Below, piece after piece: positions 1-64,000 of a stretch of 64,000 nucleotides of DNA (position 1 is its first letter; each line of letters begins with the position of its first letter). The notes beneath the pieces are model-generated. The model ran no database searches. It was not told where the DNA came from and worked only from the letters and a program-made list of their open reading frames with translations. The stretch spans positions 2,384,501-2,448,500 of the forward strand of contig NZ_CAMTTE010000001.1 in NCBI RefSeq assembly GCF_947077775.1. Direction: 5' to 3'. A program made the position numbers and the translations under genes. This DNA is from Salinibacter pepae (GTDB lineage: Bacteria > Bacteroidota > Rhodothermia > Rhodothermales > Salinibacteraceae).

Positions 1-66
1 TCCGGTTCTGACTGCGGGCCCACCCCGATCTCCTCTGCTTTCCCCCTTACTCCACATACTTCCGCC

Positions 67-1692
67 ATGTCGTTTCTGACTCGCTCGCGAATTGCTCGTG
101 TTGCTTCCCTCCTCTCCGTCGGAGTGCTGGCACTCGTCCTCCTGTCCTGCGATGGAGTGGGGGACTTCGGGGACACGAACGAGGACCCCACGACCGCCAA
201 TGATCCGAACCCGGACCTGGAGTTCACAACGCTCCAGCTCGGGGTCTCTGGGAGCCGGTTTGATATGTGGCGCACGAATCTGATCTACACGATGCCGATC
301 GTGCAGCACATCGCAAACCCGGGCTTCTACGCGGGCAATTTCAACCAGTACGTGGGGGCCTGGTCGGCGTCCCTCTTCGACACGCGGTACGGAGGCGGGC
401 CCAATGGGTCGAATTTTCTCCGCACCGTGACCAACGCGGAGAATCTCATCAACGAGCTGGAGGGAAAACCCGAGCAGGTCAACCGGCTGGCGGCCACCCG
501 CATCATGCGCGTGCTCACGTTTCAGCGCCTCACCGATGTCTACGGGGACATTCCCTACTTCGAGGCGGGGCAGGGCGCGCTGGAGGGCGAATTCACGCCC
601 CACTACACACGCCAGGACAGCATTTACATGGACCTGCACGATGAGCTCCGGGCGGCGGTTGACCAGTTCGAGGCGTCGCAGCCCACGTTCGGGAGCGCAG
701 ATCTGTTCTTCGGGGGCGACATCGAGCAGTGGAAACGATTCGCCAACTCGCTGCAGTTGCGCCTGGCCCTCCGTGTCGTGAAGGTGCGGCCGGACCTGGC
801 ACAGAGCTGGGCCGAGGAGGCGGTCAACGCCGACGGGGGGGTCATGCAGAGTGTCGACGATGATGCCTACGTGCCTCACCAATCGGGGCCGTCGGGCGGT
901 CCGGCAGGCTTCAACACGAACGCCCACAGTGAGGTCATGCAGAGCTTCCCGGGACAGTGGCTCAGCGAGACGTTCGTGGATTGGATGAAGGAGAACGGCG
1001 ACCCCCGTCTCACCGAGTATGGAGCGCTCGCTCCGGGGGGGCTCGACAGTGCGCTGGTCGAGGATCCGGCCCAGCAGCGCGGTATGCCCAACGGGTTTGA
1101 TAACAACGAACTCGCGGCGAGCAACGAGTACACCGACGCCCTCGATCAGTACACGCGCATCCACCCGAACCTTCGGGACCGAAACGACCCGATGTTCTTC
1201 CAGACCTATGCGGAGGTCGAGCTGATGCTTGCCGAGGCGGCGGTGCGGGGCTGGAACGTGCCCGGATCGGCGGAGGCCCACTACGAAGCAGGGGTGCGGG
1301 CGGCCATGAACTATATCACCCGGTACGGAGAGAACACGAGCGTGAGCGATTCGGAGATCACCCAGTATCTCTCCGACAATTCTCTCCCGAGTGGACGAGA
1401 AGCGCGCCTGCGGGCGATCAACAACCAGTACTGGGCGGCGACCTTCTTCAACGGGATCGAATCCTGGTCGAACTGGCGTCGGTCGGGCTACCCGGAGCTG
1501 ACTCCTGCTCCGGAGGAAGGGGACACCGGCGGCCAGTTCATTCGGCGTCTGGACTATCCACAGGACGAGAGGGACCTCAACGGCGACAACTACCAGGAGG
1601 CCCGCGAGCGGCAGAACATCACGCAGTCGAACCGCCTCACGGCGCGGGTGTGGTGGGACTGTGGGGCGTACGCCGACCAGTGCGCCGAATGA
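67..1692 (+). CDS. SusD/RagB-family outer-membrane lipoprotein
   Basis: 541 aa. The N-terminus has a basic n-region, a hydrophobic stretch and a lipobox ending LLSC (Cys at about residue 28), followed by an Asp-rich tether, so it should be a surface or outer-membrane lipoprotein. The rest reads as a SusD/RagB glycan-binding subunit: an N-terminal TPR-like helical part (ITRVLTFQRLTDVYGDIPYFEA-type region near residues 145-165) and the conserved late segment around 'LMLAEAAVRGW'. In this family SusD lids a TonB-dependent SusC porin, which would lie just upstream, outside the window. The adjoining GH20 enzyme suggests amino-sugar glycans as ligand (inference). Family call is firm, substrate is not. 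Confidence 0.88.
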   Translation: MSFLTRSRIARVASLLSVGVLALVLLSCDGVGDFGDTNEDPTTANDPNPDLEFTTLQLGVSGSRFDMWRTNLIYTMPIVQHIANPGFYAGNFNQYVGAWSASLFDTRYGGGPNGSNFLRTVTNAENLINELEGKPEQVNRLAATRIMRVLTFQRLTDVYGDIPYFEAGQGALEGEFTPHYTRQDSIYMDLHDELRAAVDQFEASQPTFGSADLFFGGDIEQWKRFANSLQLRLALRVVKVRPDLAQSWAEEAVNADGGVMQSVDDDAYVPHQSGPSGGPAGFNTNAHSEVMQSFPGQWLSETFVDWMKENGDPRLTEYGALAPGGLDSALVEDPAQQRGMPNGFDNNELAASNEYTDALDQYTRIHPNLRDRNDPMFFQTYAEVELMLAEAAVRGWNVPGSAEAHYEAGVRAAMNYITRYGENTSVSDSEITQYLSDNSLPSGREARLRAINNQYWAATFFNGIESWSNWRRSGYPELTPAPEEGDTGGQFIRRLDYPQDERDLNGDNYQEARERQNITQSNRLTARVWWDCGAYADQCAE

Positions 1693-1730
1693 GCTCGGGG
1701 GCCTGCCGTTTCCGCCGAGAAAACCACAGG

Positions 1731-1757
1731 GGAGGGCCTCCACGGCCCTCCTTTTTT
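1731..1757 (+). terminator. Rho-independent terminator after susD
   Basis: A perfect 8-bp GC-rich stem (GGAGGGCC, 1731-1738, with GGCCCTCC, 1744-1751) with a 5-nt loop is followed directly by six T residues (1752-1757). It lies between the susD stop and the GH20 start, so the hexosaminidase may be transcribed separately or by read-through. Confidence 0.85.
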
Positions 1758-1792
1758 CTTTGCTTGTTTTCCGCCTGCGCTCCGCCCGCTCC

Positions 1793-4417
1793 ATGCGTTA
1801 CACTTTGCTTTCCGTCTTCCTTCTGCTTTTTGGCGGGCCCTTGGCCGCGCACGCCCAGCCCGACGCCGCGCATCCGTCCGCCGACGCGCTTTCCATCCGC
1901 TGGGGCGTGGAGACGAATCGGGTGGACGACGGAAACCGATTTCGGTCGTCGTTCACGATTGCGAACCACGGGGACGTGGCGCTGGGGGCGACCCAGTGGA
2001 CGCTCTACTTCAACTTCTCGCGCCAGATCGACCCGGCGAGCGTGACGGCGCCGGTGCGCATCACGCGGATCAACGGCGACTTCTATCGGCTGGAGCCGGA
2101 CGCCGACTTCACCCCGATCGAGCCCGGCGACCAGCTGCAATTCACGGTCGAGGCCACCGGGTCGGTCATCAAGCGCATCGATGCCCCGGCCGGCTTCTAC
2201 GTCGTGTTCAGGGACGCGGAGGGCCGACCCGGGCCGCCCGCCGCCGTGTCGGACGTGACGGTCGAGCCCTTCACCCGTCCCGCCCAGACGTCCCGGGGCC
2301 CGAACGACGCATGGCCCGTCCCGACCCCCGCGACCCGGTACGCGGACCACCGCTCCCTCACGGCCCGCCCGCCCGACGCGGAGGGCCGCATTGTGCCGAC
2401 GCCGGACTCCATCCACCGGCGCCCCGGGGCGTTTGCGCTCCGGGCGGACGCGACCATCCGCTACGAGGCGGGGCTGGCCGCCGAGGCCCGCCAGCTCGCG
2501 GACGGACTGGCCGACGTGCTGGGACGACGGCCCCGAACGACACGGACGGATTCGGCCGCCGCCATCACACTCCGCCGCGCGGAGGGGACGCCGCCCGCCG
2601 TCGATACGGCGTCGGCCGAGGCCTACCGGCTCACGGTCGATCCGGACACGGGCATCGTCATCACGGGCGCGACCGACGCGGGCGTGTTCTACGGGGGGCA
2701 AAGCCTGGAGGCCTGGCTCCCGGTGGCGGCCTACCGGGCGCCGTCGTCGCCGGTGGACGTGCCTGCCGTCCAGGTTCTGGACGCGCCCCGATTCGGCTAT
2801 CGGGGGCTCCACCTCGACGTGGCGCGCAACATGCAGTCGGTGGCGGCGGTGAAGCGGCTGCTCGACGTGATGGCGTTCTACAAGCTGAACACCTTTCACT
2901 TCCACCTCACCGACGACGAGGGGTGGCGCCTCGCCGTCGAGGGCCTGCCCGAGCTGACCCGCGTCGGGGGGCGCCGCGGCCATACGCTTACTGAGCAGGA
3001 TCACCTGATGCCGTCCTACGGGTCGGGGCCCAACCCCAGTCCCACCGCCTCTGCCGGGAGCGGGTGGTACAGCCAGGCGGACTATCTCGAGATTCTCCGG
3101 TACGCCGCGGCGCGACACATCACCGTGCTCCCCGAGATCGACGTGCCCGGACACGCCCGGGCCGCCATCCAGGCCATGGAGGCCCGGACGGGCCGACTCC
3201 GGGCGGACGGCGACACGGCGGCGGCGCGGCGCTACCGGCTGCATGACCCAGACGATGCGTCGACCTACGAGTCGGTGCAGGGCTGGGACGACAACGTGAT
3301 GAACGTCTGCCAGCCGTCGACCTACCGCTTCCTCACGGCCGTCGTGGACGAACTTCGGGGGTTGCACGACACGGCGGGGGCGCCGCTCCCGGCCGTCCAC
3401 GTGGGCGGGGACGAGGTGCCGGCGGGCGCGTGGGCGGGGTCTCCCATCTGCGACGATTACATCACGCGCACCGAGGGGGTCGATGGGGCCGACGATCTCT
3501 TCGGGCACTTCCTGGGCCGGTTTCAGGACACACTCGCCACGCGGGGGATCGCCATGGCGGGGTGGGAAGAGGTGGGGCTGGAAGAGGCCGATCACCGGTC
3601 CGCAGCCACGACCCCGAACGAGGCCCTGGTCGACGAGGGCGTCCGGCCCTACGTCTGGAGCAACATCTGGGGCGGCGGGACGGAGGACCGCGCCTACCGG
3701 CTGGCCAATGCGGGCTACGACGTGGTGATGTCACAGGCCACCAACTTTTATTTCGACATGGCCTACAACAAGCACCCCCGCGAGGACGGCTACTACTGGG
3801 CCGGCTTCGTCGATACGAAGGCCCCGTTTGCCTTCGTGCCGTTCGACCTCTACAAGAGCGCCGACCGCACGAGGATGGGGCACCCCATCGACCCCGATAC
3901 GGCCTTCGCCGACCACGCGCGCCTGGCCGACACCGCGCGGAACAACATTCGGGGCCTGCAGGGACAGCTCTGGGGGGAGACCCTGCGCGACACCGACCGG
4001 ATGGAGTACATGGCCGTCCCGCGGCTTCTGAGCCTCGCCGAACGGGCGTGGGCCCCGCGGCCCGGCTGGGCCACGCTCGACGACAGCGGAGCCCTCCGGG
4101 CCCGGCGGGCCGAGGCATGGACGGCGTTTGCAAATCGGCTCGGGCACCGTGAGCTGCCCCGCCTGAGCATTCGCCATCCGGACTGGTCGTACCGGCTTCC
4201 CCCGCCCGGGGCCACGGTGGAGGCGGGCACGCTGAGGGCGAACGTGGCCCTGCCCGGGCTGGCGGTCCGCTACACCACCGACGGCACCCGCCCGACCGCC
4301 ACGTCGCCCCGATACACCGGCCCGGTCTCGGTCCCTGAGGGGGCCCCCGTCCGACTGCGGACGTTCGACACGCTGGGGCGGGGCGGCCGGACCGTCACGG
4401 TCCCCACGTCCCCGTAG
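1793..4417 (+). CDS. Secreted beta-N-acetylhexosaminidase (GH20)
   Basis: 874 aa from the ATG at 1793, chosen because it begins a clean signal peptide (MRYTLLSVFLLLFGG...AHAQ); longer in-frame extensions overlap the terminator. Domain order: N-terminal chitobiase/hexosaminidase carbohydrate-binding domain (about 25-150), GH20b domain (about 200-330), GH20 TIM barrel (about 335-780) and a C-terminal chitobiase-type Ig-like domain (about 800-870, YTTDGTRPT). The catalytic Asp-Glu pair of GH20 is visible in HVGGDEVP (D540, E541), as is the substrate-binding FHFHLTDDEGWR segment. It should release terminal GlcNAc/GalNAc from chitooligosaccharides, glycans or murein fragments in the periplasm or outside the cell. 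It sits with SusD, a LacI regulator, symporters, a NagZ-like enzyme and a sugar kinase. Confidence 0.95.
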   Translation: MRYTLLSVFLLLFGGPLAAHAQPDAAHPSADALSIRWGVETNRVDDGNRFRSSFTIANHGDVALGATQWTLYFNFSRQIDPASVTAPVRITRINGDFYRLEPDADFTPIEPGDQLQFTVEATGSVIKRIDAPAGFYVVFRDAEGRPGPPAAVSDVTVEPFTRPAQTSRGPNDAWPVPTPATRYADHRSLTARPPDAEGRIVPTPDSIHRRPGAFALRADATIRYEAGLAAEARQLADGLADVLGRRPRTTRTDSAAAITLRRAEGTPPAVDTASAEAYRLTVDPDTGIVITGATDAGVFYGGQSLEAWLPVAAYRAPSSPVDVPAVQVLDAPRFGYRGLHLDVARNMQSVAAVKRLLDVMAFYKLNTFHFHLTDDEGWRLAVEGLPELTRVGGRRGHTLTEQDHLMPSYGSGPNPSPTASAGSGWYSQADYLEILRYAAARHITVLPEIDVPGHARAAIQAMEARTGRLRADGDTAAARRYRLHDPDDASTYESVQGWDDNVMNVCQPSTYRFLTAVVDELRGLHDTAGAPLPAVHVGGDEVPAGAWAGSPICDDYITRTEGVDGADDLFGHFLGRFQDTLATRGIAMAGWEEVGLEEADHRSAATTPNEALVDEGVRPYVWSNIWGGGTEDRAYRLANAGYDVVMSQATNFYFDMAYNKHPREDGYYWAGFVDTKAPFAFVPFDLYKSADRTRMGHPIDPDTAFADHARLADTARNNIRGLQGQLWGETLRDTDRMEYMAVPRLLSLAERAWAPRPGWATLDDSGALRARRAEAWTAFANRLGHRELPRLSIRHPDWSYRLPPPGATVEAGTLRANVALPGLAVRYTTDGTRPTATSPRYTGPVSVPEGAPVRLRTFDTLGRGGRTVTVPTSP

Positions 4418-4560
4418 GACTTGCGACGGGGGCTGTCCCGCCGCGAAGCGGATGGAGCGTGGGGGAGGCGCGTCCGGTCCCGGGGGCAGAATGAGGCCGG
4501 CCGCGCGGGGGGCGAGAAAAGGCGGTCCGGGGGGCGTACGCCGTCGAGGCACTCCACGGG

Positions 4561-4589
4561 TTGTCTCCTTCGTTCCGACGTCCTATCTT
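4561..4589 (+). promoter_or_regulatory. Candidate sigma-70-like promoter of the LacI gene
   Basis: TTGTCT (4561-4566) and TATCTT (4584-4589) are separated by 17 bp in the 275-bp gap before the regulator gene; the surrounding few bases are unusually AT-rich (CTTATAAATA). Inferred from sequence only. Confidence 0.4.
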
Positions 4590-4692
4590 ATAAATACGGC
4601 AAAGTCCCTGTCTCCGGAGGCCCAGTGCCGCCCCCTCGGTTCTGTGTGCGCGATGGGTTCGTCGACTTTTTAACACTCGCCCCAATCTCGCC

Positions 4693-5718
4693 ATGGAGGA
4701 CGACATGACCATTGATCAGGTGGCCGAGCTGGCGTACGTCTCCCGGTCGGTGGTGTCCCGCGTGCTGAACGACCACCCCAACGTCAGCGAGGAGGCCCGA
4801 GAGCGGGTGATGCGGGTGATCGAAGAGCACGACTACCGCCCCAGCTCGGTGGCCCGGAGCCTCGCCACCGACCGCTCCTTCGAGATTAGTGTGCTGACCC
4901 CCCGGCGGGGAGACGAGTCGCTGGCCAACGGCTACTGGCCGCTGCTGTACTCGGGGCTCTTCGAGCGGTGCCTGGAGCGTGGGTATTTCGTATCGCTGTC
5001 GATGGTCTCCGACCGGATGGAAGACGAGATTGAGGACCGGGCCCGGGATTCCCGGTTCGACGGGTACGTCCTGGTGACGACGGAGGTTACGGACCTCGTG
5101 GCGTCGACGCTCGAGGCGGACGGGGCGCCGACGGTGCTCATCGGACAGGACACGAGCTGGGACGCGTTCAGCTCCGTCGACATCGACAACGAGCAAGGGG
5201 GGTACGAGGCGGGCCGTCACCTCTGCGACCTCGGGTACGAAGAGATCGGGTTGATTCTGGGAAGTCGGGCCCTGGAGGAGTCCGCACACCGGCGACAGGG
5301 CGTCGAGCGGGCCCTGTCGGAGGCCGGGATTGCAGTGTCGGACCGGCACGTCGCCGAGGGGGACTACTCCCAAGAGAGCGGGCACTCCATCGTCCGGGCG
5401 TGGGCGGAACAGGGGCGGATGCCCCGGGCCCTGTTCTGTGCCAGCGACACGATGGCGATGGGCGCCCTGCTCGCGCTCAACGAGGCCGGCTACGCGGTCC
5501 CCGACGAGGTCGCACTCGTCGGGTTCGACGACCTGCCCGCTGCCCAGTACACCATTCCCCCGCTTACGACCGTCCGCCAGCCGGTGTACGAGAAGGGACA
5601 GGCGGCGATCGACCTGCTCATCGACCACATCGAAAACGCCGAGCCCGATCCCGAGCACACGGAGCTTGAGCCGGAGCTCGTGGTACGGCAGAGCTGCGGG
5701 GCCCGGCAGAACCCGTAG
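4693..5718 (+). CDS. LacI/PurR-family transcriptional regulator
   Basis: 341 aa. An N-terminal LacI helix-turn-helix (MTIDQVAELAYVSRSVVSRVLN, with the hinge ...YRPSSVARSLAT near residues 50-62) precedes a periplasmic-binding-protein-like effector domain (about 65-335, ending in VGFDDLPAAQYTIPPLTTVRQP, the family's typical dimer/ligand segment). A second ATG four codons in (4705) is equally plausible and closer to the usual family start. It is flanked by a hexosaminidase and a carbohydrate-binding protein. LacI-type palindromes with a central CG occur at 5850 and 12410, so it probably represses the amino-sugar genes here, with an amino sugar or phosphosugar as inducer (inference). Confidence 0.93.
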   Translation: MEDDMTIDQVAELAYVSRSVVSRVLNDHPNVSEEARERVMRVIEEHDYRPSSVARSLATDRSFEISVLTPRRGDESLANGYWPLLYSGLFERCLERGYFVSLSMVSDRMEDEIEDRARDSRFDGYVLVTTEVTDLVASTLEADGAPTVLIGQDTSWDAFSSVDIDNEQGGYEAGRHLCDLGYEEIGLILGSRALEESAHRRQGVERALSEAGIAVSDRHVAEGDYSQESGHSIVRAWAEQGRMPRALFCASDTMAMGALLALNEAGYAVPDEVALVGFDDLPAAQYTIPPLTTVRQPVYEKGQAAIDLLIDHIENAEPDPEHTELEPELVVRQSCGARQNP

Positions 5719-5849
5719 CTTGGGGGCCCCACGGCGGAACGTCCCGCGGCCGAAACAGACGACGGACATCCCACCACGAAGACCGCAGGCGGGGGCTCGG
5801 TCGAACGATGCGTCGCCTCGTGACGCCCCTCATTTTGCCACCGAGGGTT

Positions 5850-5863
5850 TGGAAGCGGTTCCG
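5850..5863. promoter_or_regulatory. Probable LacI-family operator upstream of CBM9-like gene
   Basis: TGGAAGCGGTTCCG is a near-perfect 14-bp palindrome with the central CG typical of LacI-family sites (pattern TGGAA-S-CG-S-TTCCA, 13 of 14 positions). It lies about 80 bp before the next gene and 130 bp after the LacI gene. A matching site occurs at 12410-12423. The rest of the 223-bp gap shows nothing else I can name. Confidence 0.5.
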
Positions 5864-5941
5864 ATTTTCCGTCCCCATTGCGGACCGATCCTGTGCCTTC
5901 TATTCTGTGGGGCGCTGCTTTTCCCGTCGGCCCGCGGTTCC

Positions 5942-7072
5942 ATGCGACGCTTTCTCTTGACGACGATCGTCGGCGTTTTCGTTCTCGTCCTCGCAGGGGG
6001 CGAGTCGGTCTCCGCCCTGGTGGGGCGGCCCTCGGGGGACGCCGCGAACAACAATCCCGAGAGCGAGGCGCCCCCGCGCACCTACGCCATCTACCGCGCG
6101 TCCGGACCGATTGCGGTGGACGGGCGGCTCGACGAACGCGACTGGGCCGCGGCGCCGTGGACCGCCGACTTCGTCGACATTCGTGGGCGCGACGCCCCGA
6201 CGCCGCGGTTCCGCACCCGGGCCAAGATGCTGTGGGACGACGAGGCCCTTTACGTGGCGGCCTCCCTCGAGGAGCCGGACGTGTGGGGCACCCTCACCCA
6301 GCGGGACACGGTGGTGTACTACGACGATGACTTCGAGGTCTTCATCGACCCCAACGGAACGACGCACAACTACTACGAGGTGGAGGTGAACGCGCTCGAG
6401 ACCGTGTGGGACCTGATGCTCCTGAAGCCCTACCGCGACGGCGGACCGGCCGTCGACGCCTGGGACGTACGGGGCATCGACGCGGCCGTGCACGTGCAGG
6501 GCACACTCAACGACCCCTCGGACACCGACGACGGGTGGACGGTGGAGATAAAGCTGCCGTGGTCGTCGTTGGAAGAGGCCGCTCCCGGCGGACGTCCGCC
6601 CCAGGCCGGCGAGCAGTGGCGCCTCAACTTCTCGCGGGTCGACTGGCCCCTTGCCGTCAAGAATGGCACCTACGAAAAGGACCTCGACACCACGAAGGCG
6701 CATCCGGAGCGCAACTGGGTGTGGTCGCCGCAGGGAGCCATCGACATGCACCGGCCCGAACACTGGGGCATCGTGCAGTTCGCGGACGCCGAGGTCGGCA
6801 CCGCGACCGTGTCCGTCGACGAGCGCCCCAATCGGCGCGTCAAGGCGGCCCTGCGGCGCCTCTACCACCGTCAGCGGGCGCACCACGAGGCGCATGGCAC
6901 GTACGCCGGGTCCCTCGCGGCCCTCAACGCCTCGAACGTGCAGCTTCCCGAGCGCGATTTTGCCCCCACGCTCCGCACGACCCAGACGATGTACGAAATC
7001 GCGGCGCCCGGGGCGGAGGGAACGACCGTGCACATCCGTCAGGACGGAAAGGTCTGGGTGACCGGGGAGTGA
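5942..7072 (+). CDS. Secreted carbohydrate-binding (CBM9-like) protein
   Basis: 376 aa from the ATG at 5942, which opens a signal peptide (MRRFLLTTIVGVFVLVLAGG). Residues of about 50-270 match the family 9 carbohydrate-binding-module-like fold: the opening 'I.VDGRLDE..WAAAPW', 'KMLWDDEALYVAASLEEPDVW', 'DDDFEVFIDPNGTTHNYYEVEVNAL', then 'WTVEIKLPWSSL' and 'EQWRLNFSR'. The last 100 residues are a poorly conserved tail. No catalytic residues are evident. Such proteins often accompany glycan-degrading loci in Bacteroidota, and the neighbours (LacI regulator, symporter, hexosaminidase) fit. The exact ligand is unknown. Confidence 0.85.
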   Translation: MRRFLLTTIVGVFVLVLAGGESVSALVGRPSGDAANNNPESEAPPRTYAIYRASGPIAVDGRLDERDWAAAPWTADFVDIRGRDAPTPRFRTRAKMLWDDEALYVAASLEEPDVWGTLTQRDTVVYYDDDFEVFIDPNGTTHNYYEVEVNALETVWDLMLLKPYRDGGPAVDAWDVRGIDAAVHVQGTLNDPSDTDDGWTVEIKLPWSSLEEAAPGGRPPQAGEQWRLNFSRVDWPLAVKNGTYEKDLDTTKAHPERNWVWSPQGAIDMHRPEHWGIVQFADAEVGTATVSVDERPNRRVKAALRRLYHRQRAHHEAHGTYAGSLAALNASNVQLPERDFAPTLRTTQTMYEIAAPGAEGTTVHIRQDGKVWVTGE

Positions 7073-7380
7073 GGCCGGAGGAGGACGGCGCCCACACGTC
7101 GAACTGAGCAGCCGTTTTGCGTCTCGCCATGACCAGTTGGCAGCGATCTTTGGACCCCACTGTGGAGCCGGCTCGGACTGTGAAACTCGGGGCCCGGACC
7201 GATCCGAATACCCGAAATCGAGCGGAGGAAGAGGGCGTTGAGTCACAGTCGTCGACCGGCGGGCCCTGGGCGCGCCGCCGTGGACGCTCCCGCATGGGAC
7301 GGCCCGTGCCCGAGGCCGCCTGACCCCTCCGCCCGCGCCGTCTCTCTGTTTGTTTTTCCTGGTTGGCCCCGCCCCTGTCC
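7073..7380. other. 308-bp gap, no recognised feature
   Basis: Between the CBM9-like gene and the symporter I see no convincing coding frame, hairpin-plus-T terminator, operator palindrome or promoter. The first 18 bases before 7381 could alternatively be the 5' end of the symporter gene if a TTG start at 7363 is used. Confidence 0.4.
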
Positions 7381-9225
7381 GTGACAAGCTTCGACTGGTT
7401 TTTTGTCGCCGCCTACCTGATCCTCTCCTTTGGCATCGCGCTCTACTTCTACCAGCGGGCCGGGGAGGACACCTCGGAGTTCTTTCTGTCGGGCCGCGCG
7501 ATGCCCTGGTGGCTGGCCGGGACGAGCATGGTGGCCACCACGTTTGCCGTCGACACGCCGCTTCTGGTGACGGAGATTGTGGCCCAGAACGGCATCGCGG
7601 GCAACTGGCTCTGGTGGAACGCCGCCATCGGGGGGATGCTTACCGTCTTCTTCTTTGCCCGCCTCTGGCGCCGAAGCGGCGTCATGACGGACGTGGAGTT
7701 CGTCGAATTCCGATACAGCGGGCGGGTGGCCGCGTGGCTGCGTGGCCTGAAGGCGCTCTTTTTCGGCCTTCTGCTGAACATCCTCATCATCGGGTGGGTG
7801 TCGCTGGCGATGGAGACGGTGATCGACCGGCTCTTCCCCGACCTCACCCTGTTCGGGCAGGCGGCGTTTTCGGTGCTGGGGCGGGAGATGAGCGCGGCGC
7901 TCGTGGTGACGGGCGGGCTGATCCTGCTGGTGGCCGTCTACGCGCTGCTGTCGGGGCTCTGGGGCGTGATGGTGACGGACCTGTTCCAGTTCGTGGTGGC
8001 GATGGGGGGCACGATTGCGCTCGCCGTGCTCGTGCTCGACATGCCGGAGATTGGCGGGGTGGCGGGCCTTCGCGAGCAGCTTCCGGACGAGACGTTCAAC
8101 CTGCTGCCCACGATCGGCGGGGCGGCGGAGGGGGCCGCCACCTTTTCGCTCTCGGCGCTGGCCTTCGCGGCGTACGCCGGGGTGCAGTGGTGGGCCAGCT
8201 GGTATCCAGGGGCCGAGCCGGGCGGCGGCGGCTACATCGCGCAGCGCATGATGAGCGCGAAGGACGAGCCGAATGCCCTCTTCGCCACGCTCTGGTACAC
8301 CATCGCCCACTTCTGCCTGCGCCCCTGGCCCTGGATCATCGTGGCGCTGGCCGCACTGGTGCTGTACCCGGACCTCGACGAGCCGCGCGCCGGGTTCGTC
8401 CTGGTGATGAAGGACGTGCTGCCGCCCGGCCTGCTCGGGCTCCTCTTCGCGTCCTTCCTGGCGGCGTTCATGAGCACGGTGTCCACGCAGCTGAACTGGG
8501 GCGTTTCGTACCTCGTCAACGACTTCTGGGGGCGCTTCGTGCGGCCCGACGCGGACGAGGCCCACTACGTGCGCGTCTCGCGGGTCCTCACGTTCGGGGT
8601 GGCCCTGCTGAGCCTCGTCGTCACCCTCTTCCTGGACACCATCGCCGAGGCGTGGGGCCTGCTGCTGTCCGCCTCCGCCGGGCTGGGGCTCGTTCTCATC
8701 CTGCGCTGGTACTGGTGGCGCGTAAATGCGTGGAGCGAGATGGCGGCCACCCTGGCCCCGATCGGGCTGACCGTGACGGCCCTCGTGCTCAACGTGTTTG
8801 GGGTGCAGGTGCCGGGCCTGCAGGCGGACTTTCCCCTGAACCTCTACTCGGTGGTCGGGTTTACGACGGTCGTCTGGCTCGCGGCCACCTTCCTCACGCG
8901 CCCGACCGACGCGGAGACGCTCGATGCGTTCTACCGGACGGTCCATCCCGGCGGGCCCGGCTGGACGCCCGTGGCGGAGCGACACCCCGACGTGACGCCG
9001 GACTCCGGGCTCGGGCGCCTAGCGCTCGACTGGCTCGTGGGGGTCGTGCTCGTGTACAGCACCCTCTTCGGCACCGGGTATCTCATTCTGGGGTGGACGC
9101 TCTGGGGCGCCGGCTGCATCGCGGTCGCGCTGACGGCGGCGGCGTACCTGTGGCGGGACCTGCAGCGGGACGAGATCTCGCTGATTGAAATGAAAGAGGA
9201 GAAGGACGCGACGGAAGAACGATAG
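7381..9225 (+). CDS. Sodium:solute symporter (SSS family)
   Basis: 614 aa from a GTG at 7381 (MTSFDWFFVAAYLILSFG...); a TTG at 7363 would add six residues before the first membrane segment. About 13-14 hydrophobic segments span the protein. SSS hallmarks include an early 'EFFLSGRAMPWWLAGTSMVATTFAVDTPL' segment (Na+-site region), 'GLWGVMVTDLFQFVVAMGGT' and 'ASFLAAFMSTVSTQLNWGVSYLVNDFW'. It imports a small organic solute, often a sugar, with Na+ across the inner membrane. Context between a CBM9-like protein and a GlcNAc-releasing enzyme points to an amino sugar or muropeptide sugar (inference). Na+ coupling suits a halophile. Confidence 0.92.
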   Translation: MTSFDWFFVAAYLILSFGIALYFYQRAGEDTSEFFLSGRAMPWWLAGTSMVATTFAVDTPLLVTEIVAQNGIAGNWLWWNAAIGGMLTVFFFARLWRRSGVMTDVEFVEFRYSGRVAAWLRGLKALFFGLLLNILIIGWVSLAMETVIDRLFPDLTLFGQAAFSVLGREMSAALVVTGGLILLVAVYALLSGLWGVMVTDLFQFVVAMGGTIALAVLVLDMPEIGGVAGLREQLPDETFNLLPTIGGAAEGAATFSLSALAFAAYAGVQWWASWYPGAEPGGGGYIAQRMMSAKDEPNALFATLWYTIAHFCLRPWPWIIVALAALVLYPDLDEPRAGFVLVMKDVLPPGLLGLLFASFLAAFMSTVSTQLNWGVSYLVNDFWGRFVRPDADEAHYVRVSRVLTFGVALLSLVVTLFLDTIAEAWGLLLSASAGLGLVLILRWYWWRVNAWSEMAATLAPIGLTVTALVLNVFGVQVPGLQADFPLNLYSVVGFTTVVWLAATFLTRPTDAETLDAFYRTVHPGGPGWTPVAERHPDVTPDSGLGRLALDWLVGVVLVYSTLFGTGYLILGWTLWGAGCIAVALTAAAYLWRDLQRDEISLIEMKEEKDATEER

Positions 9226-9272
9226 GGGGAAAGAGGGGGAGTCTGCGTGTTTTCTGAACGGCTTGTGCCACC

Positions 9273-12215
9273 ATGATGTCTTCGTCTCGACGCTCGTTCA
9301 TGGCCGCGGGGCTCGTGGTCATTCTCGCGGTCGCCGCTCTAATTTTTGGGGCGCCGGGCCCGGTCCCCCTCTCGGCGGGGCCCTCGATGTCGGATCGGGG
9401 GGCTGCGGACACGGCGGAGGCCCCGCCCAAATCGAGCTGGGCCGGGCGCCAGTTTCGGGACATGACGCTCGACGAGAAGATCGCGCAGCTCTTCGTGGTC
9501 CGGATCGACGGGGAATTCCAAAACGCGAATACCCCCTCGTACCGCGAGACCGTCGCGCTCGTCGAGGAGTTTGGGGCGGGCGGGCTCATCTTCGGGCCGG
9601 GCACGCCGATGACCCAGATTGCGATGGCCAACGACCTGCAGGCGAAGGCCGAACGGCCCCTCCTCGTGGCGCAGGACACGGAGTGGGGCGTGGGCATGCG
9701 CATCGACGCGGCCACCTCGTTCCCGCCGGCCATGGCGATCGGGGCCACGCGGGACGCGTCCCACGCCTACCGGGTGGGCTACGCAACGGCCCGGGAGGCC
9801 CGTGCGCTCGGTGTGCACCAGCTCTACGCGCCGGTGGCGGACGTCAACAACAACCCCAAGAACCCCATCATCAACGTCCGCTCGTTCGGCGAGTCGCCCT
9901 CCCTGGTGGGGACCATGGCGTCGGCCTTCACCCGGGGGGCGCAGCGCGGCGGCACCCTCGCGACGGTGAAACACTTTCCCGGCCACGGCGACACGGACGT
10001 GGACTCGCACATCAATCTGCCCGTGCTCCGCTTCGACCGGGGGCGCCTCGACACCCTTGAGTTGCCGCCGTTCCGGCAGACGCTCGACGCAGGGGTGCGG
10101 AGTGTGATGACCGGGCACCTCGCGCTGCCGTCCCTGGCGCAGTCGGACAGTGTGCCCGCGACGCTTTCGCGACCGGTCACGCACAATCTTCTGCGGGAGG
10201 AGCTCGGGTTCGACGGGCTCGTGGTGACCGACGCCCTGAACATGCAGGCCGTCACCCGCACGTTTGGCGTCGGCGAGACGGCGGTGCGCGTGCTGGAGGC
10301 GGGGGCGGACCTCGTGCTCATGTCCACCAACCCGCACGCGGCACACCAGGCGGTCCGGCAGGCGGTGACCAGCGGGCGCATCGACACGACCGAGATCAAC
10401 GACTCGGTGCGGCGGCTCCTGAGGGTGAAGCAGGACCTCCGCCTCCACGAGACGCGGCGGGTCTCGCTCGACACGACCCGGCACCGCGTGGCGCAGCGGT
10501 CCCACGAGGTGCTGGCCCGCACGGTGGCCCGCGAGTCGCTCACGCTCCTCGCCAACGCGGATTCCCTCCTGCCCCTCACGCCGCCGGAGCAGCACGACGC
10601 CCTCGTCGTCACGCTCAGTGACAGTGAATATCCGGGGACGGGCGACACGTTTGTCGACCGGCTTCGGGCCCAGCCCGCCATCGAAACCCTCGACACGCGT
10701 CGTCTCGACCCGCGCTCCGACTCGACGGACGTAAACGACCACCTGGCGGACGCCGCAGACTACGACGTCGTGGTCGTGCCGTCTTTTCTCCGCGTGCAGG
10801 CGTGGAGTGGGTCCATCGGCCTCAGCGACATGCACCACGACTTCCTCGAGGACCTGGCGGGCACGGACACGCCGGTCGCGTTCGTAGCCTTCGGCAACCC
10901 TTACGCCCCGACGGGCTTAGAGCCCGCCCCCGGCGCCATCCTGGCCGCCTACGGCTCCGGCGAGGCGTCGCAGCGGGCCGCCGCGCAGGCGCTCGGGGGC
11001 GGCGCCGGCACGCCGGGGCGTCTGCCTGTCACCATTCCGGGGGTGGCCGAGAAGGGAGAAGGGCGTCGGCTCGCCCCGGTCGCGCCCCGTGAGGGCCCCC
11101 CTGAATCGGTGGGCATGGACGGCGCGCAGCTTGCCCGCCTCGACACGCTGCTCCGCTCGGCCATGCTCGACGGCGCGTTTCCGGGCGCCGCCGTGGCCGT
11201 GGGGCGCGGGCCGGCCCTCGCGCGGCTCGACGCCTACGGCTACCATACCTACGACGAGACGAAACCGGTCCAGACGGGCACCCAGTACGACCTCGCCTCG
11301 CTCACGAAGGTGGTGGCCACCACCACCGCCGTCATGAAGCTCTACGAGGCCGACTCGCTGGAACTGGACGCCCCGGTCGCCCGGTACCTCCCCGACTTCG
11401 CCCAGAACGGCAAGGAGGCGGTCACCGTGCGCCAACTGCTTGCCCACTCGTCGGGCCTGAAGCCGTACCTGGACCCCGACGAGCGCGGCCCGACGCGCGC
11501 GGCGCTCCTCGACACCCTCATGGCGCAGCCGCTCACGTACACGCCCGGCACCCGGTCCACCTACAGCGGGCTCAACGCGATTGCGCTCATGCGCATCGTG
11601 GAAACGATTAGCGGCCGGCCGTTCGATGCGTTCTGCCGAACGCACATCTTCGAGCCGCTCGGGATGGACCAGACGGGGTTCTACGACACCGATGTCACCC
11701 GGGCGTGGGTGGCGCCCACGACCGACACCGCGGGCACGCGGCGCCGGGGAAGCGTCCACGACCCGATGGCCCGCGACATGAATGGAGTCTCGGGGAACGC
11801 GGGGCTCTTCTCCACGGCCGCCGATCTGGCCCGGTTCGGGTACATGCTGACCCACGAGGGGCGAATCGATGGACGACAGTTCCTGGAGCCCAAGACGATC
11901 GAGACGTTCACCGCCCAGGCCGACGTGCCGGGCAGCACGCGGGCCCTCGGGTGGGACACCAAAAGCGCGGAGGGATACTCCTCGGCCGGGGACGAATTTT
12001 CGGCAGCGAGCTTCGGGCACACCGGCTACACGGGCACCTCGTTCTGGGTCGATCCGGCGGAGGACCTCTTCTTCGTCCTGCTCACGAACCGCGTGTATCC
12101 GGACGACACCGCCGATCAAATCACGCAGGTGCGTCCGCGGGCGGCCGACGTCGTGCACCGCGCGATCGACGGGCCGCCCCGCCCGCTGCTTCCCGGCCCC
12201 GCGCCGGAACAGTGA
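9273..12215 (+). CDS. Secreted GH3 beta-N-acetylglucosaminidase fused to a serine beta-lactamase-like domain
   Basis: 980 aa. An N-terminal signal/anchor (residues 8-28) is followed by a GH3 NagZ-like barrel (about 50-400) with the diagnostic KHFPGHGDTDVDSH (233-246, the His/Asp acid-base dyad) and nucleophile Asp in VVTDALNM (D320). A GH3 C-terminal-like sandwich follows (about 405-590). Residues of about 610-970 form a class C beta-lactamase/transpeptidase-like domain with SLTK (Ser676, Lys679), YSGLN (Tyr764) and HTGYTG (His916). GH3 enzymes of this type remove GlcNAc from murein fragments; the second domain may be an esterase, D-peptidase or amidase. GH3-beta-lactamase fusions occur in other Bacteroidota. 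It starts 48 bp after the symporter, so probably one transcript. Confidence 0.93.
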   Translation: MMSSSRRSFMAAGLVVILAVAALIFGAPGPVPLSAGPSMSDRGAADTAEAPPKSSWAGRQFRDMTLDEKIAQLFVVRIDGEFQNANTPSYRETVALVEEFGAGGLIFGPGTPMTQIAMANDLQAKAERPLLVAQDTEWGVGMRIDAATSFPPAMAIGATRDASHAYRVGYATAREARALGVHQLYAPVADVNNNPKNPIINVRSFGESPSLVGTMASAFTRGAQRGGTLATVKHFPGHGDTDVDSHINLPVLRFDRGRLDTLELPPFRQTLDAGVRSVMTGHLALPSLAQSDSVPATLSRPVTHNLLREELGFDGLVVTDALNMQAVTRTFGVGETAVRVLEAGADLVLMSTNPHAAHQAVRQAVTSGRIDTTEINDSVRRLLRVKQDLRLHETRRVSLDTTRHRVAQRSHEVLARTVARESLTLLANADSLLPLTPPEQHDALVVTLSDSEYPGTGDTFVDRLRAQPAIETLDTRRLDPRSDSTDVNDHLADAADYDVVVVPSFLRVQAWSGSIGLSDMHHDFLEDLAGTDTPVAFVAFGNPYAPTGLEPAPGAILAAYGSGEASQRAAAQALGGGAGTPGRLPVTIPGVAEKGEGRRLAPVAPREGPPESVGMDGAQLARLDTLLRSAMLDGAFPGAAVAVGRGPALARLDAYGYHTYDETKPVQTGTQYDLASLTKVVATTTAVMKLYEADSLELDAPVARYLPDFAQNGKEAVTVRQLLAHSSGLKPYLDPDERGPTRAALLDTLMAQPLTYTPGTRSTYSGLNAIALMRIVETISGRPFDAFCRTHIFEPLGMDQTGFYDTDVTRAWVAPTTDTAGTRRRGSVHDPMARDMNGVSGNAGLFSTAADLARFGYMLTHEGRIDGRQFLEPKTIETFTAQADVPGSTRALGWDTKSAEGYSSAGDEFSAASFGHTGYTGTSFWVDPAEDLFFVLLTNRVYPDDTADQITQVRPRAADVVHRAIDGPPRPLLPGPAPEQ

Positions 12216-12409
12216 CGGTGCGACTGCGGGCAGGCGCCCGCGGGGGGCGACCCCTGAGGGCGCGGCTCCGGTGTTGGACGGCGGCTCAATGGGAAAAACG
12301 GCGACTTGAGAGACGGCCGGCGGAGGAGCCCGCCTGGAACCGGTCCCTGTTTTGCTTTCCGTTCCCGCCCAGGCCGGCCGAGACGGCCCTTTGAGCGAAA
12401 GGGGGGGGG

Positions 12410-12423
12410 TGGAACCGCTTCCA
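12410..12423. promoter_or_regulatory. Perfect LacI-family operator palindrome
   Basis: TGGAACCGCTTCCA follows the palindrome TGGAA-S-CG-S-TTCCA exactly (central CG, symmetric arms). It lies in the 348-bp gap (12216-12563) before the sugar kinase, about 30 bp upstream of a promoter-like pair. A weaker half-matching site (TGGAACCGGTCCC) begins at 12335. Nothing else is evident in the gap except GC-rich runs. Confidence 0.6.
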
Positions 12424-12438
12424 TCTTCCACGGGGGCG

Positions 12439-12467
12439 TTCCAGTTCTATGCCCCAGTGCCTATACT
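12439..12467 (+). promoter_or_regulatory. Candidate promoter of the sugar-kinase/symporter unit
   Basis: TTCCAG (12439-12444) and TATACT (12462-12467) are 17 bp apart, starting 16 bp after the LacI-type palindrome. A repressor bound there would be well placed to block initiation. The -35 match is poor; the -10 match is good. Confidence 0.35.
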
Positions 12468-12563
12468 GACCCCCGTTGTAACAGAACCGTTGACTAGACG
12501 GTGGCTGTGGGCGGAGCGCCCGCACGCACCCCGCATCTCACTTTCGACACTGGCCCTCTCTCC

Positions 12564-13476
12564 GTGTCTGCCAATCCCTTCTTCGTCGGCCTTGACGCCG
12601 GTGGCTCCACGACGCTGTTGCTCGCCGAGTGCGAGGAGTGTCCGGGACGGATCGACCGTCATGGACCCGCCGCCAACCCGCAGCGGGTCGGGATGGACCA
12701 GTCGGTCCAGGTGCTGTCCGCCCTGGTACAAAAAACCCTTCGGGCCCAACGGCCCGTCGATCACCTGTCGGTCTGTGCGGGCGTGGCCGGGGCCGGCCGC
12801 CCCGACGAGCAGCAGGCCCTCGCCGACCGGCTCCGCCGAACACTTGGGGACGACGCCCGGTCGGTCTCCGTCGAGGTCGTGCACGACGCCTGCATTGCCC
12901 TGGACGCGGCCTTCGGTGCGGAGAGCGGGCTCGTGGTCATTGCGGGCACCGGCTCCGTCGTGCTGGCCCGGACGCGGGGGGGACGGCCCGTCGGGTTGGG
13001 GGTGGGGGCACCTTCTGGGGGATCCCGGCAGCGGGTACGCCGTGGGCCAGGCGGGCCTGCGGGCCGTCGCGGAGGCCCTCGACGGCGGGGCCGACACGAT
13101 CCTGCGCCCCCGCGTCGCGGAGGAGTACGGCGTCGACGAACGGGCCGCCCTCATTCATTGGGTGTACCAGGACCGGCCCCCTCTCCAGGACGTGGCGCCG
13201 CTCGTGATCGAGGCCTCGGCGGACGGGGACACGGTGGCGACGGACATTCTGACCGCTCAGGTGAACGAGCTGGTGCGCCAGGTCGAGTGGCTGCTTGGTG
13301 AGACGGACGACGTGGCCCCCCGCATTGCCCTGCTCGGGGGGATGCTCCAGAACGAGCACTACGCGGCGGCCCTCCGTCGCGCGCTTGCCGACCGGGTCCC
13401 GGACTGGTCCGTGGAGGTGCTCCGCCACGAGCCGGTCGTGGGGGCCCTGCGCCGTGCGCGCCGCCTGGACGAGTGA
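12564..13476 (+). pseudogene. BadF/BadG-type sugar kinase (probable N-acetylglucosamine kinase), frameshifted
   Basis: The reading frame opens at a GTG (12564) with MSANPFFVGLDAGGSTT, the ATP-binding phosphate-1 motif of the BadF/BadG/BcrA ATPase family that includes eukaryotic-type GlcNAc kinases; VIAGTGSVVL is the phosphate-2 motif. The frame is then lost at a run of five Gs (12998-13002). Removing one G restores GWGHLLGDPGSGYAVG, the family's conserved segment, and the second frame continues to 13476 (...LLGGMLQNEHYAAALRRAL). Merged length is about 303 aa, normal for the family. It is either a genuine single-base insertion, a sequencing error in a homopolymer, or reversible slippage. It would phosphorylate the GlcNAc released by the neighbouring enzymes. 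Confidence 0.82.
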
Positions 13477-13823
13477 GAAAATTCGATGCGTGCGCCCGGT
13501 GGGGGAGACGCACGATGGCGCCATCCGGTGCCCCTGGTCCGACGAGGGGGCGGTGGCACTGCCGACACGCGGGACGGCCTGCCACATCGGCCACAACGGG
13601 AGGCGTGCAGAACCGGCGTGAGCCCACCGGGCCCCACCGCCCAGTCCGCCGTGTGGTGCCGCGGCGTGCAGGCGCGCGAGTCAGAGTCGGGCGGAGGAGG
13701 CTGGAGGGCGGCCAGGAGGATAGGAGGCCGTGTTCGCGCTTCTGCGCTCTCACCGTGACGTTGTCCGATGCGAGAAGAGCCCCGCGTCCATCGCTCCTGA
13801 GTTCCCACGTGCCGCTCCGGCCT
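13477..13823. other. 347-bp gap, no recognised feature
   Basis: GC-rich spacer between the kinase relic and the second symporter. No terminator, palindrome or supported gene seen; the in-frame extension of the symporter into this region has no membrane-protein or signal-peptide character and was left out. Confidence 0.4.
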
Positions 13824-15377
13824 ATGCTTACGACGCTCGATTTCGTCGTCCTGACGGTATACCTGCTCGGCGTGGCGGCCTTCGGCGTCTGGGCGGGCGG
13901 GGCCCAGGAGTCCACCGAAGATTACTTTCTCGGGGGGCGGGACCTGCCGTGGTGGGCGGTGTGCTTTTCCGTGGTGGCCACGGAGACGAGCACGCTTACG
14001 GTGGTGGGGGTGCCGGCCGTGGCGTACGGGGGCACGCTGACTTTCCTGCAGATTACGCTCGGGTACCTGGTGGGGCGCATTCTCGTCGGGGCGTACGTCC
14101 TGCCCCGCTACTACGCGGGCCAGTTGGAGACGGCCTACGCGTTCCTTGGTGACCGCTACGGCTCCACGATGCAGGGGGCCGCGTCGGTCACGTTTCTGGG
14201 AACGCGCCTGCTGGCCGACGGCGTGCGTCTCTTCGCCACGGCCATCCCGCTGAAGGTGATTGCGAACATGTCGGGGTTGGACGCCACCTACTTCCAGATC
14301 ATCCTGGTCATCGGCGTCGCGACGGCCGTCTACACGTTGGTGGGCGGCATCCGGGCGGTCGTGTGGATGGACGTGGTGCAGATGGGGCTCTACGTGGGCG
14401 GGGCGCTCGCGGCCATCGGCTTCCTGCTGGGCGACGTGCCGCCGGGGTGGTGGGGAAAGGCGGCGGCGGCCGGCAAAACCAATCTGATCGACCTCGGCCT
14501 GGATGCGTCGTTCGGGCGCTGGTGGACGCAGCCCTACACGCTGGGAACGGCCGTGGTCGGCGGGGCCATCTTCTCGATGGCCTCTCACGGCACCGACCAG
14601 CTCATCGTGCAGCGCCTGCTGGCCTGCCGAAGCGAGGCGGACAGTCAGAAGGCGGTCGTCGGGAGTGCCCTCATCGTCATGGTGCAGTTTGCCCTCTTCC
14701 TGGGGGTGGGCCTGCTCCTCTGGGCCCACTACGACGGCGCGCCGGTGGAGGCGCTCGGGCTGCAGCGGGGCGACGAGGTCTTTCCCAAGTACATCATCGA
14801 GGGGCTGCCGGCGGGCCTCTCGGGGCTCATCCTGGCCGGCATCGTGGCGGCGGCGATGAGCTCGCTCTCCTCCTCCCTCAACGCGCTGGCGTCCTCCTCC
14901 GTCAACGACCTCTACGAGCGCATCTCGGGCCACACCATGAGCGCGGGCCGCGGCCTGCGCGTCTCGCGGCTGCTTACGCTGTTCTGGGGCGTCGTCTTCA
15001 TCGGCTTCGCGAGCCTCTTCCAGGACAGCAGCAACCCCGTCGTGGAGCTGGGCCTGTCGATTGCCTCGTTCACGTACGGGGGCCTGCTCGGCGCCTTCCT
15101 GCTCGGCCTGTGGCACCGCGGCACGCGTCAGGTCGACGCGCTCGTGGCGTTCGTCGTCTCGATTGGCGCGATGGTGCTCGTCATTTTCGGCGTGTGGCAC
15201 AGCCCCACGGAGGGATGGCTCTTTGTGCTGAACCCGTCGGACGCCCGTGTGGAGGCGAGGAGCCTGCGCACGATCGGCTGGCCCTGGTACACGGCCCTGG
15301 GCACCGCCGTCAACCTCGTGGTTGGAAGCGTGCTGGCCCTCCGCCACCGAGACGCCACCAGCGAAGGGGCCGGGTAG
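13824..15377 (+). CDS. Sodium:solute symporter (SSS family), second copy
   Basis: 517 aa from the ATG at 13824 (MLTTLDFVVLTVYLLGVAAFG), picked because it starts just before the first membrane segment. About 13 hydrophobic segments. SSS features: 'STEDYFLGGRDLPWWAVCFSVVATETSTLTVVGVPAVAYGG' region, 'YTLVGGIRAVVWMDVVQ' and 'IVAAAMSSLSSSLNALASSSVNDLY' (the Na+-site helix with serines). It resembles sugar and N-acetyl-sugar members of the family more than the first symporter does. With the kinase relic immediately upstream it may take up GlcNAc or an anhydro sugar (inference). Confidence 0.93.
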   Translation: MLTTLDFVVLTVYLLGVAAFGVWAGGAQESTEDYFLGGRDLPWWAVCFSVVATETSTLTVVGVPAVAYGGTLTFLQITLGYLVGRILVGAYVLPRYYAGQLETAYAFLGDRYGSTMQGAASVTFLGTRLLADGVRLFATAIPLKVIANMSGLDATYFQIILVIGVATAVYTLVGGIRAVVWMDVVQMGLYVGGALAAIGFLLGDVPPGWWGKAAAAGKTNLIDLGLDASFGRWWTQPYTLGTAVVGGAIFSMASHGTDQLIVQRLLACRSEADSQKAVVGSALIVMVQFALFLGVGLLLWAHYDGAPVEALGLQRGDEVFPKYIIEGLPAGLSGLILAGIVAAAMSSLSSSLNALASSSVNDLYERISGHTMSAGRGLRVSRLLTLFWGVVFIGFASLFQDSSNPVVELGLSIASFTYGGLLGAFLLGLWHRGTRQVDALVAFVVSIGAMVLVIFGVWHSPTEGWLFVLNPSDARVEARSLRTIGWPWYTALGTAVNLVVGSVLALRHRDATSEGAG

Positions 15378-15466
15378 AGCACCCGTGGGCCGGCACAATG
15401 TGGAACGGCTGCAACAATCTGCGGGGGGCGGATCCTCTGTGTGTCGGCTGCCGTAACGGAATCGGA

Positions 15467-15496
15467 ACGATAAGATAGCGTACGATAAGACAGCGT
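15467..15496. repeat. Tandem 15-bp direct repeat (regulatory candidate)
   Basis: ACGATAAGATAGCGT (15467-15481) is followed without a gap by ACGATAAGACAGCGT (15482-15496), differing at one base. The pair sits about 70 bp before a small membrane-protein gene and is AT-richer than its surroundings. It looks like a two-copy regulator site or a recent duplication. Confidence 0.6.
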
Positions 15497-15566
15497 CTCA
15501 AAGGCAGTAGGTTTGTTCTCCTATCTGCCTCCCGCACATTGCGTCTCCCAGAATCCCGATCGGTTC

Positions 15567-15737
15567 ATGACCAATAGCAAAGGGTGGATTTTTGCCGCCG
15601 GTGTCGTGGCGCTCGCCCTCTCCCTTTATCTCTGGTTCAGCGGCAGCGATCAAGCCGCAATCTTTGTGGGCCTATGGGTCCCGTCGCTCTGGATTTTAGC
15701 TGATCTCGTTGACCAGGCCGAGACCGCCGCTGCCTAA
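15567..15737 (+). CDS. Small two-helix membrane protein, unknown function
   Basis: 56 aa from the ATG at 15567 (MTNSKGWIFAAGVVALALSLYLWF...). Two hydrophobic stretches (about 7-24 and 30-46) are separated by GSDQ, with a short acidic C-terminus. No family recognised. The stop (TAA) overlaps the next gene's ATG by one base, implying translational coupling and a shared role. Confidence 0.65.
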   Translation: MTNSKGWIFAAGVVALALSLYLWFSGSDQAAIFVGLWVPSLWILADLVDQAETAAA

Positions 15738-15976
15738 TGAAGGTACTCGTCGAGTACTTCGGAATGTTCATTTTCGCGTTCGTCGTCTTCGTTGGGGGGC
15801 TCGTGGCCCTTCCGGAGATCGGGGCCCCGGAGACCTCGCTCGGGGAGATGGGAGGGCTTGCCCTCGCGTTTATCGTGATCGCAGGGGGGTTCTCCTGGTT
15901 CTACAGCGCCGAGCTGCCGTCGGAGACCCAGAGGCGACCCGGCCGGCGGTCGCGGTCGGACGAGCCGCCCCGGTAG
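15737..15976 (+). CDS. Small two-helix membrane protein, unknown function
   Basis: 79 aa, beginning inside the previous stop codon (TAATG overlap). Hydrophobic segments span about residues 5-24 and 38-56, followed by a polar, Arg-rich tail (RRPGRRSRSDEPPR). Similar in plan to its coupled neighbour. I do not recognise a family. Confidence 0.65.
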   Translation: MKVLVEYFGMFIFAFVVFVGGLVALPEIGAPETSLGEMGGLALAFIVIAGGFSWFYSAELPSETQRRPGRRSRSDEPPR

Positions 15977-15979
15977 GCG

Positions 15980-16249
15980 CTAGTCCGTGTCGCCGGTCTC
16001 GACCCCCAGCATGAACTCCTCGCCGCAAAAGTCGCACCGCAGCTCGATGGCCTTCTGGGGGCCGCCCTCCATGCCCGTCTTCTGAAACTCCGGCGAGCCG
16101 TCCGGGCGGGTCGTCTTGGGGGTGACGTCGTTGAAGGTAAAGTCCCCGGTAAGAACGTTCGCGTGCCCGACGGTCCGCTCACACTCCGGGCACGAGAAGG
16201 GCTGCCGCGCAGACCCGTCGCCGGTTGAGGATCGTTCAGGAAGCTCCAT
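15980..16249 (-). CDS. Small zinc-ribbon-like protein
   Basis: 89 aa from the ATG at 16249. Two CxxC knuckles, CPEC near residue 20 and CDFC near residue 73, are spaced as in a treble-clef or zinc-ribbon fold, with a polar linker between. No enzymatic motif. It ends 3 bp from the convergent membrane-protein gene. Function unknown; the metal-binding reading is inferred from cysteine spacing. Confidence 0.6.
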   Translation of the reverse strand: MELPERSSTGDGSARQPFSCPECERTVGHANVLTGDFTFNDVTPKTTRPDGSPEFQKTGMEGGPQKAIELRCDFCGEEFMLGVETGDTD

Positions 16250-16352
16250 GGAGGGAAGGGGAAGATTGGAGAGGACGGGGAACGGCGGCACGTGCAGCTG
16301 CAGGGCGAGGCCTCGAATGTCTCGTGTGCCGTTGACTGCAAGAGGGGGGCGG

Positions 16353-16718
16353 TTAGAAGTGCGGATGGAGCTGGTCGTGGCCCTCGGACGGAACGCCGAG
16401 CTCCGCCGTGTTCTGCGTGCCCAGGTGAGGCACCTTGCTCACACTGACGGGGAGCGACGAGACGGGCTCGTCGACGCCCTCAAGATGGAGGGTCATACGG
16501 GCCGGGTCCACGTCCAGGAGGGCGTCCTGGAGGGCGTCGGCAAGGGCGGTGCTGTCGGGGGCGAGGGTTAGGCGAACCGAGTAGCCCTTCGGACGGTCGA
16601 TGGCATCGTCCGGATGGGGGGTAGCGGCGAGCACGCCCTCGTCGACGGCGTCGGTGATGTCGGTGTACGAGTCGGCCGATGCACGTTTCCACTTGGCCTG
16701 TTGGATGGAGCGGGGCAT
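16353..16718 (-). CDS. Hypothetical protein
   Basis: 121 aa, acidic, no signal peptide, membrane segment or motif I recognise. Codon use and the Asp/Ala-rich composition (DVDPARMTLHLEGVDEP) match genuine genes of this genome, and it sits between another minus-strand gene and the tRNA. The opposite strand is also open but reads as low-complexity Arg/Gly sequence, typical of a shadow. Confidence 0.5.
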   Translation of the reverse strand: MPRSIQQAKWKRASADSYTDITDAVDEGVLAATPHPDDAIDRPKGYSVRLTLAPDSTALADALQDALLDVDPARMTLHLEGVDEPVSSLPVSVSKVPHLGTQNTAELGVPSEGHDQLHPHF

Positions 16719-16797
16719 GGGCGACCGCGCTGATGCGAAAGAGGAGCCGAGAGGCGTGGTGCCCGGAGGGCCTCGTGGTGCCGTCGGGCACGAGGGG

Positions 16798-16871
16798 TGG
16801 GCCCGGCAGGGCTCGAACCTGCGACCAGCCGATTATGAGTCGGCGGCTCTAACCAACTGAGCTACGGGCCC
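16798..16871 (-). tRNA. tRNA with CAT anticodon, probably tRNA-Ile2 (lysidine type)
   Basis: A complete cloverleaf reads on the minus strand: 7-bp acceptor GGGCCCG/CGGGCCC, D-arm GCTCAGTTGGTTAGAGC, anticodon stem GCCGA/TCGGC with loop CTCATAA (anticodon CAT at 16837-16835) and T-arm GCAGG-TTCGAGC-CCTGC. Discriminator A is followed by CCC, so CCA is not fully encoded. The anticodon loop and neighbourhood resemble bacterial Ile2 tRNAs, whose C34 is changed to lysidine by TilS, more than elongator Met, but the two cannot be separated with certainty by eye. It is not initiator-type. Confidence 0.9.
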
Positions 16872-17055
16872 CGGTCGCCGTAGCTGTGCCCACGAAGTGG
16901 GGCCCAGTGGGTTCCGTTTTCTGGGGGGACGGGTACATGGGCCGCAAGAATTCGCCGCCGATCCACGCGGCCCATGCAACACGGGGGTGGGCGACCAATA
17001 GGGATACTGTCATACGCACTCGGATCTCTTTCCCACAACCGTTCTTTCGCCTCTC

Positions 17056-17526
17056 ATGAAGTGGAACAGCGCCAAAGACTTGATGACGGCGGACGTGCAG
17101 ACCGTTGATGCCAGCTGGCCGATCGACCGGGTCGCCCAGTTCTTGACCGACCACGGCATCTCCGGCGCGCCCGTCGTGAAGGACGACCAGCTCGTCGGCG
17201 TGATTTCCCTGACGGACATCGCGCGTCACAACGGCACGGCGGGCGAGCCGGCCTCCGACCGGCCCGCCTCGTTTTACCGTTCGGAGCTTGAAACCGAGTA
17301 TGCTGAGGAGGACCTCGAGAACCTACAGATCAGTGAGGGGGGCGAGACGACCGCCGAGCACGTCATGACCCCGCAGGTCTACGACGTAAACGAGCACACC
17401 TCCGTGCAGCAGGTGGCGCAGGTGATGCACCGCGGGGGCATCCACCGCGTCTTCGTCACCACGAACGGGGAGGTGCGTGGCGTCATCACGGCGCTCGACA
17501 TGCTGGAGGTCGTGGCGGCGATGTAG
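17056..17526 (+). CDS. Tandem CBS-domain protein
   Basis: 156 aa made almost entirely of a CBS pair: first CBS at about 5-60 (AKDLMTADVQTVDASWPIDRVAQFLTD... VGVISLTDIARH), second at about 98-155 (AEHVMTPQVYDV... VRGVITALDMLEVV). An acidic 35-residue linker separates them. CBS pairs (Bateman modules) bind adenine nucleotides and act as energy or redox sensors; stand-alone ones have few defined partners. No neighbouring gene indicates its target. Confidence 0.88.
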   Translation: MKWNSAKDLMTADVQTVDASWPIDRVAQFLTDHGISGAPVVKDDQLVGVISLTDIARHNGTAGEPASDRPASFYRSELETEYAEEDLENLQISEGGETTAEHVMTPQVYDVNEHTSVQQVAQVMHRGGIHRVFVTTNGEVRGVITALDMLEVVAAM

Positions 17527-17569
17527 CGGGCACGGGCGGCGTGTGTTCGCCGCACGCCCGTCCGCCTCC

Positions 17570-19108
17570 CTACTGGTTTCGGCCGTACCGGGCGGGCGTG
17601 CCCTCGTCCGGGATGGACTCTTCGATAAACGTGCGGATGTCCTCATTGGAGGTCGCCAGGTCCTCCGAGCGCAGGTACATCATGTGGCCGCTCCGGTAGC
17701 CCTCGAAGCGGAGCCGGTCGCGCATCGTCTCCCGCGTCCCAAGGTTCCACATCACGTACTTGGCCGAGAAGTAGTCCGTGGCCCCGTCGTAGTAGCCGGA
17801 CTGCACCATGACGTGGAGGTAGGGATTCTGGGCCATCGCCTCGCGGAGCTGCGCGCCGGTGTTGTTTTCCGTCTCGTCCCACGGGTAGACGTTGCCGAAG
17901 GTGTTGTACTGCAGGTCCGTCGTGAAGCCCAGGTCGTCGCGGAGGTAGTGGTTGATGGCGGGCGTGAAGGCGTGGTTCCAGGCCGTGAGCTCCGCCGGGT
18001 AGTCGTACTCGCTTCCGGCGTTCGTCACGTCGATCCCTTCGTAGCGGGAGTCGAGGCGCCCCACCGTACGCCCCTCGTCCTGGAGCAGCTCCTTCCAGAA
18101 GGCATCCGAGGGAACGGCGAGGTTGTGGTCGAGCACGAACGGCTCGGAGAGCCCCGAGTAGCGGGCCACCTGCTGGGCCACGGCCTGCCGCCGGGCGTCC
18201 TCGACGAAGCCGCCCCGGGTGACGGCCGGAATGTATTCCTCGATGGTATAGTCCTCCACCTCGGACAGCAGGGCCTGGAGGTCCCGGCTCTGAAGGGCGT
18301 CGGGCAGCTGCTCGTGGTACCAGGCCGTCGCCGCGTAGTAGGGCAGCTTGAGCGCCTCGGAGCGCGGGGAGGGGCCGGCCGGCTCCATGCCGAGGCCGGT
18401 GGGGGAGACGAGGATCACGCCGTTCAGGTACGTCCAGTGGCTGTTCTGGAGCTCGCCGGCCAGGCCCGCAACCCGGGTGGTGCCGTAGCTTTCCCCAATC
18501 AGATACTTCGGGGAGCGCCACCGGCCGTGGCGGGAGATGAACGTGTCGATCCAGTCCGCCAGGTAGTCCACGTCGGCGTTGACCCCAAAGAACTGTTCCG
18601 CGTCCGTGTCGTCGTCGATGACGCGGGAGAAGCCGGTGTTGACGGGGTTGACGTACACGATGTCCGCCACGTCGATGATGGACTGGTTGTTGTCCTCAAC
18701 CCCGTAGGGCTGTACGGGATAGCCCTCGTCGCTGATGAGCAGGTGCTTGGGGCTGGTGTAGCCGAGGTGCATCCAGAGGGAGCCGGAGCCGGGGCCGCCG
18801 TTGAAGGAAATCATGAGCGGGCGCCCGGAGCGGTCGTCGACGTCCGACCGGCGGTAGTAGGTATAGTGGAGCGAGGCGACGGCCGTGTCGTCGTCGCCGT
18901 ACACCGGCTGCGTGCCGGTCGTCACCTCGTAGGGCACCTCTTCGCCCTTTACCGTGACGCGATCGGTCTTCGTAATCGCCGTGTCGGGCGGGAGGCTGCG
19001 CTTGAGTTGTTGTTCATTCGTAGTCTGGGCCTGGGCCGGGTCGGTCGGAACGGCCAGCAGCAACAGGGCGATGAGCGTGCCGAGAAGAGTCGTTTGAATC
19101 TGATTCAT
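17570..19108 (-). CDS. Secreted serine carboxypeptidase (peptidase family S10)
   Basis: 512 aa from the ATG at 19108, which starts a signal peptide (MNQIQTTLLGTLIALLLLAV...AQAQ). S10 landmarks: SFNGGPGSGSLW (oxyanion hole), YVNPVNTGFS, the nucleophile Ser207 in GESYGT, the Asp in YYDGATDYFS and the His in YRSGHMMYL near the C-terminus, completing the Ser-Asp-His triad. It should trim C-terminal residues from peptides in the periplasm. It is last in a minus-strand series tdh-kbl-S10 (150-bp spacer), which could link peptide and amino-acid catabolism. Confidence 0.92.
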   Translation of the reverse strand: MNQIQTTLLGTLIALLLLAVPTDPAQAQTTNEQQLKRSLPPDTAITKTDRVTVKGEEVPYEVTTGTQPVYGDDDTAVASLHYTYYRRSDVDDRSGRPLMISFNGGPGSGSLWMHLGYTSPKHLLISDEGYPVQPYGVEDNNQSIIDVADIVYVNPVNTGFSRVIDDDTDAEQFFGVNADVDYLADWIDTFISRHGRWRSPKYLIGESYGTTRVAGLAGELQNSHWTYLNGVILVSPTGLGMEPAGPSPRSEALKLPYYAATAWYHEQLPDALQSRDLQALLSEVEDYTIEEYIPAVTRGGFVEDARRQAVAQQVARYSGLSEPFVLDHNLAVPSDAFWKELLQDEGRTVGRLDSRYEGIDVTNAGSEYDYPAELTAWNHAFTPAINHYLRDDLGFTTDLQYNTFGNVYPWDETENNTGAQLREAMAQNPYLHVMVQSGYYDGATDYFSAKYVMWNLGTRETMRDRLRFEGYRSGHMMYLRSEDLATSNEDIRTFIEESIPDEGTPARYGRNQ

Positions 19109-19149
19109 CGGTAGAACGCGAGAGTTGTGTTGGTGGGTGTTGGGGGGCA

Positions 19150-19177
19150 GGTTGAGGGTTTGGGGGTTGAGGGTTTG
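19150..19177. repeat. Short direct repeats in a C/A-rich leader of the S10 gene
   Basis: GGTTGAGGGTTTG occurs at 19150-19162 and 19165-19177 on the plus strand; in the sense of the S10 gene (minus strand) this is a G-poor, CAA/CCC-rich leader of about 70 nt with no Shine-Dalgarno. A similar G-poor leader precedes folA (50965-51015). Confidence 0.55.
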
Positions 19178-19258
19178 AGAGTTGTGGGCTGGTTTGATCG
19201 GGACTCGGAGGTGCGAACAGGCGATCCCTCCCCCACAACGCCGGACGCTCAACCACCC

Positions 19259-20455
19259 CTATTCGATCACGTCGTGCGCGCGGCCGACCTCCGTGAACGC
19301 GTCGATGGCGCGGTCGAGCTGCTCCTTGGAGTGGGCGGCGGACATCTGGACGCGGATGCGCGCCTCCCCCTCCGGCACCACGGGGTAGCTGAAGCTAATG
19401 ACGTAGATGCCGCGGTCGAGCAGCTCGTCGGCGATGGCGCCGCTCGTCTTCGCGTCGTAGAACATGATGGGCACGATGGGATGGTCGCCCGGCTTGATCT
19501 CGAAGCCCCGTTCCTCCATCTCGCTCCGGAAGTAGCGGGCGTTTTCCCAGATCTGCTCGCGCCGCTCGCCGCTTTCCTGCAGCATCTCCAGCACCTTGAG
19601 GCTGGCGTTGGCGATCATCGGCGCGATGGCGTTGGAGAAGAGGTAGGGGCGGGACTCCTGCCGGAGCAGGTCGATGATCTCCTTCCGCCCCGTCGTGAAG
19701 CCGCCGGTGGCGCCGCCGAGCGCCTTGCCAAGCGTGGAGGTGATGATGTCCACCTCGTCGAGCACGCCTTTCGCCTCGCTGGCGCCGCGGCCCCCCTCGC
19801 CCATGAAGCCGGTGGCGTGGCACTCGTCCACCATCACGAGGGCGTCGTACGCGTCGGCCAGGCGGCACATCTCGTCGAGCTTCGCCACGTCGCCGTCCAT
19901 CGAGAAGACGCCGTCGGTGGCGATCATGCGGGTCTCCGCGTCCTGGGCCGCCTGCAGCTTCGCCTCCAGGTCGGCCATGTCGCTGTGCTCGAAGACGTGC
20001 AGGTCGGCCTTGCAGAGCCGAATGCCGTCGATGATGGAGGCGTGGTTCAGGGCGTCGCTGATGATGGCGTCGTCCTCGCCCAGAATCGTCTCAAACAGCC
20101 CCGTATTGGCGTCGAAGCACGAGTTGTAGAGGATCGTGTCGCCCGTCTCGTGGAAGTCGGACAGGGCGTGCTCCAGGTCCTTGTGCACCGACTGGGTGCC
20201 GCAGATGAAGCGGACACTGGCCACGCCGAAGCCGTACCGGTCGACGCCCCGCTTGGCGGCGTCCATGATCTCGGGGTGGTTGGCGAGGCCGAGGTAGTTG
20301 TTCGCGCAGAAGTTGATGACGTGCTGGCCGCCCTCAACTTCAATGTCGGCGTCCTGCTGGGAGGTGATCACGCGCTCCTCGTTGTAGGTGCCGGCGTTCT
20401 TGATCTCCTGCAGCGTCTGCCGAAAGTCGGCCGCAACGTCGTCGGTCATGGGCAT
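19259..20455 (-). CDS. kbl: Glycine C-acetyltransferase (2-amino-3-ketobutyrate CoA ligase)
   Basis: 398 aa, standard length. A PLP-dependent alpha-oxoamine synthase: [13 protein letters not shown] near the N-terminus, [19 protein letters not shown] (PLP-pyridine Asp) and [13 protein letters not shown] with the Schiff-base lysine at K244, the same position as in E. coli Kbl. It cleaves 2-amino-3-oxobutanoate with CoA to glycine and acetyl-CoA. The gene directly follows the threonine dehydrogenase gene on the same strand (137-bp spacer), forming the two-step threonine-to-glycine route. Start could be either of two nearby Met codons. Confidence 0.96.
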
Positions 20456-20592
20456 GGCGGTGTAGGGGGGTTGGTTCAGGTTCTACGTGAGCAATCAGGG
20501 GGGCGAGGGGGGGCACACGCGGCCGCTTCGAGGGCAGAGACGGCAGCGGCTCGTGGCACGTCGGCGCACTCGACCGCGTGTCTCCTCGCGCC

Positions 20593-21564
20593 TCATGCGT
20601 CCACGCTGCCACTTTTCCTTGTCTCCGCCCGCAGGTGAGAGAGCATGTCTTCGGTCGTCGCCTCCAGGTCGTACTCCGGCGCCCAGCCCCAGTCGGTCCG
20701 GGCCGCCCCGTCGTCGACCGAGGACGGCCAGTTCTCGGCGATGTGCTGCCGCTCATCCGGCTCGTAGTGGCAGTCAAACGTGGGCACGCGCGCCCGGATC
20801 GTCGCGGCCAGCTCCGCCGGGGAGAAGCTGAGGGCGCCCGCGTTGTAGCTGTCCCGCACCGACAGGGCGTCCGCGTCGGCGTCCATGAGGGCGAGGGTGC
20901 CCTGAATGGCGTCCGGCATGTACATCATCGGCAGCCGCGTGCCCGGCTTCAGGAAACATGTGTAATCTTCCCCCGCCGCGGCCCGGGTCAGCATGTCGAT
21001 GGCGTAGTCGGTGGTGCCGCCGCCCGGGGCCGTTTTGTAGCTGAGGAGGCCCGGGTAGCGCAGGCTCCGCACGTCGAGGTCGTAGCGGCGGTGGTAGTAG
21101 CGGCACAGCAGCTCGCCGCTCCGTTTGGTGACCCCGTACATGGTGGTCGGGTCGAGCACCGTGTTCTGGGGCGTGTCCTCCCGGGGGGTGGTGGGGCCGA
21201 ACACGGCGATCGAGCTGGGCCAGAACACCGTATCGACGGGGCGGCGCCGGGCGAGGTCCAACACGTTCTTAAGCCCGCTCATGTTGACGTCCCAGGCGCG
21301 GTCGGGGTGCTGCTCGCCGGTGGCGGAAAGCAGGCTCGCCAGGTGGTAGATCGTGCCGATCTCGTGGCGGTCGAGGACGCCGGCCAGGGCCTCCCGGTCG
21401 CGCACGTCCATCACCTCGAAGGGCGCGGCGGCGGACGGGCCGTTGGCCGTCGGGGGCGGATTCAGGTCCAGGCCCACCACCTGCTCGGGGCCGTGCCGCC
21501 GGCGCAGGGCCTCAACGAGTTCGCTTCCAATCTGGCCGTTGGCACCGGTGACCAGGATGCGCAT
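20593..21564 (-). CDS. tdh: L-threonine 3-dehydrogenase, SDR (epimerase-like) type
   Basis: 323 aa from the ATG at 21564 (MRILVTGANGQIG). Extended-SDR fold: Rossmann motif GANGQIG (7-13), HLASLLSATGE, a Ser-Tyr-Lys set with Y143/K147 in MYGVTKRSGE, and RYPGLLSYKTAPGGGTTDYA, which distinguishes the UDP-galactose-4-epimerase-like threonine dehydrogenases found in Bacteroidota, archaea and animals. It oxidises L-threonine to 2-amino-3-oxobutanoate with NAD+, feeding Kbl downstream. It is divergent from an Lrp/AsnC regulator across a 326-bp control region. Confidence 0.92.
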   Translation of the reverse strand: MRILVTGANGQIGSELVEALRRRHGPEQVVGLDLNPPPTANGPSAAAPFEVMDVRDREALAGVLDRHEIGTIYHLASLLSATGEQHPDRAWDVNMSGLKNVLDLARRRPVDTVFWPSSIAVFGPTTPREDTPQNTVLDPTTMYGVTKRSGELLCRYYHRRYDLDVRSLRYPGLLSYKTAPGGGTTDYAIDMLTRAAAGEDYTCFLKPGTRLPMMYMPDAIQGTLALMDADADALSVRDSYNAGALSFSPAELAATIRARVPTFDCHYEPDERQHIAENWPSSVDDGAARTDWGWAPEYDLEATTEDMLSHLRAETRKSGSVDA

Positions 21565-21825
21565 GTGCTCGGGCGTGTGCGGCAATTGAACGAGGCTTGT
21601 GCGAGGCGTGTCGTACTTGCCCCCGAATCGCGGGTTCGGCGCAGTTTTTCCCGGACGCCTCCTTCCGCAGGGGAAAGAGGGGCCCGCAATTACGCTCGTG
21701 CCGTACGGACCGTGTGCCCGTGCGTTCGGAACCGCTTTCAGCCCGTCCCCGCCATTTTCGTAGATGCACGAAGCGCTTCCACCGCGGATCTTTACGGGTT
21801 TTGTAAAATTATTTGTCCGTACTGC
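21565..21825. promoter_or_regulatory. tdh/Lrp divergent control region: palindromes and AT-rich box
   Basis: This spacer holds two LacI/cre-like palindromes with central CG (CGGAACCGCTTTCA at 21727-21740; CGAAGCGCTTCC at 21769-21780) and an AT-rich island at 21799-21816 (core TGTAAAATTATTTGT, matching 10 of 15 positions of the E. coli Lrp consensus by eye). Such an island is conspicuous in GC-rich DNA. It probably contains the operator of the adjacent Lrp-like protein and the tdh promoter; which protein binds the CG palindromes is unknown. Confidence 0.45.
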
Positions 21826-21854
21826 TTGACAAACCAAAGAAAGTGGCGTAACGT
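21826..21854 (+). promoter_or_regulatory. Promoter of the Lrp/AsnC regulator gene
   Basis: A perfect TTGACA (21826-21831) and TAACGT (21849-21854) are separated by exactly 17 bp, ending 36 bp before the start codon. It is the best sigma-70-like promoter in the window. Confidence 0.6.
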
Positions 21855-21890
21855 AGAGCCGTAGCAAAAAGAGATAGCGACAGCGAGGCC

Positions 21891-22388
21891 ATGTCACATC
21901 GCATCGACGAAATCGACGCGAAAATTCTGGAACTGCTTCAGCGCGACGGGCGCATGCAGCGCAGCGACGTGGCCGAGGAGGTGGACCTCTCCATCTCGGC
22001 GGTCAGCGAGCGCATGCGGAAGCTTGAGGAGCGCGATGTCATCGAGGAGTACCGGGCCGTCGTTGACGCCAAGCGACTGCGGCTCGACATCACGGCGTTC
22101 ATTCGCGTGTCCGTGGACGGGTCGGAGCACTACCCCAACTTCGTCGATCGGGTGGAGGGCATGGAGCAGGTGCTGGAGCTGCACTCCATCACGGGGGCCG
22201 GGTCGCACCTGATGAAGGTGCGGACGACGGACACGACCGCCCTGGAGGGGTTCCTCTCCGATATTCAGGCGATCTCCGGCGTCAGCAAGACGACCACGAG
22301 CATTGTGCTGAGCACCTTCAAGGAAGAGCGGACCGTGCCCACCGAGCCGATGGAGCTGTACGACTACGACGCGTCGTCCGACGAGTAG
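21891..22388 (+). CDS. Lrp/AsnC-family transcriptional regulator
   Basis: 165 aa. N-terminal winged HTH of the AsnC type ([50 protein letters not shown], about 5-55) and a C-terminal ligand-binding RAM/ferredoxin-like domain (about 70-150, [23 protein letters not shown]). A 20-residue acidic tail is added. It lies between tdh-kbl (divergent) and glnA (92 bp downstream, same strand), so it is a natural candidate to tie threonine breakdown and ammonia assimilation to amino-acid levels (inference). Confidence 0.93.
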
Positions 22389-22479
22389 GCCCTGGACGGC
22401 CGGCGGCCCCGGGGCCCGACCGGTGCGGGCCGGGCCTCCCTCATTCTTCGTTCCCACGAACCAATCCTTCCGACCATCA

Positions 22480-23820
22480 ATGCCGACCAAAACCGACGTC
22501 CTTGAGCAGATCGAGGCCAAAGGGGTGGACTTCCTGCGCCTCCAGTTCATCGACATTCTGGGGACGGTTAAAAACGTCTCCGTGCCGGCCCACCAGGCCG
22601 AAAAGGCCTTCGAGGAGGGCATCTACTTCGACGGCTCCTCCATCGAGGGCTTCGTCCGCATCCAGGAGTCGGACATGCGCCTGGATCCGGACCCGGACAC
22701 CTTCGCCGTGCTCCCCTGGCGCAGCCAACGCGGGGACGACACCGTCTCGGCCCGCCTCATCTGCAACATCATCGACACCTCCACCGGCGAGCCCTTCGTG
22801 GGGGACCCGCGCTCCGTGCTGCAGCGCGCCATCGACCGGGCGGCCGACATGGGCTTTGAGCTGAATGCGGGCCCCGAGCCTGAGTTCTTCGTCTTCGAGA
22901 AGGACGAGAACGGACGGGCCACGACCGAGACCCACGACGCGGGCGGCTACTTCGACCTCGCGCCGAAGGACCTCGCGCAGGAGATCCGGGCGGAGGTGAT
23001 CTACACGCTCGAAGCGATGGGCTTTGAGGTGGAGGCGAGCCACCACGAGGTGGCCCAGGGCCAACACGAGATTGACTTCAAGTACGACGACGCGCTGACC
23101 ACGGCGGACAACATCGCCACCTTCCGCTCGGTCGTGCGGGCCATTGCGGAGCTGCACGACGTGCACGCCACGTTCATGCCGAAGCCGATCGCCGGCATCA
23201 ACGGGTCGGGCATGCACACGCACCTCTCGCTGTTCGAGGACGGGGAGAACGTCTTCCACGACGGCGACGACGAGTTCAGCCTGAGTGACACCGCGTACGA
23301 CTTCCTCGGCGGCATCCTCGAGCACGCGCCGGCCCTGACGGCCATCTGCAACCCGACCGTCAACTCGTACAAGCGGCTCGTGCCCGGGTACGAGGCGCCG
23401 ATCTACGTGGCCTGGAGCGACGTCAACCGCTCGGCCCTCGTGCGGAAGCCGGCGGCCCGCGTCCCGGCGGCCTCCCGCATCGAGCTCCGCTCGCCGGACC
23501 CGTCCAGCAACCCGTACCTGGCGCTGGCGACGATGCTGCACGCCGGGCTCGACGGCATCGAGAAGGGGCAGTCTGCGCCCGACCCGGTCCGCGAAAACAT
23601 CTACGAGTTCACCGAGGCGGACCGCGAGGCGCGCGGCATCGAGACGCTCCCGAGCACGCTCGGCCAGGCGGTGACGGCCCTGCAGCAGGACGACGTGGTC
23701 CTCGACGCCCTGGGGCCGCACGTCAGCGAGAAGTTTACCCAGGCCAAGACGCAGGAGTACACCGAATTCCTCGCGTCGGTCTCCGAGTGGGAGCTCGACC
23801 GCTACCTGGAGACGTTCTAA
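22480..23820 (+). CDS. glnA: Glutamine synthetase, short GS I type
   Basis: 446 aa from the ATG at 22480 ([28 protein letters not shown]). GS I motifs are present: FDGSSIEGF, the metal-binding GPEPEFF and [20 protein letters not shown] (ammonia/ATP region), and the [22 protein letters not shown] segment. The length is that of the GS I-alpha subgroup, which lacks the 25-residue insert and the adenylylation tyrosine of enteric GS, so regulation is likely by feedback or the adjacent Lrp-like protein. It forms glutamine from glutamate, ammonia and ATP, and glutamine feeds purB's pathway and the NAD synthetase encoded at 38.4 kb. Confidence 0.97.
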
Positions 23821-23856
23821 CGGAAAGCGATTTGGGGAGACAACGAGCGTTGAGGC

Positions 23857-23890
23857 GGCCGGTGCCCCGAGCGGGGCATCGGCCGTTTCT
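23857..23890 (+). terminator. Terminator-like hairpin after glnA
   Basis: A 12-bp stem (23857-23868 with 23873-23884, one G-T pair) and GAGC loop is followed by GTTTCT. The stem is strong but the T-tract is short, so intrinsic termination is probable rather than certain. The rest of the 320-bp gap (23821-24140) shows no other feature. Confidence 0.65.
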
Positions 23891-24140
23891 ACGGCGGAGG
23901 AGGAGACCCGTCGGGCGAACGACGGGCGGTCGACGCGGCGGCGGTTCCCGCGCCCTCGCCGTCCGGGGAGAGCCGGAGCCCCCCGCCCCCCTGCGGGCCC
24001 GTCAATTTTGAAGGCCCGCCAATTTTTTGCCTCCGTGCGTTGGTGGGCCCACTCGTCCTGGCATTCCCCGCCTCCGGACCGTTACCTTACGTGCAGAAGC
24101 AGCGCCGCGCCGTTCTGTGCCGAGCTTTCCCCATCCCCGA

Positions 24141-25439
24141 ATGATTGACCGCTATACCCGCCCGCCGATGGGCGACCTCTGGAGCGAAGAGCAGAAGTTT
24201 CAGTCCTGGCTCGACGTGGAGCTGGCCGCCTGTGCCGCGTGGAGCGAGATCGGCGCCATCCCGCCCGAGGACGTGGAGACCCTCTACGACGAGGCCGACT
24301 TCGACGTCGACCGCATCCACGAGATCGAGAAGGAGACGAAGCACGACGTGGTGGCCTTCACGCGGGCGGTGAGCGAGACGCTGGGGGAGGAGAAGAAGTG
24401 GGTCCACTACGGCCTCACCTCGACCGACGTGGTGGACACCGCCTACATGGTGCGCATCAAGAAGGCGAACAGCCTCATCCGCACCCAGCTCGACGGGATG
24501 ATCGAGACGCTGGCGGAGAAGGCGCGGGAGCACAAGCACACCCTCACCATGGGGCGCACGCACGGGGTGCACGCCGAGCCCACGACGTTCGGCCTCAAGA
24601 TGGCGCGCTACTACGACGAGATGACCCGCCAGAAGGAGCGGTTCGAGCGGGCCGCCGAGGAGATGCGGATGGGCAAGCTCTCCGGGGCCGTGGGCACGTT
24701 CGCCCACATCCCGCCCGAGGTGGAGCGCCTCACGTGCGAGCGTCTCGGCCTTAAGCCGGCCCCCATCTCCACGCAGGTCCTCTCGCGCGACCGCCACGCG
24801 AACTACCTGAGCGTCATCGCGGGCATCGGCGCCACCCTCGAAAAGATGGCCGTGGAGGTGCGGCACCTCCAGCGGAGCGAGGTGCGGGAGGCGGAAGAGG
24901 CGTTTAGCGCCGGGCAGAAGGGCTCCTCCGCCATGCCGCACAAGCGCAACCCCGTCGGCTCCGAAAACATCACCGGCTGTGCGCGGCTCCTGCGCGGCTA
25001 CATGAACAGCGAGTTCGACAACGTCGCCCTCTGGCACGAGCGCGACATCAGCCACTCCTCGGTCGAGCGCATCGTGCTGCCGGACGCGACGACGCTGCTG
25101 CACTACGCCCTCCGCCGCTTCCGCGGCATCATCGACGGCCTCGTGGTCTACGAGGACACGATGCGGGAGAACATGGAGGAAACGCATGGCCTCTACAACA
25201 GCCAGCGCCTCATGTTGAAGCTCGTCGACGAGGGCCTCAGCCGCGAGGAGGCGTACGATCGCGTGCAGCCCCTCGCGATGACGGCGTGGGAGGAGGAGCG
25301 GCCGTTCCAGGAGGTGGTGGCCGAGTCGGACGCCATTACGGAGGTGCTGTCCGACGACGAGATCGAGGACGCGTTCGACCCGACCTATCACGTGCGGAAC
25401 GTGGACCGGATCTTCCGGCGGGTGGGGCTGGAGGAATGA
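24141..25439 (+). CDS. purB: Adenylosuccinate lyase
   Basis: 432 aa from the ATG at 24141 (MIDRYTRPPMGDLWSEEQKFQSWLDVELA), the usual start of the B. subtilis-type enzyme. Fumarase/aspartase superfamily: HYGLTSTDVVDT, TMGRTHGVHAEPTTFG and the flexible signature loop SSAMPHKRNP (262-271) with the catalytic serine. It performs two fumarate-releasing steps, SAICAR to AICAR and adenylosuccinate to AMP. It appears monocistronic: a 250-bp gap follows. Confidence 0.97.
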   Translation: MIDRYTRPPMGDLWSEEQKFQSWLDVELAACAAWSEIGAIPPEDVETLYDEADFDVDRIHEIEKETKHDVVAFTRAVSETLGEEKKWVHYGLTSTDVVDTAYMVRIKKANSLIRTQLDGMIETLAEKAREHKHTLTMGRTHGVHAEPTTFGLKMARYYDEMTRQKERFERAAEEMRMGKLSGAVGTFAHIPPEVERLTCERLGLKPAPISTQVLSRDRHANYLSVIAGIGATLEKMAVEVRHLQRSEVREAEEAFSAGQKGSSAMPHKRNPVGSENITGCARLLRGYMNSEFDNVALWHERDISHSSVERIVLPDATTLLHYALRRFRGIIDGLVVYEDTMRENMEETHGLYNSQRLMLKLVDEGLSREEAYDRVQPLAMTAWEEERPFQEVVAESDAITEVLSDDEIEDAFDPTYHVRNVDRIFRRVGLEE

Positions 25440-25689
25440 GGCAGAGAAAGGCCTGTTGCCGGCCCCGTTTCCGTGGGGGGCGGGACCGTGCCGTGGCACC
25501 CCGATATTGGAACGTGGACGACCGCCCGGCCCCGCGGGACGGCCTTCTTCGAGGAGAACGGAGCGGATGGGGGGCGTTCGCCCGGTGGTACAGATCTTGT
25601 GCGAGTGGTAGGTAGGAGACGCACGGGCCCCACAAGCAGGCCCGAAGAGGAGCAAATACGCGCCGTGCTTCGTCATTGTCCTGTTCTGA

Positions 25690-27549
25690 ATGCACAGCCC
25701 CGACGACCAGTACGCCCCCATCGAGGACTACGCCGTCATCGGCGACTGCGCGAGTGCCGCCCTCGTCGGCACGGACGGGGCGATCGATTGGCTCTGTTGG
25801 CCGCGGTTCGACAGCCCGTCCATCTTCGCCGCCCTGCTGGACGCGGAGCGTGGGGGGCGCTTTCAGGTGCGGCCGACGCAAGACTTTTCGGTGGAGCGGC
25901 GGTACATGGGGGACACGAATGTACTGGAGACGACCTTCACGACGGACACGGGGGTGCTTCGGCTGACGGACCTGATGCCGGTGGGGCCGCCGGAGGCGTA
26001 CCGGCGCGAGTTGTGGCCGACCCACGAGATTCTGCGCCGGGTGGAGTGTGTGGAGGGCACGGTCCCCGTTCAGGTGGCGTGCGAGCCGCAGGTGGAGTAC
26101 GCCCAGCTCGACCTGTCTTTCGAAGACCGCGGGGCACACGGGTTTTTCTACAACTACGACGGGGCCGTCCTCATCGCCCGGAGCGAGGTGCCCCTCACAC
26201 CGTCGCCCGGGCAAAACGCCCTCCATGCAGAGCAGACGCTCCGGGCGGGCGACCGGCGCTTTCTCTCCCTCACGTACGACGACGAGGCGCCGGCCACACT
26301 GCCGCTTTTGGGGGACCACGCCCAGCGAAAGCTGGCCCGGACGATCAACTACTGGCGCGACTGGGCGGGGCAGTGCGAGTACGACGGGCCCTACCGCGAC
26401 GCGGTGGTGCGGAGCGCCCTCACGCTCAAGCTCATGACCTTCGCCCCCTCGGGTGCCATCGTGGCGGCGCCCACCACCTCCCTGCCCGAAGCGATTGGGG
26501 GCGAGCGGAACTGGGACTACCGCTACTGCTGGCTCCGCGACGCGGCCCTGACGCTGCGGGCCCTGTACGAGCTGGGCTACGAAGACGAGGGGCGGGCCTT
26601 CTTCTCGTGGCTCCTGCACACCACCCGGCCGACCGCGCCGGAGCTGCAGGTCATGTACGACGTGCACGGCAATACCCACCTGACGGAGCGGACGCTGTCC
26701 CACCTGGAGGGCTACCGGCAGTCCCCGCCGGTGCGGGTGGGCAACGGCGCGCACGACCAGCTCCAGCTCGACACGTACGGGGAGCTCATCAGCGCGGCCT
26801 ACGAATTTGTGCGGCGGGAGCACGAGCTCGACCCCTGGCACCGCCGCCTCCTCGTCAGCCTGGGCAACGAGGTGTGTGCCCGCTGGACGGAGCCGGACGA
26901 GGGCATCTGGGAGGTGCGCTCCGGACGCCACCACCACACGTTTTCGAAGGCCATGTGCTGGGTCGCCCTGGAGCGCCTCCTGGCGCTGCACGAGGAGGGA
27001 TACGTCACCGTCCCGGTCGACCGCTACCGGACGGAGGCCAAGAACATCCGCGCCGCGGTGGAGACGCAGGGCTACAACGAGGAAAAGGAAAGCTACGTCG
27101 CCACGTTTGGCGGGGACCGGCTGGACGCAAGCCTGCTCCTGCTTCCCACCTACGGGTACGAGGAGGCGACGAGCCCACGCATGAAATCGACCTTTGCCCG
27201 CATCCACGAGGAACTGGCCCAGAACGGGCTCCTCCACCGGTACCCCCCCGACACCGACGACGGATTTACGTCCGAGGAAGGGGCCTTCGGCCTCTGTAGC
27301 TTCTGGGACGAGGAGATGTTCGCCCGGCTGGGGCGGCTCGACGAGGCCCGCGAAAAGCTCGGCGAGACGATCGGGTACGCGAACGACCTTGGGCTCTTTG
27401 CCGAGGAGATCGATCCGGAGACCGGGGCGTTCCTGGGCAATTTTCCCCAGGCGTTTACGCACGTCGGGCTCATCAACGCCGCCATCACCATCACGAAGGC
27501 CGAGGAGGAGGCCCCTACCGCCCTACACGAACAGCCCGATCCACAATGA
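25690..27549 (+). CDS. GH15 family glucoamylase/trehalase-like enzyme
   Basis: 619 aa, no signal peptide, so cytoplasmic. N-terminal beta-sandwich (YAPIEDYAVIGDCASAALVGTDGAIDWLCWPRFDSPSIFAALLD) then the GH15 alpha/alpha barrel (about 220-610) with ERNWDYRYCWLRDAA (272-286; first catalytic-acid region) and a late EEIDPETGAFLGNFPQAFTHVGLINAA segment (second acid region). Members hydrolyse terminal alpha-glucosidic bonds (glucoamylase, glucodextranase) or trehalose. In a salt-adapted organism trehalose turnover is plausible but not shown. Its stop overlaps the next gene's ATG (ATGA), indicating coupling. Confidence 0.92.
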   Translation: MHSPDDQYAPIEDYAVIGDCASAALVGTDGAIDWLCWPRFDSPSIFAALLDAERGGRFQVRPTQDFSVERRYMGDTNVLETTFTTDTGVLRLTDLMPVGPPEAYRRELWPTHEILRRVECVEGTVPVQVACEPQVEYAQLDLSFEDRGAHGFFYNYDGAVLIARSEVPLTPSPGQNALHAEQTLRAGDRRFLSLTYDDEAPATLPLLGDHAQRKLARTINYWRDWAGQCEYDGPYRDAVVRSALTLKLMTFAPSGAIVAAPTTSLPEAIGGERNWDYRYCWLRDAALTLRALYELGYEDEGRAFFSWLLHTTRPTAPELQVMYDVHGNTHLTERTLSHLEGYRQSPPVRVGNGAHDQLQLDTYGELISAAYEFVRREHELDPWHRRLLVSLGNEVCARWTEPDEGIWEVRSGRHHHTFSKAMCWVALERLLALHEEGYVTVPVDRYRTEAKNIRAAVETQGYNEEKESYVATFGGDRLDASLLLLPTYGYEEATSPRMKSTFARIHEELAQNGLLHRYPPDTDDGFTSEEGAFGLCSFWDEEMFARLGRLDEAREKLGETIGYANDLGLFAEEIDPETGAFLGNFPQAFTHVGLINAAITITKAEEEAPTALHEQPDPQ

Positions 27550-28055
27550 CGTCCCTGCTCGCCCTCAATGCTGGCTCGGCCCTCCTGTGGGGCCTCTTCG
27601 CCACAGGCCTGCTCACGCTGCTGATGTCGGGGAGCCAGGGCCTGGGGTGGTCCCGGATGAGCTTCCCGTACATGATCGGGAGCATGTTCACGTCCCACCG
27701 GGGACGAGCGATGGGGATTGGCTTCGGGGCGCACCTCGCGTTCGGAATGGGCTTCGCGGTCCTCTACGCGCTGGTCTTTGAGAGTTGGCAGTGGGCCACG
27801 TGGTGGCTCGGGGGGCTGCTCGGCGTCTTCCACGGGCTGTTTCTGCTCGCCGTCCTGATGCCCGCCCTGCCGGACCTCCACCCGCGCATGGCGAGCATCC
27901 ACCACGGGCCCACGCCCACCCGGCAGTTGGAGCCGCCCGGCTTTCTGGCGCTGAACTACGGCCGCAGTACGCCGGTGCTGACGATCGTGGGGCACATCGT
28001 CTACGGCATGCTGCTCGGGCTTTTCTATCCGCTCGGGGGTGGGGGGCTGCTGTAG
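27546..28055 (+). CDS. Small integral membrane protein, unknown function
   Basis: 169 aa starting in the preceding stop codon (ATGA). Four hydrophobic segments (about 8-30, 55-78, 85-108, 145-165) with conserved-looking SFPYMIGSMFT and HIVYGMLLGLFYPL stretches. I do not recognise a named family; similar short membrane proteins occur beside carbohydrate genes in related genomes, but that is recollection, not shown here. Coupled to the GH15 gene. Confidence 0.7.
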   Translation: MTSLLALNAGSALLWGLFATGLLTLLMSGSQGLGWSRMSFPYMIGSMFTSHRGRAMGIGFGAHLAFGMGFAVLYALVFESWQWATWWLGGLLGVFHGLFLLAVLMPALPDLHPRMASIHHGPTPTRQLEPPGFLALNYGRSTPVLTIVGHIVYGMLLGLFYPLGGGGLL

Positions 28056-28169
28056 CGACTGCGCGATGCGGCGCGGGGCGGAGTGTCCCGGATGAACCGT
28101 TGCGGGGAAAGAAAGGTAGAGATAGTCCCCTCCCCGGCCCCGTGACTGTTTGCAATCTGCCCTGCATCC

Positions 28170-29342
28170 GTGCTCCGCCTTGGCCTCTACGTTCTTGCCG
28201 GGCTTCTTGCCCTCGCCCTCGTCGGCTACTTCGTAGGGGCGGCCCCCATCGCCGACGCCCGGTACAACACCGTCCAGGCCGAGCCGCCCTACGATCCTTC
28301 GGGGCGGGCACAGGCCCTGCACGACACCCTGATGGTTGCGGATCTCCACAACGACCTGCTTCTGTGGGGCCGGGACCCGCTGACGCGCCACGACCGCGGC
28401 CACACCGACGTGCCGCGGCTGCGGGAGGGTGGGGTGGGCCTCCAGGTGTTTGCCGCCGTCACGCAGGTGCCACGAGGGCGCAGCTACGCGGGGACGGACG
28501 CCGATGCCCTCGACCAGATTCCCTTCCTCGCCGCCGCCCAGCGCTGGCCCGTGCGGACCTGGACGAGCCGCTTCGAGCGGGCCCGGTACCAGGCCCGGAA
28601 GCTCCGTCGCGCCGCGGCCCGAGACGGGGCCCTATTTCTGCTCCGTACCCGGGCCGACCTGGACGCCCTGCTGGCACGGCGGCGCGAGGCGCCGTCGGCC
28701 ATGGGCGCCCTGCTGGCCGTCGAGGGGCTGCACGCGCTGGAGGGGAACGTCGCGAACGTCGACACGCTCGTCGACGACGGCTACCGCATGATGAGCCTGA
28801 CCCACCTGCACGACAATGCCCTCGGCGGCGCGTCGACCGGGCTCGTCAACGGGGGCCTCACCGACTTCGGGGCCGCAGTGGTCGACCGGCTCGCGGCCCG
28901 CGACGTGACGATCGACCTCGCCCACGCCTCCGAGGCGCTCATCGACGACGTGCTGGCGCGGACCGACGGGCCCGTGGTGGTAAGCCACACTGGGGTCCGC
29001 GCCACCTGCGACAGCCCGCGCAACCTGAGCGACCGGCACGTCGAGGCCATCGCCGCGCGGGAGGGCGTCATCGGGGTGGGGCTCTGGGAGACGGCGGTCT
29101 GCGGGACCGGCCCTGCCGCGGTTGCCACGGCGATGCGGCACGTGGCCGACCGGGTGGGCGTGGAGCACGTGGCGCTCGGCACCGACTTCGACGGCACCGT
29201 CTCGGTCCCGTTCGACGCCACGGGCCTCCCGCTCCTCACGGAGGCCCTCCTCGACGAAGGCTTCTCGGCGCAGGACATTGAACAAATCATGGGAGGGAAC
29301 GCCGTGCGCGTGCTCCGCCAGCGCCTCCCTTCTTCCGAGTAA
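28170..29342 (+). CDS. Membrane-anchored dipeptidase (peptidase family M19)
   Basis: 390 aa from a GTG at 28170. A single N-terminal membrane anchor (5-27) precedes the metallo-TIM-barrel: the zinc HxD site in VADLHNDLLLW (H60, D62), the bridging Glu in LLAVEGLHAL, the HLHDN segment, SHTGVRATCDSPRNLSD (zinc His) and the GTDFDG Asp near the C-terminus. M19 enzymes cleave dipeptides, including D-amino-acid and beta-lactam-like ones, at the cell envelope. It may act on murein peptides released by the GH3 fusion protein (inference). Confidence 0.92.
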   Translation: MLRLGLYVLAGLLALALVGYFVGAAPIADARYNTVQAEPPYDPSGRAQALHDTLMVADLHNDLLLWGRDPLTRHDRGHTDVPRLREGGVGLQVFAAVTQVPRGRSYAGTDADALDQIPFLAAAQRWPVRTWTSRFERARYQARKLRRAAARDGALFLLRTRADLDALLARRREAPSAMGALLAVEGLHALEGNVANVDTLVDDGYRMMSLTHLHDNALGGASTGLVNGGLTDFGAAVVDRLAARDVTIDLAHASEALIDDVLARTDGPVVVSHTGVRATCDSPRNLSDRHVEAIAAREGVIGVGLWETAVCGTGPAAVATAMRHVADRVGVEHVALGTDFDGTVSVPFDATGLPLLTEALLDEGFSAQDIEQIMGGNAVRVLRQRLPSSE

Positions 29343-29911
29343 AAGTGCCTCCAGGATTGTGCTGCTGAGCCTTGTGCCCCTGGGGGCAATGGCGCAGGGC
29401 ACAGGGGGCGTGACGGGCACTACGAGTGGCGCGACGACGTTTTCGTGCCGGTGGGGCGCCCCGTTCAGTACCGGAGCGGGGGCGACATCGAATACTGGGG
29501 GCTGGACGTGACGTCGGAGCTGCGGGCCACCGACGCGCTCACCGTCTTCGGCACCACGTCCATCGTGAGTGACGACGCGTTCGACGGGGGGGCCAGGACA
29601 TCGCCCTGAACGCTCCTGCCTTCAAGGCAAAGGGGAGCGTGGACTACGGGCTTCCACGGAGCAGTACCGTCGGGGCCACCGTCCACCACATCGGCGCCTT
29701 TCCCGTCCGCTTCGGGCCCTGCACGGGCGCGGTGGACGATTACACCCTGCTCGACGTGCGGCTGCGGTCCTCCCTCCCGGCGGTGCCGGAACTGAGCGTG
29801 AACGTCACGGCCCAGAACGTGCTCGGCATCGACCACCGCGAGTTCGTGGGGAGCCCCGCGCTGGGGCGCATGGTCGTTGCCCGCCTCACCTGCGAGCTTC
29901 CGTCGCCTTGA
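29343..29911 (+). pseudogene. TonB-dependent receptor remnant, internally deleted and frameshifted
   Basis: The first part reads as the end of a signal peptide and the start of a mature receptor (LLSLVPLGAMAQGTGGVTGT, 29357-29416). It then jumps, out of frame, to C-terminal barrel strands (HYEWRDDVFVPVGRPVQYRSGGDIEYWGLDV...). A second frame change at a seven-G run (29586-29592) leads to DIALNAPAFK...GATVHHIGAFPVRFG...VDDYTLLDVRL...SVNVTAQNVLGIDHREFVGSPALGRM, the typical final strands. About 600-700 residues (plug and most of the barrel) are missing. Not functional. It directly abuts the dipeptidase stop. Confidence 0.8.
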
Positions 29912-30015
29912 GGGAACGGAGTCCCGAAACGCCCCCCTTGAGATAAATGTGCGCTCGTGCGCAAGGCCGTGGGGGATAGTTCACCGGCTCTTTGGGCGGC
30001 TGAGCAGGCGCATCG

Positions 30016-30044
30016 TTGCATCCGCAACACCTGATCTGTACCGT
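30016..30044 (+). promoter_or_regulatory. Candidate promoter of the nuo operon
   Basis: TTGCAT (30016-30021) and TACCGT (30039-30044), 17 bp apart, end about 69 bp upstream of nuoA. The -10 has the same TAnCGT shape as the strong candidate before the Lrp gene. Confidence 0.35.
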
Positions 30045-30112
30045 ACACTACCCCCACATCTCGTTCTCAGCGAGACCCTCGTTGCTCCTTGATCGTTCAC
30101 CCGTGACCGGCC

Positions 30113-30487
30113 ATGTTTGGCGACTTTGTGCCGCTGTTCCTGATGATTGCGCTGGCCCTGGGGCTGGCCCTGACCCTGTTGGCCGCGGCCGCCTACATTG
30201 GGCCGAGCCGGCCCAGTGGAACGAAGACCATGCCTTACGAGAGCGGCATGGACCCGGTGGGCAGCGCCCACGAGCGGTACTCGGTCAAATTTTACCTCGT
30301 GGCCATGATCTTCATCGTCTTCGACGTGGAGGTTGTCTTCATGTGGCCGTGGGCCGCCAGCTTCCACAGCTTCGTCGAGAGCGGCGCGGGGCTGGGGGTG
30401 ATCGCCGTCATCTCGCTGTTCACGCTCATCCTGCTCGTCGGCCTGCTCTACGACGTGAAGAAGGGCGGGTTGGACTTTGAACAGTAG
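30113..30487 (+). CDS. nuoA: NADH-quinone oxidoreductase subunit A
   Basis: 124 aa with three membrane helices (about 7-29, 62-82, 92-113) and the conserved loop MPYESGMDP and FYLVAMIFIVFDVEVVFMWPWA. NuoA sits at the junction of the membrane and peripheral arms of complex I, next to the quinone site. First gene of a nuoA-G run; the next gene is 187 bp away, an unusually long intra-operon gap holding two hairpins. Confidence 0.97.
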   Translation: MFGDFVPLFLMIALALGLALTLLAAAAYIGPSRPSGTKTMPYESGMDPVGSAHERYSVKFYLVAMIFIVFDVEVVFMWPWAASFHSFVESGAGLGVIAVISLFTLILLVGLLYDVKKGGLDFEQ

Positions 30488-30565
30488 CGCCCGGCGGGGC
30501 CGACGAGAACGTGACATCTTCCGTACGTTCACGTGCGGTGGGGCGGGGGGGAAACAGGGGGAGAC

Positions 30566-30633
30566 CCGCGTCATTTAACGCGGTGCATCGGAAGCACACG
30601 GTTCTATGATCCCGATTGGGTGCACCGTGTGCT
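30566..30633. other. Two inverted repeats in the nuoA-nuoB spacer
   Basis: CCGCGT/ACGCGG forms a 6-bp stem with a 6-nt AT-rich loop near 30566-30583, and AGCACACGG (30593-30601) pairs perfectly with CCGTGTGCT (30625-30633) across a 23-nt loop. No T-run follows, so this is not an intrinsic terminator; it could be a regulator site, an RNA-processing structure or an attenuator. Confidence 0.45.
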
Positions 30634-30674
30634 CCGTTTCCGAACTTTTCTGAACCGCCCGACTCTCTACTGTC

Positions 30675-31316
30675 ATGGCTGGATCCTCCGGAACCAACGG
30701 GCAGGGCTTCTTCACGACCCGTGTGGACACCTTCCTCAACTGGGCCCGCTCCAACTCGCTCATGCCCATGCCGATGGGGCTGGCCTGCTGTGCCATCGAA
30801 ATGATGGGCTTCGCGGGGCCGAAGTACGACTCGGCCCGCTTTGGCAGCGAGGCCATGCGCTTCTCGCCGCGCCAGGCCGACCTCATGATTGTGGCCGGCT
30901 GGTGCTCCTACAAGATGAGTCACGCCATCCGCCGCGTGTGGGACCAAATGGGCGACCCGAAGTGGTGCATCGCGATGGGCGCCTGCGCCTCCACCGGCGG
31001 CATGCACCGCTGCTACGGCGTGGTGCAGGGGGTGGACAACTTCCTGCCGGTCGACGTCTACATCTCCGGCTGCCCGCCCCGTCCGGAGTCGGTGTTGCAC
31101 GCCCTGATGGACATCCAGGAGAAGATCCGCAACGAGTACTCGGTGGTGCAGGACTACGAGTTTGGGAAGGCGCGGGAGCGCGCCCCGATCATGCCGGAAA
31201 ACACGAACAGGTTTCCGGGGCAGCTTGAGAAGCCGAAAACCTCGACCCTCACCCTGGAGGCCCCGGACGCCGACGACGCGGAGGAGGGCTCTGCGCCGGA
31301 GCCGGTCGCCGCGTAG
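30675..31316 (+). CDS. nuoB: NADH-quinone oxidoreductase subunit B
   Basis: 213 aa. The four cysteine ligands of cluster N2 are visible: tandem Cys in [11 protein letters not shown], Cys in MGACASTGG and Cys in SGCPPRPE. N2 is the last Fe-S cluster before quinone. Residues after about 165 form an acidic, low-complexity extension ([16 protein letters not shown]), a typical halophile addition not seen in shorter NuoB proteins. Followed 83 bp later by nuoC. Confidence 0.97.
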
Positions 31317-31399
31317 GCAGGCCGCCGTCCCGCCCGCTGCGTTTCCTCTTGCACAATGGCGTCCGAGCGCCCGCGACGCCCCAACACGACGGAGTGCCG

Positions 31400-32104
31400 A
31401 TGAGCAAGCCCGACAACCCCCGCGACGAAAACCCCAAAAACCCGGAGGAGCTTCGGTTCCACTACACCCCGACCGATGAGCCCGGGGCCGAGCAGGAAAC
31501 GCAGAACGCCCACGCGAAGGACACGACCCGCGTCCCGGCGGTCATCGACGCCCTGCGGGAGGAGTTTGGGGCGGTAGTCCTCGACGTGGAGCGCTACGCG
31601 AACGAGGATACCATTTACGTCGAGAAGAGCCGCATTCGAGAGGTCTGCCGCTTCCTCAAAGAGGAGGAGGGCTTCGACTACTTCGTCGACCTCGGCGGCA
31701 TCGACAACTTCACCGCGGAGGACCGCTACGAGGTCTTTTACAACCTTGTGAGCACCGAGCGGCAAAAACGCCTCCGGTTGAAGGTAAAGGTGGACGAGGG
31801 CGACATGCAAGTGCCGAGCGTGACGGAGGTCTACCGGGCGGCCAACTGGAACGAGCGGGAGGCCTACGACATGTTCGGCTTCTCCTTCGTCGACCACCCG
31901 GACCCCCGGCGCATGTACATGCCGGAGGACTTCGACTACCACCCGCTGCGCAAGGAATTCCCGCAGCTGGGCATTCCGGGCTCGTTGCCGCTTCCCCCGC
32001 AGACCCCGGATGGGGACCTGACGATGGATCCCTTTGCCGCCGCTCACGGCTCCCAGCCGGTCAAGAGCTACGAGGAGCCCGCCACCGACCCCGACTCCGA
32101 GTAG
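31400..32104 (+). CDS. nuoC: NADH-quinone oxidoreductase subunit C
   Basis: 234 aa from the ATG at 31400 (MSKPDNPRDENPKN...). An acidic N-terminal extension of about 50 residues precedes the conserved core: FDYFVDLGGID, PSVTEVYRAANWNEREAYDMFGF, and PRRMYMPEDFDYHPLRKEFP, the C-terminal signature of the 30-kDa subunit. It is a structural subunit of the peripheral arm contacting NuoD. Not fused to nuoD, unlike enteric NuoCD. Confidence 0.96.
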   Translation: MSKPDNPRDENPKNPEELRFHYTPTDEPGAEQETQNAHAKDTTRVPAVIDALREEFGAVVLDVERYANEDTIYVEKSRIREVCRFLKEEEGFDYFVDLGGIDNFTAEDRYEVFYNLVSTERQKRLRLKVKVDEGDMQVPSVTEVYRAANWNEREAYDMFGFSFVDHPDPRRMYMPEDFDYHPLRKEFPQLGIPGSLPLPPQTPDGDLTMDPFAAAHGSQPVKSYEEPATDPDSE

Positions 32105-32162
32105 GCGCTGGGACGCCTCAACGCGGCCCGTTCGGACGCTCTAACGCACAGACGCATACGCC

Positions 32163-33518
32163 ATGCCCCAGACCCACAAGCCCGACTTCCCCGGGAACGA
32201 CCTTGGCGACCAGTTTCGGTTCTGGCCGAAGCACAACGAGAAGATCTACGAGCGGCTGGAGAACAAGCACGCCTGGCTCGAGGAGAAGCGCGCCGCCGCA
32301 CAGGGGGACGGGAAGCCGCCGGCGACGCAACGGTCGGAGGTGGACCCGCTGGAAAACGAGATGATCCTCAACATCGGGCCCCAGCACCCGGCCACGCACG
32401 GCGTCCTACGCTGCGTCGTGAAGATGGACGGGGAGACGATCGAGAAGTCCGTCCTCGACATCGGGTACCTGCACCGCGGCATCGAGAAGCTCGCGGAGCA
32501 CAAGACGTACCAGGAGTTCATGCCGTATACCGACCGCATGGACTACCTGTCGCCCTACTCCAACAACGTGGCGTGGTGCCTGGCCGTGGAGAAGCTGGCC
32601 GACATTGAGGTGCCGGAGCGGGCACAGTGGATTCGGATGATCATGAGCGAGCTGGCGCGCATCTCCTCGCACTGCCTCTGGCTCGGGGTGGGGATGATGG
32701 ACGCAGGGGCGGTGTCCGGGTTCGTCTGGACCTTCCAGGAGCGGGAGGAGATCTACTCGATCATGGACGAGGTGGCGGGGGCGCGCTTCACGGTGAGTCA
32801 CAGCCGCATCGGCGGGGTGGCCAACGACTTTTCCCCCCGCGCAATCGAGATGATTCGCGACTTCGTCGACACGTTCCCGGACCGGATTGCGGGCTGGGAG
32901 GGCCTGCTCAACAAGAATCGCATCTGGGTCGAGCGCAACAAGGGCGTGGGCCGCGTGACGAAGGAGGAGGCGCTGGAGCTCGGCCTGACGGGCCCGAACC
33001 TGCGCGGCTCCGGCGTGCCCTACGACGTGCGCCGCTTCGAGCCGTACCTGAAGTACGACGAGGTCGACTTCACCATTCCGGTGCGCGAGGAGGGGGACTG
33101 CCTGGCCCGCTACTTCCTGCGCCTCGACGAGATGAAGCAGAGCGTGCGCATCATCGAGCAGTGCCTCGACCGGATGACGGAGGGGCCCATCCGCGCCGAC
33201 GACGCGAAGGAGGCCTACCCCTCGAAGGAGGAGGTCTATTACTCGATGGAGGGCATGATCCACGACTTCATGTACACCGACGTGGGCACCGTGCCGCCGA
33301 AGGGCGCCCACTCCTACCACGCCATCGAGGGCCCCAAGGGCGAGCTCGGGTTCTACCTGACGTCCGACGGCACCGGGCGGCCCTGGCGCGTGCGCATCAA
33401 CGCCCCGTCGTTTACGAACCTGCAGGCGATGGAGCACATGCTTGAAGGGGAGATGGTGGCCGACACGGTCGTCATCATCGGCTCCCTCGACCCGGTCATG
33501 GGGGAGGCCGACAAGTAG
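32163..33518 (+). CDS. nuoD: NADH-quinone oxidoreductase subunit D
   Basis: 451 aa. An N-terminal polar extension of about 55 residues is followed by the 49-kDa-subunit core: NIGPQHPATHGVLR (quinone-site His), YLHRGIEKLAEHKTY, DRMDYLSPYSNNVAW, and the C-terminus ending SLDPVMGEADK, where the usual final Arg is replaced by an Asp-Lys end. NuoD lines the quinone pocket with NuoB and is related to NiFe-hydrogenase large subunits. Same-strand neighbours are nuoC (58 bp) and nuoE (97 bp). Confidence 0.97.
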   Translation: MPQTHKPDFPGNDLGDQFRFWPKHNEKIYERLENKHAWLEEKRAAAQGDGKPPATQRSEVDPLENEMILNIGPQHPATHGVLRCVVKMDGETIEKSVLDIGYLHRGIEKLAEHKTYQEFMPYTDRMDYLSPYSNNVAWCLAVEKLADIEVPERAQWIRMIMSELARISSHCLWLGVGMMDAGAVSGFVWTFQEREEIYSIMDEVAGARFTVSHSRIGGVANDFSPRAIEMIRDFVDTFPDRIAGWEGLLNKNRIWVERNKGVGRVTKEEALELGLTGPNLRGSGVPYDVRRFEPYLKYDEVDFTIPVREEGDCLARYFLRLDEMKQSVRIIEQCLDRMTEGPIRADDAKEAYPSKEEVYYSMEGMIHDFMYTDVGTVPPKGAHSYHAIEGPKGELGFYLTSDGTGRPWRVRINAPSFTNLQAMEHMLEGEMVADTVVIIGSLDPVMGEADK

Positions 33519-33615
33519 CCCACGTCCGATCGGCGAATGCCGAGCGTCGAGGGGCCCGGCATCCCGCATCGCATTCGCTCCCTGGTACTTGCCATTCGAA
33601 AACCGACACCCGAAC

Positions 33616-34293
33616 ATGTCCAGTTTCGACGTTCAGCAGCCCATTGTCGAGCTTCCGGATCAGGACCCCGACCCGGCATTCTCGGACGACGAGCTCGTGT
33701 GGACCGACGAGGAAGAGGCACAGATCGAGGCCTGGAAGGGCCAGTATCCGGAGGACCAGGCCGCCATCATGAAGGTGCTGTGGCTGGCCCAGGAGAAATT
33801 CGGCTACCTGGCCCCGGAGGTGATTCAGCTCTGCGCGGACACCCTCGACATGACGTTCACGCAGGCCTACGGCGTTGCGACCTTCTACCACCAATACTTC
33901 AAGGAGGAGAAGGGCACCTACGTGCTCGACGTGTGCACGTGCTTCACCTGCCAGGTGTGCGGGGGCTACGACGTGTTGCACTACCTGGAGGAGAAGCTGG
34001 GCGTTCACGCCGGCGAGACGACCGACGACGGGATGTTTACGATCCAGGAGGCCGAGTGCCTGGGGGCCTGCGGCTCGGCGCCCATGATGGAGATCACAAA
34101 CGGCGTCTACGTCCACAACCTGACCCCCGACAAGATCGACGACCTCGTCGAGAGCCTGCGTGCGGGGGAGGTACCCTCGTTCACGTCGATGACGCTGCCC
34201 CAGGACGAGGAGGAGCTGGACGGCAACCGCCGCACCGACGTCGAGAACACAGAGACGTACCAGACGCAGCCCCGGGCGGAGCACACGGAGTGA
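33616..34293 (+). CDS. nuoE: NADH-quinone oxidoreductase subunit E
   Basis: 225 aa from the ATG at 33616. The thioredoxin-like 24-kDa subunit carrying [2Fe-2S] cluster N1a: ligands in CTCFTC (with two extra cysteines nearby, ...CFTCQVCGGYD) and AECLGACGSAPM. About 45 acidic residues at each end (DPDPAFSDDELVWTDEEE; EEELDGNRRTDVENTETYQ) extend beyond the core. NuoE and NuoF form the NADH-oxidising tip. The extra cysteines by the first pair are unusual and could be incidental. Confidence 0.95.
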   Translation: MSSFDVQQPIVELPDQDPDPAFSDDELVWTDEEEAQIEAWKGQYPEDQAAIMKVLWLAQEKFGYLAPEVIQLCADTLDMTFTQAYGVATFYHQYFKEEKGTYVLDVCTCFTCQVCGGYDVLHYLEEKLGVHAGETTDDGMFTIQEAECLGACGSAPMMEITNGVYVHNLTPDKIDDLVESLRAGEVPSFTSMTLPQDEEELDGNRRTDVENTETYQTQPRAEHTE

Positions 34294-34396
34294 GACGTGA
34301 TGCGTGAGTCGGGAGGCCTGAACGGAGGGCCCTGCCCTGCTTCGCGGGTCCCGCCCCGTCCCTTCGCACTTTCACCTTCGCAACCTGAGACTGCAT

Positions 34397-35758
34397 ATGG
34401 AAACGAACGGAACGCCCCAAAGCCCGGCCGGCGACTGGCGCTCGTACGAGCGGATGCTGCTGCCGCCCATTCAGGACCTCCACAAGCTGGGGGTGTACGA
34501 GGAGCACGGCGGATACGACCGCCTCCGGCGCGTCCTGGAGGACGACGCGTTCGCGCCGAGCGACGTCACGGACGCGGTGAAGACCTCCGGGCTCACCGGG
34601 CGCGGCGGGGCCGGCTTTCCCACCGGGATCAAGTGGACCTTTATGCCGGAGCCGGACGAGCGCCCGCGCTTCATCGGGGTCAACGCGGACGAGAGCGAGC
34701 CTGGCACCTTCAAGGACCGTCAGGTGATGGAGTACAACCCGCACCTGATGCTCGAAGGCATCCTCCTCGCCGGGTACGCCCTCCACATCGACACGGCCTA
34801 CGTGTACATCCGAGGCGAGTATACCGACTGGATCGTGCACCTGAAGGAGCAGCTGGAGAACGCCTACGAAGCGGGCTACGTGGGTGAGAACATCATGGGC
34901 TCGGACTTTACGATGGACATCGTCCTCCACAAGGGGGCCGGGGCCTACATCTGCGGAGAGGAGACGAGCCTGATGGAGAGCCTGGAGGGCAAGCGCGGAT
35001 ACCCCCGCTATAAGCCGCCCTTCCCGGCCCAGAGTGGCATCTTCGGCTCCCCCACGACGATCAACAACGCCGAGACGCTGGCGCACGTCCCGCTCATCGT
35101 GGAGCAGGGGGGCGAGGCGTACTCGAACATTGGGGCGGGGGACATGCCGGGGCCGGCCCTCTACGGGATGTCCGGGCACGTCAAAAACCCTGGCGTCTAC
35201 GAATTCCCGACGGGCATGCTGCTGACCGACATGATCTACGACGTGTGCGGCGGCATGGCCCGCGACAAGGACCTGAAGGCCGTCGTGCCCGGCGGGTCCT
35301 CGGTGCCGCCGGTGCCCGCCGACCAGATCGACGGCATCTCGATGAACGACGAGAGCCTCGGCGAGGTGGGCTCGCGGACGGGGACGTTCTGTCCGCTCGT
35401 GCTCGACGAAGAGACCGACATGGTCTCGTTCCTCCGCCGCGTGGCGCACTTCTACCAGGACGAAACCTGCGGGCAGTGCACGCCCTGCCGCGAGGGCACG
35501 AGCTGGCTCGAAAAGATCCTCGCCCGCATCGACGAGGGGGAGGGCCGCATGCGCGACATCGACCTGCTCCTGGAGCTGTGCGACAACATGGACGGGGGGC
35601 GCACCATCTGTGCCTTCGCGGACGGCGCCGTGGGGCCGGTGCGGGCCACCGTCAAGCGCTTCCGCGAAGAGTTTGTGGCAAAGTGCCAGGCGTCCGTCCA
35701 CCCCGTCAGTACCGAGGTGTCCGCCGGCGCCGAGTCGGCCGTGGCGGCGACGGAGTAG
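34397..35758 (+). CDS. nuoF: NADH-quinone oxidoreductase subunit F
   Basis: 453 aa. The 51-kDa subunit: NADH-binding GRGGAGFPTGIKW, FMN-binding region with NADESEPGTFKDR and GAGAYICGEETSLMESLEGKRGYPRYKPPFPA, and the [4Fe-4S] N3 ligands CGQCTPCREG plus a later Cys in GGRTICAFADG. It accepts hydride from NADH on FMN and passes electrons to the Fe-S chain. A poorly conserved Ser/Ala-rich tail of about 20 residues ends the protein. Confidence 0.97.
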   Translation: METNGTPQSPAGDWRSYERMLLPPIQDLHKLGVYEEHGGYDRLRRVLEDDAFAPSDVTDAVKTSGLTGRGGAGFPTGIKWTFMPEPDERPRFIGVNADESEPGTFKDRQVMEYNPHLMLEGILLAGYALHIDTAYVYIRGEYTDWIVHLKEQLENAYEAGYVGENIMGSDFTMDIVLHKGAGAYICGEETSLMESLEGKRGYPRYKPPFPAQSGIFGSPTTINNAETLAHVPLIVEQGGEAYSNIGAGDMPGPALYGMSGHVKNPGVYEFPTGMLLTDMIYDVCGGMARDKDLKAVVPGGSSVPPVPADQIDGISMNDESLGEVGSRTGTFCPLVLDEETDMVSFLRRVAHFYQDETCGQCTPCREGTSWLEKILARIDEGEGRMRDIDLLLELCDNMDGGRTICAFADGAVGPVRATVKRFREEFVAKCQASVHPVSTEVSAGAESAVAATE

Positions 35759-35812
35759 GCCGTGGCCACGCGGCGGGGGAGCGCTGCCCTTCGTTTCGCC
35801 TTCTGTTGCTCC

Positions 35813-36253
35813 ATGCTCCGATGCGCCGCAATCCTTCTCGGTGGGGCTTTGCTCGCGGCCTGCGGCACGGGCGGAACAGAACCCAACGCCACCGGGGCCG
35901 ACGAGACCCGAGGCACGCCCGTCGACGCGACGGCGGCGCTCCCGGCATCGGCCGTGGCGGCGGAGGCAGGCATCTACGAGGGGCGTCCGGTGACCGTAGA
36001 CGGGCGCATCGCCGCCGTTGGGGCCACTGGGTGCGAGGTCACCCTCACACCCGGCAGCCGGCCACTCGTCGTGGCGGCCCCGCACAGCGAGGCCGACGGC
36101 TGCGCCTGGGCCGTGCCGGGGGCGGCGCGCGGATTCGTGGTCGCCGCCGGCACGCTGCGTATCGCGGACGACACACTCCGCCTGACCGCGAACGGGGTGC
36201 GGGTCACGCCCGTTCGTATCTCGGACGCAGGCCCGTCCGGGCCGAGCCCGTAG
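35813..36253 (+). CDS. Small lipoprotein inserted between nuoF and nuoG
   Basis: 146 aa from the ATG at 35813 (MLRCAAILLGGALLAACG), a textbook lipobox with Cys18. After a Thr/Asp-rich tether, residues of about 60-140 look like a small beta-barrel/OB-type domain (YEGRPVTVDGRIAAVG... GCEVTLTPGSRPLVVAAP... GTLRIADDTLRLTANGVRVTPVRI), similar in rhythm to bacterial OB-fold lipoproteins, but this is by eye. No catalytic motif. It sits 55 bp after nuoF and 224 bp before nuoG, same strand. A role in complex I is not established. Confidence 0.7.
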   Translation: MLRCAAILLGGALLAACGTGGTEPNATGADETRGTPVDATAALPASAVAAEAGIYEGRPVTVDGRIAAVGATGCEVTLTPGSRPLVVAAPHSEADGCAWAVPGAARGFVVAAGTLRIADDTLRLTANGVRVTPVRISDAGPSGPSP

Positions 36254-36477
36254 CGCCGTGTACCCGGAACCTCCTGACTTGTGCCGCCTGTACCGCGTCC
36301 GAGGAAGGCACGGGCGGCAGCGAACCGGCTTCGGCGCTGGCCCCTCCGTCACTGAGGCTGAATTTTTTCTCTCTGAGGCCTACCTTACTACATTCAGAGA
36401 ACAGGGGGCCTCGGAGCCGGGCCCCGAATACCCCCTGATGCTTTCCGCTCAACCCTGAACGTTGACCGCCTACCGCC

Positions 36478-38217
36478 ATGCCGATCGTCACCGTCGACGG
36501 AACGACCTACGAGTACGAGGGGGAGCAGAAGCTCTTGCAGTTCTGCCTGAACCAGGGCATCGAGCTGCCCCACTTCTGTTACCACCCCGCCATGTCCATC
36601 CCGGCCAACTGCCGGCAGTGCCTCGTGAAGGTGGGCATGCCGACGGAGGACCGGGAGACCGGCGAGGTGATGCGCAACGACGAGGGGGAGCCCGAAATTC
36701 AGTACTTCCCGCAGCTGCAGGCCAGCTGTACGGTCGACCTCCAGGACGGCATGGTCGTGAAGACGCACCGCACCAGCGAGGAGGTGGAGCAGGCGCAGAC
36801 CGACAACCTGGAGTTTCTGCTGACGAACCACCCGCTCGACTGCCCGATCTGCGACCAGGCCGGCCACTGCCCGCTCCAGATCCAGTCCTACAAGTACGGG
36901 CCGGAAGGGTCCCGCTTCGAGTTCCGCAAGGTGCACAAGCCGAAGCGCGTAAAGCTGGGCCCCCGCGTGACGCTCGACGCCGAGCGCTGCATCAACTGCA
37001 CCCGCTGCACCCGCTTTACCGACGAGGTGTCGGAGAGCAACCAGCTCACGATCGCCAACCGCGGCGTCCAGAACTACCCGATTACCGCCCCGGGCGAGAC
37101 GTTCGACGATCCCTACTCGATGAACACGATCGACATCTGCCCGGTGGGCGCGCTTACGTCGTCGGACTTCCGCTTCAAGGCGCGCATCTGGGAGATGAGC
37201 TCCACGCCGTCGATCACGACGACCAACGCCACGGGCGCCAACTGCCACTACTGGGTGCGCGACAACCAGGTGCTGCGCATCACGCCCCGGCAGAACATGG
37301 ACGTGAACGAGTACTGGCTGCCCGACGAGGACCGGCTCGTCTACAACCAATTCAACGACAACCGCCCGGAGGGCCCCCACATCCGGCGCGACGACACGCG
37401 CACGCAGAGCAACTGGCAGCAGGCCTACGCCCGGGCGGCGTCGCTGCTGGGCAGTGCCGATCCGGAGCGCATCCTCTTCCTCGGCTCGGCCTACGCGACG
37501 GTGGAGGACAACTACCTGCTCACCCGGCTCGCGGACGCGGTGGGGGCCGACGCGCCGCGCTACATTCCGCACGTGGAGCCGGGCGCGGGCGACGACTGGC
37601 TTATCACCGACGACAAGACGCCCAACGCGGAGGGGTGCGAGCGCCTCGGCATCCGCCCGGTTGACGAGGAGCTGGTCGGCTCCCGCATCGCGAGCGGCGA
37701 GTACGACCTGGTGTACATGCTGGAGGACGACCCCGTCGGCGCCGGGCTCTGCACCGCGGAGGCGCTGGCCGACACGGACGTGGTGCTCCACTACTACAAC
37801 ACGACGAACGAGACGCTGCCCCGTGCCACCGCGGCCCTCCCCGCGGCGATGGTGGTCGAGACGGTGGGCACCTACGTCAACCAGGACGGCCACGCCCAGC
37901 GCGTGCGCCCGGCGAAGGAGATTCAGGGCGTGAACCGCACGCTCATGATGGAGATGGGCACCAACCGCGAGGACGAGCACGGCACGCCGTTCGACCGCTG
38001 GCACAACGACGAGAACCGCATCAACTGCAAGCCCAGCTGGGAGATCCTGCCGGAGGTGGCCCGGCGCTACGGCGCCGAGATGGACTATCCGAAGGGGCCG
38101 GAGCAGATCATGGACGAGGTGCAGTCCGAGGTGGACGCCTTCGAGGGCGCCACGTACGACGCGATGGGCCTGAAGGGCGTCCCCCTGGAAGACGTGGCGG
38201 CGGGAGAGGCGGTGTAG
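36478..38217 (+). CDS. nuoG: NADH-quinone oxidoreductase subunit G (short form)
   Basis: 579 aa. The N-terminal ferredoxin-like part binds [2Fe-2S] (FCYHP...NCRQCLV), then HPLDCPICDQAGHC gives the His-Cys3 [4Fe-4S] site and CINCTRCTRF ... DICPVGAL the next cluster. From about residue 220 a molybdopterin-oxidoreductase-like domain follows (no active site expected), shorter than in E. coli NuoG (about 900 aa). It channels electrons from NuoE/F to NuoI. Last nuo gene here; nuoH-N are not in the window. The 224-bp gap upstream shows no terminator I would defend. Confidence 0.96.
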   Translation: MPIVTVDGTTYEYEGEQKLLQFCLNQGIELPHFCYHPAMSIPANCRQCLVKVGMPTEDRETGEVMRNDEGEPEIQYFPQLQASCTVDLQDGMVVKTHRTSEEVEQAQTDNLEFLLTNHPLDCPICDQAGHCPLQIQSYKYGPEGSRFEFRKVHKPKRVKLGPRVTLDAERCINCTRCTRFTDEVSESNQLTIANRGVQNYPITAPGETFDDPYSMNTIDICPVGALTSSDFRFKARIWEMSSTPSITTTNATGANCHYWVRDNQVLRITPRQNMDVNEYWLPDEDRLVYNQFNDNRPEGPHIRRDDTRTQSNWQQAYARAASLLGSADPERILFLGSAYATVEDNYLLTRLADAVGADAPRYIPHVEPGAGDDWLITDDKTPNAEGCERLGIRPVDEELVGSRIASGEYDLVYMLEDDPVGAGLCTAEALADTDVVLHYYNTTNETLPRATAALPAAMVVETVGTYVNQDGHAQRVRPAKEIQGVNRTLMMEMGTNREDEHGTPFDRWHNDENRINCKPSWEILPEVARRYGAEMDYPKGPEQIMDEVQSEVDAFEGATYDAMGLKGVPLEDVAAGEAV

Positions 38218-38368
38218 CCTGCCCTCCGCACTCCGGCTTTCACACTGGGGAGACAACTGTGCCTGCCGTCCGGACCTGGACGGGAGGCACTTCTTTTAGG
38301 AACGCGCTGTTAGCACCAGTCGTGTGTGATACCCTGTGTATTGTTTGAACCCACCGTCGCTCGCGCCC

Positions 38369-40072
38369 ATGAAGATTGCTCTGGCCCAGATCAATCCCAC
38401 CATCGGCGACCTGGAGGGCAATCGCGAAAAAATTCTCGACTACGCCCGGCGGGCGGACGACTGCGGGGCCGACCTCGTCGTCTTCCCCGAGCTCTGCGTG
38501 ACGGGGTATCCGCCCGAGGACCTGCTCGAAAACCCGTTCTTCAAGCGGGCCGTCCAGCGCACGGTCGACCACCTCGCCCGGGCCCTGCCGGCGGACCTCG
38601 GCGTGATCATCGGGGCGCCGGTCCCCAACGGCGACCGGTTCGGCAAGCCGCTCCACAACGCCGCGCTGCTTTTGGAGAACGGGGCCGTGCAGGACCGTGT
38701 CTACAAGACCCTGCTCCCGACCTACGACATTTTCGACGAGGACCGGCACTTCGAGCCCGCCGAGGAACGGCGCCTCCTGGAGTGGCGGGGCCTGCGCATC
38801 GGGCTCCACGTCTGCGAAGACATGTGGAACGTGCACCAGCCCGAAGGGGTCGACCAGAGCGAGCGGTACGAACGCGATCCGGTCGCGGAACTGGCGGCCC
38901 TGGACCCGGACCTCTTCGTAAACATCAGCGCCTCCCCGTTCTCGATCGGGAAGCACGAGGTCCGCGACAAGCTCGTCGAGCACATCTGTCGCCGCCACGA
39001 GCGCCCGTTCCTGCTCTGCAACCAGGTGGGCGCCAACACCGAGATCATCCACGACGGCGACAGCCGCGTCCACGCCGCCGACGGCACACAGGTTGCGTGT
39101 GCGGCCTCCTTCGAGGAGGACCTGCTCTTCTGGGACACCGAGTCCTCCCCCGAGGCCTGCACGACGGGGCGCGACGCGATCGCCGACCTGCACGACGCCC
39201 TCGTCCTCGGCGTCCGCGACTACTACGAGAAGACCGGTATCTTCGACAAGGCCCTCGTCGGCCTGTCGGGGGGCATCGATTCGGCGGTCACCTGTGCCCT
39301 GGCCGTCGAGGCGCTGGGGCCGGAGCGCGTGGTGGGGGTGACCATGCCCTCCGAAATCTCGTCGGAAGGGTCCGTGACCGACTCCCAGGCGCTCGCCGAC
39401 AACCTGGGCATCGAGTTCAAGGAGATCCCGATTAAGCCGGCGGTCGACGCGTTCGACGACATGCTAGCGGATGAATTTGCGGGCACCGAGCCCGGCGTGG
39501 CCGAGGAGAACATCCAGTCCCGGGCCCGCGGGGTCACGCTCATGGCGCTGTCGAACAAGTTCGGCCACCTGCTGCTGTCGACGGGCAACAAGAGCGAGGT
39601 GGCCATCGGCTACGTGACGCTCTACGGCGACACGAACGGGGGGGTGGCGGTGCTGAGCGACGTGCTCAAGACGCGCGTCTACGAGCTGGCCCGCCACATC
39701 AACGTGCGGGCCGGAGAGAACGTGATCCCACAGAATACGATCGAGAAGCCGCCCTCCGCGGAGCTGCGGGCGGGGCAAAAGGACACCGACACGCTGCCGC
39801 CCTACGAGACGCTCGACGCCATCCTGGAGCGGTACGTGGAGCAGAAGAAGGAGCTGGGGACCATCGTCGGGGAGACGGGCCTCGACGAGGACCTCGTGCG
39901 CGGCGTGCTGCGGCAGGTCGACCAGAACGAGTACAAGCGGCGCCAGGCGCCCCCCGGCCTCCGGGTCACCGAAAAGGCCTTCGGCATCGGCCGCCGCATT
40001 CCCATCGTCATGGAATGGGACCGCGAGGCCATGGAGGCACTCGCCGCCGAGGAGCCCGTATCGAACCTGTAG
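38369..40072 (+). CDS. nadE: Glutamine-dependent NAD+ synthetase
   Basis: 567 aa from the ATG at 38369 (MKIALAQINPTIGD). Two domains: an N-terminal nitrilase-type glutaminase (about 1-265) with the Glu41-Lys113-Cys149 triad (FPELCVTGYPPED, VYKTLLPTYD, HVCEDMW), and a C-terminal ATP-pyrophosphatase synthetase (about 285-567) with the P-loop SGGIDSA (300-306). It amidates deamido-NAD+ using ammonia from glutamine. It follows nuoG by 151 bp, a functional association with the NADH-consuming complex, but a separate promoter is possible. Confidence 0.96.
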   Translation: MKIALAQINPTIGDLEGNREKILDYARRADDCGADLVVFPELCVTGYPPEDLLENPFFKRAVQRTVDHLARALPADLGVIIGAPVPNGDRFGKPLHNAALLLENGAVQDRVYKTLLPTYDIFDEDRHFEPAEERRLLEWRGLRIGLHVCEDMWNVHQPEGVDQSERYERDPVAELAALDPDLFVNISASPFSIGKHEVRDKLVEHICRRHERPFLLCNQVGANTEIIHDGDSRVHAADGTQVACAASFEEDLLFWDTESSPEACTTGRDAIADLHDALVLGVRDYYEKTGIFDKALVGLSGGIDSAVTCALAVEALGPERVVGVTMPSEISSEGSVTDSQALADNLGIEFKEIPIKPAVDAFDDMLADEFAGTEPGVAEENIQSRARGVTLMALSNKFGHLLLSTGNKSEVAIGYVTLYGDTNGGVAVLSDVLKTRVYELARHINVRAGENVIPQNTIEKPPSAELRAGQKDTDTLPPYETLDAILERYVEQKKELGTIVGETGLDEDLVRGVLRQVDQNEYKRRQAPPGLRVTEKAFGIGRRIPIVMEWDREAMEALAAEEPVSNL

Positions 40073-40135
40073 CGCTGGAGGGCCGTCGCGACGCCGAGAC
40101 GGGTCCCTTGCCCTTTCACACCTCCCCCCTGACTG

Positions 40136-40873
40136 ATGCGTGTCTTTTGGATTGCCGGGGCCGTTGTACTCCTCGACCAGGCCACCAAGGCGACGGTCCT
40201 CCAGTTCATGTACCGCGAGCAGTCCATCCCTCTCCTCGGGGACTGGCTGCGGCTGACCTTCACGGAGAACCCGGGCATGGCGTTCGGCATCACGATCGGC
40301 CCGCCCGGGACCGTAACCGTCCTCTCCCTCCTGGCCACCATGCTGGTCGGGGCGTACATCTACCAGGTGCGCAACGACTACGCGCCCTACCGCTGGAGCC
40401 TGGCCTTCATTCTGGGCGGGGCGCTCGGCAACATCATCGACCGCGTCTTCTACGGCGTGCTGCTGGACTACGGCCCCTACTTCACCGGGCGCGTGGTCGA
40501 CTTCATTCACGTGAGCCTCTGGCAGGGCTTCATCCCTCGGGTCATTCCGGTCTTCGGGGGGGCGTACATGGAGCTGTTTCCCATCTGGAACGTGGCCGAT
40601 ATGTCGATTGTCGTCGGGGTGGTCGGGGTCATGGTCTTCCACCAGGCCTTCCACGAGCGCCGGATTGCGAAACGCCGGGCCGCACGCGCCGGCGGGCGGA
40701 CGTGGCGGCGCCCCGCGGCGGTCTTCTCGGACTTGGACCTGGAGGCGCCCCCCCCGGCCCCGTCGGCCCTGACGCAGCCGGACGCCCCCGCATCGCGCGG
40801 GGAGGCGGCCTCCGGAAGCGGTGCGGCGTCGGCCTCCGCCCGGTCGTCGGCCGTCTCGGAGCCGCACCCCTAG
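40136..40873 (+). CDS. lspA: Lipoprotein signal peptidase (SPase II)
   Basis: 245 aa. Four membrane helices; conserved LDQATK near residue 14, TENPGMAFG, GGALGNIIDR, and the two catalytic aspartates D122 (RVVDFIHV) and D155 (WNVADMS). A roughly 20-residue periplasmic insert between them is common in Bacteroidota. The last 70 residues are an Ala/Ser/Pro-rich cytoplasmic tail not seen in E. coli LspA. It cuts prolipoproteins such as the SusD, nuo-locus and other lipoproteins here at the lipid-modified Cys. Confidence 0.96.
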   Translation: MRVFWIAGAVVLLDQATKATVLQFMYREQSIPLLGDWLRLTFTENPGMAFGITIGPPGTVTVLSLLATMLVGAYIYQVRNDYAPYRWSLAFILGGALGNIIDRVFYGVLLDYGPYFTGRVVDFIHVSLWQGFIPRVIPVFGGAYMELFPIWNVADMSIVVGVVGVMVFHQAFHERRIAKRRAARAGGRTWRRPAAVFSDLDLEAPPPAPSALTQPDAPASRGEAASGSGAASASARSSAVSEPHP

Positions 40874-41030
40874 CCGCTGCGGCGAGCGGGACGGGCGCCC
40901 CGTCGTGCAACGCGAGGAACGGTGGCCCGTTATACGCCCCGTGAATTGAGGGCCCGGCCGGGTGCAGCCCACCGGCCCGGCCGCCCCGCGGCCCTTCACT
41001 GGACGCCCATCCGATGGCCTTTCGTGCCTC

Positions 41031-42845
41031 ATGCCTGACCTTTCGACGATCCGCAACTTCTGCATCATCGCGCACATCGACCACGGGAAGAGCACCCTGG
41101 CCGATCGGCTCCTGGAGCGCACCGGGACCATCACCGAGCGCGAGATGAAGGAGCAGACGCTCGACGACATGGACCTGGAGCGCGAGCGGGGCATCACCAT
41201 CAAGAGCCACGCCGTGCGGATGGCGCACACGGCCCCGGACGGGCAGGAGTACACGCTCAACCTCATCGACACGCCCGGGCACGTCGACTTCACCTACGAG
41301 GTGAGCCGCGCGCTGAAGGCCTGTGAGGGGGCGATCCTGCTGGTCGACGCGGCGCAGGGCATCGAGGCGCAGACCATCTCCAACCTGTGGCTCGCCCTGG
41401 AGCAGGACCTGGAGATCATCCCCGTCATCAACAAGATCGACCTGCCGGTGGCCCGGCCCGACGAGGTGGCGCAGGCGCTGGAGGACCTGATCGGCGAGCC
41501 CGCCGAGGACATTCTCCAGATCAGCGCCAAGACGGGCGAGGGGGTCGACGAGATGCTCGACCTCATGATCGACCGGGTGCCGCCCCCGTCCGGCGACCCG
41601 GACGCGCCGCTGCGCGCCCTCATTTTCGATTCCATTTACGACTCGTACCGCGGCTCTGTCGTCTACGCCCGCGTCTTCGACGGCACGCTGGAGGCGGGGG
41701 ACACGATGGAGTTCATGTCCAACAAAAAGCAGTACGACGCCGAGGAGATGGGCATCCTGCGGATGGGCCGGCAGAAAGTCGACACGTTTACGGCGGGCGA
41801 TGTGGGCTACATCATCGGCTCCATCAAGGACATCCAGGACGCGCGCGTCGGCGACACCATCACGACGGCCCACGACCCCGCCGAGGAGCCGATTCCGGGC
41901 TTCGAGGAGGTGAAGCCCATGGTCTTCAGCGGCATCTACCCCACCGAGACCGACGACTTCGAGGAGCTGCGCGGCGCGCTCGAGAAGCTGCAGCTCAACG
42001 ACGCCTCGCTGACGTACCAGGCCGAAAGCTCCTCCGCCCTCGGGTACGGCTTTCGGGTGGGCTTCCTGGGCCTGCTCCACATGGAAATTATTCAGGAGCG
42101 CCTGGAGCGCGAGTTTGACCTCGACATCATCACCACGGTGCCCAACGTGGAGTACGAGGTGGAGGTCGAGGAAAAGGGGGAGCCCAAGACCGTGACGGTC
42201 GACAAGCCCGAGGACATGCCGCACTACGGCGACATTGAGGCGGTCCACGAGCCCTACGTGAAGGCCGACATCATTACGCCGAGCGACTACATCGGCAACG
42301 TCATTGAGCTCTGCGAGAAGCGGCGCGGGGAGTATGGGAGTCAGCGCTGGCTCGACGGGCAGACGGTGAAGCTGGAGTACGAGCTGCCCCTCGCGGAGAT
42401 TGTCTTCGACTTCTACGACAACCTCAAGAGCGCGAGCCGCGGCTACGCCTCGTTCGACTACGAGCTGCTGGAGTACCGCGAGAGCGACCTCGTGAAGCTA
42501 ACCATCCTGATCGACGAGAAGCCGGCCGAGCCCCTGTCGACCATCGTGCACCGCGACTCGGCCCACGAGGTGGGGCGCAAGCTCGCCAAGAAGCTCAAGG
42601 ACGTCATCCCCCGGCAGCTCTACGAGGTGCCCGTGCAGGCGTCGATCGGGAGCCGCATTGTGGCCCGCGAGACGATCAAGGCGCAGCGCAAGGACGTGAC
42701 GGCCAAGTGCTACGGCGGGGACGTGAGCCGCAAGAAGAAGCTGCTGGAGGAGCAGAAGGAGGGCAAGAAACGCATGAAACAGATGGGGGAGATCGACGTC
42801 CCGCAGGAGGCCTTCCTCGCCATTCTCTCGGTGGACGAGGACTAG
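41031..42845 (+). CDS. lepA: Elongation factor 4 (LepA GTPase)
   Basis: 604 aa from the ATG at 41031 ([22 protein letters not shown]), standard length. Translational GTPase: G1 AHIDHGKST (14-22), switch [13 protein letters not shown]3 DTPGHVDF, G4 NKID, then domain II, EF-G-like domains III and V, and the LepA-specific C-terminal domain ([29 protein letters not shown]). It back-translocates or remodels stalled ribosomes. In many bacteria lepA sits next to lepB, as it does here with one gene between. Confidence 0.98.
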
Positions 42846-42931
42846 GCCCGTTTCGGCCCCGAGACGCCCGACGGCTCCCCAGGGGGGACGGAGCGCCACT
42901 CTTCTTTTCGCCCCGGCACGACGACCCGAGC

Positions 42932-43804
42932 ATGAGACATCCGCCTGGATGGCATCCGCAGGAGGCCCTTCGGTCCGGCGCCCTGTGCGCCGTCTGCGTG
43001 GTGGGATGGGCGCTTTTGACGGTAGGGGGGGTGGGGCCGGCCGCCGCCCAGACGACCGGGGGGGACGCCAGCCTCATCGAGCGCTACCAGAACGAGCGGT
43101 ACCGCGCCCTGGCGCGCCGCCACCTGCGCCAGAAGGGGACATGGCCCGCGCACCCGCCCGTGCAGCTTCCGACCCCCACCGACTCGCTCCACCTCGTCCG
43201 CCCGTCCGCCCCGTCCCCGACGGCCCAGCTCCCATCGTTCCCCCTCGACGACGTGCGTCCGGTGCGGCACCTGGAACGAGAGTGGTTCCGGTCGCGATTT
43301 GCGGACGCCGAGTGGGCCTTCCTGGGCGGGACCGCCGACTACACCTTCCTCGACACGACCCGGACCCCGGCCCTGCGGGCACGCCTCCAGGCCGAGTTTG
43401 GGGACCCGACGCAGACGCTCGCCGACGCCCCGATCGAGGATTCGCTGGCGGGCCGGCCCCAGTTCGAATACTGGTTCGTGGTCAACGACTCCATTCCGGT
43501 ACAGGTGATGGACGGGCGAGGGCCCCAGGGGCGCGGCCTCATCGTAGCGGCGGACCGGGCGTATCGGCATCGGCTGCGGGGACTGCGGGACACCCTGCTT
43601 GCTCCCCTTCAAGACGCGGGGCCGGCGCCGCACGTGGACTACTACTACGACGAGCGTCGCAGGCGGTGGTACCGCACCGGGTACGACGGCCGATCGTTCT
43701 TCCTCACCCCCATCTCGCGCGGCGCCATCGTGCCGGGGCGCCGTCCGCGTCTGGATACGACACGCACCTCAGACGCCTCCGCGTCGTCTCCGCCATCGCC
43801 GTAA
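42932..43804 (+). CDS. Secreted hypothetical protein between lepA and lepB
   Basis: 290 aa from the ATG at 42932. N-terminal signal-like segment (about 15-40, VVGWALLTVGGVGPAAAQ). The mature part has no motif I know: helical LIERYQNERYRALARRHL, a Pro-rich stretch, then FVVNDSIPVQVMDGRGPQGRGLIVAADR and a Tyr/Arg-rich segment (YYYDERRRRWYRTGYDGRSFF). Same strand and close spacing (86 bp after lepA, 54 bp before lepB) suggest co-transcription with the secretion genes. Confidence 0.7.
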   Translation: MRHPPGWHPQEALRSGALCAVCVVGWALLTVGGVGPAAAQTTGGDASLIERYQNERYRALARRHLRQKGTWPAHPPVQLPTPTDSLHLVRPSAPSPTAQLPSFPLDDVRPVRHLEREWFRSRFADAEWAFLGGTADYTFLDTTRTPALRARLQAEFGDPTQTLADAPIEDSLAGRPQFEYWFVVNDSIPVQVMDGRGPQGRGLIVAADRAYRHRLRGLRDTLLAPLQDAGPAPHVDYYYDERRRRWYRTGYDGRSFFLTPISRGAIVPGRRPRLDTTRTSDASASSPPSP

Positions 43805-43858
43805 CCGGACGGCGGGCGGGCTGAACCACACTCCACCTCATTCCACCCCCACACCAGT

Positions 43859-45037
43859 ATGTCGACCGACGATTCGAGCCGGGACGCCGACGCGCGCAAG
43901 AGCGAGCTTCGACAATGGGGCGAGTCCCTCGTCGTGGCTGTCGTGATCGTCCTCATCGTGCGGTCGCTCCTGTTTGACCTCTTCCGCATTCCGACCCCTT
44001 CGATGGAAGAAAACCTCCTCGTGGGGGACTACCTCGTCGTCTCGAAGCTGCACTACGGGCCCCGGACGCCGGTCTCGCTGGGCATCCCGCTGACGTCCAT
44101 TCACCTCCCGGGCGTCACGTTCCCGTACCACCGCCTGCCCGGGTTTTCCGAGGTGCAACGGGGCGACCCAATCGTGTTCAACTATCCGCCGGACGACGAG
44201 CCGATCGACCGCAAGGTGCACTACGTGAAGCGGGTCATCGGCATGCCGGGCGACACCCTGTCGGTACGGGACAAGCTCGTACACATCGACGGGGATCCCC
44301 TGCCCCTGGGGCGTGGCATGCAGCAGTACTGGACCGTCACCAAGAGCGACGCGCGCTACCAGATCCCGCGGAGACGCATGGAGGAGATGGGCATCAGCGA
44401 GGTGCGACGGACCAACCGCGCGGAGACGGTGCGCGTGCTGGCGACGCCCGAGGGAGCGAAGCAAATGTGCCAGCGCTCGTGGGTACGCTCCATCGAGCCC
44501 TACGTTCTGAACAGCGACGAGTACAACGACCTCATGTACCCTTCCGGGCGAGGGTACACGCCGGACAACTACGGGCCCGTTCACATTCCGGCGAAAGGGA
44601 CCACCGTGAAACTCACGGACCGGAACTGGGCCCTCTACAGGCCGGTCATCGTGCGGTACGAGGGGCACGACGCGCGCCAGATGACGGACTCCACCTTTGC
44701 CATCGATGGGGCCCGCACGTCCACCTACACGTTTCAACAGGACTACTTCTTCGCGATGGGCGACAACCGGGACAACTCGCAGGACAGCCGGTTCTGGGGC
44801 TTCGTGCCCATGGATCACGTCGTGGGCAAGGCCGTCCTCACGTACTTCTCGTGGGACCACGAGGCATGGCTCCCGCGCTTCGGGCGCATCCTGCGCCCCA
44901 TTGCGGACGCCGGCGTTTTTCGTGAACAGCCGGTCATGAATGAGCTGTCCGGGGGCCAGACGGCCGGCGTTCCCCTGCCCGACTCGTCGTCAAGGGCCCG
45001 CCCGCCGGTGGTCACGGACCGGTTCCCCGCGCGCTGA
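43859..45037 (+). CDS. lepB: Signal peptidase I
   Basis: 392 aa, long for the family. A single N-terminal membrane anchor (about 22-40) is followed by box B RIPTPSMEENLLVGDYLVVSK with nucleophile Ser48, box D/E YVKRVIGMPGD with general base Lys124, and GDNRDNSQDSRFWGFVP. A large insert (about 145-270) between the lysine box and GDNRDNS box is typical of Bacteroidota enzymes. It removes signal peptides at the outer face of the inner membrane. Clustered with lspA, so both signal peptidases are encoded within 5 kb. Confidence 0.96.
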   Translation: MSTDDSSRDADARKSELRQWGESLVVAVVIVLIVRSLLFDLFRIPTPSMEENLLVGDYLVVSKLHYGPRTPVSLGIPLTSIHLPGVTFPYHRLPGFSEVQRGDPIVFNYPPDDEPIDRKVHYVKRVIGMPGDTLSVRDKLVHIDGDPLPLGRGMQQYWTVTKSDARYQIPRRRMEEMGISEVRRTNRAETVRVLATPEGAKQMCQRSWVRSIEPYVLNSDEYNDLMYPSGRGYTPDNYGPVHIPAKGTTVKLTDRNWALYRPVIVRYEGHDARQMTDSTFAIDGARTSTYTFQQDYFFAMGDNRDNSQDSRFWGFVPMDHVVGKAVLTYFSWDHEAWLPRFGRILRPIADAGVFREQPVMNELSGGQTAGVPLPDSSSRARPPVVTDRFPAR

Positions 45038-45100
45038 GAACCGCGGGGACGGGCCTTGATGGGTTTCCCTTGCCCCGAACGTTCCGGTGTGGGGGCCCGC

Positions 45101-46078
45101 TCACCGAGAGGCACGCTGCTCCCGCAGCCGGTCCCACATTTCCTGCTGATTGGTGCCGGCCGGCACGTCGTAGGGGCTGCTCGGCAACTCCACGCGCTTC
45201 AGCACCGGGTACTGGGCCCTGTACTCGAACGGCCGCGGGGAGCCCTCCGGGTCGTCGCCCACCACGAGCACCATGGTGCCGGGCTCTATGAGCCTGCCCC
45301 GTCCGGACGACGGGCCCATGTGCCCCTTTGTCGTCTGCCAGGGCTCGGCCCAGTCGTAAATCCATTCGGCGTCGGCGTCGACGAGGCGCACGCAGCCGTG
45401 GCTCGTGGGGCCGCCCGTGGGCATCGAGTACTGGTGGATGTGGATGCCGCGGGCCGCGTGAAAGTTGAAGACCCAGCGCATCGTCCACTCCTCCCCGGGC
45501 GGACTCATCGTTGAGACCCGCTTTTTCTCCTTCCAGTTGAAGTTAAACCGGCCCGTCGGCGTGGCGGTGGAGTCGGGATTGCCGGTGTTTACGATGCCCC
45601 AGCGCGCGAGCCGGCCGTACTCGTACGCGGCGAAGGCCTGCACCGTCTTGTGGATGACGAACAGCTTCTTGATGCGGTGGGCCTCCGGGTAGTAGCGGGG
45701 GAAGGGAGAGTAGGCCCGGAAGTCGAGCCCAAACTCAGTGGGGACGACGAGCGTGTCGCCGAGGGGCGTGTTCTCGACGGTCTGTCGGTTGAGCAGCTCG
45801 ACGAGCTGGGACCGCTTGCGGCCCGTCTCGGAGCTTCCCTCCCCGATGCGCTGGTAGAACCGATCGCGGGCCACCACGCTGTTGCCGCTCGGGTCGTCGA
45901 GCACGGCGTACTCGTAGTACACCTCCGGCAGGTCATTGAGATTGTCAGCCTGCCGGGCCAGAATGTTCTCGATGGCGTACTGGTCGAAGTACCCCTGCGC
46001 CGCGGCCGGGGAGGACAGGCCCGTCAGGAACAGGAGCACGCCGAGACCGACGAGGAGCAACGTCCGGTGCGCGTGCAT
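45101..46078 (-). CDS. Secreted L,D-transpeptidase (YkuD family)
   Basis: 325 aa with a signal peptide (MHAHRTLLLVGLGVLLFLTG...AAAQ). The YkuD catalytic domain is at about 135-290: IHIHQYSMP and the diagnostic SHGCVRL with nucleophile Cys229. The N-terminal 100 residues are of unknown fold. Such enzymes make 3-3 crosslinks in murein or attach lipoproteins to it, in the periplasm. It is convergent with lepB (63-bp gap). Confidence 0.93.
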   Translation of the reverse strand: MHAHRTLLLVGLGVLLFLTGLSSPAAAQGYFDQYAIENILARQADNLNDLPEVYYEYAVLDDPSGNSVVARDRFYQRIGEGSSETGRKRSQLVELLNRQTVENTPLGDTLVVPTEFGLDFRAYSPFPRYYPEAHRIKKLFVIHKTVQAFAAYEYGRLARWGIVNTGNPDSTATPTGRFNFNWKEKKRVSTMSPPGEEWTMRWVFNFHAARGIHIHQYSMPTGGPTSHGCVRLVDADAEWIYDWAEPWQTTKGHMGPSSGRGRLIEPGTMVLVVGDDPEGSPRPFEYRAQYPVLKRVELPSSPYDVPAGTNQQEMWDRLREQRASR

Positions 46079-46160
46079 GGATCGGAGAAGAGCTGTGCCA
46101 GAAAGATGAGAACGTGTACCTGCGCCGGGACGGTCCGTTTCTCCACGGCGGGCCCGGCAA

Positions 46161-47210
46161 CTACGGAAGACACACGCGTTCGCGGAGGGCGTCGATAATC
46201 TCGGTCTCGCCCAGTACGATGAGAATGTCCCCGGGGTCGATGCGCTCGGTGGGGGAGGGGTTGAACGTCATGGCACCGGTGTCGGCGTCGATGATGCCGA
46301 TCACGATGGCGTCGAACTGCTGGCGGAAATTGCTCTCGGCCAGGGTCTGTCCGGCCAAGGGCGCGTTTTTATGAATCTGCACCTCGTCGATCTGACGGCT
46401 CAGCGCACTGGTGTGGAGGACGCGCTCCAGAAAATCGTCGGTGTGGGGGCGCAGCACGACCTGTGCCATGCGGTCGGCACCCACCTCGCTCGGGGCAATC
46501 ACCTTGTCCGCCCCGGCGTTGCGCAGCTTGCTCCGGTTGTCGTGGTCGATGGTGCGGGCCAGGACGAAGAGACTCGGGTTCATCTCCCGGGCCGTAAGGG
46601 CCACGAAGACGTTGCTGCTGTCCTCGGGGAGGGTGAGGATCAGGCCCCGCGCCCGCTCGATTCCGGCGGCACGGAGGGTCCCCTCGTCCTCGGCGTCCCC
46701 CTGCACGTGCAGGCGCTCGGCCTCAGACAGCGAGGCGCAAATCTCCTCGTCGGTGTCGACCACCACCACCGCCTCCCCTTCCCGAATCAGGTCCTCGGTG
46801 AGTCGCTCCCCCACGCGCCCGTATCCGCAGACGACGTAGTGGCCCGAAAGCGCGTCGATTCGTTTCATGATGCGGCGTTCTCGGAGGCGGTCGCTAACGA
46901 GAAGAAGCTGGGCGGAGCGGACGGCGACGAAGCTGAGGATCCCGATGCCGGTGGCCCCGAGCCCGAAGGTAAAAAACCGACCGACATCGGACAGGGGGCT
47001 CACCTCCTGAAATCCGATGGTCGAGAGGGTGATGAACGTCATGTAGAACCCGTCGGCCACCGACCACCCTTCGAGCAGGACGTAGCCCGCAGTGCCGACG
47101 GCAAACAGAAGCACCAGCGCCAGCGCCGCCAGAAAGATCTCGCGGCGGGACGGGTCCATCCGCGCCAGCCACGAAATCAGGGCCTCCCACGGGGTCCGAA
47201 TGAAGGCCAT
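46161..47210 (-). CDS. Potassium channel with RCK (TrkA-N/TrkA-C) domains
   Basis: 349 aa from the ATG at 47210 (MAFIRTPWEAL...); an ATG at 47273 would add 21 residues. Two membrane helices (about 27-46 and 80-100) flank a pore loop with selectivity filter TIGF (64-67), the form found in MthK-like channels rather than TVGYG. A cytosolic RCK domain follows (GYGRVGERL, 129-137; nucleotide-binding Rossmann) and then a TrkA-C domain (about 255-345). It passes K+ under ligand gating, important for a salt-in osmotic strategy (inference). Confidence 0.94.
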   Translation of the reverse strand: MAFIRTPWEALISWLARMDPSRREIFLAALALVLLFAVGTAGYVLLEGWSVADGFYMTFITLSTIGFQEVSPLSDVGRFFTFGLGATGIGILSFVAVRSAQLLLVSDRLRERRIMKRIDALSGHYVVCGYGRVGERLTEDLIREGEAVVVVDTDEEICASLSEAERLHVQGDAEDEGTLRAAGIERARGLILTLPEDSSNVFVALTAREMNPSLFVLARTIDHDNRSKLRNAGADKVIAPSEVGADRMAQVVLRPHTDDFLERVLHTSALSRQIDEVQIHKNAPLAGQTLAESNFRQQFDAIVIGIIDADTGAMTFNPSPTERIDPGDILIVLGETEIIDALRERVCLP

Positions 47211-47446
47211 GAGACGGTCGGGCGTGAGCGTCAAAGGGGCGGGCGAGAGCAGTGGAGAGGGCGCCCCGGGCATTTCGTGTGTCGTACGGCGGATTGTTTG
47301 GTGTCCTTCTGCACGCGCCCCGCGATGCTGCGCGCCACGCAACACAAAACCCGTACGACGAGTGTCCGGGGCAGGGCTGGGGCTCGCGCTGCACCGGCGG
47401 GACGCTGGCGTTCTATGTAAGCACGCAGAAATACGTTTATTCGAGG

Positions 47447-47495
47447 GTCATTCTGAGCGAACGACGACCGGAGGGAAAAGCGAGTCGACGAATCT
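47447..47495 (+). repeat. Intergenic repeat (GTCATTCTGAGCG type), copy 1
   Basis: Begins GTCATTCTGAGCGAACG and continues through GAAAAGCGAGTCGACGAATCT, the pattern of a widespread bacterial intergenic repeat (GTCATTCYGAGCG ... GAGTCGA-GAATCT). It faces copy 2 about 60 bp away. The 446-bp gap 47211-47656 otherwise contains nothing I can identify. Confidence 0.55.
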
Positions 47496-47554
47496 TACTG
47501 GGTCCAGCGCGAACGCTGATCTGGGAATATACCGGCCCGAAGGTCGCCTCTACT

Positions 47555-47627
47555 GATCTTCGAAGAGATTAATTTCATCAGTCGCTTCGCTCGTGTCTCG
47601 ACCCCGCTTCGCTGCGCTCGGAATGAC
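47555..47627 (-). repeat. Intergenic repeat (GTCATTCCGAGCG type), copy 2, inverted
   Basis: On the minus strand it begins GTCATTCCGAGCGCAGCG, continues AAGCGGGGTCGAGACACG and ends in the palindrome TCTTCGAAGA. It is in opposite orientation to copy 1, so the pair makes a composite inverted repeat between the K+ channel gene and the next gene. Confidence 0.55.
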
Positions 47628-47656
47628 TTGTTGGGAAGGGTCTTTTGCGTGTCTAC

Positions 47657-48172
47657 TTAGCTCGCGGCCGGCGTGCCCAGCAGCTGGGCGTGCCACGACT
47701 CGCGGGCGGGCGCCTCGAACGCCCCCTCGCGGAGGGCCCCCAGCGTGGTGAGGCTCGGGTCGAACACAGGCGTGTCCGCCGTCACGGCGCCGTCGCCGGC
47801 ACGCTGCTGAAAGGTGCGGCGGGAGACGGCGGCGACGCCCCCGTCGGCGGTGCGGTACAGCACGTGCAGCGAGGGGACCCAGTCGACGTCCAGGGCCGAC
47901 GCCGCGTCGTCGATCGCGTGGGCCAGGTCGTCGATGCCGCACCCAGAAATGTCGCCCCCTCCAACCGGGGCGGCGGCAACAACCAAAAACCGGTCGTCGA
48001 GAATGGTCGCGGCCCCCTCTACGGGCTGTTGGTGAGAGGTCCACCCGTCCATGAACGCCGAAAGCCGGTCGAGCAGGGCCGATTGTGTGGCGTCGTCGAG
48101 CGGCGCGGCGGTCGCGTGGATCCAGAGGCGCGCGTCGTCCGGAAGGGCGGAGAGGGCGGGCGGGTCGGCCAT
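47657..48172 (-). CDS. Bacteroidota-conserved protein of unknown function
   Basis: 171 aa, cytoplasmic and acidic. It matches the small family often mislabelled 'ABC transporter ATPase' in Bacteroidota: an N-terminal RLWIHATAAPLDD (counterpart of 'RVWFYQADRPLT'), LLDRLSAFMDGWTSHQQPV, DDRFLVVAA, the hallmark SGCGIDDLAHAI, and a late RRTFQ. It has no Walker A, so it is not an ATPase. Role unknown. Confidence 0.72.
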   Translation of the reverse strand: MADPPALSALPDDARLWIHATAAPLDDATQSALLDRLSAFMDGWTSHQQPVEGAATILDDRFLVVAAAPVGGGDISGCGIDDLAHAIDDAASALDVDWVPSLHVLYRTADGGVAAVSRRTFQQRAGDGAVTADTPVFDPSLTTLGALREGAFEAPARESWHAQLLGTPAAS

Positions 48173-48402
48173 GGGGCGCAGAGGGGACGGAGAAAAGAAA
48201 CGGGCGTGTCGTTCTTGTAAGCTGGGCCCGGTCAGTTGTTTGTGGGGGCACGGGGCCCATAGGGCCGGGGGAACGAGGACGGGCCGCCCCCGTCATGTTT
48301 ATGTGAAGAAAAGGAAAAATGAAACGCAGATGGAGGGCCGCCCACAAACACCCTCCAAGGGACGATCTATTCGCGCCCTGCGCACAATGCACCGTTCCCC
48401 CC

Positions 48403-49191
48403 ATGTCTCGCTATCGTGAGGTCGTCGACTGGATCAACGAGCACCGGACGGTCGCCCTTGATCTCGTCCGCGTCTATCTCGGCATCGGGCTCTTCGTCCG
48501 CGGGGTGCTGTTTGCGTACGAGAGCCAGGGCGTGGGGGCCCTCGTGGACCTGTCGGCGTTTTCGTTCGCCTCGGCGGCGCTTGCCCACTACGTGACGTTC
48601 GCGCATCTGGTGGGGGGACTTCTGCTGGCCGCGGGACTGCTCACCCGCCTTGCGGCGCTCGTGCAGATTCCCATCCTGGCCGGGGCCGTTTTTCTGGTCC
48701 ACCTGGAGCAGGGCCTCCTGTCGGCCAACCAGTCCCTTGAGTTTTCGGCCCTCGTATTCGTTTTGCTTCTGATTGTGTTCGTCTTCGGGCCCGGCGAGTG
48801 GTCGGCCGACCGGTACGTTTTTGAGCGGGAGCCGGAGCTACAGGACGAAGCCCCGGAGCTCTGGTGGCGCGACGAAGACTTTGAGCGGAAGCCCGATCCG
48901 GAGCCCACGGAAAATGGGGGCGGGGTGGCCGTGGCCTCGGCGTCGGCGGCGAGCACGAAGGAGGTCCTCGCCGGGCGCGTGGACGAGGCGCCGTGTGCGT
49001 GCGGGCACGACCTGACCCACCCCCGCGTGGCCGTGGAGCCCCAGTACGGATGGAGCGCGGGCTTCTTCTTCATGCTCGGGGTCTCGGCGCCCCTGCGGGA
49101 GGTCGTGTTCTACTGTGAGGAGTGCGGCACGGTGATGAAGCGCACGCGGGACCCCGAGGTCCTGCGTCGGTATCGATGGCACACCTCCTGA
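48403..49191 (+). CDS. DoxX-like membrane protein with C-terminal zinc ribbon
   Basis: 262 aa from the ATG at 48403. Residues of about 20-140 form a DoxX/DoxD-type four-helix membrane domain (VYLGIGLFVRGVLFAYES, HLVGGLLLAAGLLTRLAALVQIP). A charged acidic linker (about 140-200) leads to a soluble C-terminal part with two Cys pairs, CACGHDLTHP (near 215) and YCEECGTVMKR (near 243), which reads as a zinc ribbon. DoxX proteins act around quinone or thiol redox at the membrane; I do not know this fusion from a characterised case. Confidence 0.8.
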   Translation: MSRYREVVDWINEHRTVALDLVRVYLGIGLFVRGVLFAYESQGVGALVDLSAFSFASAALAHYVTFAHLVGGLLLAAGLLTRLAALVQIPILAGAVFLVHLEQGLLSANQSLEFSALVFVLLLIVFVFGPGEWSADRYVFEREPELQDEAPELWWRDEDFERKPDPEPTENGGGVAVASASAASTKEVLAGRVDEAPCACGHDLTHPRVAVEPQYGWSAGFFFMLGVSAPLREVVFYCEECGTVMKRTRDPEVLRRYRWHTS

Positions 49192-49291
49192 ACCCGAAGG
49201 CCAGTCGGGCGTGGGAGGAGACGCAACGCCGCGGGCGCCACCCGCGGTAGACTGGGTGCCTCACCGCAAGCTCGCATCCCCCTTCCCTTCG

Positions 49292-50485
49292 ATGAGCGAA
49301 GAACCGTCCAACGGGACCGTGGACCCGGCCCCCAGCGGCTCGGCGGAGGCGCCCGCGGCGCTCGTGCTGGGCGGGGGCGGAGCCCGGGCCGCCTACCAGA
49401 CCGGGGTCCTTCACTACGTGGGGGAGGCGTTCCCGGACGCGTCGATGCCGCTCATGACGGGCGTGTCGGCGGGGTCCATCAACGCAGCCCACCTCGCGGC
49501 CGACCCCGGGCCGTGGAAGGCCCGCACCGCACGGCTCGTGCGCTACTGGGAGGGCTTGACGGCGGACGATGTATTTGCGCCGCGCTCCCCCTGGGCAATT
49601 GCGCGGTCGATGCTGTGGGGACGGCCGAGCAAAACACAAACCCTTCTGGACACGGCCCCCCTCCGCGCCTACCTCGACCGGCGCCTGCCGACGGACGACG
49701 CGGGGCGGCTCACGGGCGTGGCCGACAACCTGGAGGCGGGGCGCCTCCAGGGCCTCGCCATCTCCACCTCCAACTACGCCACCCTCCAGACAGTGACGTG
49801 GGTGCAAGGCTGCTCGATGCACGACTGGGAGCGGCCCAACCGGGTTGGGCGCCGGGCACGCCTCGGCCTCGACCACGTGATGGCCTCCACGGCCCTGCCC
49901 ATGGTGTTTCCGGCGGTGCGCCTCGACGACGCCTGGTACGGCGACGGGGGGCTTCGCATGCTGGATCCCCTCGCGCCGGCCGTCCACCTGGGGGCGGATC
50001 GCCTCTTCGTCGTCTCGACCCGCTACGAGCGGTCCCAGGCCGAGGCCAACCGGTCGGCCCGCACGCCGGCCTACCCGTCGCTCTTCCAGATGATGGGCAT
50101 TCTTGCCAACGTGCTCATGCTCGACGTGCTGGAGCACGACGCCGCCGTGCTGCGCCGCATCAACCGCCTCGTGCGGAAGCTGCGCCCCGGGACGCACGAG
50201 CCGCTGCGGCCCATCGACCTGCTCGTCCTGCGGCCGTCGGTCGACCTCGGGGCCCTGGCGGGCGACTACCAGATGGACCTCGGCGGCGCCATGGGGACGC
50301 TGCTGTCTTCGGTCCAGTGGCGCACCGATCCCCCGCCCGACTGGTGGAGCATGCTGCTCTTTCACCCCGACTACCTGGACCGCCTCCTCGAGATTGGCTA
50401 CAACGACGCGCGGCGCCAGCACGACCGCATCGAGGCCTTCTTCGCGCGGGAGCCGGTCGATCAGTCCACGTCCGTCCGCTCGTAG
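49292..50485 (+). CDS. Patatin-like phospholipase
   Basis: 397 aa from the ATG at 49292 (MSEEPSNGTVDPAPS...). Patatin fold: oxyanion motif LVLGGGGARAAYQTG (about 25-39), nucleophile elbow GVSAGS with Ser59, and the catalytic Asp in YGDGGLRML. A C-terminal helical extension follows (about 270-397). It should hydrolyse acyl chains from phospholipids or other lipids in the cytoplasm or at the membrane. Its last 25 bp overlap the 3' end of the convergent folA. Confidence 0.92.
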   Translation: MSEEPSNGTVDPAPSGSAEAPAALVLGGGGARAAYQTGVLHYVGEAFPDASMPLMTGVSAGSINAAHLAADPGPWKARTARLVRYWEGLTADDVFAPRSPWAIARSMLWGRPSKTQTLLDTAPLRAYLDRRLPTDDAGRLTGVADNLEAGRLQGLAISTSNYATLQTVTWVQGCSMHDWERPNRVGRRARLGLDHVMASTALPMVFPAVRLDDAWYGDGGLRMLDPLAPAVHLGADRLFVVSTRYERSQAEANRSARTPAYPSLFQMMGILANVLMLDVLEHDAAVLRRINRLVRKLRPGTHEPLRPIDLLVLRPSVDLGALAGDYQMDLGGAMGTLLSSVQWRTDPPPDWWSMLLFHPDYLDRLLEIGYNDARRQHDRIEAFFAREPVDQSTSVRS

Positions 50486-50964
50486 GTGACGAAGCGGAAG
50501 CCGTCCCGGGCGTCCACCGCGGTCGCCTCAAACACGTCCCCGACGAGGTGCTCGAACGGCGGAAAATAGGTGTCGCCCTCGTAGTCGCCCTCGATCAGCG
50601 TCAGCTCCAGCCGGTCGGCGTGGGGGAGGAACTGCTCGTAGACGGACTCGCCCCCACCGACGAAGACGGTCTCGTCGTCGGGCAGGGCCGCCAGGGCCGC
50701 GTCGACGGACGCGTAGGTGTCGACCTCGGGGTGCGCCCCGTAGTCGTCCTGCGTGGTGAGGACGACCATCTTCCGGTCGGGCAGGGGGCCGCCGAACTGG
50801 TGCACGATGGACTCGAACGTGCGGCGGCCCATCAAGAGGGGGTGCCCGGTGGTGAGTTGCTTGAAGCGCTTCAGGTCCTCCGGGATGTGCCAGGGGAGGT
50901 CTTTGTCTTTGCCGATGACGCGGTTCTCCTCGGCGACGGCGGCGATGAGGACGAGTTCGGGCAT
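50461..50964 (-). CDS. folA: Dihydrofolate reductase
   Basis: 167 aa from the ATG at 50964 (MPELVLIAAVAEENRVIGKDKDLPWHIPEDLKRF). The catalytic acid is in the LPWHIPEDLK segment, with GRRTFESI (NADPH/folate site) and VFVGGGESVYEQFLP (GG nucleotide loop). It makes tetrahydrofolate from dihydrofolate with NADPH. Highly acidic, as for halophilic DHFRs. Its leader (50965-51015) is C/A-rich and nearly G-free with no Shine-Dalgarno. Convergent and overlapping with the patatin gene. Confidence 0.95.
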   Translation of the reverse strand: MPELVLIAAVAEENRVIGKDKDLPWHIPEDLKRFKQLTTGHPLLMGRRTFESIVHQFGGPLPDRKMVVLTTQDDYGAHPEVDTYASVDAALAALPDDETVFVGGGESVYEQFLPHADRLELTLIEGDYEGDTYFPPFEHLVGDVFEATAVDARDGFRFVTYERTDVD

Positions 50965-51260
50965 GGAGGCGTTGAACGTTGGTGGGTTGGTGCGTTGAGT
51001 GTTAGTAGATTGACGGTTGCCGGCGGGCAGGGACTGGAGCGTCTGTCGCCTGACGGAGGGGAAAGGGGGAAGAGGTGAGTCGCAAGAGGGACGCATGGGA
51101 GCGGGGCGAGAGGGGAGGGGCGTGTGAACGTGAGAGCTGGGCTGCGAACGTTGCATCCCTAAACCCCCACACGCAGAATCAGAAGCTTTGCCGCGGCGGG
51201 GAAAGCCCGCTGAGGCCCCTCCCCGGCAGCCATTTCTCCCAAACGCATCACGCGTCGAAT

Positions 51261-52915
51261 ATGCCAAGCACGACCGAGAATGTCACGGATGTACCGCCCT
51301 CTGATACAGAATCGTCGTGGTGGGCCCAGGCGGGGGACGCGGTGGCCGAAGAGTTTGGGGTTGATCCGGACGCGGGACTGTCGGCGGACGAGGCGGCCCG
51401 GCGGCGCGACGAGGTCGGCCCCAACGACCCGGCGACAGGGCGGCGGGGCGCACGCGCCGGACCACGGAGGCCGGGCAGCCGCGGGTGGACGAGGAGGCGT
51501 TCGACACGAACGTGAAGATGATGGCGACGGTGCACGAGCAGGACGGCGGCCCGTACCGGGTGGCCGTGAAGGGGGCGCCGGAGGCCGTCCTCGACGCCGC
51601 CACCCACGAGGCGACGGCCGACGGAAAAGAAGAGCTCGACGACGAGGCCCGCGCCCGCTGGCATGAGCGCAACGAACAGATGGCGAACGAGGGCCTCCGC
51701 ATCCTCGCCCTCGCCCAGAAGACGGTCGACGATCCCGGCGCGCCGCCGTACGAGGGCCTCACGCTCCTGGCCCTGGTGGGCCTCTACGACCCGCCGCGCG
51801 ACGACGTGCAGCCGGCCATCGAGATGTGCCGCGGGGCGGGCATCGAGGTCGTCATGATTACCGGCGACCAGCCCGTCACGGCGCGGAGCATTGGGCGGGC
51901 GGTGGGGCTGGTGGACCGCGACGACGCGCCGGTGGTGCACGGGGCCGACATGAAGCCGCCCGACGCGCTGAGTGACGAGGAGCGACACGAGCGCCTCCAC
52001 ACGCGGCTCTTCGCCCGGGCCACCCCGCGACAGAAGCTGGACCTCATCGAGCTGCACCAGCGGGCGGGCCGCATCGTGGACATGACCGGTGACGGCGTGA
52101 ACGACGCCCCGGCCCTCAAGAAGGCCGACGTCGGCATCGCGATGGGGCAGCGCGGCACCCAGGTGGCGCGCGAGGCGGCGGACATGGTGCTGCAGGACGA
52201 CGCCTTCTCCACCATCGTGGCGGCTGTGCGACAGGGGCGCGTCATCTTCCGCAACATCCGGCAGTTCGTCTACTACCTGATGTCGTGCAACGTGGGGGAA
52301 GTGGCCGTGGTGGGTCTGGCCACCGCCGTAGGCACGCAGCTCCCCATCCTGCCGCTCCAGATCCTCTTCCTCAACCTGGTGACGGACGTCTTCCCCGCCC
52401 TGGCGCTGGGCGTGGGGGAGGGCGACGAAGGCACGATGCGCCGCCCGCCCCGCGACCCCTCGGAGCCGGTGCTGAGCCGGCGCCACTGGATCGGCATCGG
52501 CGGGTACGGGCTCGTCTTTTCCGGGGCCGTGCTGGGGGCGCTCTTCTGGGCGACGCAGGGGCTGGGGCTAGAGGGCGAGGCGGCCATTACGGTCTCGTTC
52601 CTCACCCTGGCGTTTGGGCAGCTCTGGCACGTCTTCAACATGCGGCAGCCGGAGTCCGGCGTGCTGGTGAACGAGGTGACCCGCAACCGCTACGTCTGGG
52701 CCGCGGTGGGCTTCTGTGAGCTGCTCCTCTTCGGGGCCGTCTACCTCCCCGGCGTCGCGGGCGTGCTGGAGATCCAGCCGCCGGGGGCGGACGCCTGGAC
52801 GATCATCGCGCTCATGAGCCTCGTGCCGCTGGCAGTGGGGCAGGGGGTGTTGGGGGTGCGGGGGTACCTCAGAGTGTCGAGCGAGAAAAGGACTGCGGTG
52901 GACTCGTTACGGTAA
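51261..52915 (+). pseudogene. Cation-transporting P-type ATPase with a deleted centre
   Basis: The N-terminal cation-ATPase domain is recognisable from ATG 51261 (WWAQAGDAVAEEFGVDPDAGLSADEAARRRDEVGPND, to about 51440). The sequence then jumps out of frame to the nucleotide-binding domain (RVDEEAFDTNVKMMATVHE..., frame of 51485), followed by intact VMITGDQPVTARSIG, TGDGVNDAPALKKADVGIAMG and six C-terminal membrane helices to 52915. Missing are TM1-4, the actuator domain and the phosphorylated DKTGT, roughly 350 residues, so it cannot pump. The stop codon lies within a copy of the fic-type operator. A 3' product of 476 aa could still be made from a GTG at 51485, but would be inactive. Confidence 0.85.
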
Positions 52916-52966
52916 GAAGAACCGGTTTTTCATTCTAAGAGGTAGAAAAACGATAAGCGCTTACCG
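52904..52966. repeat. Degenerate copy of the fic operator module at the left edge of the RT island
   Basis: CGTTACGGTAAGAAGAACC, then TTTTT, a TAA box and finally TTACCG at the far end, align along about 60 bp with 57107-57170 upstream of the fic gene. The second arms are decayed here, though a perfect TAAGCGCTTA palindrome lies at 52954-52963. It brackets, with the intact copy, 4.1 kb containing the SLATT, RT and AbiEi genes. Confidence 0.6.
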
Positions 52967-53119
52967 CACAGCTAACGCGCGGTTTAGTTCAGAGGGGACT
53001 TGAGGGTCGTTCAGGCGATTCTCGGGCATTCCGTGCAGCGCCTGTCGGAACGGTGCGCTCACCTTGCGCCATAAACGCTTGACGCTGCAGCGGATGAGAT
53101 TTTCGGATAGGACAACATT

Positions 53120-53716
53120 TTATATAGCAAGGAAAACTAAGACTGGAGGTATTAGACAAAAAAGTACTGGCTTCCAGTATATTCTCAAATTCCATTTTAT
53201 TATATAAAAATTTTTTTCTATGCATCCTAAGTCGAAATGGTCGTTATTTGCTCTAAAGTAATCGAAATCATCTCTCTCGTGGTTTTGCGCGTACTTGTCT
53301 AACACATTGTTATATCTTTTTATTAAATTTTCTATTTCCTCATATTTAACATTTCCTTTATCCAAAACTATATCTAGCTTTCGTAGTAATTTTGCTAATT
53401 CTCTTCCACACATTACAAATCGCTCCGACTTTACCATATAGCTTTTCCCAGACTCAAAAACACTTAAGACTAGTATACCTATCGAAGATGTAATAGAGGC
53501 TATATACAGGTATCTACTCGTCTCGCCAGTTATGTTGAGCAATAATGGTAGTATAGATATTATCAATACATACAAAGATATTACGCTTATCGCCCCGAGT
53601 GACCACCAGTGCATCCTTCGACATCTCCGGTGTGCATTCATTCTTGCTTCACGAGTATACCAAATTTGTCTCCTGAGACGCTCAGCGCTTTGTATTGCTG
53701 ACTCGCACTCGGACAT
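53120..53716 (-). CDS. SLATT-family two-TM effector-like protein
   Basis: 198 aa from the ATG at 53716. N-terminal amphipathic helix rich in Arg/Glu, two adjacent membrane helices (about 38-60 and 67-87), then a helical cytosolic region (SGKSYMVKSERFVMCGRELAKLLRKLD ... IENLIKRYNNVLDKYAQNHERDDFDYF) and a final hydrophobic segment (181-198). This plan is that of SLATT domains, predicted pore-forming effectors in bacterial conflict systems; one SLATT subfamily is known to pair with reverse transcriptases. The gene is very AT-rich compared with its surroundings, pointing to transfer. It follows the RT on the same strand, 195 nt apart, and probably acts as its killing/abortive effector (inference). 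Confidence 0.78.
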   Translation of the reverse strand: MSECESAIQSAERLRRQIWYTREARMNAHRRCRRMHWWSLGAISVISLYVLIISILPLLLNITGETSRYLYIASITSSIGILVLSVFESGKSYMVKSERFVMCGRELAKLLRKLDIVLDKGNVKYEEIENLIKRYNNVLDKYAQNHERDDFDYFRANNDHFDLGCIEKNFYIIKWNLRIYWKPVLFCLIPPVLVFLAI

Positions 53717-53738
53717 GTCAATTTTTGGATTTAAAAAG

Positions 53739-53912
53739 AGGCGAGGGAGCCCAGATGTCCACGACGATGCTCCCCAGCCCAACAGGGGTACTGGAGATCT
53801 ACGGGCCTCTCGGCCTAAGATTACATGCACTCCAAGCTAACCCAAGAGCCGGCAGCTTGGAGTTTCCCCGTGGAGGGTAATTAACTACCAGCACGGGTAG
53901 GCCCCCTCGCCT
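53739..53912 (-). ncRNA. Candidate structured RNA filling the RT-SLATT gap
   Basis: In the sense of the two genes, AGGCGAGGGGGC (53912-53901, starting inside the RT stop codon) pairs with GCTCCCTCGCCT (53750-53739) as a 12-bp stem in which the only non-Watson-Crick pair is G-U; it closes the whole spacer. Inside are a perfect 10-bp hairpin (53829-53838 with 53854-53863, loop 15), CTACC/GGTAG (53885-53900), GGCC/GGCC (53804-53815) and CCCC/GGGG (53772-53788). The closing stem is followed by CTTTTTAAA, as at an RNA 3' end, 20 nt before the SLATT start. It could be a template or guide RNA for the RT, or a control element for SLATT expression. Confidence 0.5.
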
Positions 53913-55290
53913 AACTCAGTGTACCGGCGTCGGATTCAAGAGTTGAAATAACCTGGTCCTTTTCCCTTCTGAACAGTTTTTCTATTTCGTCAGTCGAGTA
54001 CTGTTCAGACGGATCAACTAAACCGCGCTCCAGAAGATAGTGATACTTCTTCTTTGGGTTGTTGAGAGCATCATAGTTGCGAATGTATCCACCCCGGGGA
54101 TTACTTTGAGCTTCCCAGTAGGCCCTGGCAATACGTTGGAGCGAAGAGGGTACTTCTTGGAAGCAGGGGGATCGACCAAAAAAGTCTCGAACTATAGCGT
54201 CAATACGATGAAGAAGCTCTTCATCATTTATCTCTACATAGTAGAATATCCACCCATATCGTCTATCTTCCGATATCACTCCAGTCAACCTATTGTTAAG
54301 CGACTCTACGAATATTCTTTTCAAATCAGAGTCTTCGACGTTATCTCTTTTTCTTTTCTCTTCTTCGAAGTTTTCTCGTATATAAGTGAATTTTGCGGCT
54401 AAGGAATCGATAAATTCATCGACACTCTTCTTTCTAACTGTGACGTTTTCTCCCTTAAAGTAATATCCTAGATATTGGAAACCGCTATCAGTCTTTATCG
54501 GATGGCTTTTGTCGCTATTTAGGCTAAGCCCCCCTCTATTATTAAGCTCATTACCCAACATAGTCACTACGCTACTCAAGCTGTCAGCTTTCCAGAATAT
54601 TATAATGTCGTCAACGTATCTCTCGTAAAATGCAAATTTTTGCCTCATATTATGATCGAGTCCCTCTAGGCATATCTCTGCCAGTATGTTCGAAATAGAC
54701 AAACCTTGGGGGATACCTTTTCCTTTCTTGTATTTGTCTTTATCTGTATATCTATAATTCTTAGGCACTGTGGGTGTTTTTATTGCTCTTAATAATAAAT
54801 TTATTATTCTTTCTGAGTCTATTCTAGATCTTAGTTTATGTTCCAAATATTCGTATTCAATATCCCCGTAAAATGACTCGATATCCGCTCGATATATTTT
54901 TTTGTCGTTACTCTTATCTGATAGATAAAATTCTTTCAATCTTCGTATTACCTGATTAGGAAGACTTCTGTTCACGCAATCGTCGAATATATCGTGTAGT
55001 ATATCTTTCAAAATTAATAAAACAATTCTATCTCTTACTGTCGGTATAGATATCACACGTGGTTTTTTATTGCGTCCTCTCGATTTCAGAACCTCCCTGT
55101 ACGGTGTGAATGTATAAGTTCCGTCCCTACACTTGCGTCTTATTATTTGAAATTGTTCAGCTTTCTGCTCTTCAAATCGACTTGGACTCACGCCATCCAT
55201 ACCAGCTCCCCCTCTCCCGGCGATTTCCTCTTCGTATACCGCTCTCAGATTGTCGAGGCTGAAACGGGTATCGAATACTTCGTCTTCCAT
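53911..55290 (-). CDS. Reverse transcriptase of the UG/Abi (defence-associated) type
   Basis: 459 aa. All RT blocks are present: GMDGVSPSRF (30-39), RVISIPTVRDRIV (78-90), RADIESFYGDI with the first catalytic Asp (D136), GIPQGLSISNILAEICLEGLD (192-212), YVDD (225-228) with the catalytic Asp pair, LSLNSDKS and FQYLGYYF. The C-terminal 170 residues are helical with no maturase X, GIIM or endonuclease features, so this is not a group II intron ORF; retron NAxxH and VTG motifs are absent too. AT-rich relative to flanks. Partnered with the downstream SLATT gene and with structured sequence on both sides. DRT-type RTs act against phage through cDNA synthesis, often from an adjacent RNA; the exact class cannot be set by eye. 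Confidence 0.88.
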   Translation of the reverse strand: MEDEVFDTRFSLDNLRAVYEEEIAGRGGAGMDGVSPSRFEEQKAEQFQIIRRKCRDGTYTFTPYREVLKSRGRNKKPRVISIPTVRDRIVLLILKDILHDIFDDCVNRSLPNQVIRRLKEFYLSDKSNDKKIYRADIESFYGDIEYEYLEHKLRSRIDSERIINLLLRAIKTPTVPKNYRYTDKDKYKKGKGIPQGLSISNILAEICLEGLDHNMRQKFAFYERYVDDIIIFWKADSLSSVVTMLGNELNNRGGLSLNSDKSHPIKTDSGFQYLGYYFKGENVTVRKKSVDEFIDSLAAKFTYIRENFEEEKRKRDNVEDSDLKRIFVESLNNRLTGVISEDRRYGWIFYYVEINDEELLHRIDAIVRDFFGRSPCFQEVPSSLQRIARAYWEAQSNPRGGYIRNYDALNNPKKKYHYLLERGLVDPSEQYSTDEIEKLFRREKDQVISTLESDAGTLS

Positions 55291-55326
55291 CCCTTGGAAA
55301 ATCAGTTTATCGATATTTTACCAACT

Positions 55327-55439
55327 GGGTATCCCATCTTCGACCCCTCCGCTCAGAACGCCAGATTCACCATATTCGTGAAAAGCAACCTGCCTTGAGC
55401 GGCTGCAATCGGCAGCGGTGTCGAAGGTATGGGGTATCC
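55327..55439. ncRNA. Candidate structured RNA or DNA element just upstream of the RT
   Basis: A 17-bp stem joins 55327-55343 to 55421-55439 (two G-T pairs as read on the plus strand, one 2-nt bulge). Nested inside are CCGCTCA/TGAGCGG (55349-55355 with 55396-55402) and GCTGC/GCAGC (55402-55416). It begins 37 bp upstream of the RT start codon. On the minus strand the two G-T pairs become A-C mismatches, so a plus-strand transcript folds slightly better. DRT loci such as DRT2 carry a template RNA upstream of the RT. Orientation and transcription are unproven. Confidence 0.45.
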
Positions 55440-55443
55440 TTTT

Positions 55444-55545
55444 TGTGCAGTTCTGCACATCTCAATGCTGAATGTCGGAATGGCATTGAATCCCCCACAG
55501 AACGCCGGTTAAAGGCGCTCAAGCGCGACTCAGTGGGTGCCAACT
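55444..55545. other. Cluster of inverted repeats upstream of the RT
   Basis: A perfect 7-bp palindrome TGTGCAG-TT-CTGCACA (55444-55459) is followed by TCAATGC/GCATTGA (55462-55489) and GCGCT-CA-AGCGC (55515-55526). The first could be a regulator site; together with the preceding 17-bp stem they make about 200 bp of nearly continuous secondary structure. From 55546 to 55700 I see nothing nameable. Confidence 0.45.
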
Positions 55546-55700
55546 AGGACATTTAGAGTAACGACAATGCCGACACGAGGATATTCTAACTCCGTTATGT
55601 CTGCTGTCTTTCTATCAGTCCTTCATGCCGACTGATGTTTGCCCTCTCGCATCACTGCCGCCACTCAGAGACCTCGTGTCATGTTCCTAGCGAGATGAGC

Positions 55701-55755
55701 GACGATTCGCGATTCCGCACTGCAACGACGCGGCAATCCGCAGCGAGAAGCGTCG
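55701..55755. repeat. ACGATTCGC...GCAATCCGCAGCGAG repeat, copy A
   Basis: Shares with copies B (57042) and C (58417) the blocks ACGATTCGC, GC-CTG and GCAATCCGCAGCGAG. All three are intergenic, same orientation, within 2.8 kb. From here to the AbiEi start (55756-56009) no other feature is clear. Confidence 0.55.
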
Positions 55756-56009
55756 GGGCCGCCCCGCGTCGGGCGTACCTTCTCCTCAAAATGCCAGATC
55801 TCATCCAGTGCCCCGTTCGGGGGACGGGAGTGAAGCGAGGAGACGAGCGGACAGCAGTTCGCAGTGGGAATCGGTGGTTGTAACATATTGTCAGCATCTG
55901 GCGTTATATGCCGACGTTACGCCACAAAGTTTGATGGTCTCCCTTCGTAGGGGATCAAGACCAAAATCTGTAGCGGAGCCCGCCGCCGAAATTGTCTCCG
56001 ACGGATCTC

Positions 56010-56612
56010 ATGCCCGACACGAACACGGATCGGCTTCTTTCGCTGGCCGACAAGCGGGGAATTCTCCGCACTCGTGAGGTGGAAGACGAGGGCATTCCCC
56101 GGCAGTCCCTCTCCCGCTTCGTCGACCGCGGCGACCTCGTGCGGATCGGTCGCGGTCTCTACCGGCGCCCCGACCATGAGGTGACCGCGCATCACTCCCT
56201 GGCCGTCGCCGCCAAGCGGGTGCCAAAGGGCACCGTGTGTCTCCTCTCGGCCCTCCAGTTCCACGGCCTGACGACCCAGAACCCGCTCGACGTGTGGCTC
56301 GCCATCGGCCACAAGGACCGAGAGCCGTCGGTCGACGCCGTGTCACTTCGCATCGTCCGCATGTCCGGCGAGGCCCGCACCAAAGGCGTTGAGACCCACG
56401 AGATTGAGGGCGTGTCCGTCCCCATCTACGAGCCCGCAAAGACTGTTGCGGATTGCTTCAAGTACCGCAGCTGCATGGGGCTCGACGTGGCGCTGGAGGC
56501 CCTTCGCGACTTTCACGATCAGGGCGGATCGATCGACGTCCTCTGGCACTACGCTGACCTCTGCCGCGTGCAAACAGTCATTCGTTCCTACATGGAGGCC
56601 GTCACCTCATGA
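56010..56612 (+). CDS. AbiEi-family antitoxin (type IV toxin-antitoxin regulator)
   Basis: 200 aa from the ATG at 56010 (MPDTNTDRLLSLADKRGILRTREVE). N-terminal winged HTH (about 5-60, GILRTREVEDEGIPRQSLSRFVDRGDLVRIGRGLYRRP), then the AbiEi C-terminal antitoxin region (YEPAKTVADCFKYRSCMGLDVALEALRDF). In complete AbiE systems this protein represses the operon and counters the nucleotidyltransferase toxin AbiEii encoded just downstream with ATGA overlap. Here the overlap is kept but the toxin is reduced to a stub, so this is an orphan. Composition matches the host genome. Confidence 0.85.
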   Translation: MPDTNTDRLLSLADKRGILRTREVEDEGIPRQSLSRFVDRGDLVRIGRGLYRRPDHEVTAHHSLAVAAKRVPKGTVCLLSALQFHGLTTQNPLDVWLAIGHKDREPSVDAVSLRIVRMSGEARTKGVETHEIEGVSVPIYEPAKTVADCFKYRSCMGLDVALEALRDFHDQGGSIDVLWHYADLCRVQTVIRSYMEAVTS

Positions 56613-56779
56613 GCCGCACCAGCGTCGTCGATTCGGTTCGAGACCGCCTGCTCAGCCGGAAGTGGAAGAATTGCTTTCTTCAGAGGTCGCGCTCTGCGAT
56701 GAGGCAACTGCCCGTTTGCAACCAGAGACGTTCATTTTTCGCTAGATCGAAAAACGAACCAAAAAGATCACGGCTGTGA
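56609..56779 (+). pseudogene. Stub of an AbiEii toxin gene
   Basis: The ATG overlaps the AbiEi stop (ATGA), and the first 16 residues (MSRTSVVDSVRDRLLS) resemble the usual AbiEii N-terminus. After RKWKNCF the sequence is unrelated and ends at 56 aa instead of roughly 250-300, with none of the nucleotidyltransferase GS...DxD motif. An alternative frame reads PEVEELLSSEVALCDEATARL, which may be the tail of another lost gene. Identification rests on position and a few residues. Confidence 0.45.
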
Positions 56780-56943
56780 AGAAAATGCCTGACGCTGCTC
56801 CGGCTGCGCTGAAATTCTTCAAACTCCCTCGCACTCTAAAAGCACTCGGTCGCGTTGCTCCCAGCACTTCGCTCGGTCAGGCAGTGAAGAATTTCCGAGC
56901 GCTCCGCCTTCGCAGTTGTCCGGGCGGCATTTTCTTCAAGGCC
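56773..56943. repeat. Nested inverted-repeat element, copy 1
   Basis: Outer arms GAAGAAAATGCC (56778-56789) and GGCATTTTCTTC (56926-56937) are perfect over 12 bp, extendable to 17-18 bp with two mismatches. Inner arms GAAATTCTTC (56811-56820) and GAAGAATTTC (56886-56895) are perfect over 10 bp. It shares layout and the strings GGCTGTGAA, CTGAAATTC and AAACTCCC with copy 2 (58974-59118), while both stems differ by compensated changes. Confidence 0.6.
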
Positions 56944-57041
56944 GGAGGAGTAGGGTGCTACCTGGCTGGCGGAAGTTTCGAATTCCATTGTCGCTGAGGG
57001 AAATGGAATTCAATCAAGGGGATTGATTCAGCAGTGCACGC

Positions 57042-57090
57042 GACGATTCGCCACACAGCGCTGAGCCGAGGCGGCGATCCGCAGCGAGCA
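57042..57090. repeat. ACGATTCGC...GCGATCCGCAGCGAG repeat, copy B
   Basis: GACGATTCGC, CAGCGCTGAG and GGCGATCCGCAGCGAG align with copies A and C. It lies directly upstream of the fic operators. The stretch 56944-57041 holds nothing else evident. Confidence 0.55.
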
Positions 57091-57109
57091 AGGGACCACA
57101 GCGGAGCGT

Positions 57110-57169
57110 TTACGGTAAAAAGAACCCGATTTTTACCGTAATAGATTCGGTAACGGAAAGTAGTTACCG
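57110..57169. promoter_or_regulatory. Double palindromic operator upstream of fic
   Basis: Two inverted repeats of like geometry: TTACGGTAAAAA/TTTTTACCGTAA (57110-57121 with 57130-57141, perfect 12 bp, 8-nt spacer) and CGGTAAC/GTTACCG (57148-57154 with 57163-57169, perfect 7 bp, 8-nt spacer). Both use half-site GGTAA/TTACC, and their centres are 33 bp apart, about three helical turns. They end 52 bp before the fic start; the helix-turn-helix of the Fic protein is the obvious ligand. Confidence 0.65.
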
Positions 57170-57220
57170 TAAGAGGGTCTGCGAGAGTAGATTCAGCCTC
57201 GTTCTTTCCGCCCGGTGCCC

Positions 57221-58384
57221 ATGACTGAGTCTCGGCCCCCGACCGACACCGTATCTCTCGACGAGTACGAGTCGGGGCGGTACGTCTTGCAGGGGAGCTA
57301 CGAGGCGTTTATTCCGTCGTCCGTCAATCACGGCTGGGCGTGGGACGATCCGCGCATCAACACGCTGCTGGAAGAGGCCACGCGGGCGCTCGGCGAGCTG
57401 AATGCCTTCTCGCGCATCGTCCCCGACGTCGATCTCTTCATCCGGCTCCATGTGGTCAAGGAGGCCACCGACTCCAGCCGCATCGAGGGGACACGCACCG
57501 AGGTGGAGGAGGCGATCCGTCCGGAAGAGGAGGTCGATCCGGACCGGCGGGACGACTGGCGGGAGGTTCAGAACTACGTACAGGCCCTGCGGGAGGCCAT
57601 CGACGCGCTGGATACGCTTCCCCTCTCCACCCGTCTTCTCAAGCAGACGCACCGGACGCTGATGCAGGGCGTGCGCGGCCAGAACCGGCAGCCGGGCGCG
57701 TACCGGCGGAGCCAGAACTGGATCGGGGCCAGCCTGGACGACGCAGTCTACGTCCCCCCTCCACACCACGAGATCGATCGGCTGATGAGCGATCTGGAGA
57801 TGTTCTGGCACAACGAGTCGGTTCAGGTGCCCCGCCTGATCCGCATCGCGATCAGCCACTACCAGTTCGAGACGATTCACCCGTTTCTGGACGGCAACGG
57901 CCGGATTGGGCGACTGCTCATCCCCCTGTACCTCATCCGCCACGGGCTGCTCAACAAGCCGTCGCTCTACCTGTCAAGCTACATCGAGCGACACAGGGCC
58001 GCCTACTACGACGCGCTGATGACCGTCCGCGCCTCGGATGATCTGGGGCACTGGATCCGCTTCTTCCTCGTGGCGGTCCGCGAGACGGCGCGGCAGGGGT
58101 GCGACACGTTCGAGGACCTCCTCTCCCTCCGCGAGCGAGTGGAGGAGCAGATCACGACGCTGGGCCGCAAAGCCGCGAACGCGCGGACCCTGCTCACGCG
58201 GCTGTACCAGGAGCCCTACGTCCGATCGGCCAAAAACGTCGCTGAGCACCTGGACGTGACCCCCAAGACCGCCCGGAGCCTCCTCCAGGACCTTGAAGAC
58301 CTCGGCATCCTGGAGGAGACGACCGGCAAGCAGCGCAACCGCCGCTACGTCTTCGCCGAGTACGTCGCTCTTTTTCAGCGATAG
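57221..58384 (+). CDS. Fic-domain AMP-transferase with C-terminal helix-turn-helix
   Basis: 387 aa from the ATG at 57221. The Fic motif HPFLDGNGRIGR (220-231) with catalytic His is intact. An N-terminal inhibitory helix carries SSRIEG (85-90), the (S/T)xxxE(G/N) motif whose Glu blocks ATP orientation, making it an auto-inhibited class II Fic. Residues of about 315-385 form a winged HTH (YVRSAKNVAEHLDVTPKTARSLLQDLEDLGILEETTGKQRNRRYVF). It should AMPylate a target protein and probably binds the paired palindromes in its own promoter region. Flanked on both sides by the same intergenic repeat (copies B and C). Confidence 0.92.
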   Translation: MTESRPPTDTVSLDEYESGRYVLQGSYEAFIPSSVNHGWAWDDPRINTLLEEATRALGELNAFSRIVPDVDLFIRLHVVKEATDSSRIEGTRTEVEEAIRPEEEVDPDRRDDWREVQNYVQALREAIDALDTLPLSTRLLKQTHRTLMQGVRGQNRQPGAYRRSQNWIGASLDDAVYVPPPHHEIDRLMSDLEMFWHNESVQVPRLIRIAISHYQFETIHPFLDGNGRIGRLLIPLYLIRHGLLNKPSLYLSSYIERHRAAYYDALMTVRASDDLGHWIRFFLVAVRETARQGCDTFEDLLSLRERVEEQITTLGRKAANARTLLTRLYQEPYVRSAKNVAEHLDVTPKTARSLLQDLEDLGILEETTGKQRNRRYVFAEYVALFQR

Positions 58385-58416
58385 GACAGTCCCTTGGCCT
58401 AGCCGGCGGCACGAGT

Positions 58417-58470
58417 AACGATTCGCCCCGCAGCGCTGCGAAGAGACAGCAATCTGCAGCGAGGAGCGTC
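58417..58470. repeat. ACGATTCGC...GCAATCTGCAGCGAG repeat, copy C
   Basis: AACGATTCGC, GCAGCGCTGCG and CAGCAATCTGCAGCGAGGAGCGTC match copy A closely (shared GCGTCG end) and B in the middle. It starts 33 bp after the fic stop. Confidence 0.55.
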
Positions 58471-58598
58471 GCGTCTGCCACACACCGGGCGTGTGTCTGA
58501 TGGCTGAGAGTACTGAGTCGGACGCGTTCCGGGAAAGAAATTCGACGGCTGGCGTATGCGTTCCCCCGGATGTCCATTCACGACCTGTTCATAGTACC

Positions 58599-58871
58599 AT
58601 GGCTGAAAACACAGAAGGCCTTGCCGAGCGCGGGAATGAGATTTTTGAGCGGCTCGTGCGTCCGCAGGTCGACGCTGAAGAGGACGCCCAGAAGTACGTC
58701 GCGATCGACACCGAGTCCGAAGACTTCGAGGTGGACCGTGATGCGCTTTCCGCAGTCGACCGTTTGGAAGAGCGTCATTCGGACGTCCGGGGACGGATCT
58801 GGCTTCGACGGGTAGGAAGCCGGGCTGCCCATCATTTCGGGGGGCGTTTTCTAAGCGACGCATTTGACTAA
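58599..58871 (+). CDS. Small conserved protein, unknown function
   Basis: 90 aa from the ATG at 58599 (MAENTEGLAERGNEIFERLVRPQVD). It has the layout of a small bacterial family of about 80-90 aa: GEEIY-like start, YVAIDTESEDFEVDRDAL in the middle (counterpart of 'FVAIDVETGEYEID'), and a GxRxxxRxxG-type end (RIWLRRVGSRAAHHFGGRF). Family members often sit beside small nuclease or protease genes, suggesting antitoxin-like roles, but no partner is seen here. Very acidic. Confidence 0.62.
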   Translation: MAENTEGLAERGNEIFERLVRPQVDAEEDAQKYVAIDTESEDFEVDRDALSAVDRLEERHSDVRGRIWLRRVGSRAAHHFGGRFLSDAFD

Positions 58872-58936
58872 CCCCCCCAATGGTGTGAGGGTTAGCTCAG
58901 AGTAGCTGCTTCTTGCCCTCTCCCTGCGAGAAGTGT

Positions 58937-58960
58937 CCATTTTGGCTTGACTCAAAATGG
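58937..58960. other. Short hairpin preceding repeat copy 2
   Basis: CCATTTT (58937-58943) and AAAATGG (58954-58960) form a perfect 7-bp inverted repeat with a 10-nt loop, 66 bp after the small protein's stop. No T-run beyond it. Confidence 0.4.
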
Positions 58961-58973
58961 ACGAAAAGGTCAA

Positions 58974-59118
58974 GGCTGTGAACAAATCGGCTGAGGCCTT
59001 TCGGCCTCCACTGAAATTCGGCAAACTCCCGCTCTTCCCTTCCGTCAGAGCGCTCGGGCATGCCGAATTTCAGACGTTTCGTCCTCAGGGCCTCCGAGAC
59101 ACCGATTTCTTCGAGGCC
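58974..59118. repeat. Nested inverted-repeat element, copy 2
   Basis: Outer arms GAACAAATCGG (58980-58990) and CCGATTTCTTC (59102-59112) match with one mismatch. An inner hairpin GAGGCC-TTTC-GGCCTC lies at 58993-59008, and inner arms CTGAAATTCGGCA (59011-59023) and TGCCGAATTTCAG (59061-59073) are perfect over 13 bp. Relative to copy 1 the stems read GGC/GCC where copy 1 has TTC/GAA, both fully paired. The rest of the 439-bp gap 58872-59310 shows no gene. Confidence 0.6.
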
Positions 59119-59310
59119 GCTTGGCTTCGATTCTATGGCGGGGGGCGAATGCCATCAGACGAAAGCGGCTTAATTCTACAATGTTGACTGATCCCCTGTT
59201 GTCTCTTCATCCAGAGAGTGGGAATCACCCTGCTGTCGGAGCAAACGGAATGAGCGACCGCTCGCACATCTTCGTTGCCGAACGGGACTGATCCGCAACG
59301 GCAGCAGCGA

Positions 59311-60750
59311 TCACGCCCCCAGCGGGGCCAGCGACGATACGTCCCCCAGCGCCGCTTCGAGGCGCCGTCCCGCCGCGAGCAGGTCAGCGTCCGTTCCCCG
59401 CCGGGCGTGCACCTGCAGGCCGATGGGGCGCCCGTCCGACGACCGGCCGGCGGGCAGCGTGAGGATGGGATGGCCCGTCACGGCGGTCGGGCAGTTGTAG
59501 GGGGCGATGGGAAGGGCGTAGGGGACCGAGACGCCCTCGATGTCGAGGTCGGCCCCGGTGCGGCGGTGCGTGAAGGCCGGGGTGGCGGCCACAGGCGTGA
59601 TCCACAGGTCCCAGTCCCGGAAGAACATGTCGAGCGTGTCGGCGAGCGTGTCCCTGCGGGTGAGCGCGTCGAAGTAGCCGCGGGGATGCAGGGCGGCGCC
59701 CGTCGCCATCCGCCCGGCGAGGAAGCCGTACTGCGATCGGACGTACCCCTGCCACACCAGCTGCCGGAGCGGCGCCGTGCGCAGGGGGGCGGGCAGGCCC
59801 GCCGTCAGCTCGAAGCCCTGGATGCGGGCCCAGGTGTCGAACGCGTCCTCGATGTCGAACGGAGCGGGCCGGCGCTTTACCTCGCACCCGGCGGCGCGCC
59901 AGGCCGCGACGGCGTCGCGGAGCACGCGCTGCGTGTCGGTGTCGACGGGCACGCCGCCCAGCTCGGGCGTTACGGCGACGCGCAGGGCCTCGGCGGGGGG
60001 CGTGGGGGCGTCGACCGCGTCCGCCGAGCCCGAGAGCGCGGCCCACCCCAGCTGCAGGTCCTCCACGGTGCGGGCCATCGGCCCGGCCACGGCGATGTGG
60101 CGCACGGTGGCCGGGCGGTCGGGCGGCCGGATGCCGCGCAGCGGGCCGGTCTCGGTGGGGCGCAGGCCGGCCACGCCGCAGAAGTGGGACGGCACGCGGA
60201 TGGACCCGGCCACGTCGGCGCCCAGCTCCAGGGGCGACAGGCCCGCCGCGAGGGCCGCCGCGGAGCCGCCCGAGCTGCCACCGGGCGTACAGTCGAGCGC
60301 CCATGGGTTGTTGGCACGGCCAAAATTTGGATGGTCGCACTGCCAGTCGTAGGCCGCCAGGGGCAGGTTCGTCTTGCCCATCAGGACGCCCCCGGCCTCT
60401 TTCAGGCGCACCACCTGCGGGGCGTCCCCGGCGGGCACAAAGTCGGCGTAGTGGGGCAGCGCGTAGGTCGTGCGCAGGCCGGCGGTCGAGAACTGGTCCT
60501 TGACGGTGAACGGGACGCCGTGGAGGGGGCCCCACACCTCGTCCCGGGCCAGGGCCGCGTCGGCGGCCTCCGCCCGGGCGCGGGCCCGCTCCGCGTTCAG
60601 CGTCACCACGGCGTTGACGGCCGGATTTTGGCGCTCGATGCGGTCCAGGTGCGCCTTCAGTACCTCGACGGCAGAGACCTCGCGGGCACGAATGCGACGG
60701 GCCAACTCGGCGGCGGAGCAGGACGTGAGGTCGGGCACGTTGCGGGACAC
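59311..60750 (-). CDS. Amidase (amidase-signature family)
   Basis: 479 aa. The Ser-cisSer-Lys amidase signature is intact: KDQFSTAGLRTTYA (Lys region), GGVLMGKTNLPLAAYDWQ, and CTPGGSSGGSAAALAAGLSPLELGADVAGSIRVP carrying the cis-Ser and nucleophile Ser. No signal peptide. Substrate unknown; it is not GatA by context (no gatB/gatC) and such stand-alone members hydrolyse diverse small amides. Divergent from the histidine-kinase gene across 577 bp. Confidence 0.92.
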   Translation of the reverse strand: MSRNVPDLTSCSAAELARRIRAREVSAVEVLKAHLDRIERQNPAVNAVVTLNAERARARAEAADAALARDEVWGPLHGVPFTVKDQFSTAGLRTTYALPHYADFVPAGDAPQVVRLKEAGGVLMGKTNLPLAAYDWQCDHPNFGRANNPWALDCTPGGSSGGSAAALAAGLSPLELGADVAGSIRVPSHFCGVAGLRPTETGPLRGIRPPDRPATVRHIAVAGPMARTVEDLQLGWAALSGSADAVDAPTPPAEALRVAVTPELGGVPVDTDTQRVLRDAVAAWRAAGCEVKRRPAPFDIEDAFDTWARIQGFELTAGLPAPLRTAPLRQLVWQGYVRSQYGFLAGRMATGAALHPRGYFDALTRRDTLADTLDMFFRDWDLWITPVAATPAFTHRRTGADLDIEGVSVPYALPIAPYNCPTAVTGHPILTLPAGRSSDGRPIGLQVHARRGTDADLLAAGRRLEAALGDVSSLAPLGA

Positions 60751-60844
60751 GAGGAGGCAAAAACCGACGAACCCCTGCTCGTACGGGGGGACGGGCCGCG
60801 AGATTCCGTTCGGCCTCCGAACTGCCGGCGCGGCCCAAAAATAA

Positions 60845-60890
60845 GGACCCGAAGCCCCCGGTCAACCGTCGACCGGGGCACTTCGGGGCC
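60845..60890. other. Long hairpin in the amidase/kinase intergenic region
   Basis: CCCGAAG (60848-60854) and CTTCGGG (60881-60887) enclose CCCCGGTC (60856-60863) and GACCGGGG (60871-60878) around a 7-nt loop: 15 bp of stem with one small internal loop, extendable by two G-C pairs. It sits about 95 bp upstream of the amidase start, where a terminator would not be expected; possible leader structure or operator. The rest of 60751-61327 holds nothing recognised. Confidence 0.5.
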
Positions 60891-61327
60891 CCACCGCTCG
60901 AAAAGTCTGTATGGATGCGTGCAGCCGTCTTCGATGAACGTTGGGCCGCCGGCCGCCCGGGGACACCGCAGAAGCTGGATTCATAAGCATACACGCCATT
61001 TTCGGCCAGCGCAAGGAGGCTTCGACGAATGGGGACTGCGGTCGATGAGCGGAAGAATGGCCCGACGAACGATGAGCCCCGGGCGCAGTCGCGGCTCGTC
61101 TTTTGACCTTCCCTCGTGGTCGAGGGCGGGACGACGGATGGCCCCGGCCGTGACGCCTACCCAGCGAAGCCCCGCCCCGCTCATTGAAGGGACCCATCTC
61201 CCCGCCGGTGCCGGCATGCCGACCCCGTCACGTGGTGCCGACGCCCCTCCGGACCTGACGGCCCACTCGACCCGTTTGTGAACCCTTCCGTTTGAGCCGA
61301 CACCCTCCCGACGATCTTCCCCCGACG

Positions 61328-62413
61328 ATGTCTCGGAGACACGCCTACTGGATTTGTCAGTTCGGCGGGTGGACCGGATACTCGGTGATGCGCCTCACCC
61401 TGTACTCGTTCTTCCAGACCATTACCTGGAAGTGGGGCGTGTCGTACGTCGTGTTCATTGCGGCAGGGGTGCTGTACACCCATCTTTACCGGCACCTCGC
61501 GAAGCGCCGCGGGTGGACGCAGATGTCGCTGGGCCAGTTGGCGCCCCGCGTCGTGGGGGCGACCCTCACGGTCGCCCTCCTGTTGCACCTCACGACGGAC
61601 GGCGTGGGGCGCTACGTGCTGGAGCTGGACTTCTACGAGGAGGTCCAATCGGAAATCGGGATGCTGTTGGCCTCCGTGGTGAACATGTGGATTCTGCTGA
61701 TGCTGTGGTCGCTCATCTACTTCGGCGTCCACTACTTCTGGAGCTACCGGCAGGCCGAGGTGGACAAGTGGAAGCTGGAGGCCCAGGCCGAGACGGCCCG
61801 GCTCAAGGCCCTGAAGCTGCAGCTGAACCCCCACTTCTTCTTCAACAGCCTCAACAGCGTCCGGGCCCTCATCGCCGAAGATCCGGACGGGGCACAGCGC
61901 ATGGTGACGCGTCTGGCCCGCCTGCTCCGGAGCACCCTTCAGGCCGACGACATGAAAACCGTACCGCTGGAGGAGGAGCTGTCGACCGTGCGCACGTACC
62001 TGAAGCTCGAGAAGGTGCGCTTCGAGGACCGGCTCCGTCACCGAATTGAGGTGGACGACGAGGCACGATCCCACCCGGTCCCGTTCATGCTGGTGCAGAC
62101 GCTCGTGGAGAACGGGATCAAGCACGGGGTGGCGTGCTGCCAGGAGGGCGGCGTCATCACGGTCCGGGGCAGGGTGGTGGACGGGGCCCTTCACATCCGC
62201 GTGACCAATCCCGGGACCCTCGATACGGAAGAGGGCGGAACTGGGCTGGAGAATGCCCGCGAGCGCCTGCGGCTGCTCTTCGGGACGGAGGCGTCGCTGA
62301 CCGTAGAAAATGCGGACGCCGAGACCGTCTCCGCGACCGCGGTGCTTCCGGTCCGGACCGTCCCCGAATCGCCCGTGGTGCAGAGGGAGGTCCCCCTTGC
62401 GGCCCGCGACTGA
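61328..62413 (+). CDS. LytS/YehU-type sensor histidine kinase
   Basis: 361 aa from the ATG at 61328. Four membrane helices in the first 140 residues, a short coiled linker (QAEVDKWKLEAQAETARLKALKLQ), then the His-kinase domain with QLNPHFFFNSLNSV (His169, phosphoacceptor) and a HATPase with VENGIKHGV (N box) and GGTGLENARERLRLLFG (G box). Such kinases pair with LytTR response regulators; the next gene is one, 60 bp downstream. Signal unknown. Confidence 0.94.
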   Translation: MSRRHAYWICQFGGWTGYSVMRLTLYSFFQTITWKWGVSYVVFIAAGVLYTHLYRHLAKRRGWTQMSLGQLAPRVVGATLTVALLLHLTTDGVGRYVLELDFYEEVQSEIGMLLASVVNMWILLMLWSLIYFGVHYFWSYRQAEVDKWKLEAQAETARLKALKLQLNPHFFFNSLNSVRALIAEDPDGAQRMVTRLARLLRSTLQADDMKTVPLEEELSTVRTYLKLEKVRFEDRLRHRIEVDDEARSHPVPFMLVQTLVENGIKHGVACCQEGGVITVRGRVVDGALHIRVTNPGTLDTEEGGTGLENARERLRLLFGTEASLTVENADAETVSATAVLPVRTVPESPVVQREVPLAARD

Positions 62414-62473
62414 CCAGAGAACGAAGCCCGGCTCCGACCTGCTGCACAACCGCACAACCCCGTAGCAACCGGC

Positions 62474-63223
62474 ATGGCGTCTTCCCCTGTGCTCCGTACC
62501 CTCATCGTGGACGACGAGCGCCTGGCGCGCCGAGAGCTTCGGCGCCTGCTGGGGCCCCACGAGGCCGTGACGGTGGCCGGCGAGGCCGCCAACGCCGACG
62601 CGGCGGAGGCCGCCGTTCAGGAGGAGAATCCCGACCTGCTGCTGCTCGACGTGCAGATGCCGGGCGACAGCGGGTTCGACCTGCTGACGCGGCTCGACGC
62701 GGTGCCGCATGTTGTGTTCGTGACCGCCTACGACGAGTATGCCATCCGCGCCTTCAAGGTCAACGCGCTGGACTACCTCGTGAAGCCGGTGGAGCCGGAG
62801 CGCCTGGCGCAGGCGATCGAGACGGTGCAGGCGCGGGCCGCGGGGCCGCAGGCCGTGGGGGCGGAGGGCGAGGCGCCCCAAGCCCCCCTCACGGCCGAAG
62901 ACCAGGTGTTCGTGAAGGACGGGGAGCGGTGCTGGTTTGTGCAGCTGGCGGACGTGCGCCTGTTTGAGGCGGCGGGGAACTACACGCGGCTCTACTTCGA
63001 CGGGGAGGAGCCGCTCACCCATCGCTCCCTCAGCTACCTCGAGGATCGGCTCGACCCCGACCGCTTTTTCCGGGCCAGCCGCCAGCACATCCTCAACCTG
63101 CGGTGGGTCGCCGACGTGACGCCGTGGGCGACGGACAAGCTGAAGGCCACGCTCGAGGACGGGATGGAGGTGGAGCTCTCCCGCCGCCGCTCGAAGCAGT
63201 TCCGCGAGCAACTGAGTCTCTAA
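62474..63223 (+). CDS. LytTR-family response regulator
   Basis: 249 aa. Receiver domain (about 8-120) with acidic DDE pocket (VDDERLARREL), phosphoacceptor Asp59 (LLLLDVQMPGD), FVTAYDEYAIRAF and Lys in DYLVKPVEPERL. After an Ala-rich linker comes a LytTR DNA-binding domain (about 150-249, VRLFEAAGNYTRLYF... RSLSYLEDRLDPDRFFRASRQHILNL). It forms a two-component pair with the upstream kinase; its targets may include nearby genes. Confidence 0.95.
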   Translation: MASSPVLRTLIVDDERLARRELRRLLGPHEAVTVAGEAANADAAEAAVQEENPDLLLLDVQMPGDSGFDLLTRLDAVPHVVFVTAYDEYAIRAFKVNALDYLVKPVEPERLAQAIETVQARAAGPQAVGAEGEAPQAPLTAEDQVFVKDGERCWFVQLADVRLFEAAGNYTRLYFDGEEPLTHRSLSYLEDRLDPDRFFRASRQHILNLRWVADVTPWATDKLKATLEDGMEVELSRRRSKQFREQLSL

Positions 63224-63509
63224 CTCCTCTGGTGCAGTCCGCCCCGACGTGGTGTGCCGAGGAAAAGCATCCGGCCTTGTTCGACATGAGAGTCGGGGAA
63301 CGGAAGAAAGGAAGCACGGGAGATGCCGGCCGATTGAACGTCGGCGCCGCACCGACTGGAGAACCGTCTCCACCCGTGCCTCATCCCCTGTGCCCCATTC
63401 CTTGTGGAGGCAGGCCTCTCATTTGTCCCTTGTCTCGTTCTCCGACCCGCCTCCCTCTCCTCTCACCCGCGCCCCCATTCTCCCTTTCGCCCTTCCACAT
63501 AAGCACGCG

Positions 63510-64000
63510 ATGACGCCCCGCACCGTCCTCTGTTGCGCTGCGCTTCTGGCCGTCACGACGCTCTCCGCACAGGCCCAGAGCTTCAGCACGGTGACCGGCC
63601 GCAATCACCCCGAGATCGACTGGCGTGTGGCGACGACGGAGCACTTCGAGATCGTCCACCCCGCCCGCCTCGGCGACATCGCCGCCGAGGCCGCGCCGAT
63701 CGCGGAGGCGACCTACGACACGCTCTCGGCCACCCTGGACGTGGCGTTCGACGATCGGATCCGTGTCTATCTGGGCGACCAGGACGGCATCGTCAATGGC
63801 TTTGCGGTCCCGTTCGGCACCGGCTATACCGACATCTGGGTCCATGCCAACGACTGGGCCGCCTCTTTCTCTGGGACGTCCACGTGGCTCCGTCTCGTGC
63901 TCGCCCACGAGCTGACGCACCTCTTTCACTACGAGGCGGCACGGTCGGGCCTGGGCGTCTGGGCGCTCGCGCTCGGCGGCTCGTTCCCGCGCGTCTGGAC
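63510..64000 (+). CDS. Secreted HExxH metallopeptidase-like protein, 5' part (runs off the window)
   Basis: The first 163 codons are present, open at the window end. Signal peptide (MTPRTVLCCAALLAVTTLSAQAQ), then TTEHFEIVHPARLGDIAAEAAPIAEATYDTLSATL and a zinc-binding HELTH (133-137) in LVLAHELTHLFHYEA. This is the start seen in large periplasmic proteins of Bacteroidota that combine a gluzincin-like peptidase domain with a TolB-type beta-propeller. Function beyond that is not visible here. It starts 286 bp after the LytTR regulator. Confidence 0.8.
   Translation, partial: MTPRTVLCCAALLAVTTLSAQAQSFSTVTGRNHPEIDWRVATTEHFEIVHPARLGDIAAEAAPIAEATYDTLSATLDVAFDDRIRVYLGDQDGIVNGFAVPFGTGYTDIWVHANDWAASFSGTSTWLRLVLAHELTHLFHYEAARSGLGVWALALGGSFPRVW

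What the first reader, a model, noticed from the sequence alone, without database searches (positions are those of the whole stretch)
53739..53912. A closed, multi-hairpin RNA exactly fills the RT-SLATT spacer
A 12-bp stem starting in the RT stop codon closes the whole 170-nt spacer and is followed by CTTTTT. Its one non-standard pair is a G-U only in the sense orientation, as expected for RNA selected on that strand. Four internal hairpins, one a perfect 10-bp stem, fill it. In DRT2 and DRT9 an adjacent RNA is the template of the RT; this is a natural candidate for such an RNA here.
Basis: partly seen in the sequence, partly recalled or inferred. Interest (0 to 1): 0.85.

Follow-up and report, generated by a model that had tools for sequence, protein, structure and literature searches.

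The report
DRT10 defence system's template RNA
The hairpin-rich stretch between a reverse transcriptase gene and a small membrane-protein gene is very probably the template RNA of a bacterial anti-phage system called DRT10, which copies a short loop over and over like telomerase; the kind of system was described in 2025, and this is a divergent member whose RNA is joined to the end of the polymerase gene.

Summary
In detail: a 174-nt element (53739-53912, minus strand) is closed by a 15-pair stem (0/1000 shuffles), holds four hairpins and fills the RT-SLATT spacer. The RT is UG17 (PADLOC, E 2e-132) and the partner SLATT_5, so this is DRT10, described in a 2025 preprint (PMC12632851), not DRT2 or DRT9. 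The RNA has the DRT10 plan: closing stem, SL2-SL5, then a template loop. A covariance model built from cyanobacterial relatives, without the window, finds this RNA as its only hit in 64 kb, on the expected strand (E 1.5e-6). Over nine relatives, 34 of 37 pairs show compensatory change (0/500 shuffles). The loop reads CATC-GTCGTGGA-CATC, the A-B-A' pattern that makes DRT10 add tandem repeats; predicted product (TCCACGACGATG)n. The window's repeat alone is not significant (p about 0.12), but across 22 related loops repeats start at a fixed place after SL5 (0/1000). The RT ends in Ser459, aligned with the proposed priming residue. Differences from the tested systems: order RT-ncRNA-SLATT, closing stem starting inside the RT stop codon, and an RNA that an Eco3-like model does not detect. 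New member of a known kind, from a divergent clade.

The parts
53911..55290 (-). UG17 (DRT10) reverse transcriptase, 459 aa; YVDD motif (DD at 227-228); C-terminal Ser459 is the predicted protein primer
   Evidence: PADLOC RT_UG17 E 2.1e-132; Pfam RVT_1; Ser or Tyr at this place in relatives; AlphaFold model pLDDT 90.8 with a disordered tail 455-459
53739..53912 (-). DRT10-type template ncRNA, 174 nt
   Evidence: covariance model R1, built without it, hits 53741-53910 minus, 31.5 bits, E 1.5e-6, only hit in the window; covariation
53898..53912 (-). P1 closing stem, 5' strand; its first two bases are the last two of the RT stop codon
   Evidence: 15 contiguous pairs, 0/1000 shuffles; P1 98% paired and every pair covarying in relatives
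53739..53753 (-). P1 closing stem, 3' strand
53867..53897 (-). SL2 hairpin (CCCGTG/CACGGG with an inner GGTA/TACC stem)
   Evidence: fold; helix 2 of A10, 90.7% of cells paired
53829..53863 (-). SL3, perfect 10-bp hairpin
   Evidence: fold; helix 3 of A10, 92.6% of cells paired
53819..53828 (-). conserved motif GCATGTAATC between SL3 and SL4
   Evidence: TGTAATC identical in window, L045, L046, L047, L049, L050
53798..53820 (-). SL4 hairpin
   Evidence: fold; the least well supported helix in the comparison
53771..53797 (-). SL5 hairpin, predicted 5' template boundary
   Evidence: fold; helix 6 of A10, 95.2% of cells paired
53754..53770 (-). template loop; A = CATC (53766-53769), B = GTCGTGGA (53758-53765), A' = CATC (53754-53757); predicted cDNA (TCCACGACGATG)n
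   Evidence: sequence; position-specific repeat enrichment in 22 related loops; the window's own repeat is not significant alone
53731..53738 (-). U-rich run CTTTTT after the closing stem
   Evidence: sequence; similar runs in about half of the relatives
53120..53716 (-). SLATT_5 two-TM protein, 198 aa, predicted effector
   Evidence: Pfam SLATT_5 E 1.5e-40; PADLOC RTasSLATT E 1.2e-37

Best explanation
The element is the template RNA of a DRT10 anti-phage system in the order RT - ncRNA - SLATT. The RNA is transcribed with the RT message, folds into a closing stem (P1), four hairpins and a 3' template loop, and is bound by the UG17 RT (inferred). The RT starts DNA synthesis on its own C-terminal Ser459 and copies the A-B segment up to the SL5 boundary; the new DNA end, which is the copy of A, then re-pairs with A' and the segment is copied again, giving long single-stranded (TCCACGACGATG)n linked to the RT (inferred from the published DRT10 mechanism). 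The repeat DNA controls the membrane protein SLATT, which stops or kills the infected cell (inferred; also unproven for the tested DRT10 systems). Shown here: the protein families, the conserved and covarying RNA, its strand and plan, the repeat pattern in the loop, and a conserved hydroxyl residue at the RT C-terminus.
For: RT_UG17 E 2.1e-132 and SLATT_5 E 1.5e-40 side by side. PMC12632851 reports UG17 + SLATT + ncRNA upstream of SLATT as DRT10, with a closing stem, four stem-loops, a template loop directly after SL5, A-B-A' templates and C-terminal Ser/Tyr priming. A model from cyanobacterial RT-SLATT spacers finds the window RNA blind. 93.3% of cells paired, 34 of 37 pairs with changes on both sides, 0/500 shuffles, against 38-47% when slid. 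Repeats start 2-3 nt after SL5 across 22 loops, 0/1000. Ser459 aligned with terminal Ser or Tyr in relatives.
Against: No transcript, RT binding or cDNA is shown. An Eco3-like covariance model does not hit the window or its clade. The window's own CATC repeat has p about 0.12 in its loop, so the exact repeat unit is uncertain; an internal CGTCGT could cause slippage. The loops tested are related, so 0/1000 is not a probability. Alignment A10 was fitted to the model's structure, which favours it.
Confidence: 0.9

Rival explanations
1. The structure is a transcription terminator or attenuator between the RT and SLATT cistrons that sets their ratio, with no template role.
For: Closing stem followed by CTTTTT; U runs follow P1 in about half of the relatives.
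Against: A 174-nt multi-branched element with four conserved hairpins and a conserved ATGTAATC motif is far more than a terminator needs; in L045 the same RNA follows the RT although SLATT lies upstream; some relatives have no U run; the terminator scan does not list it. It may serve as a 3' end in addition.
Confidence: 0.05
2. The RNA is a DRT2-like template for a rolling-circle cDNA that makes a hidden gene, or a DRT9-like homopolymer template.
For: Same general idea of an RT-adjacent structured RNA; the DRT9 ncRNA is reported to resemble the DRT10 ncRNA.
Against: RT scores 440 bits for UG17 against 73.5 (Drt2) and 60.6 (Drt9); no poly-U in the template loop; SLATT partner typical of UG17.
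Confidence: 0.03
3. A mobile palindromic repeat (REP-like) or other intergenic hairpin that happened to land in the spacer.
For: High GC (60%) between AT-rich genes.
Against: Single copy in the genome; same position and plan with covariation across phyla.
Confidence: 0.01

Closest known systems
DRT10 (UG17 RT + SLATT + ncRNA; Eco1, Eco2, Eco3 DRT10; PMC12632851)
   Same: RT class, SLATT partner, ncRNA directly upstream of SLATT, closing stem with four hairpins and a template loop after SL5, A-B-A' pattern, C-terminal hydroxyl residue
   Different: RT lies upstream and the RNA begins in the RT stop codon; the RNA is 174 nt against 137 for Eco3, with longer SL2 and SL3; carries ATGTAATC; not detected by an Eco3-like model
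DRT9 (UG28; poly-dA synthesis)
   Same: Structured RT-adjacent RNA and protein priming; similar RNA outline reported
   Different: RT scores far lower for Drt9; no poly-U template
DRT3a (UG3; poly-dTdG from an ACACAC loop; PMC13174585)
   Same: Related RT, repeat synthesis from a loop; the next named PADLOC class is Drt3a, 117 bits
   Different: SLATT partner instead of a second RT; 12-nt rather than 2-nt repeat predicted
Telomerase
   Same: Works like it: short template plus alignment segment, repeated copying up to a structural boundary (analogy made in PMC12632851)
   Different: Protein-primed, short RT, bacterial; not a member

Membership tests
DRT10 | UG17 reverse transcriptase with intact YVDD | tested here: met
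   PADLOC RT_UG17 E 2.1e-132; YVDD in alignment
DRT10 | adjacent SLATT protein | tested here: met
   Pfam SLATT_5 E 1.5e-40
DRT10 | structured ncRNA upstream of SLATT: closing stem, four stem-loops, 3' template loop after SL5 | tested here: met
   outline compared with the Eco3 RNA in L155
DRT10 | match to an Eco3-like ncRNA covariance model (one subgroup of DRT10 RNAs, not a requirement for membership) | tested here: not met
   model R2 gives no hit in the window or its clade; the preprint itself treats Eco1-, Eco2- and Eco3-like RNAs apart
DRT10 | A-B-A' repeat in the template loop | tested here: met
   CATC-GTCGTGGA-CATC; alone p 0.12, clade-wide position test 0/1000
DRT10 | C-terminal Ser/Tyr primer | tested here: met
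   Ser459 aligned with terminal Ser or Tyr; chemistry not tested
DRT10 | tandem-repeat cDNA and phage defence | not testable with these tools
   needs experiment
DRT9 | UG28 RT and poly-U template | tested here: not met
   60.6 bits for Drt9; no poly-U in the loop
DRT2 | UG2 RT | tested here: not met
   73.5 bits against 440 for UG17
Rfam families | match at gathering score | tested here: not met
   no match at the locus

The most novel reading that the evidence does not exclude
In this clade the template RNA is made from the 3' end of the RT message itself: the closing stem begins inside the RT stop codon, so a terminating ribosome would hold P1 open and the RNA could fold only as the finished RT, with its priming C-terminus, is released. 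That would be translation-coupled, cis assembly of a telomerase-like enzyme.
Probability: 0.2. Interest if true: 0.65.

Novelty: new member of a known kind. Interest (0 to 1): 0.47.

Why it matters
DRT10 is the bacterial system proposed to be nearest to telomerase. This divergent clade shows which RNA features are conserved (closing stem, SL5 boundary, repeat-bearing loop) and which are not, gives a falsifiable 12-nt repeat prediction, and supplies a covariance model for RNAs that an Eco3-like model misses.

Tried and rejected
Single-protein scans of genome and viral contigs with the window RT found nothing; alignments were needed. Phage records gave no match at E 1e-20. The phylum search with RT_UG17 returned mostly other RTs: none of the returned loci but the window's has SLATT. 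MAFFT alignment of 14 diverse spacers misplaced stems, so a structure model was used. Testing the longest repeat anywhere in each loop was inconclusive (Fisher p 0.13 against neighbouring sequence); the fixed-offset test is informative for the group only. The Eco3-like model R2 did not hit. Telomerase did not appear among the structural matches shown; group II intron RTs, DRT9 and DRT2 did; no conclusion drawn. A sigma-70 promoter just upstream of the RNA was not found, but the scan may not cover this organism's promoters.

Full report
Observation. The minus strand of 53739-53912 forms a closed structure. A 15-pair closing stem runs from the A of the RT stop codon to just before CTTTTT; no shuffle in 1000 reached it. 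Inside are four hairpins, including a perfect 10-bp one. The sense strand folds at -89.5 kcal/mol (z -5.1) against -79.0 (z -4.3) for the antisense.

What the neighbours are. The upstream gene (53911-55290) is a UG17 RT (E 2.1e-132; the next named class, Drt3a, at 117 bits), and the downstream gene (53120-53716) is SLATT_5. UG17 RTs are found with SLATT_5 in about 82% of cases (PMC8934634). A 2025 preprint (PMC12632851) shows that UG17, SLATT and an ncRNA upstream of SLATT form DRT10, that the RT starts on its C-terminal Ser or Tyr, and that a loop with an A-B-A' pattern directs telomerase-like tandem repeats. The operon is AT-rich in a GC-rich genome, so probably acquired.

Related loci. Scans with RT alignments gave 80 genome loci and further viral-contig loci. 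In the tree the window falls in a well supported set of 23 rows of which 20 are RT-first; most other DRT10 loci are SLATT-first. Nearly all RT-first relatives in that set have an RT-SLATT spacer that folds with a long closing stem of very variable sequence (L056 is unclear). In 8 of 19 loci, the window included, the stem starts inside the RT stop codon, and in one more directly after it (the window's printed offset of -1 there was typed in wrongly by me and is -2). In L045 SLATT is upstream, yet the RNA still follows the RT stop codon. In L110, L115 and L120 a comparable structure lies upstream of the RT (fold only). So the RNA seems able to sit in each of the gaps of the operon.

Covariation. 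A model from five cyanobacterial spacers, without the window, finds the window RNA as the only hit in 64 kb on both strands, 53741-53910 minus, E 1.5e-6, and also L045, L051, L210, L052, L060 and, weakly, L057. Over nine sequences 93.3% of cells pair, 34 of 37 pairs change on both sides, and no shuffle of 500 matches this; sliding the partners drops pairing to 38-47%. P1 pairs in 98% of cells and all 11 of its model pairs covary. The alignment leans to the model, but the blind hit does not depend on that. An Eco3-like model does not recognise this clade, and Rfam gave no match for it.

Template. After SL5 the window reads CATC GTCGTGGA CATC, then the closing stem. This is A-B-A' with A of 4 nt and a period of 12, predicting (TCCACGACGATG)n. 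By itself such a repeat occurs in about 12% of shuffled loops. Across 22 related loops the repeat begins 2-3 nt after SL5 far more often than in shuffles (z 4.5, 0/1000); the offset of the window loop was set by the model alignment, loop ends of the others were set by hand, and the loops are related, so this is support rather than proof. For Eco3 the same scan recovers the published unit GAATCATTG, in L155, which carries that template.

RT. Ser459 is the last residue and aligns with terminal Ser or Tyr in relatives. The predicted structure is confident (pLDDT 90.8) with a flexible tail at 455-459 and resembles group II intron RTs, DRT9 and DRT2.

Mechanism. Shown: families, conserved RNA structure, strand, loop pattern. 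Inferred from DRT10: RT binding, serine priming, repeat synthesis, SLATT control. Inferred from anatomy: the RNA comes from the RT message, perhaps folding as translation ends.

Noticed in passing
52873-55726: The operon sits in a variable site. A same-genus genome (L273) has, between the same flanks, an ORF with a type I restriction HSDR_N domain instead; another (L274) lacks both DRT10 and AbiE, with the ATPase end close to the amidase.
   Followed up: partly
55992-56612: AbiEi-type antitoxin without its AbiEii toxin next to it; the relative L273 keeps an AbiEii gene at 3256-4089.
   Followed up: partly
51262-52915: P-type ATPase that seems to lack its middle part (short N-terminal piece, then the C-terminal 476 aa in another ORF); likely a pseudogene.
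   Followed up: no
57215-58384: Fic/DOC family protein close to the defence genes.
   Followed up: no
L110, L115, L120, upstream of the RT: RT-SLATT loci without a spacer carry a multi-hairpin closed element upstream of the RT, suggesting yet another ncRNA position in DRT10 operons.
   Followed up: partly
L059:2190-2340: An archaeal-labelled (Woesearchaeota) contig with a UG17-like RT followed by a closed multi-hairpin element but no SLATT detected; the contig may be mis-binned.
   Followed up: no
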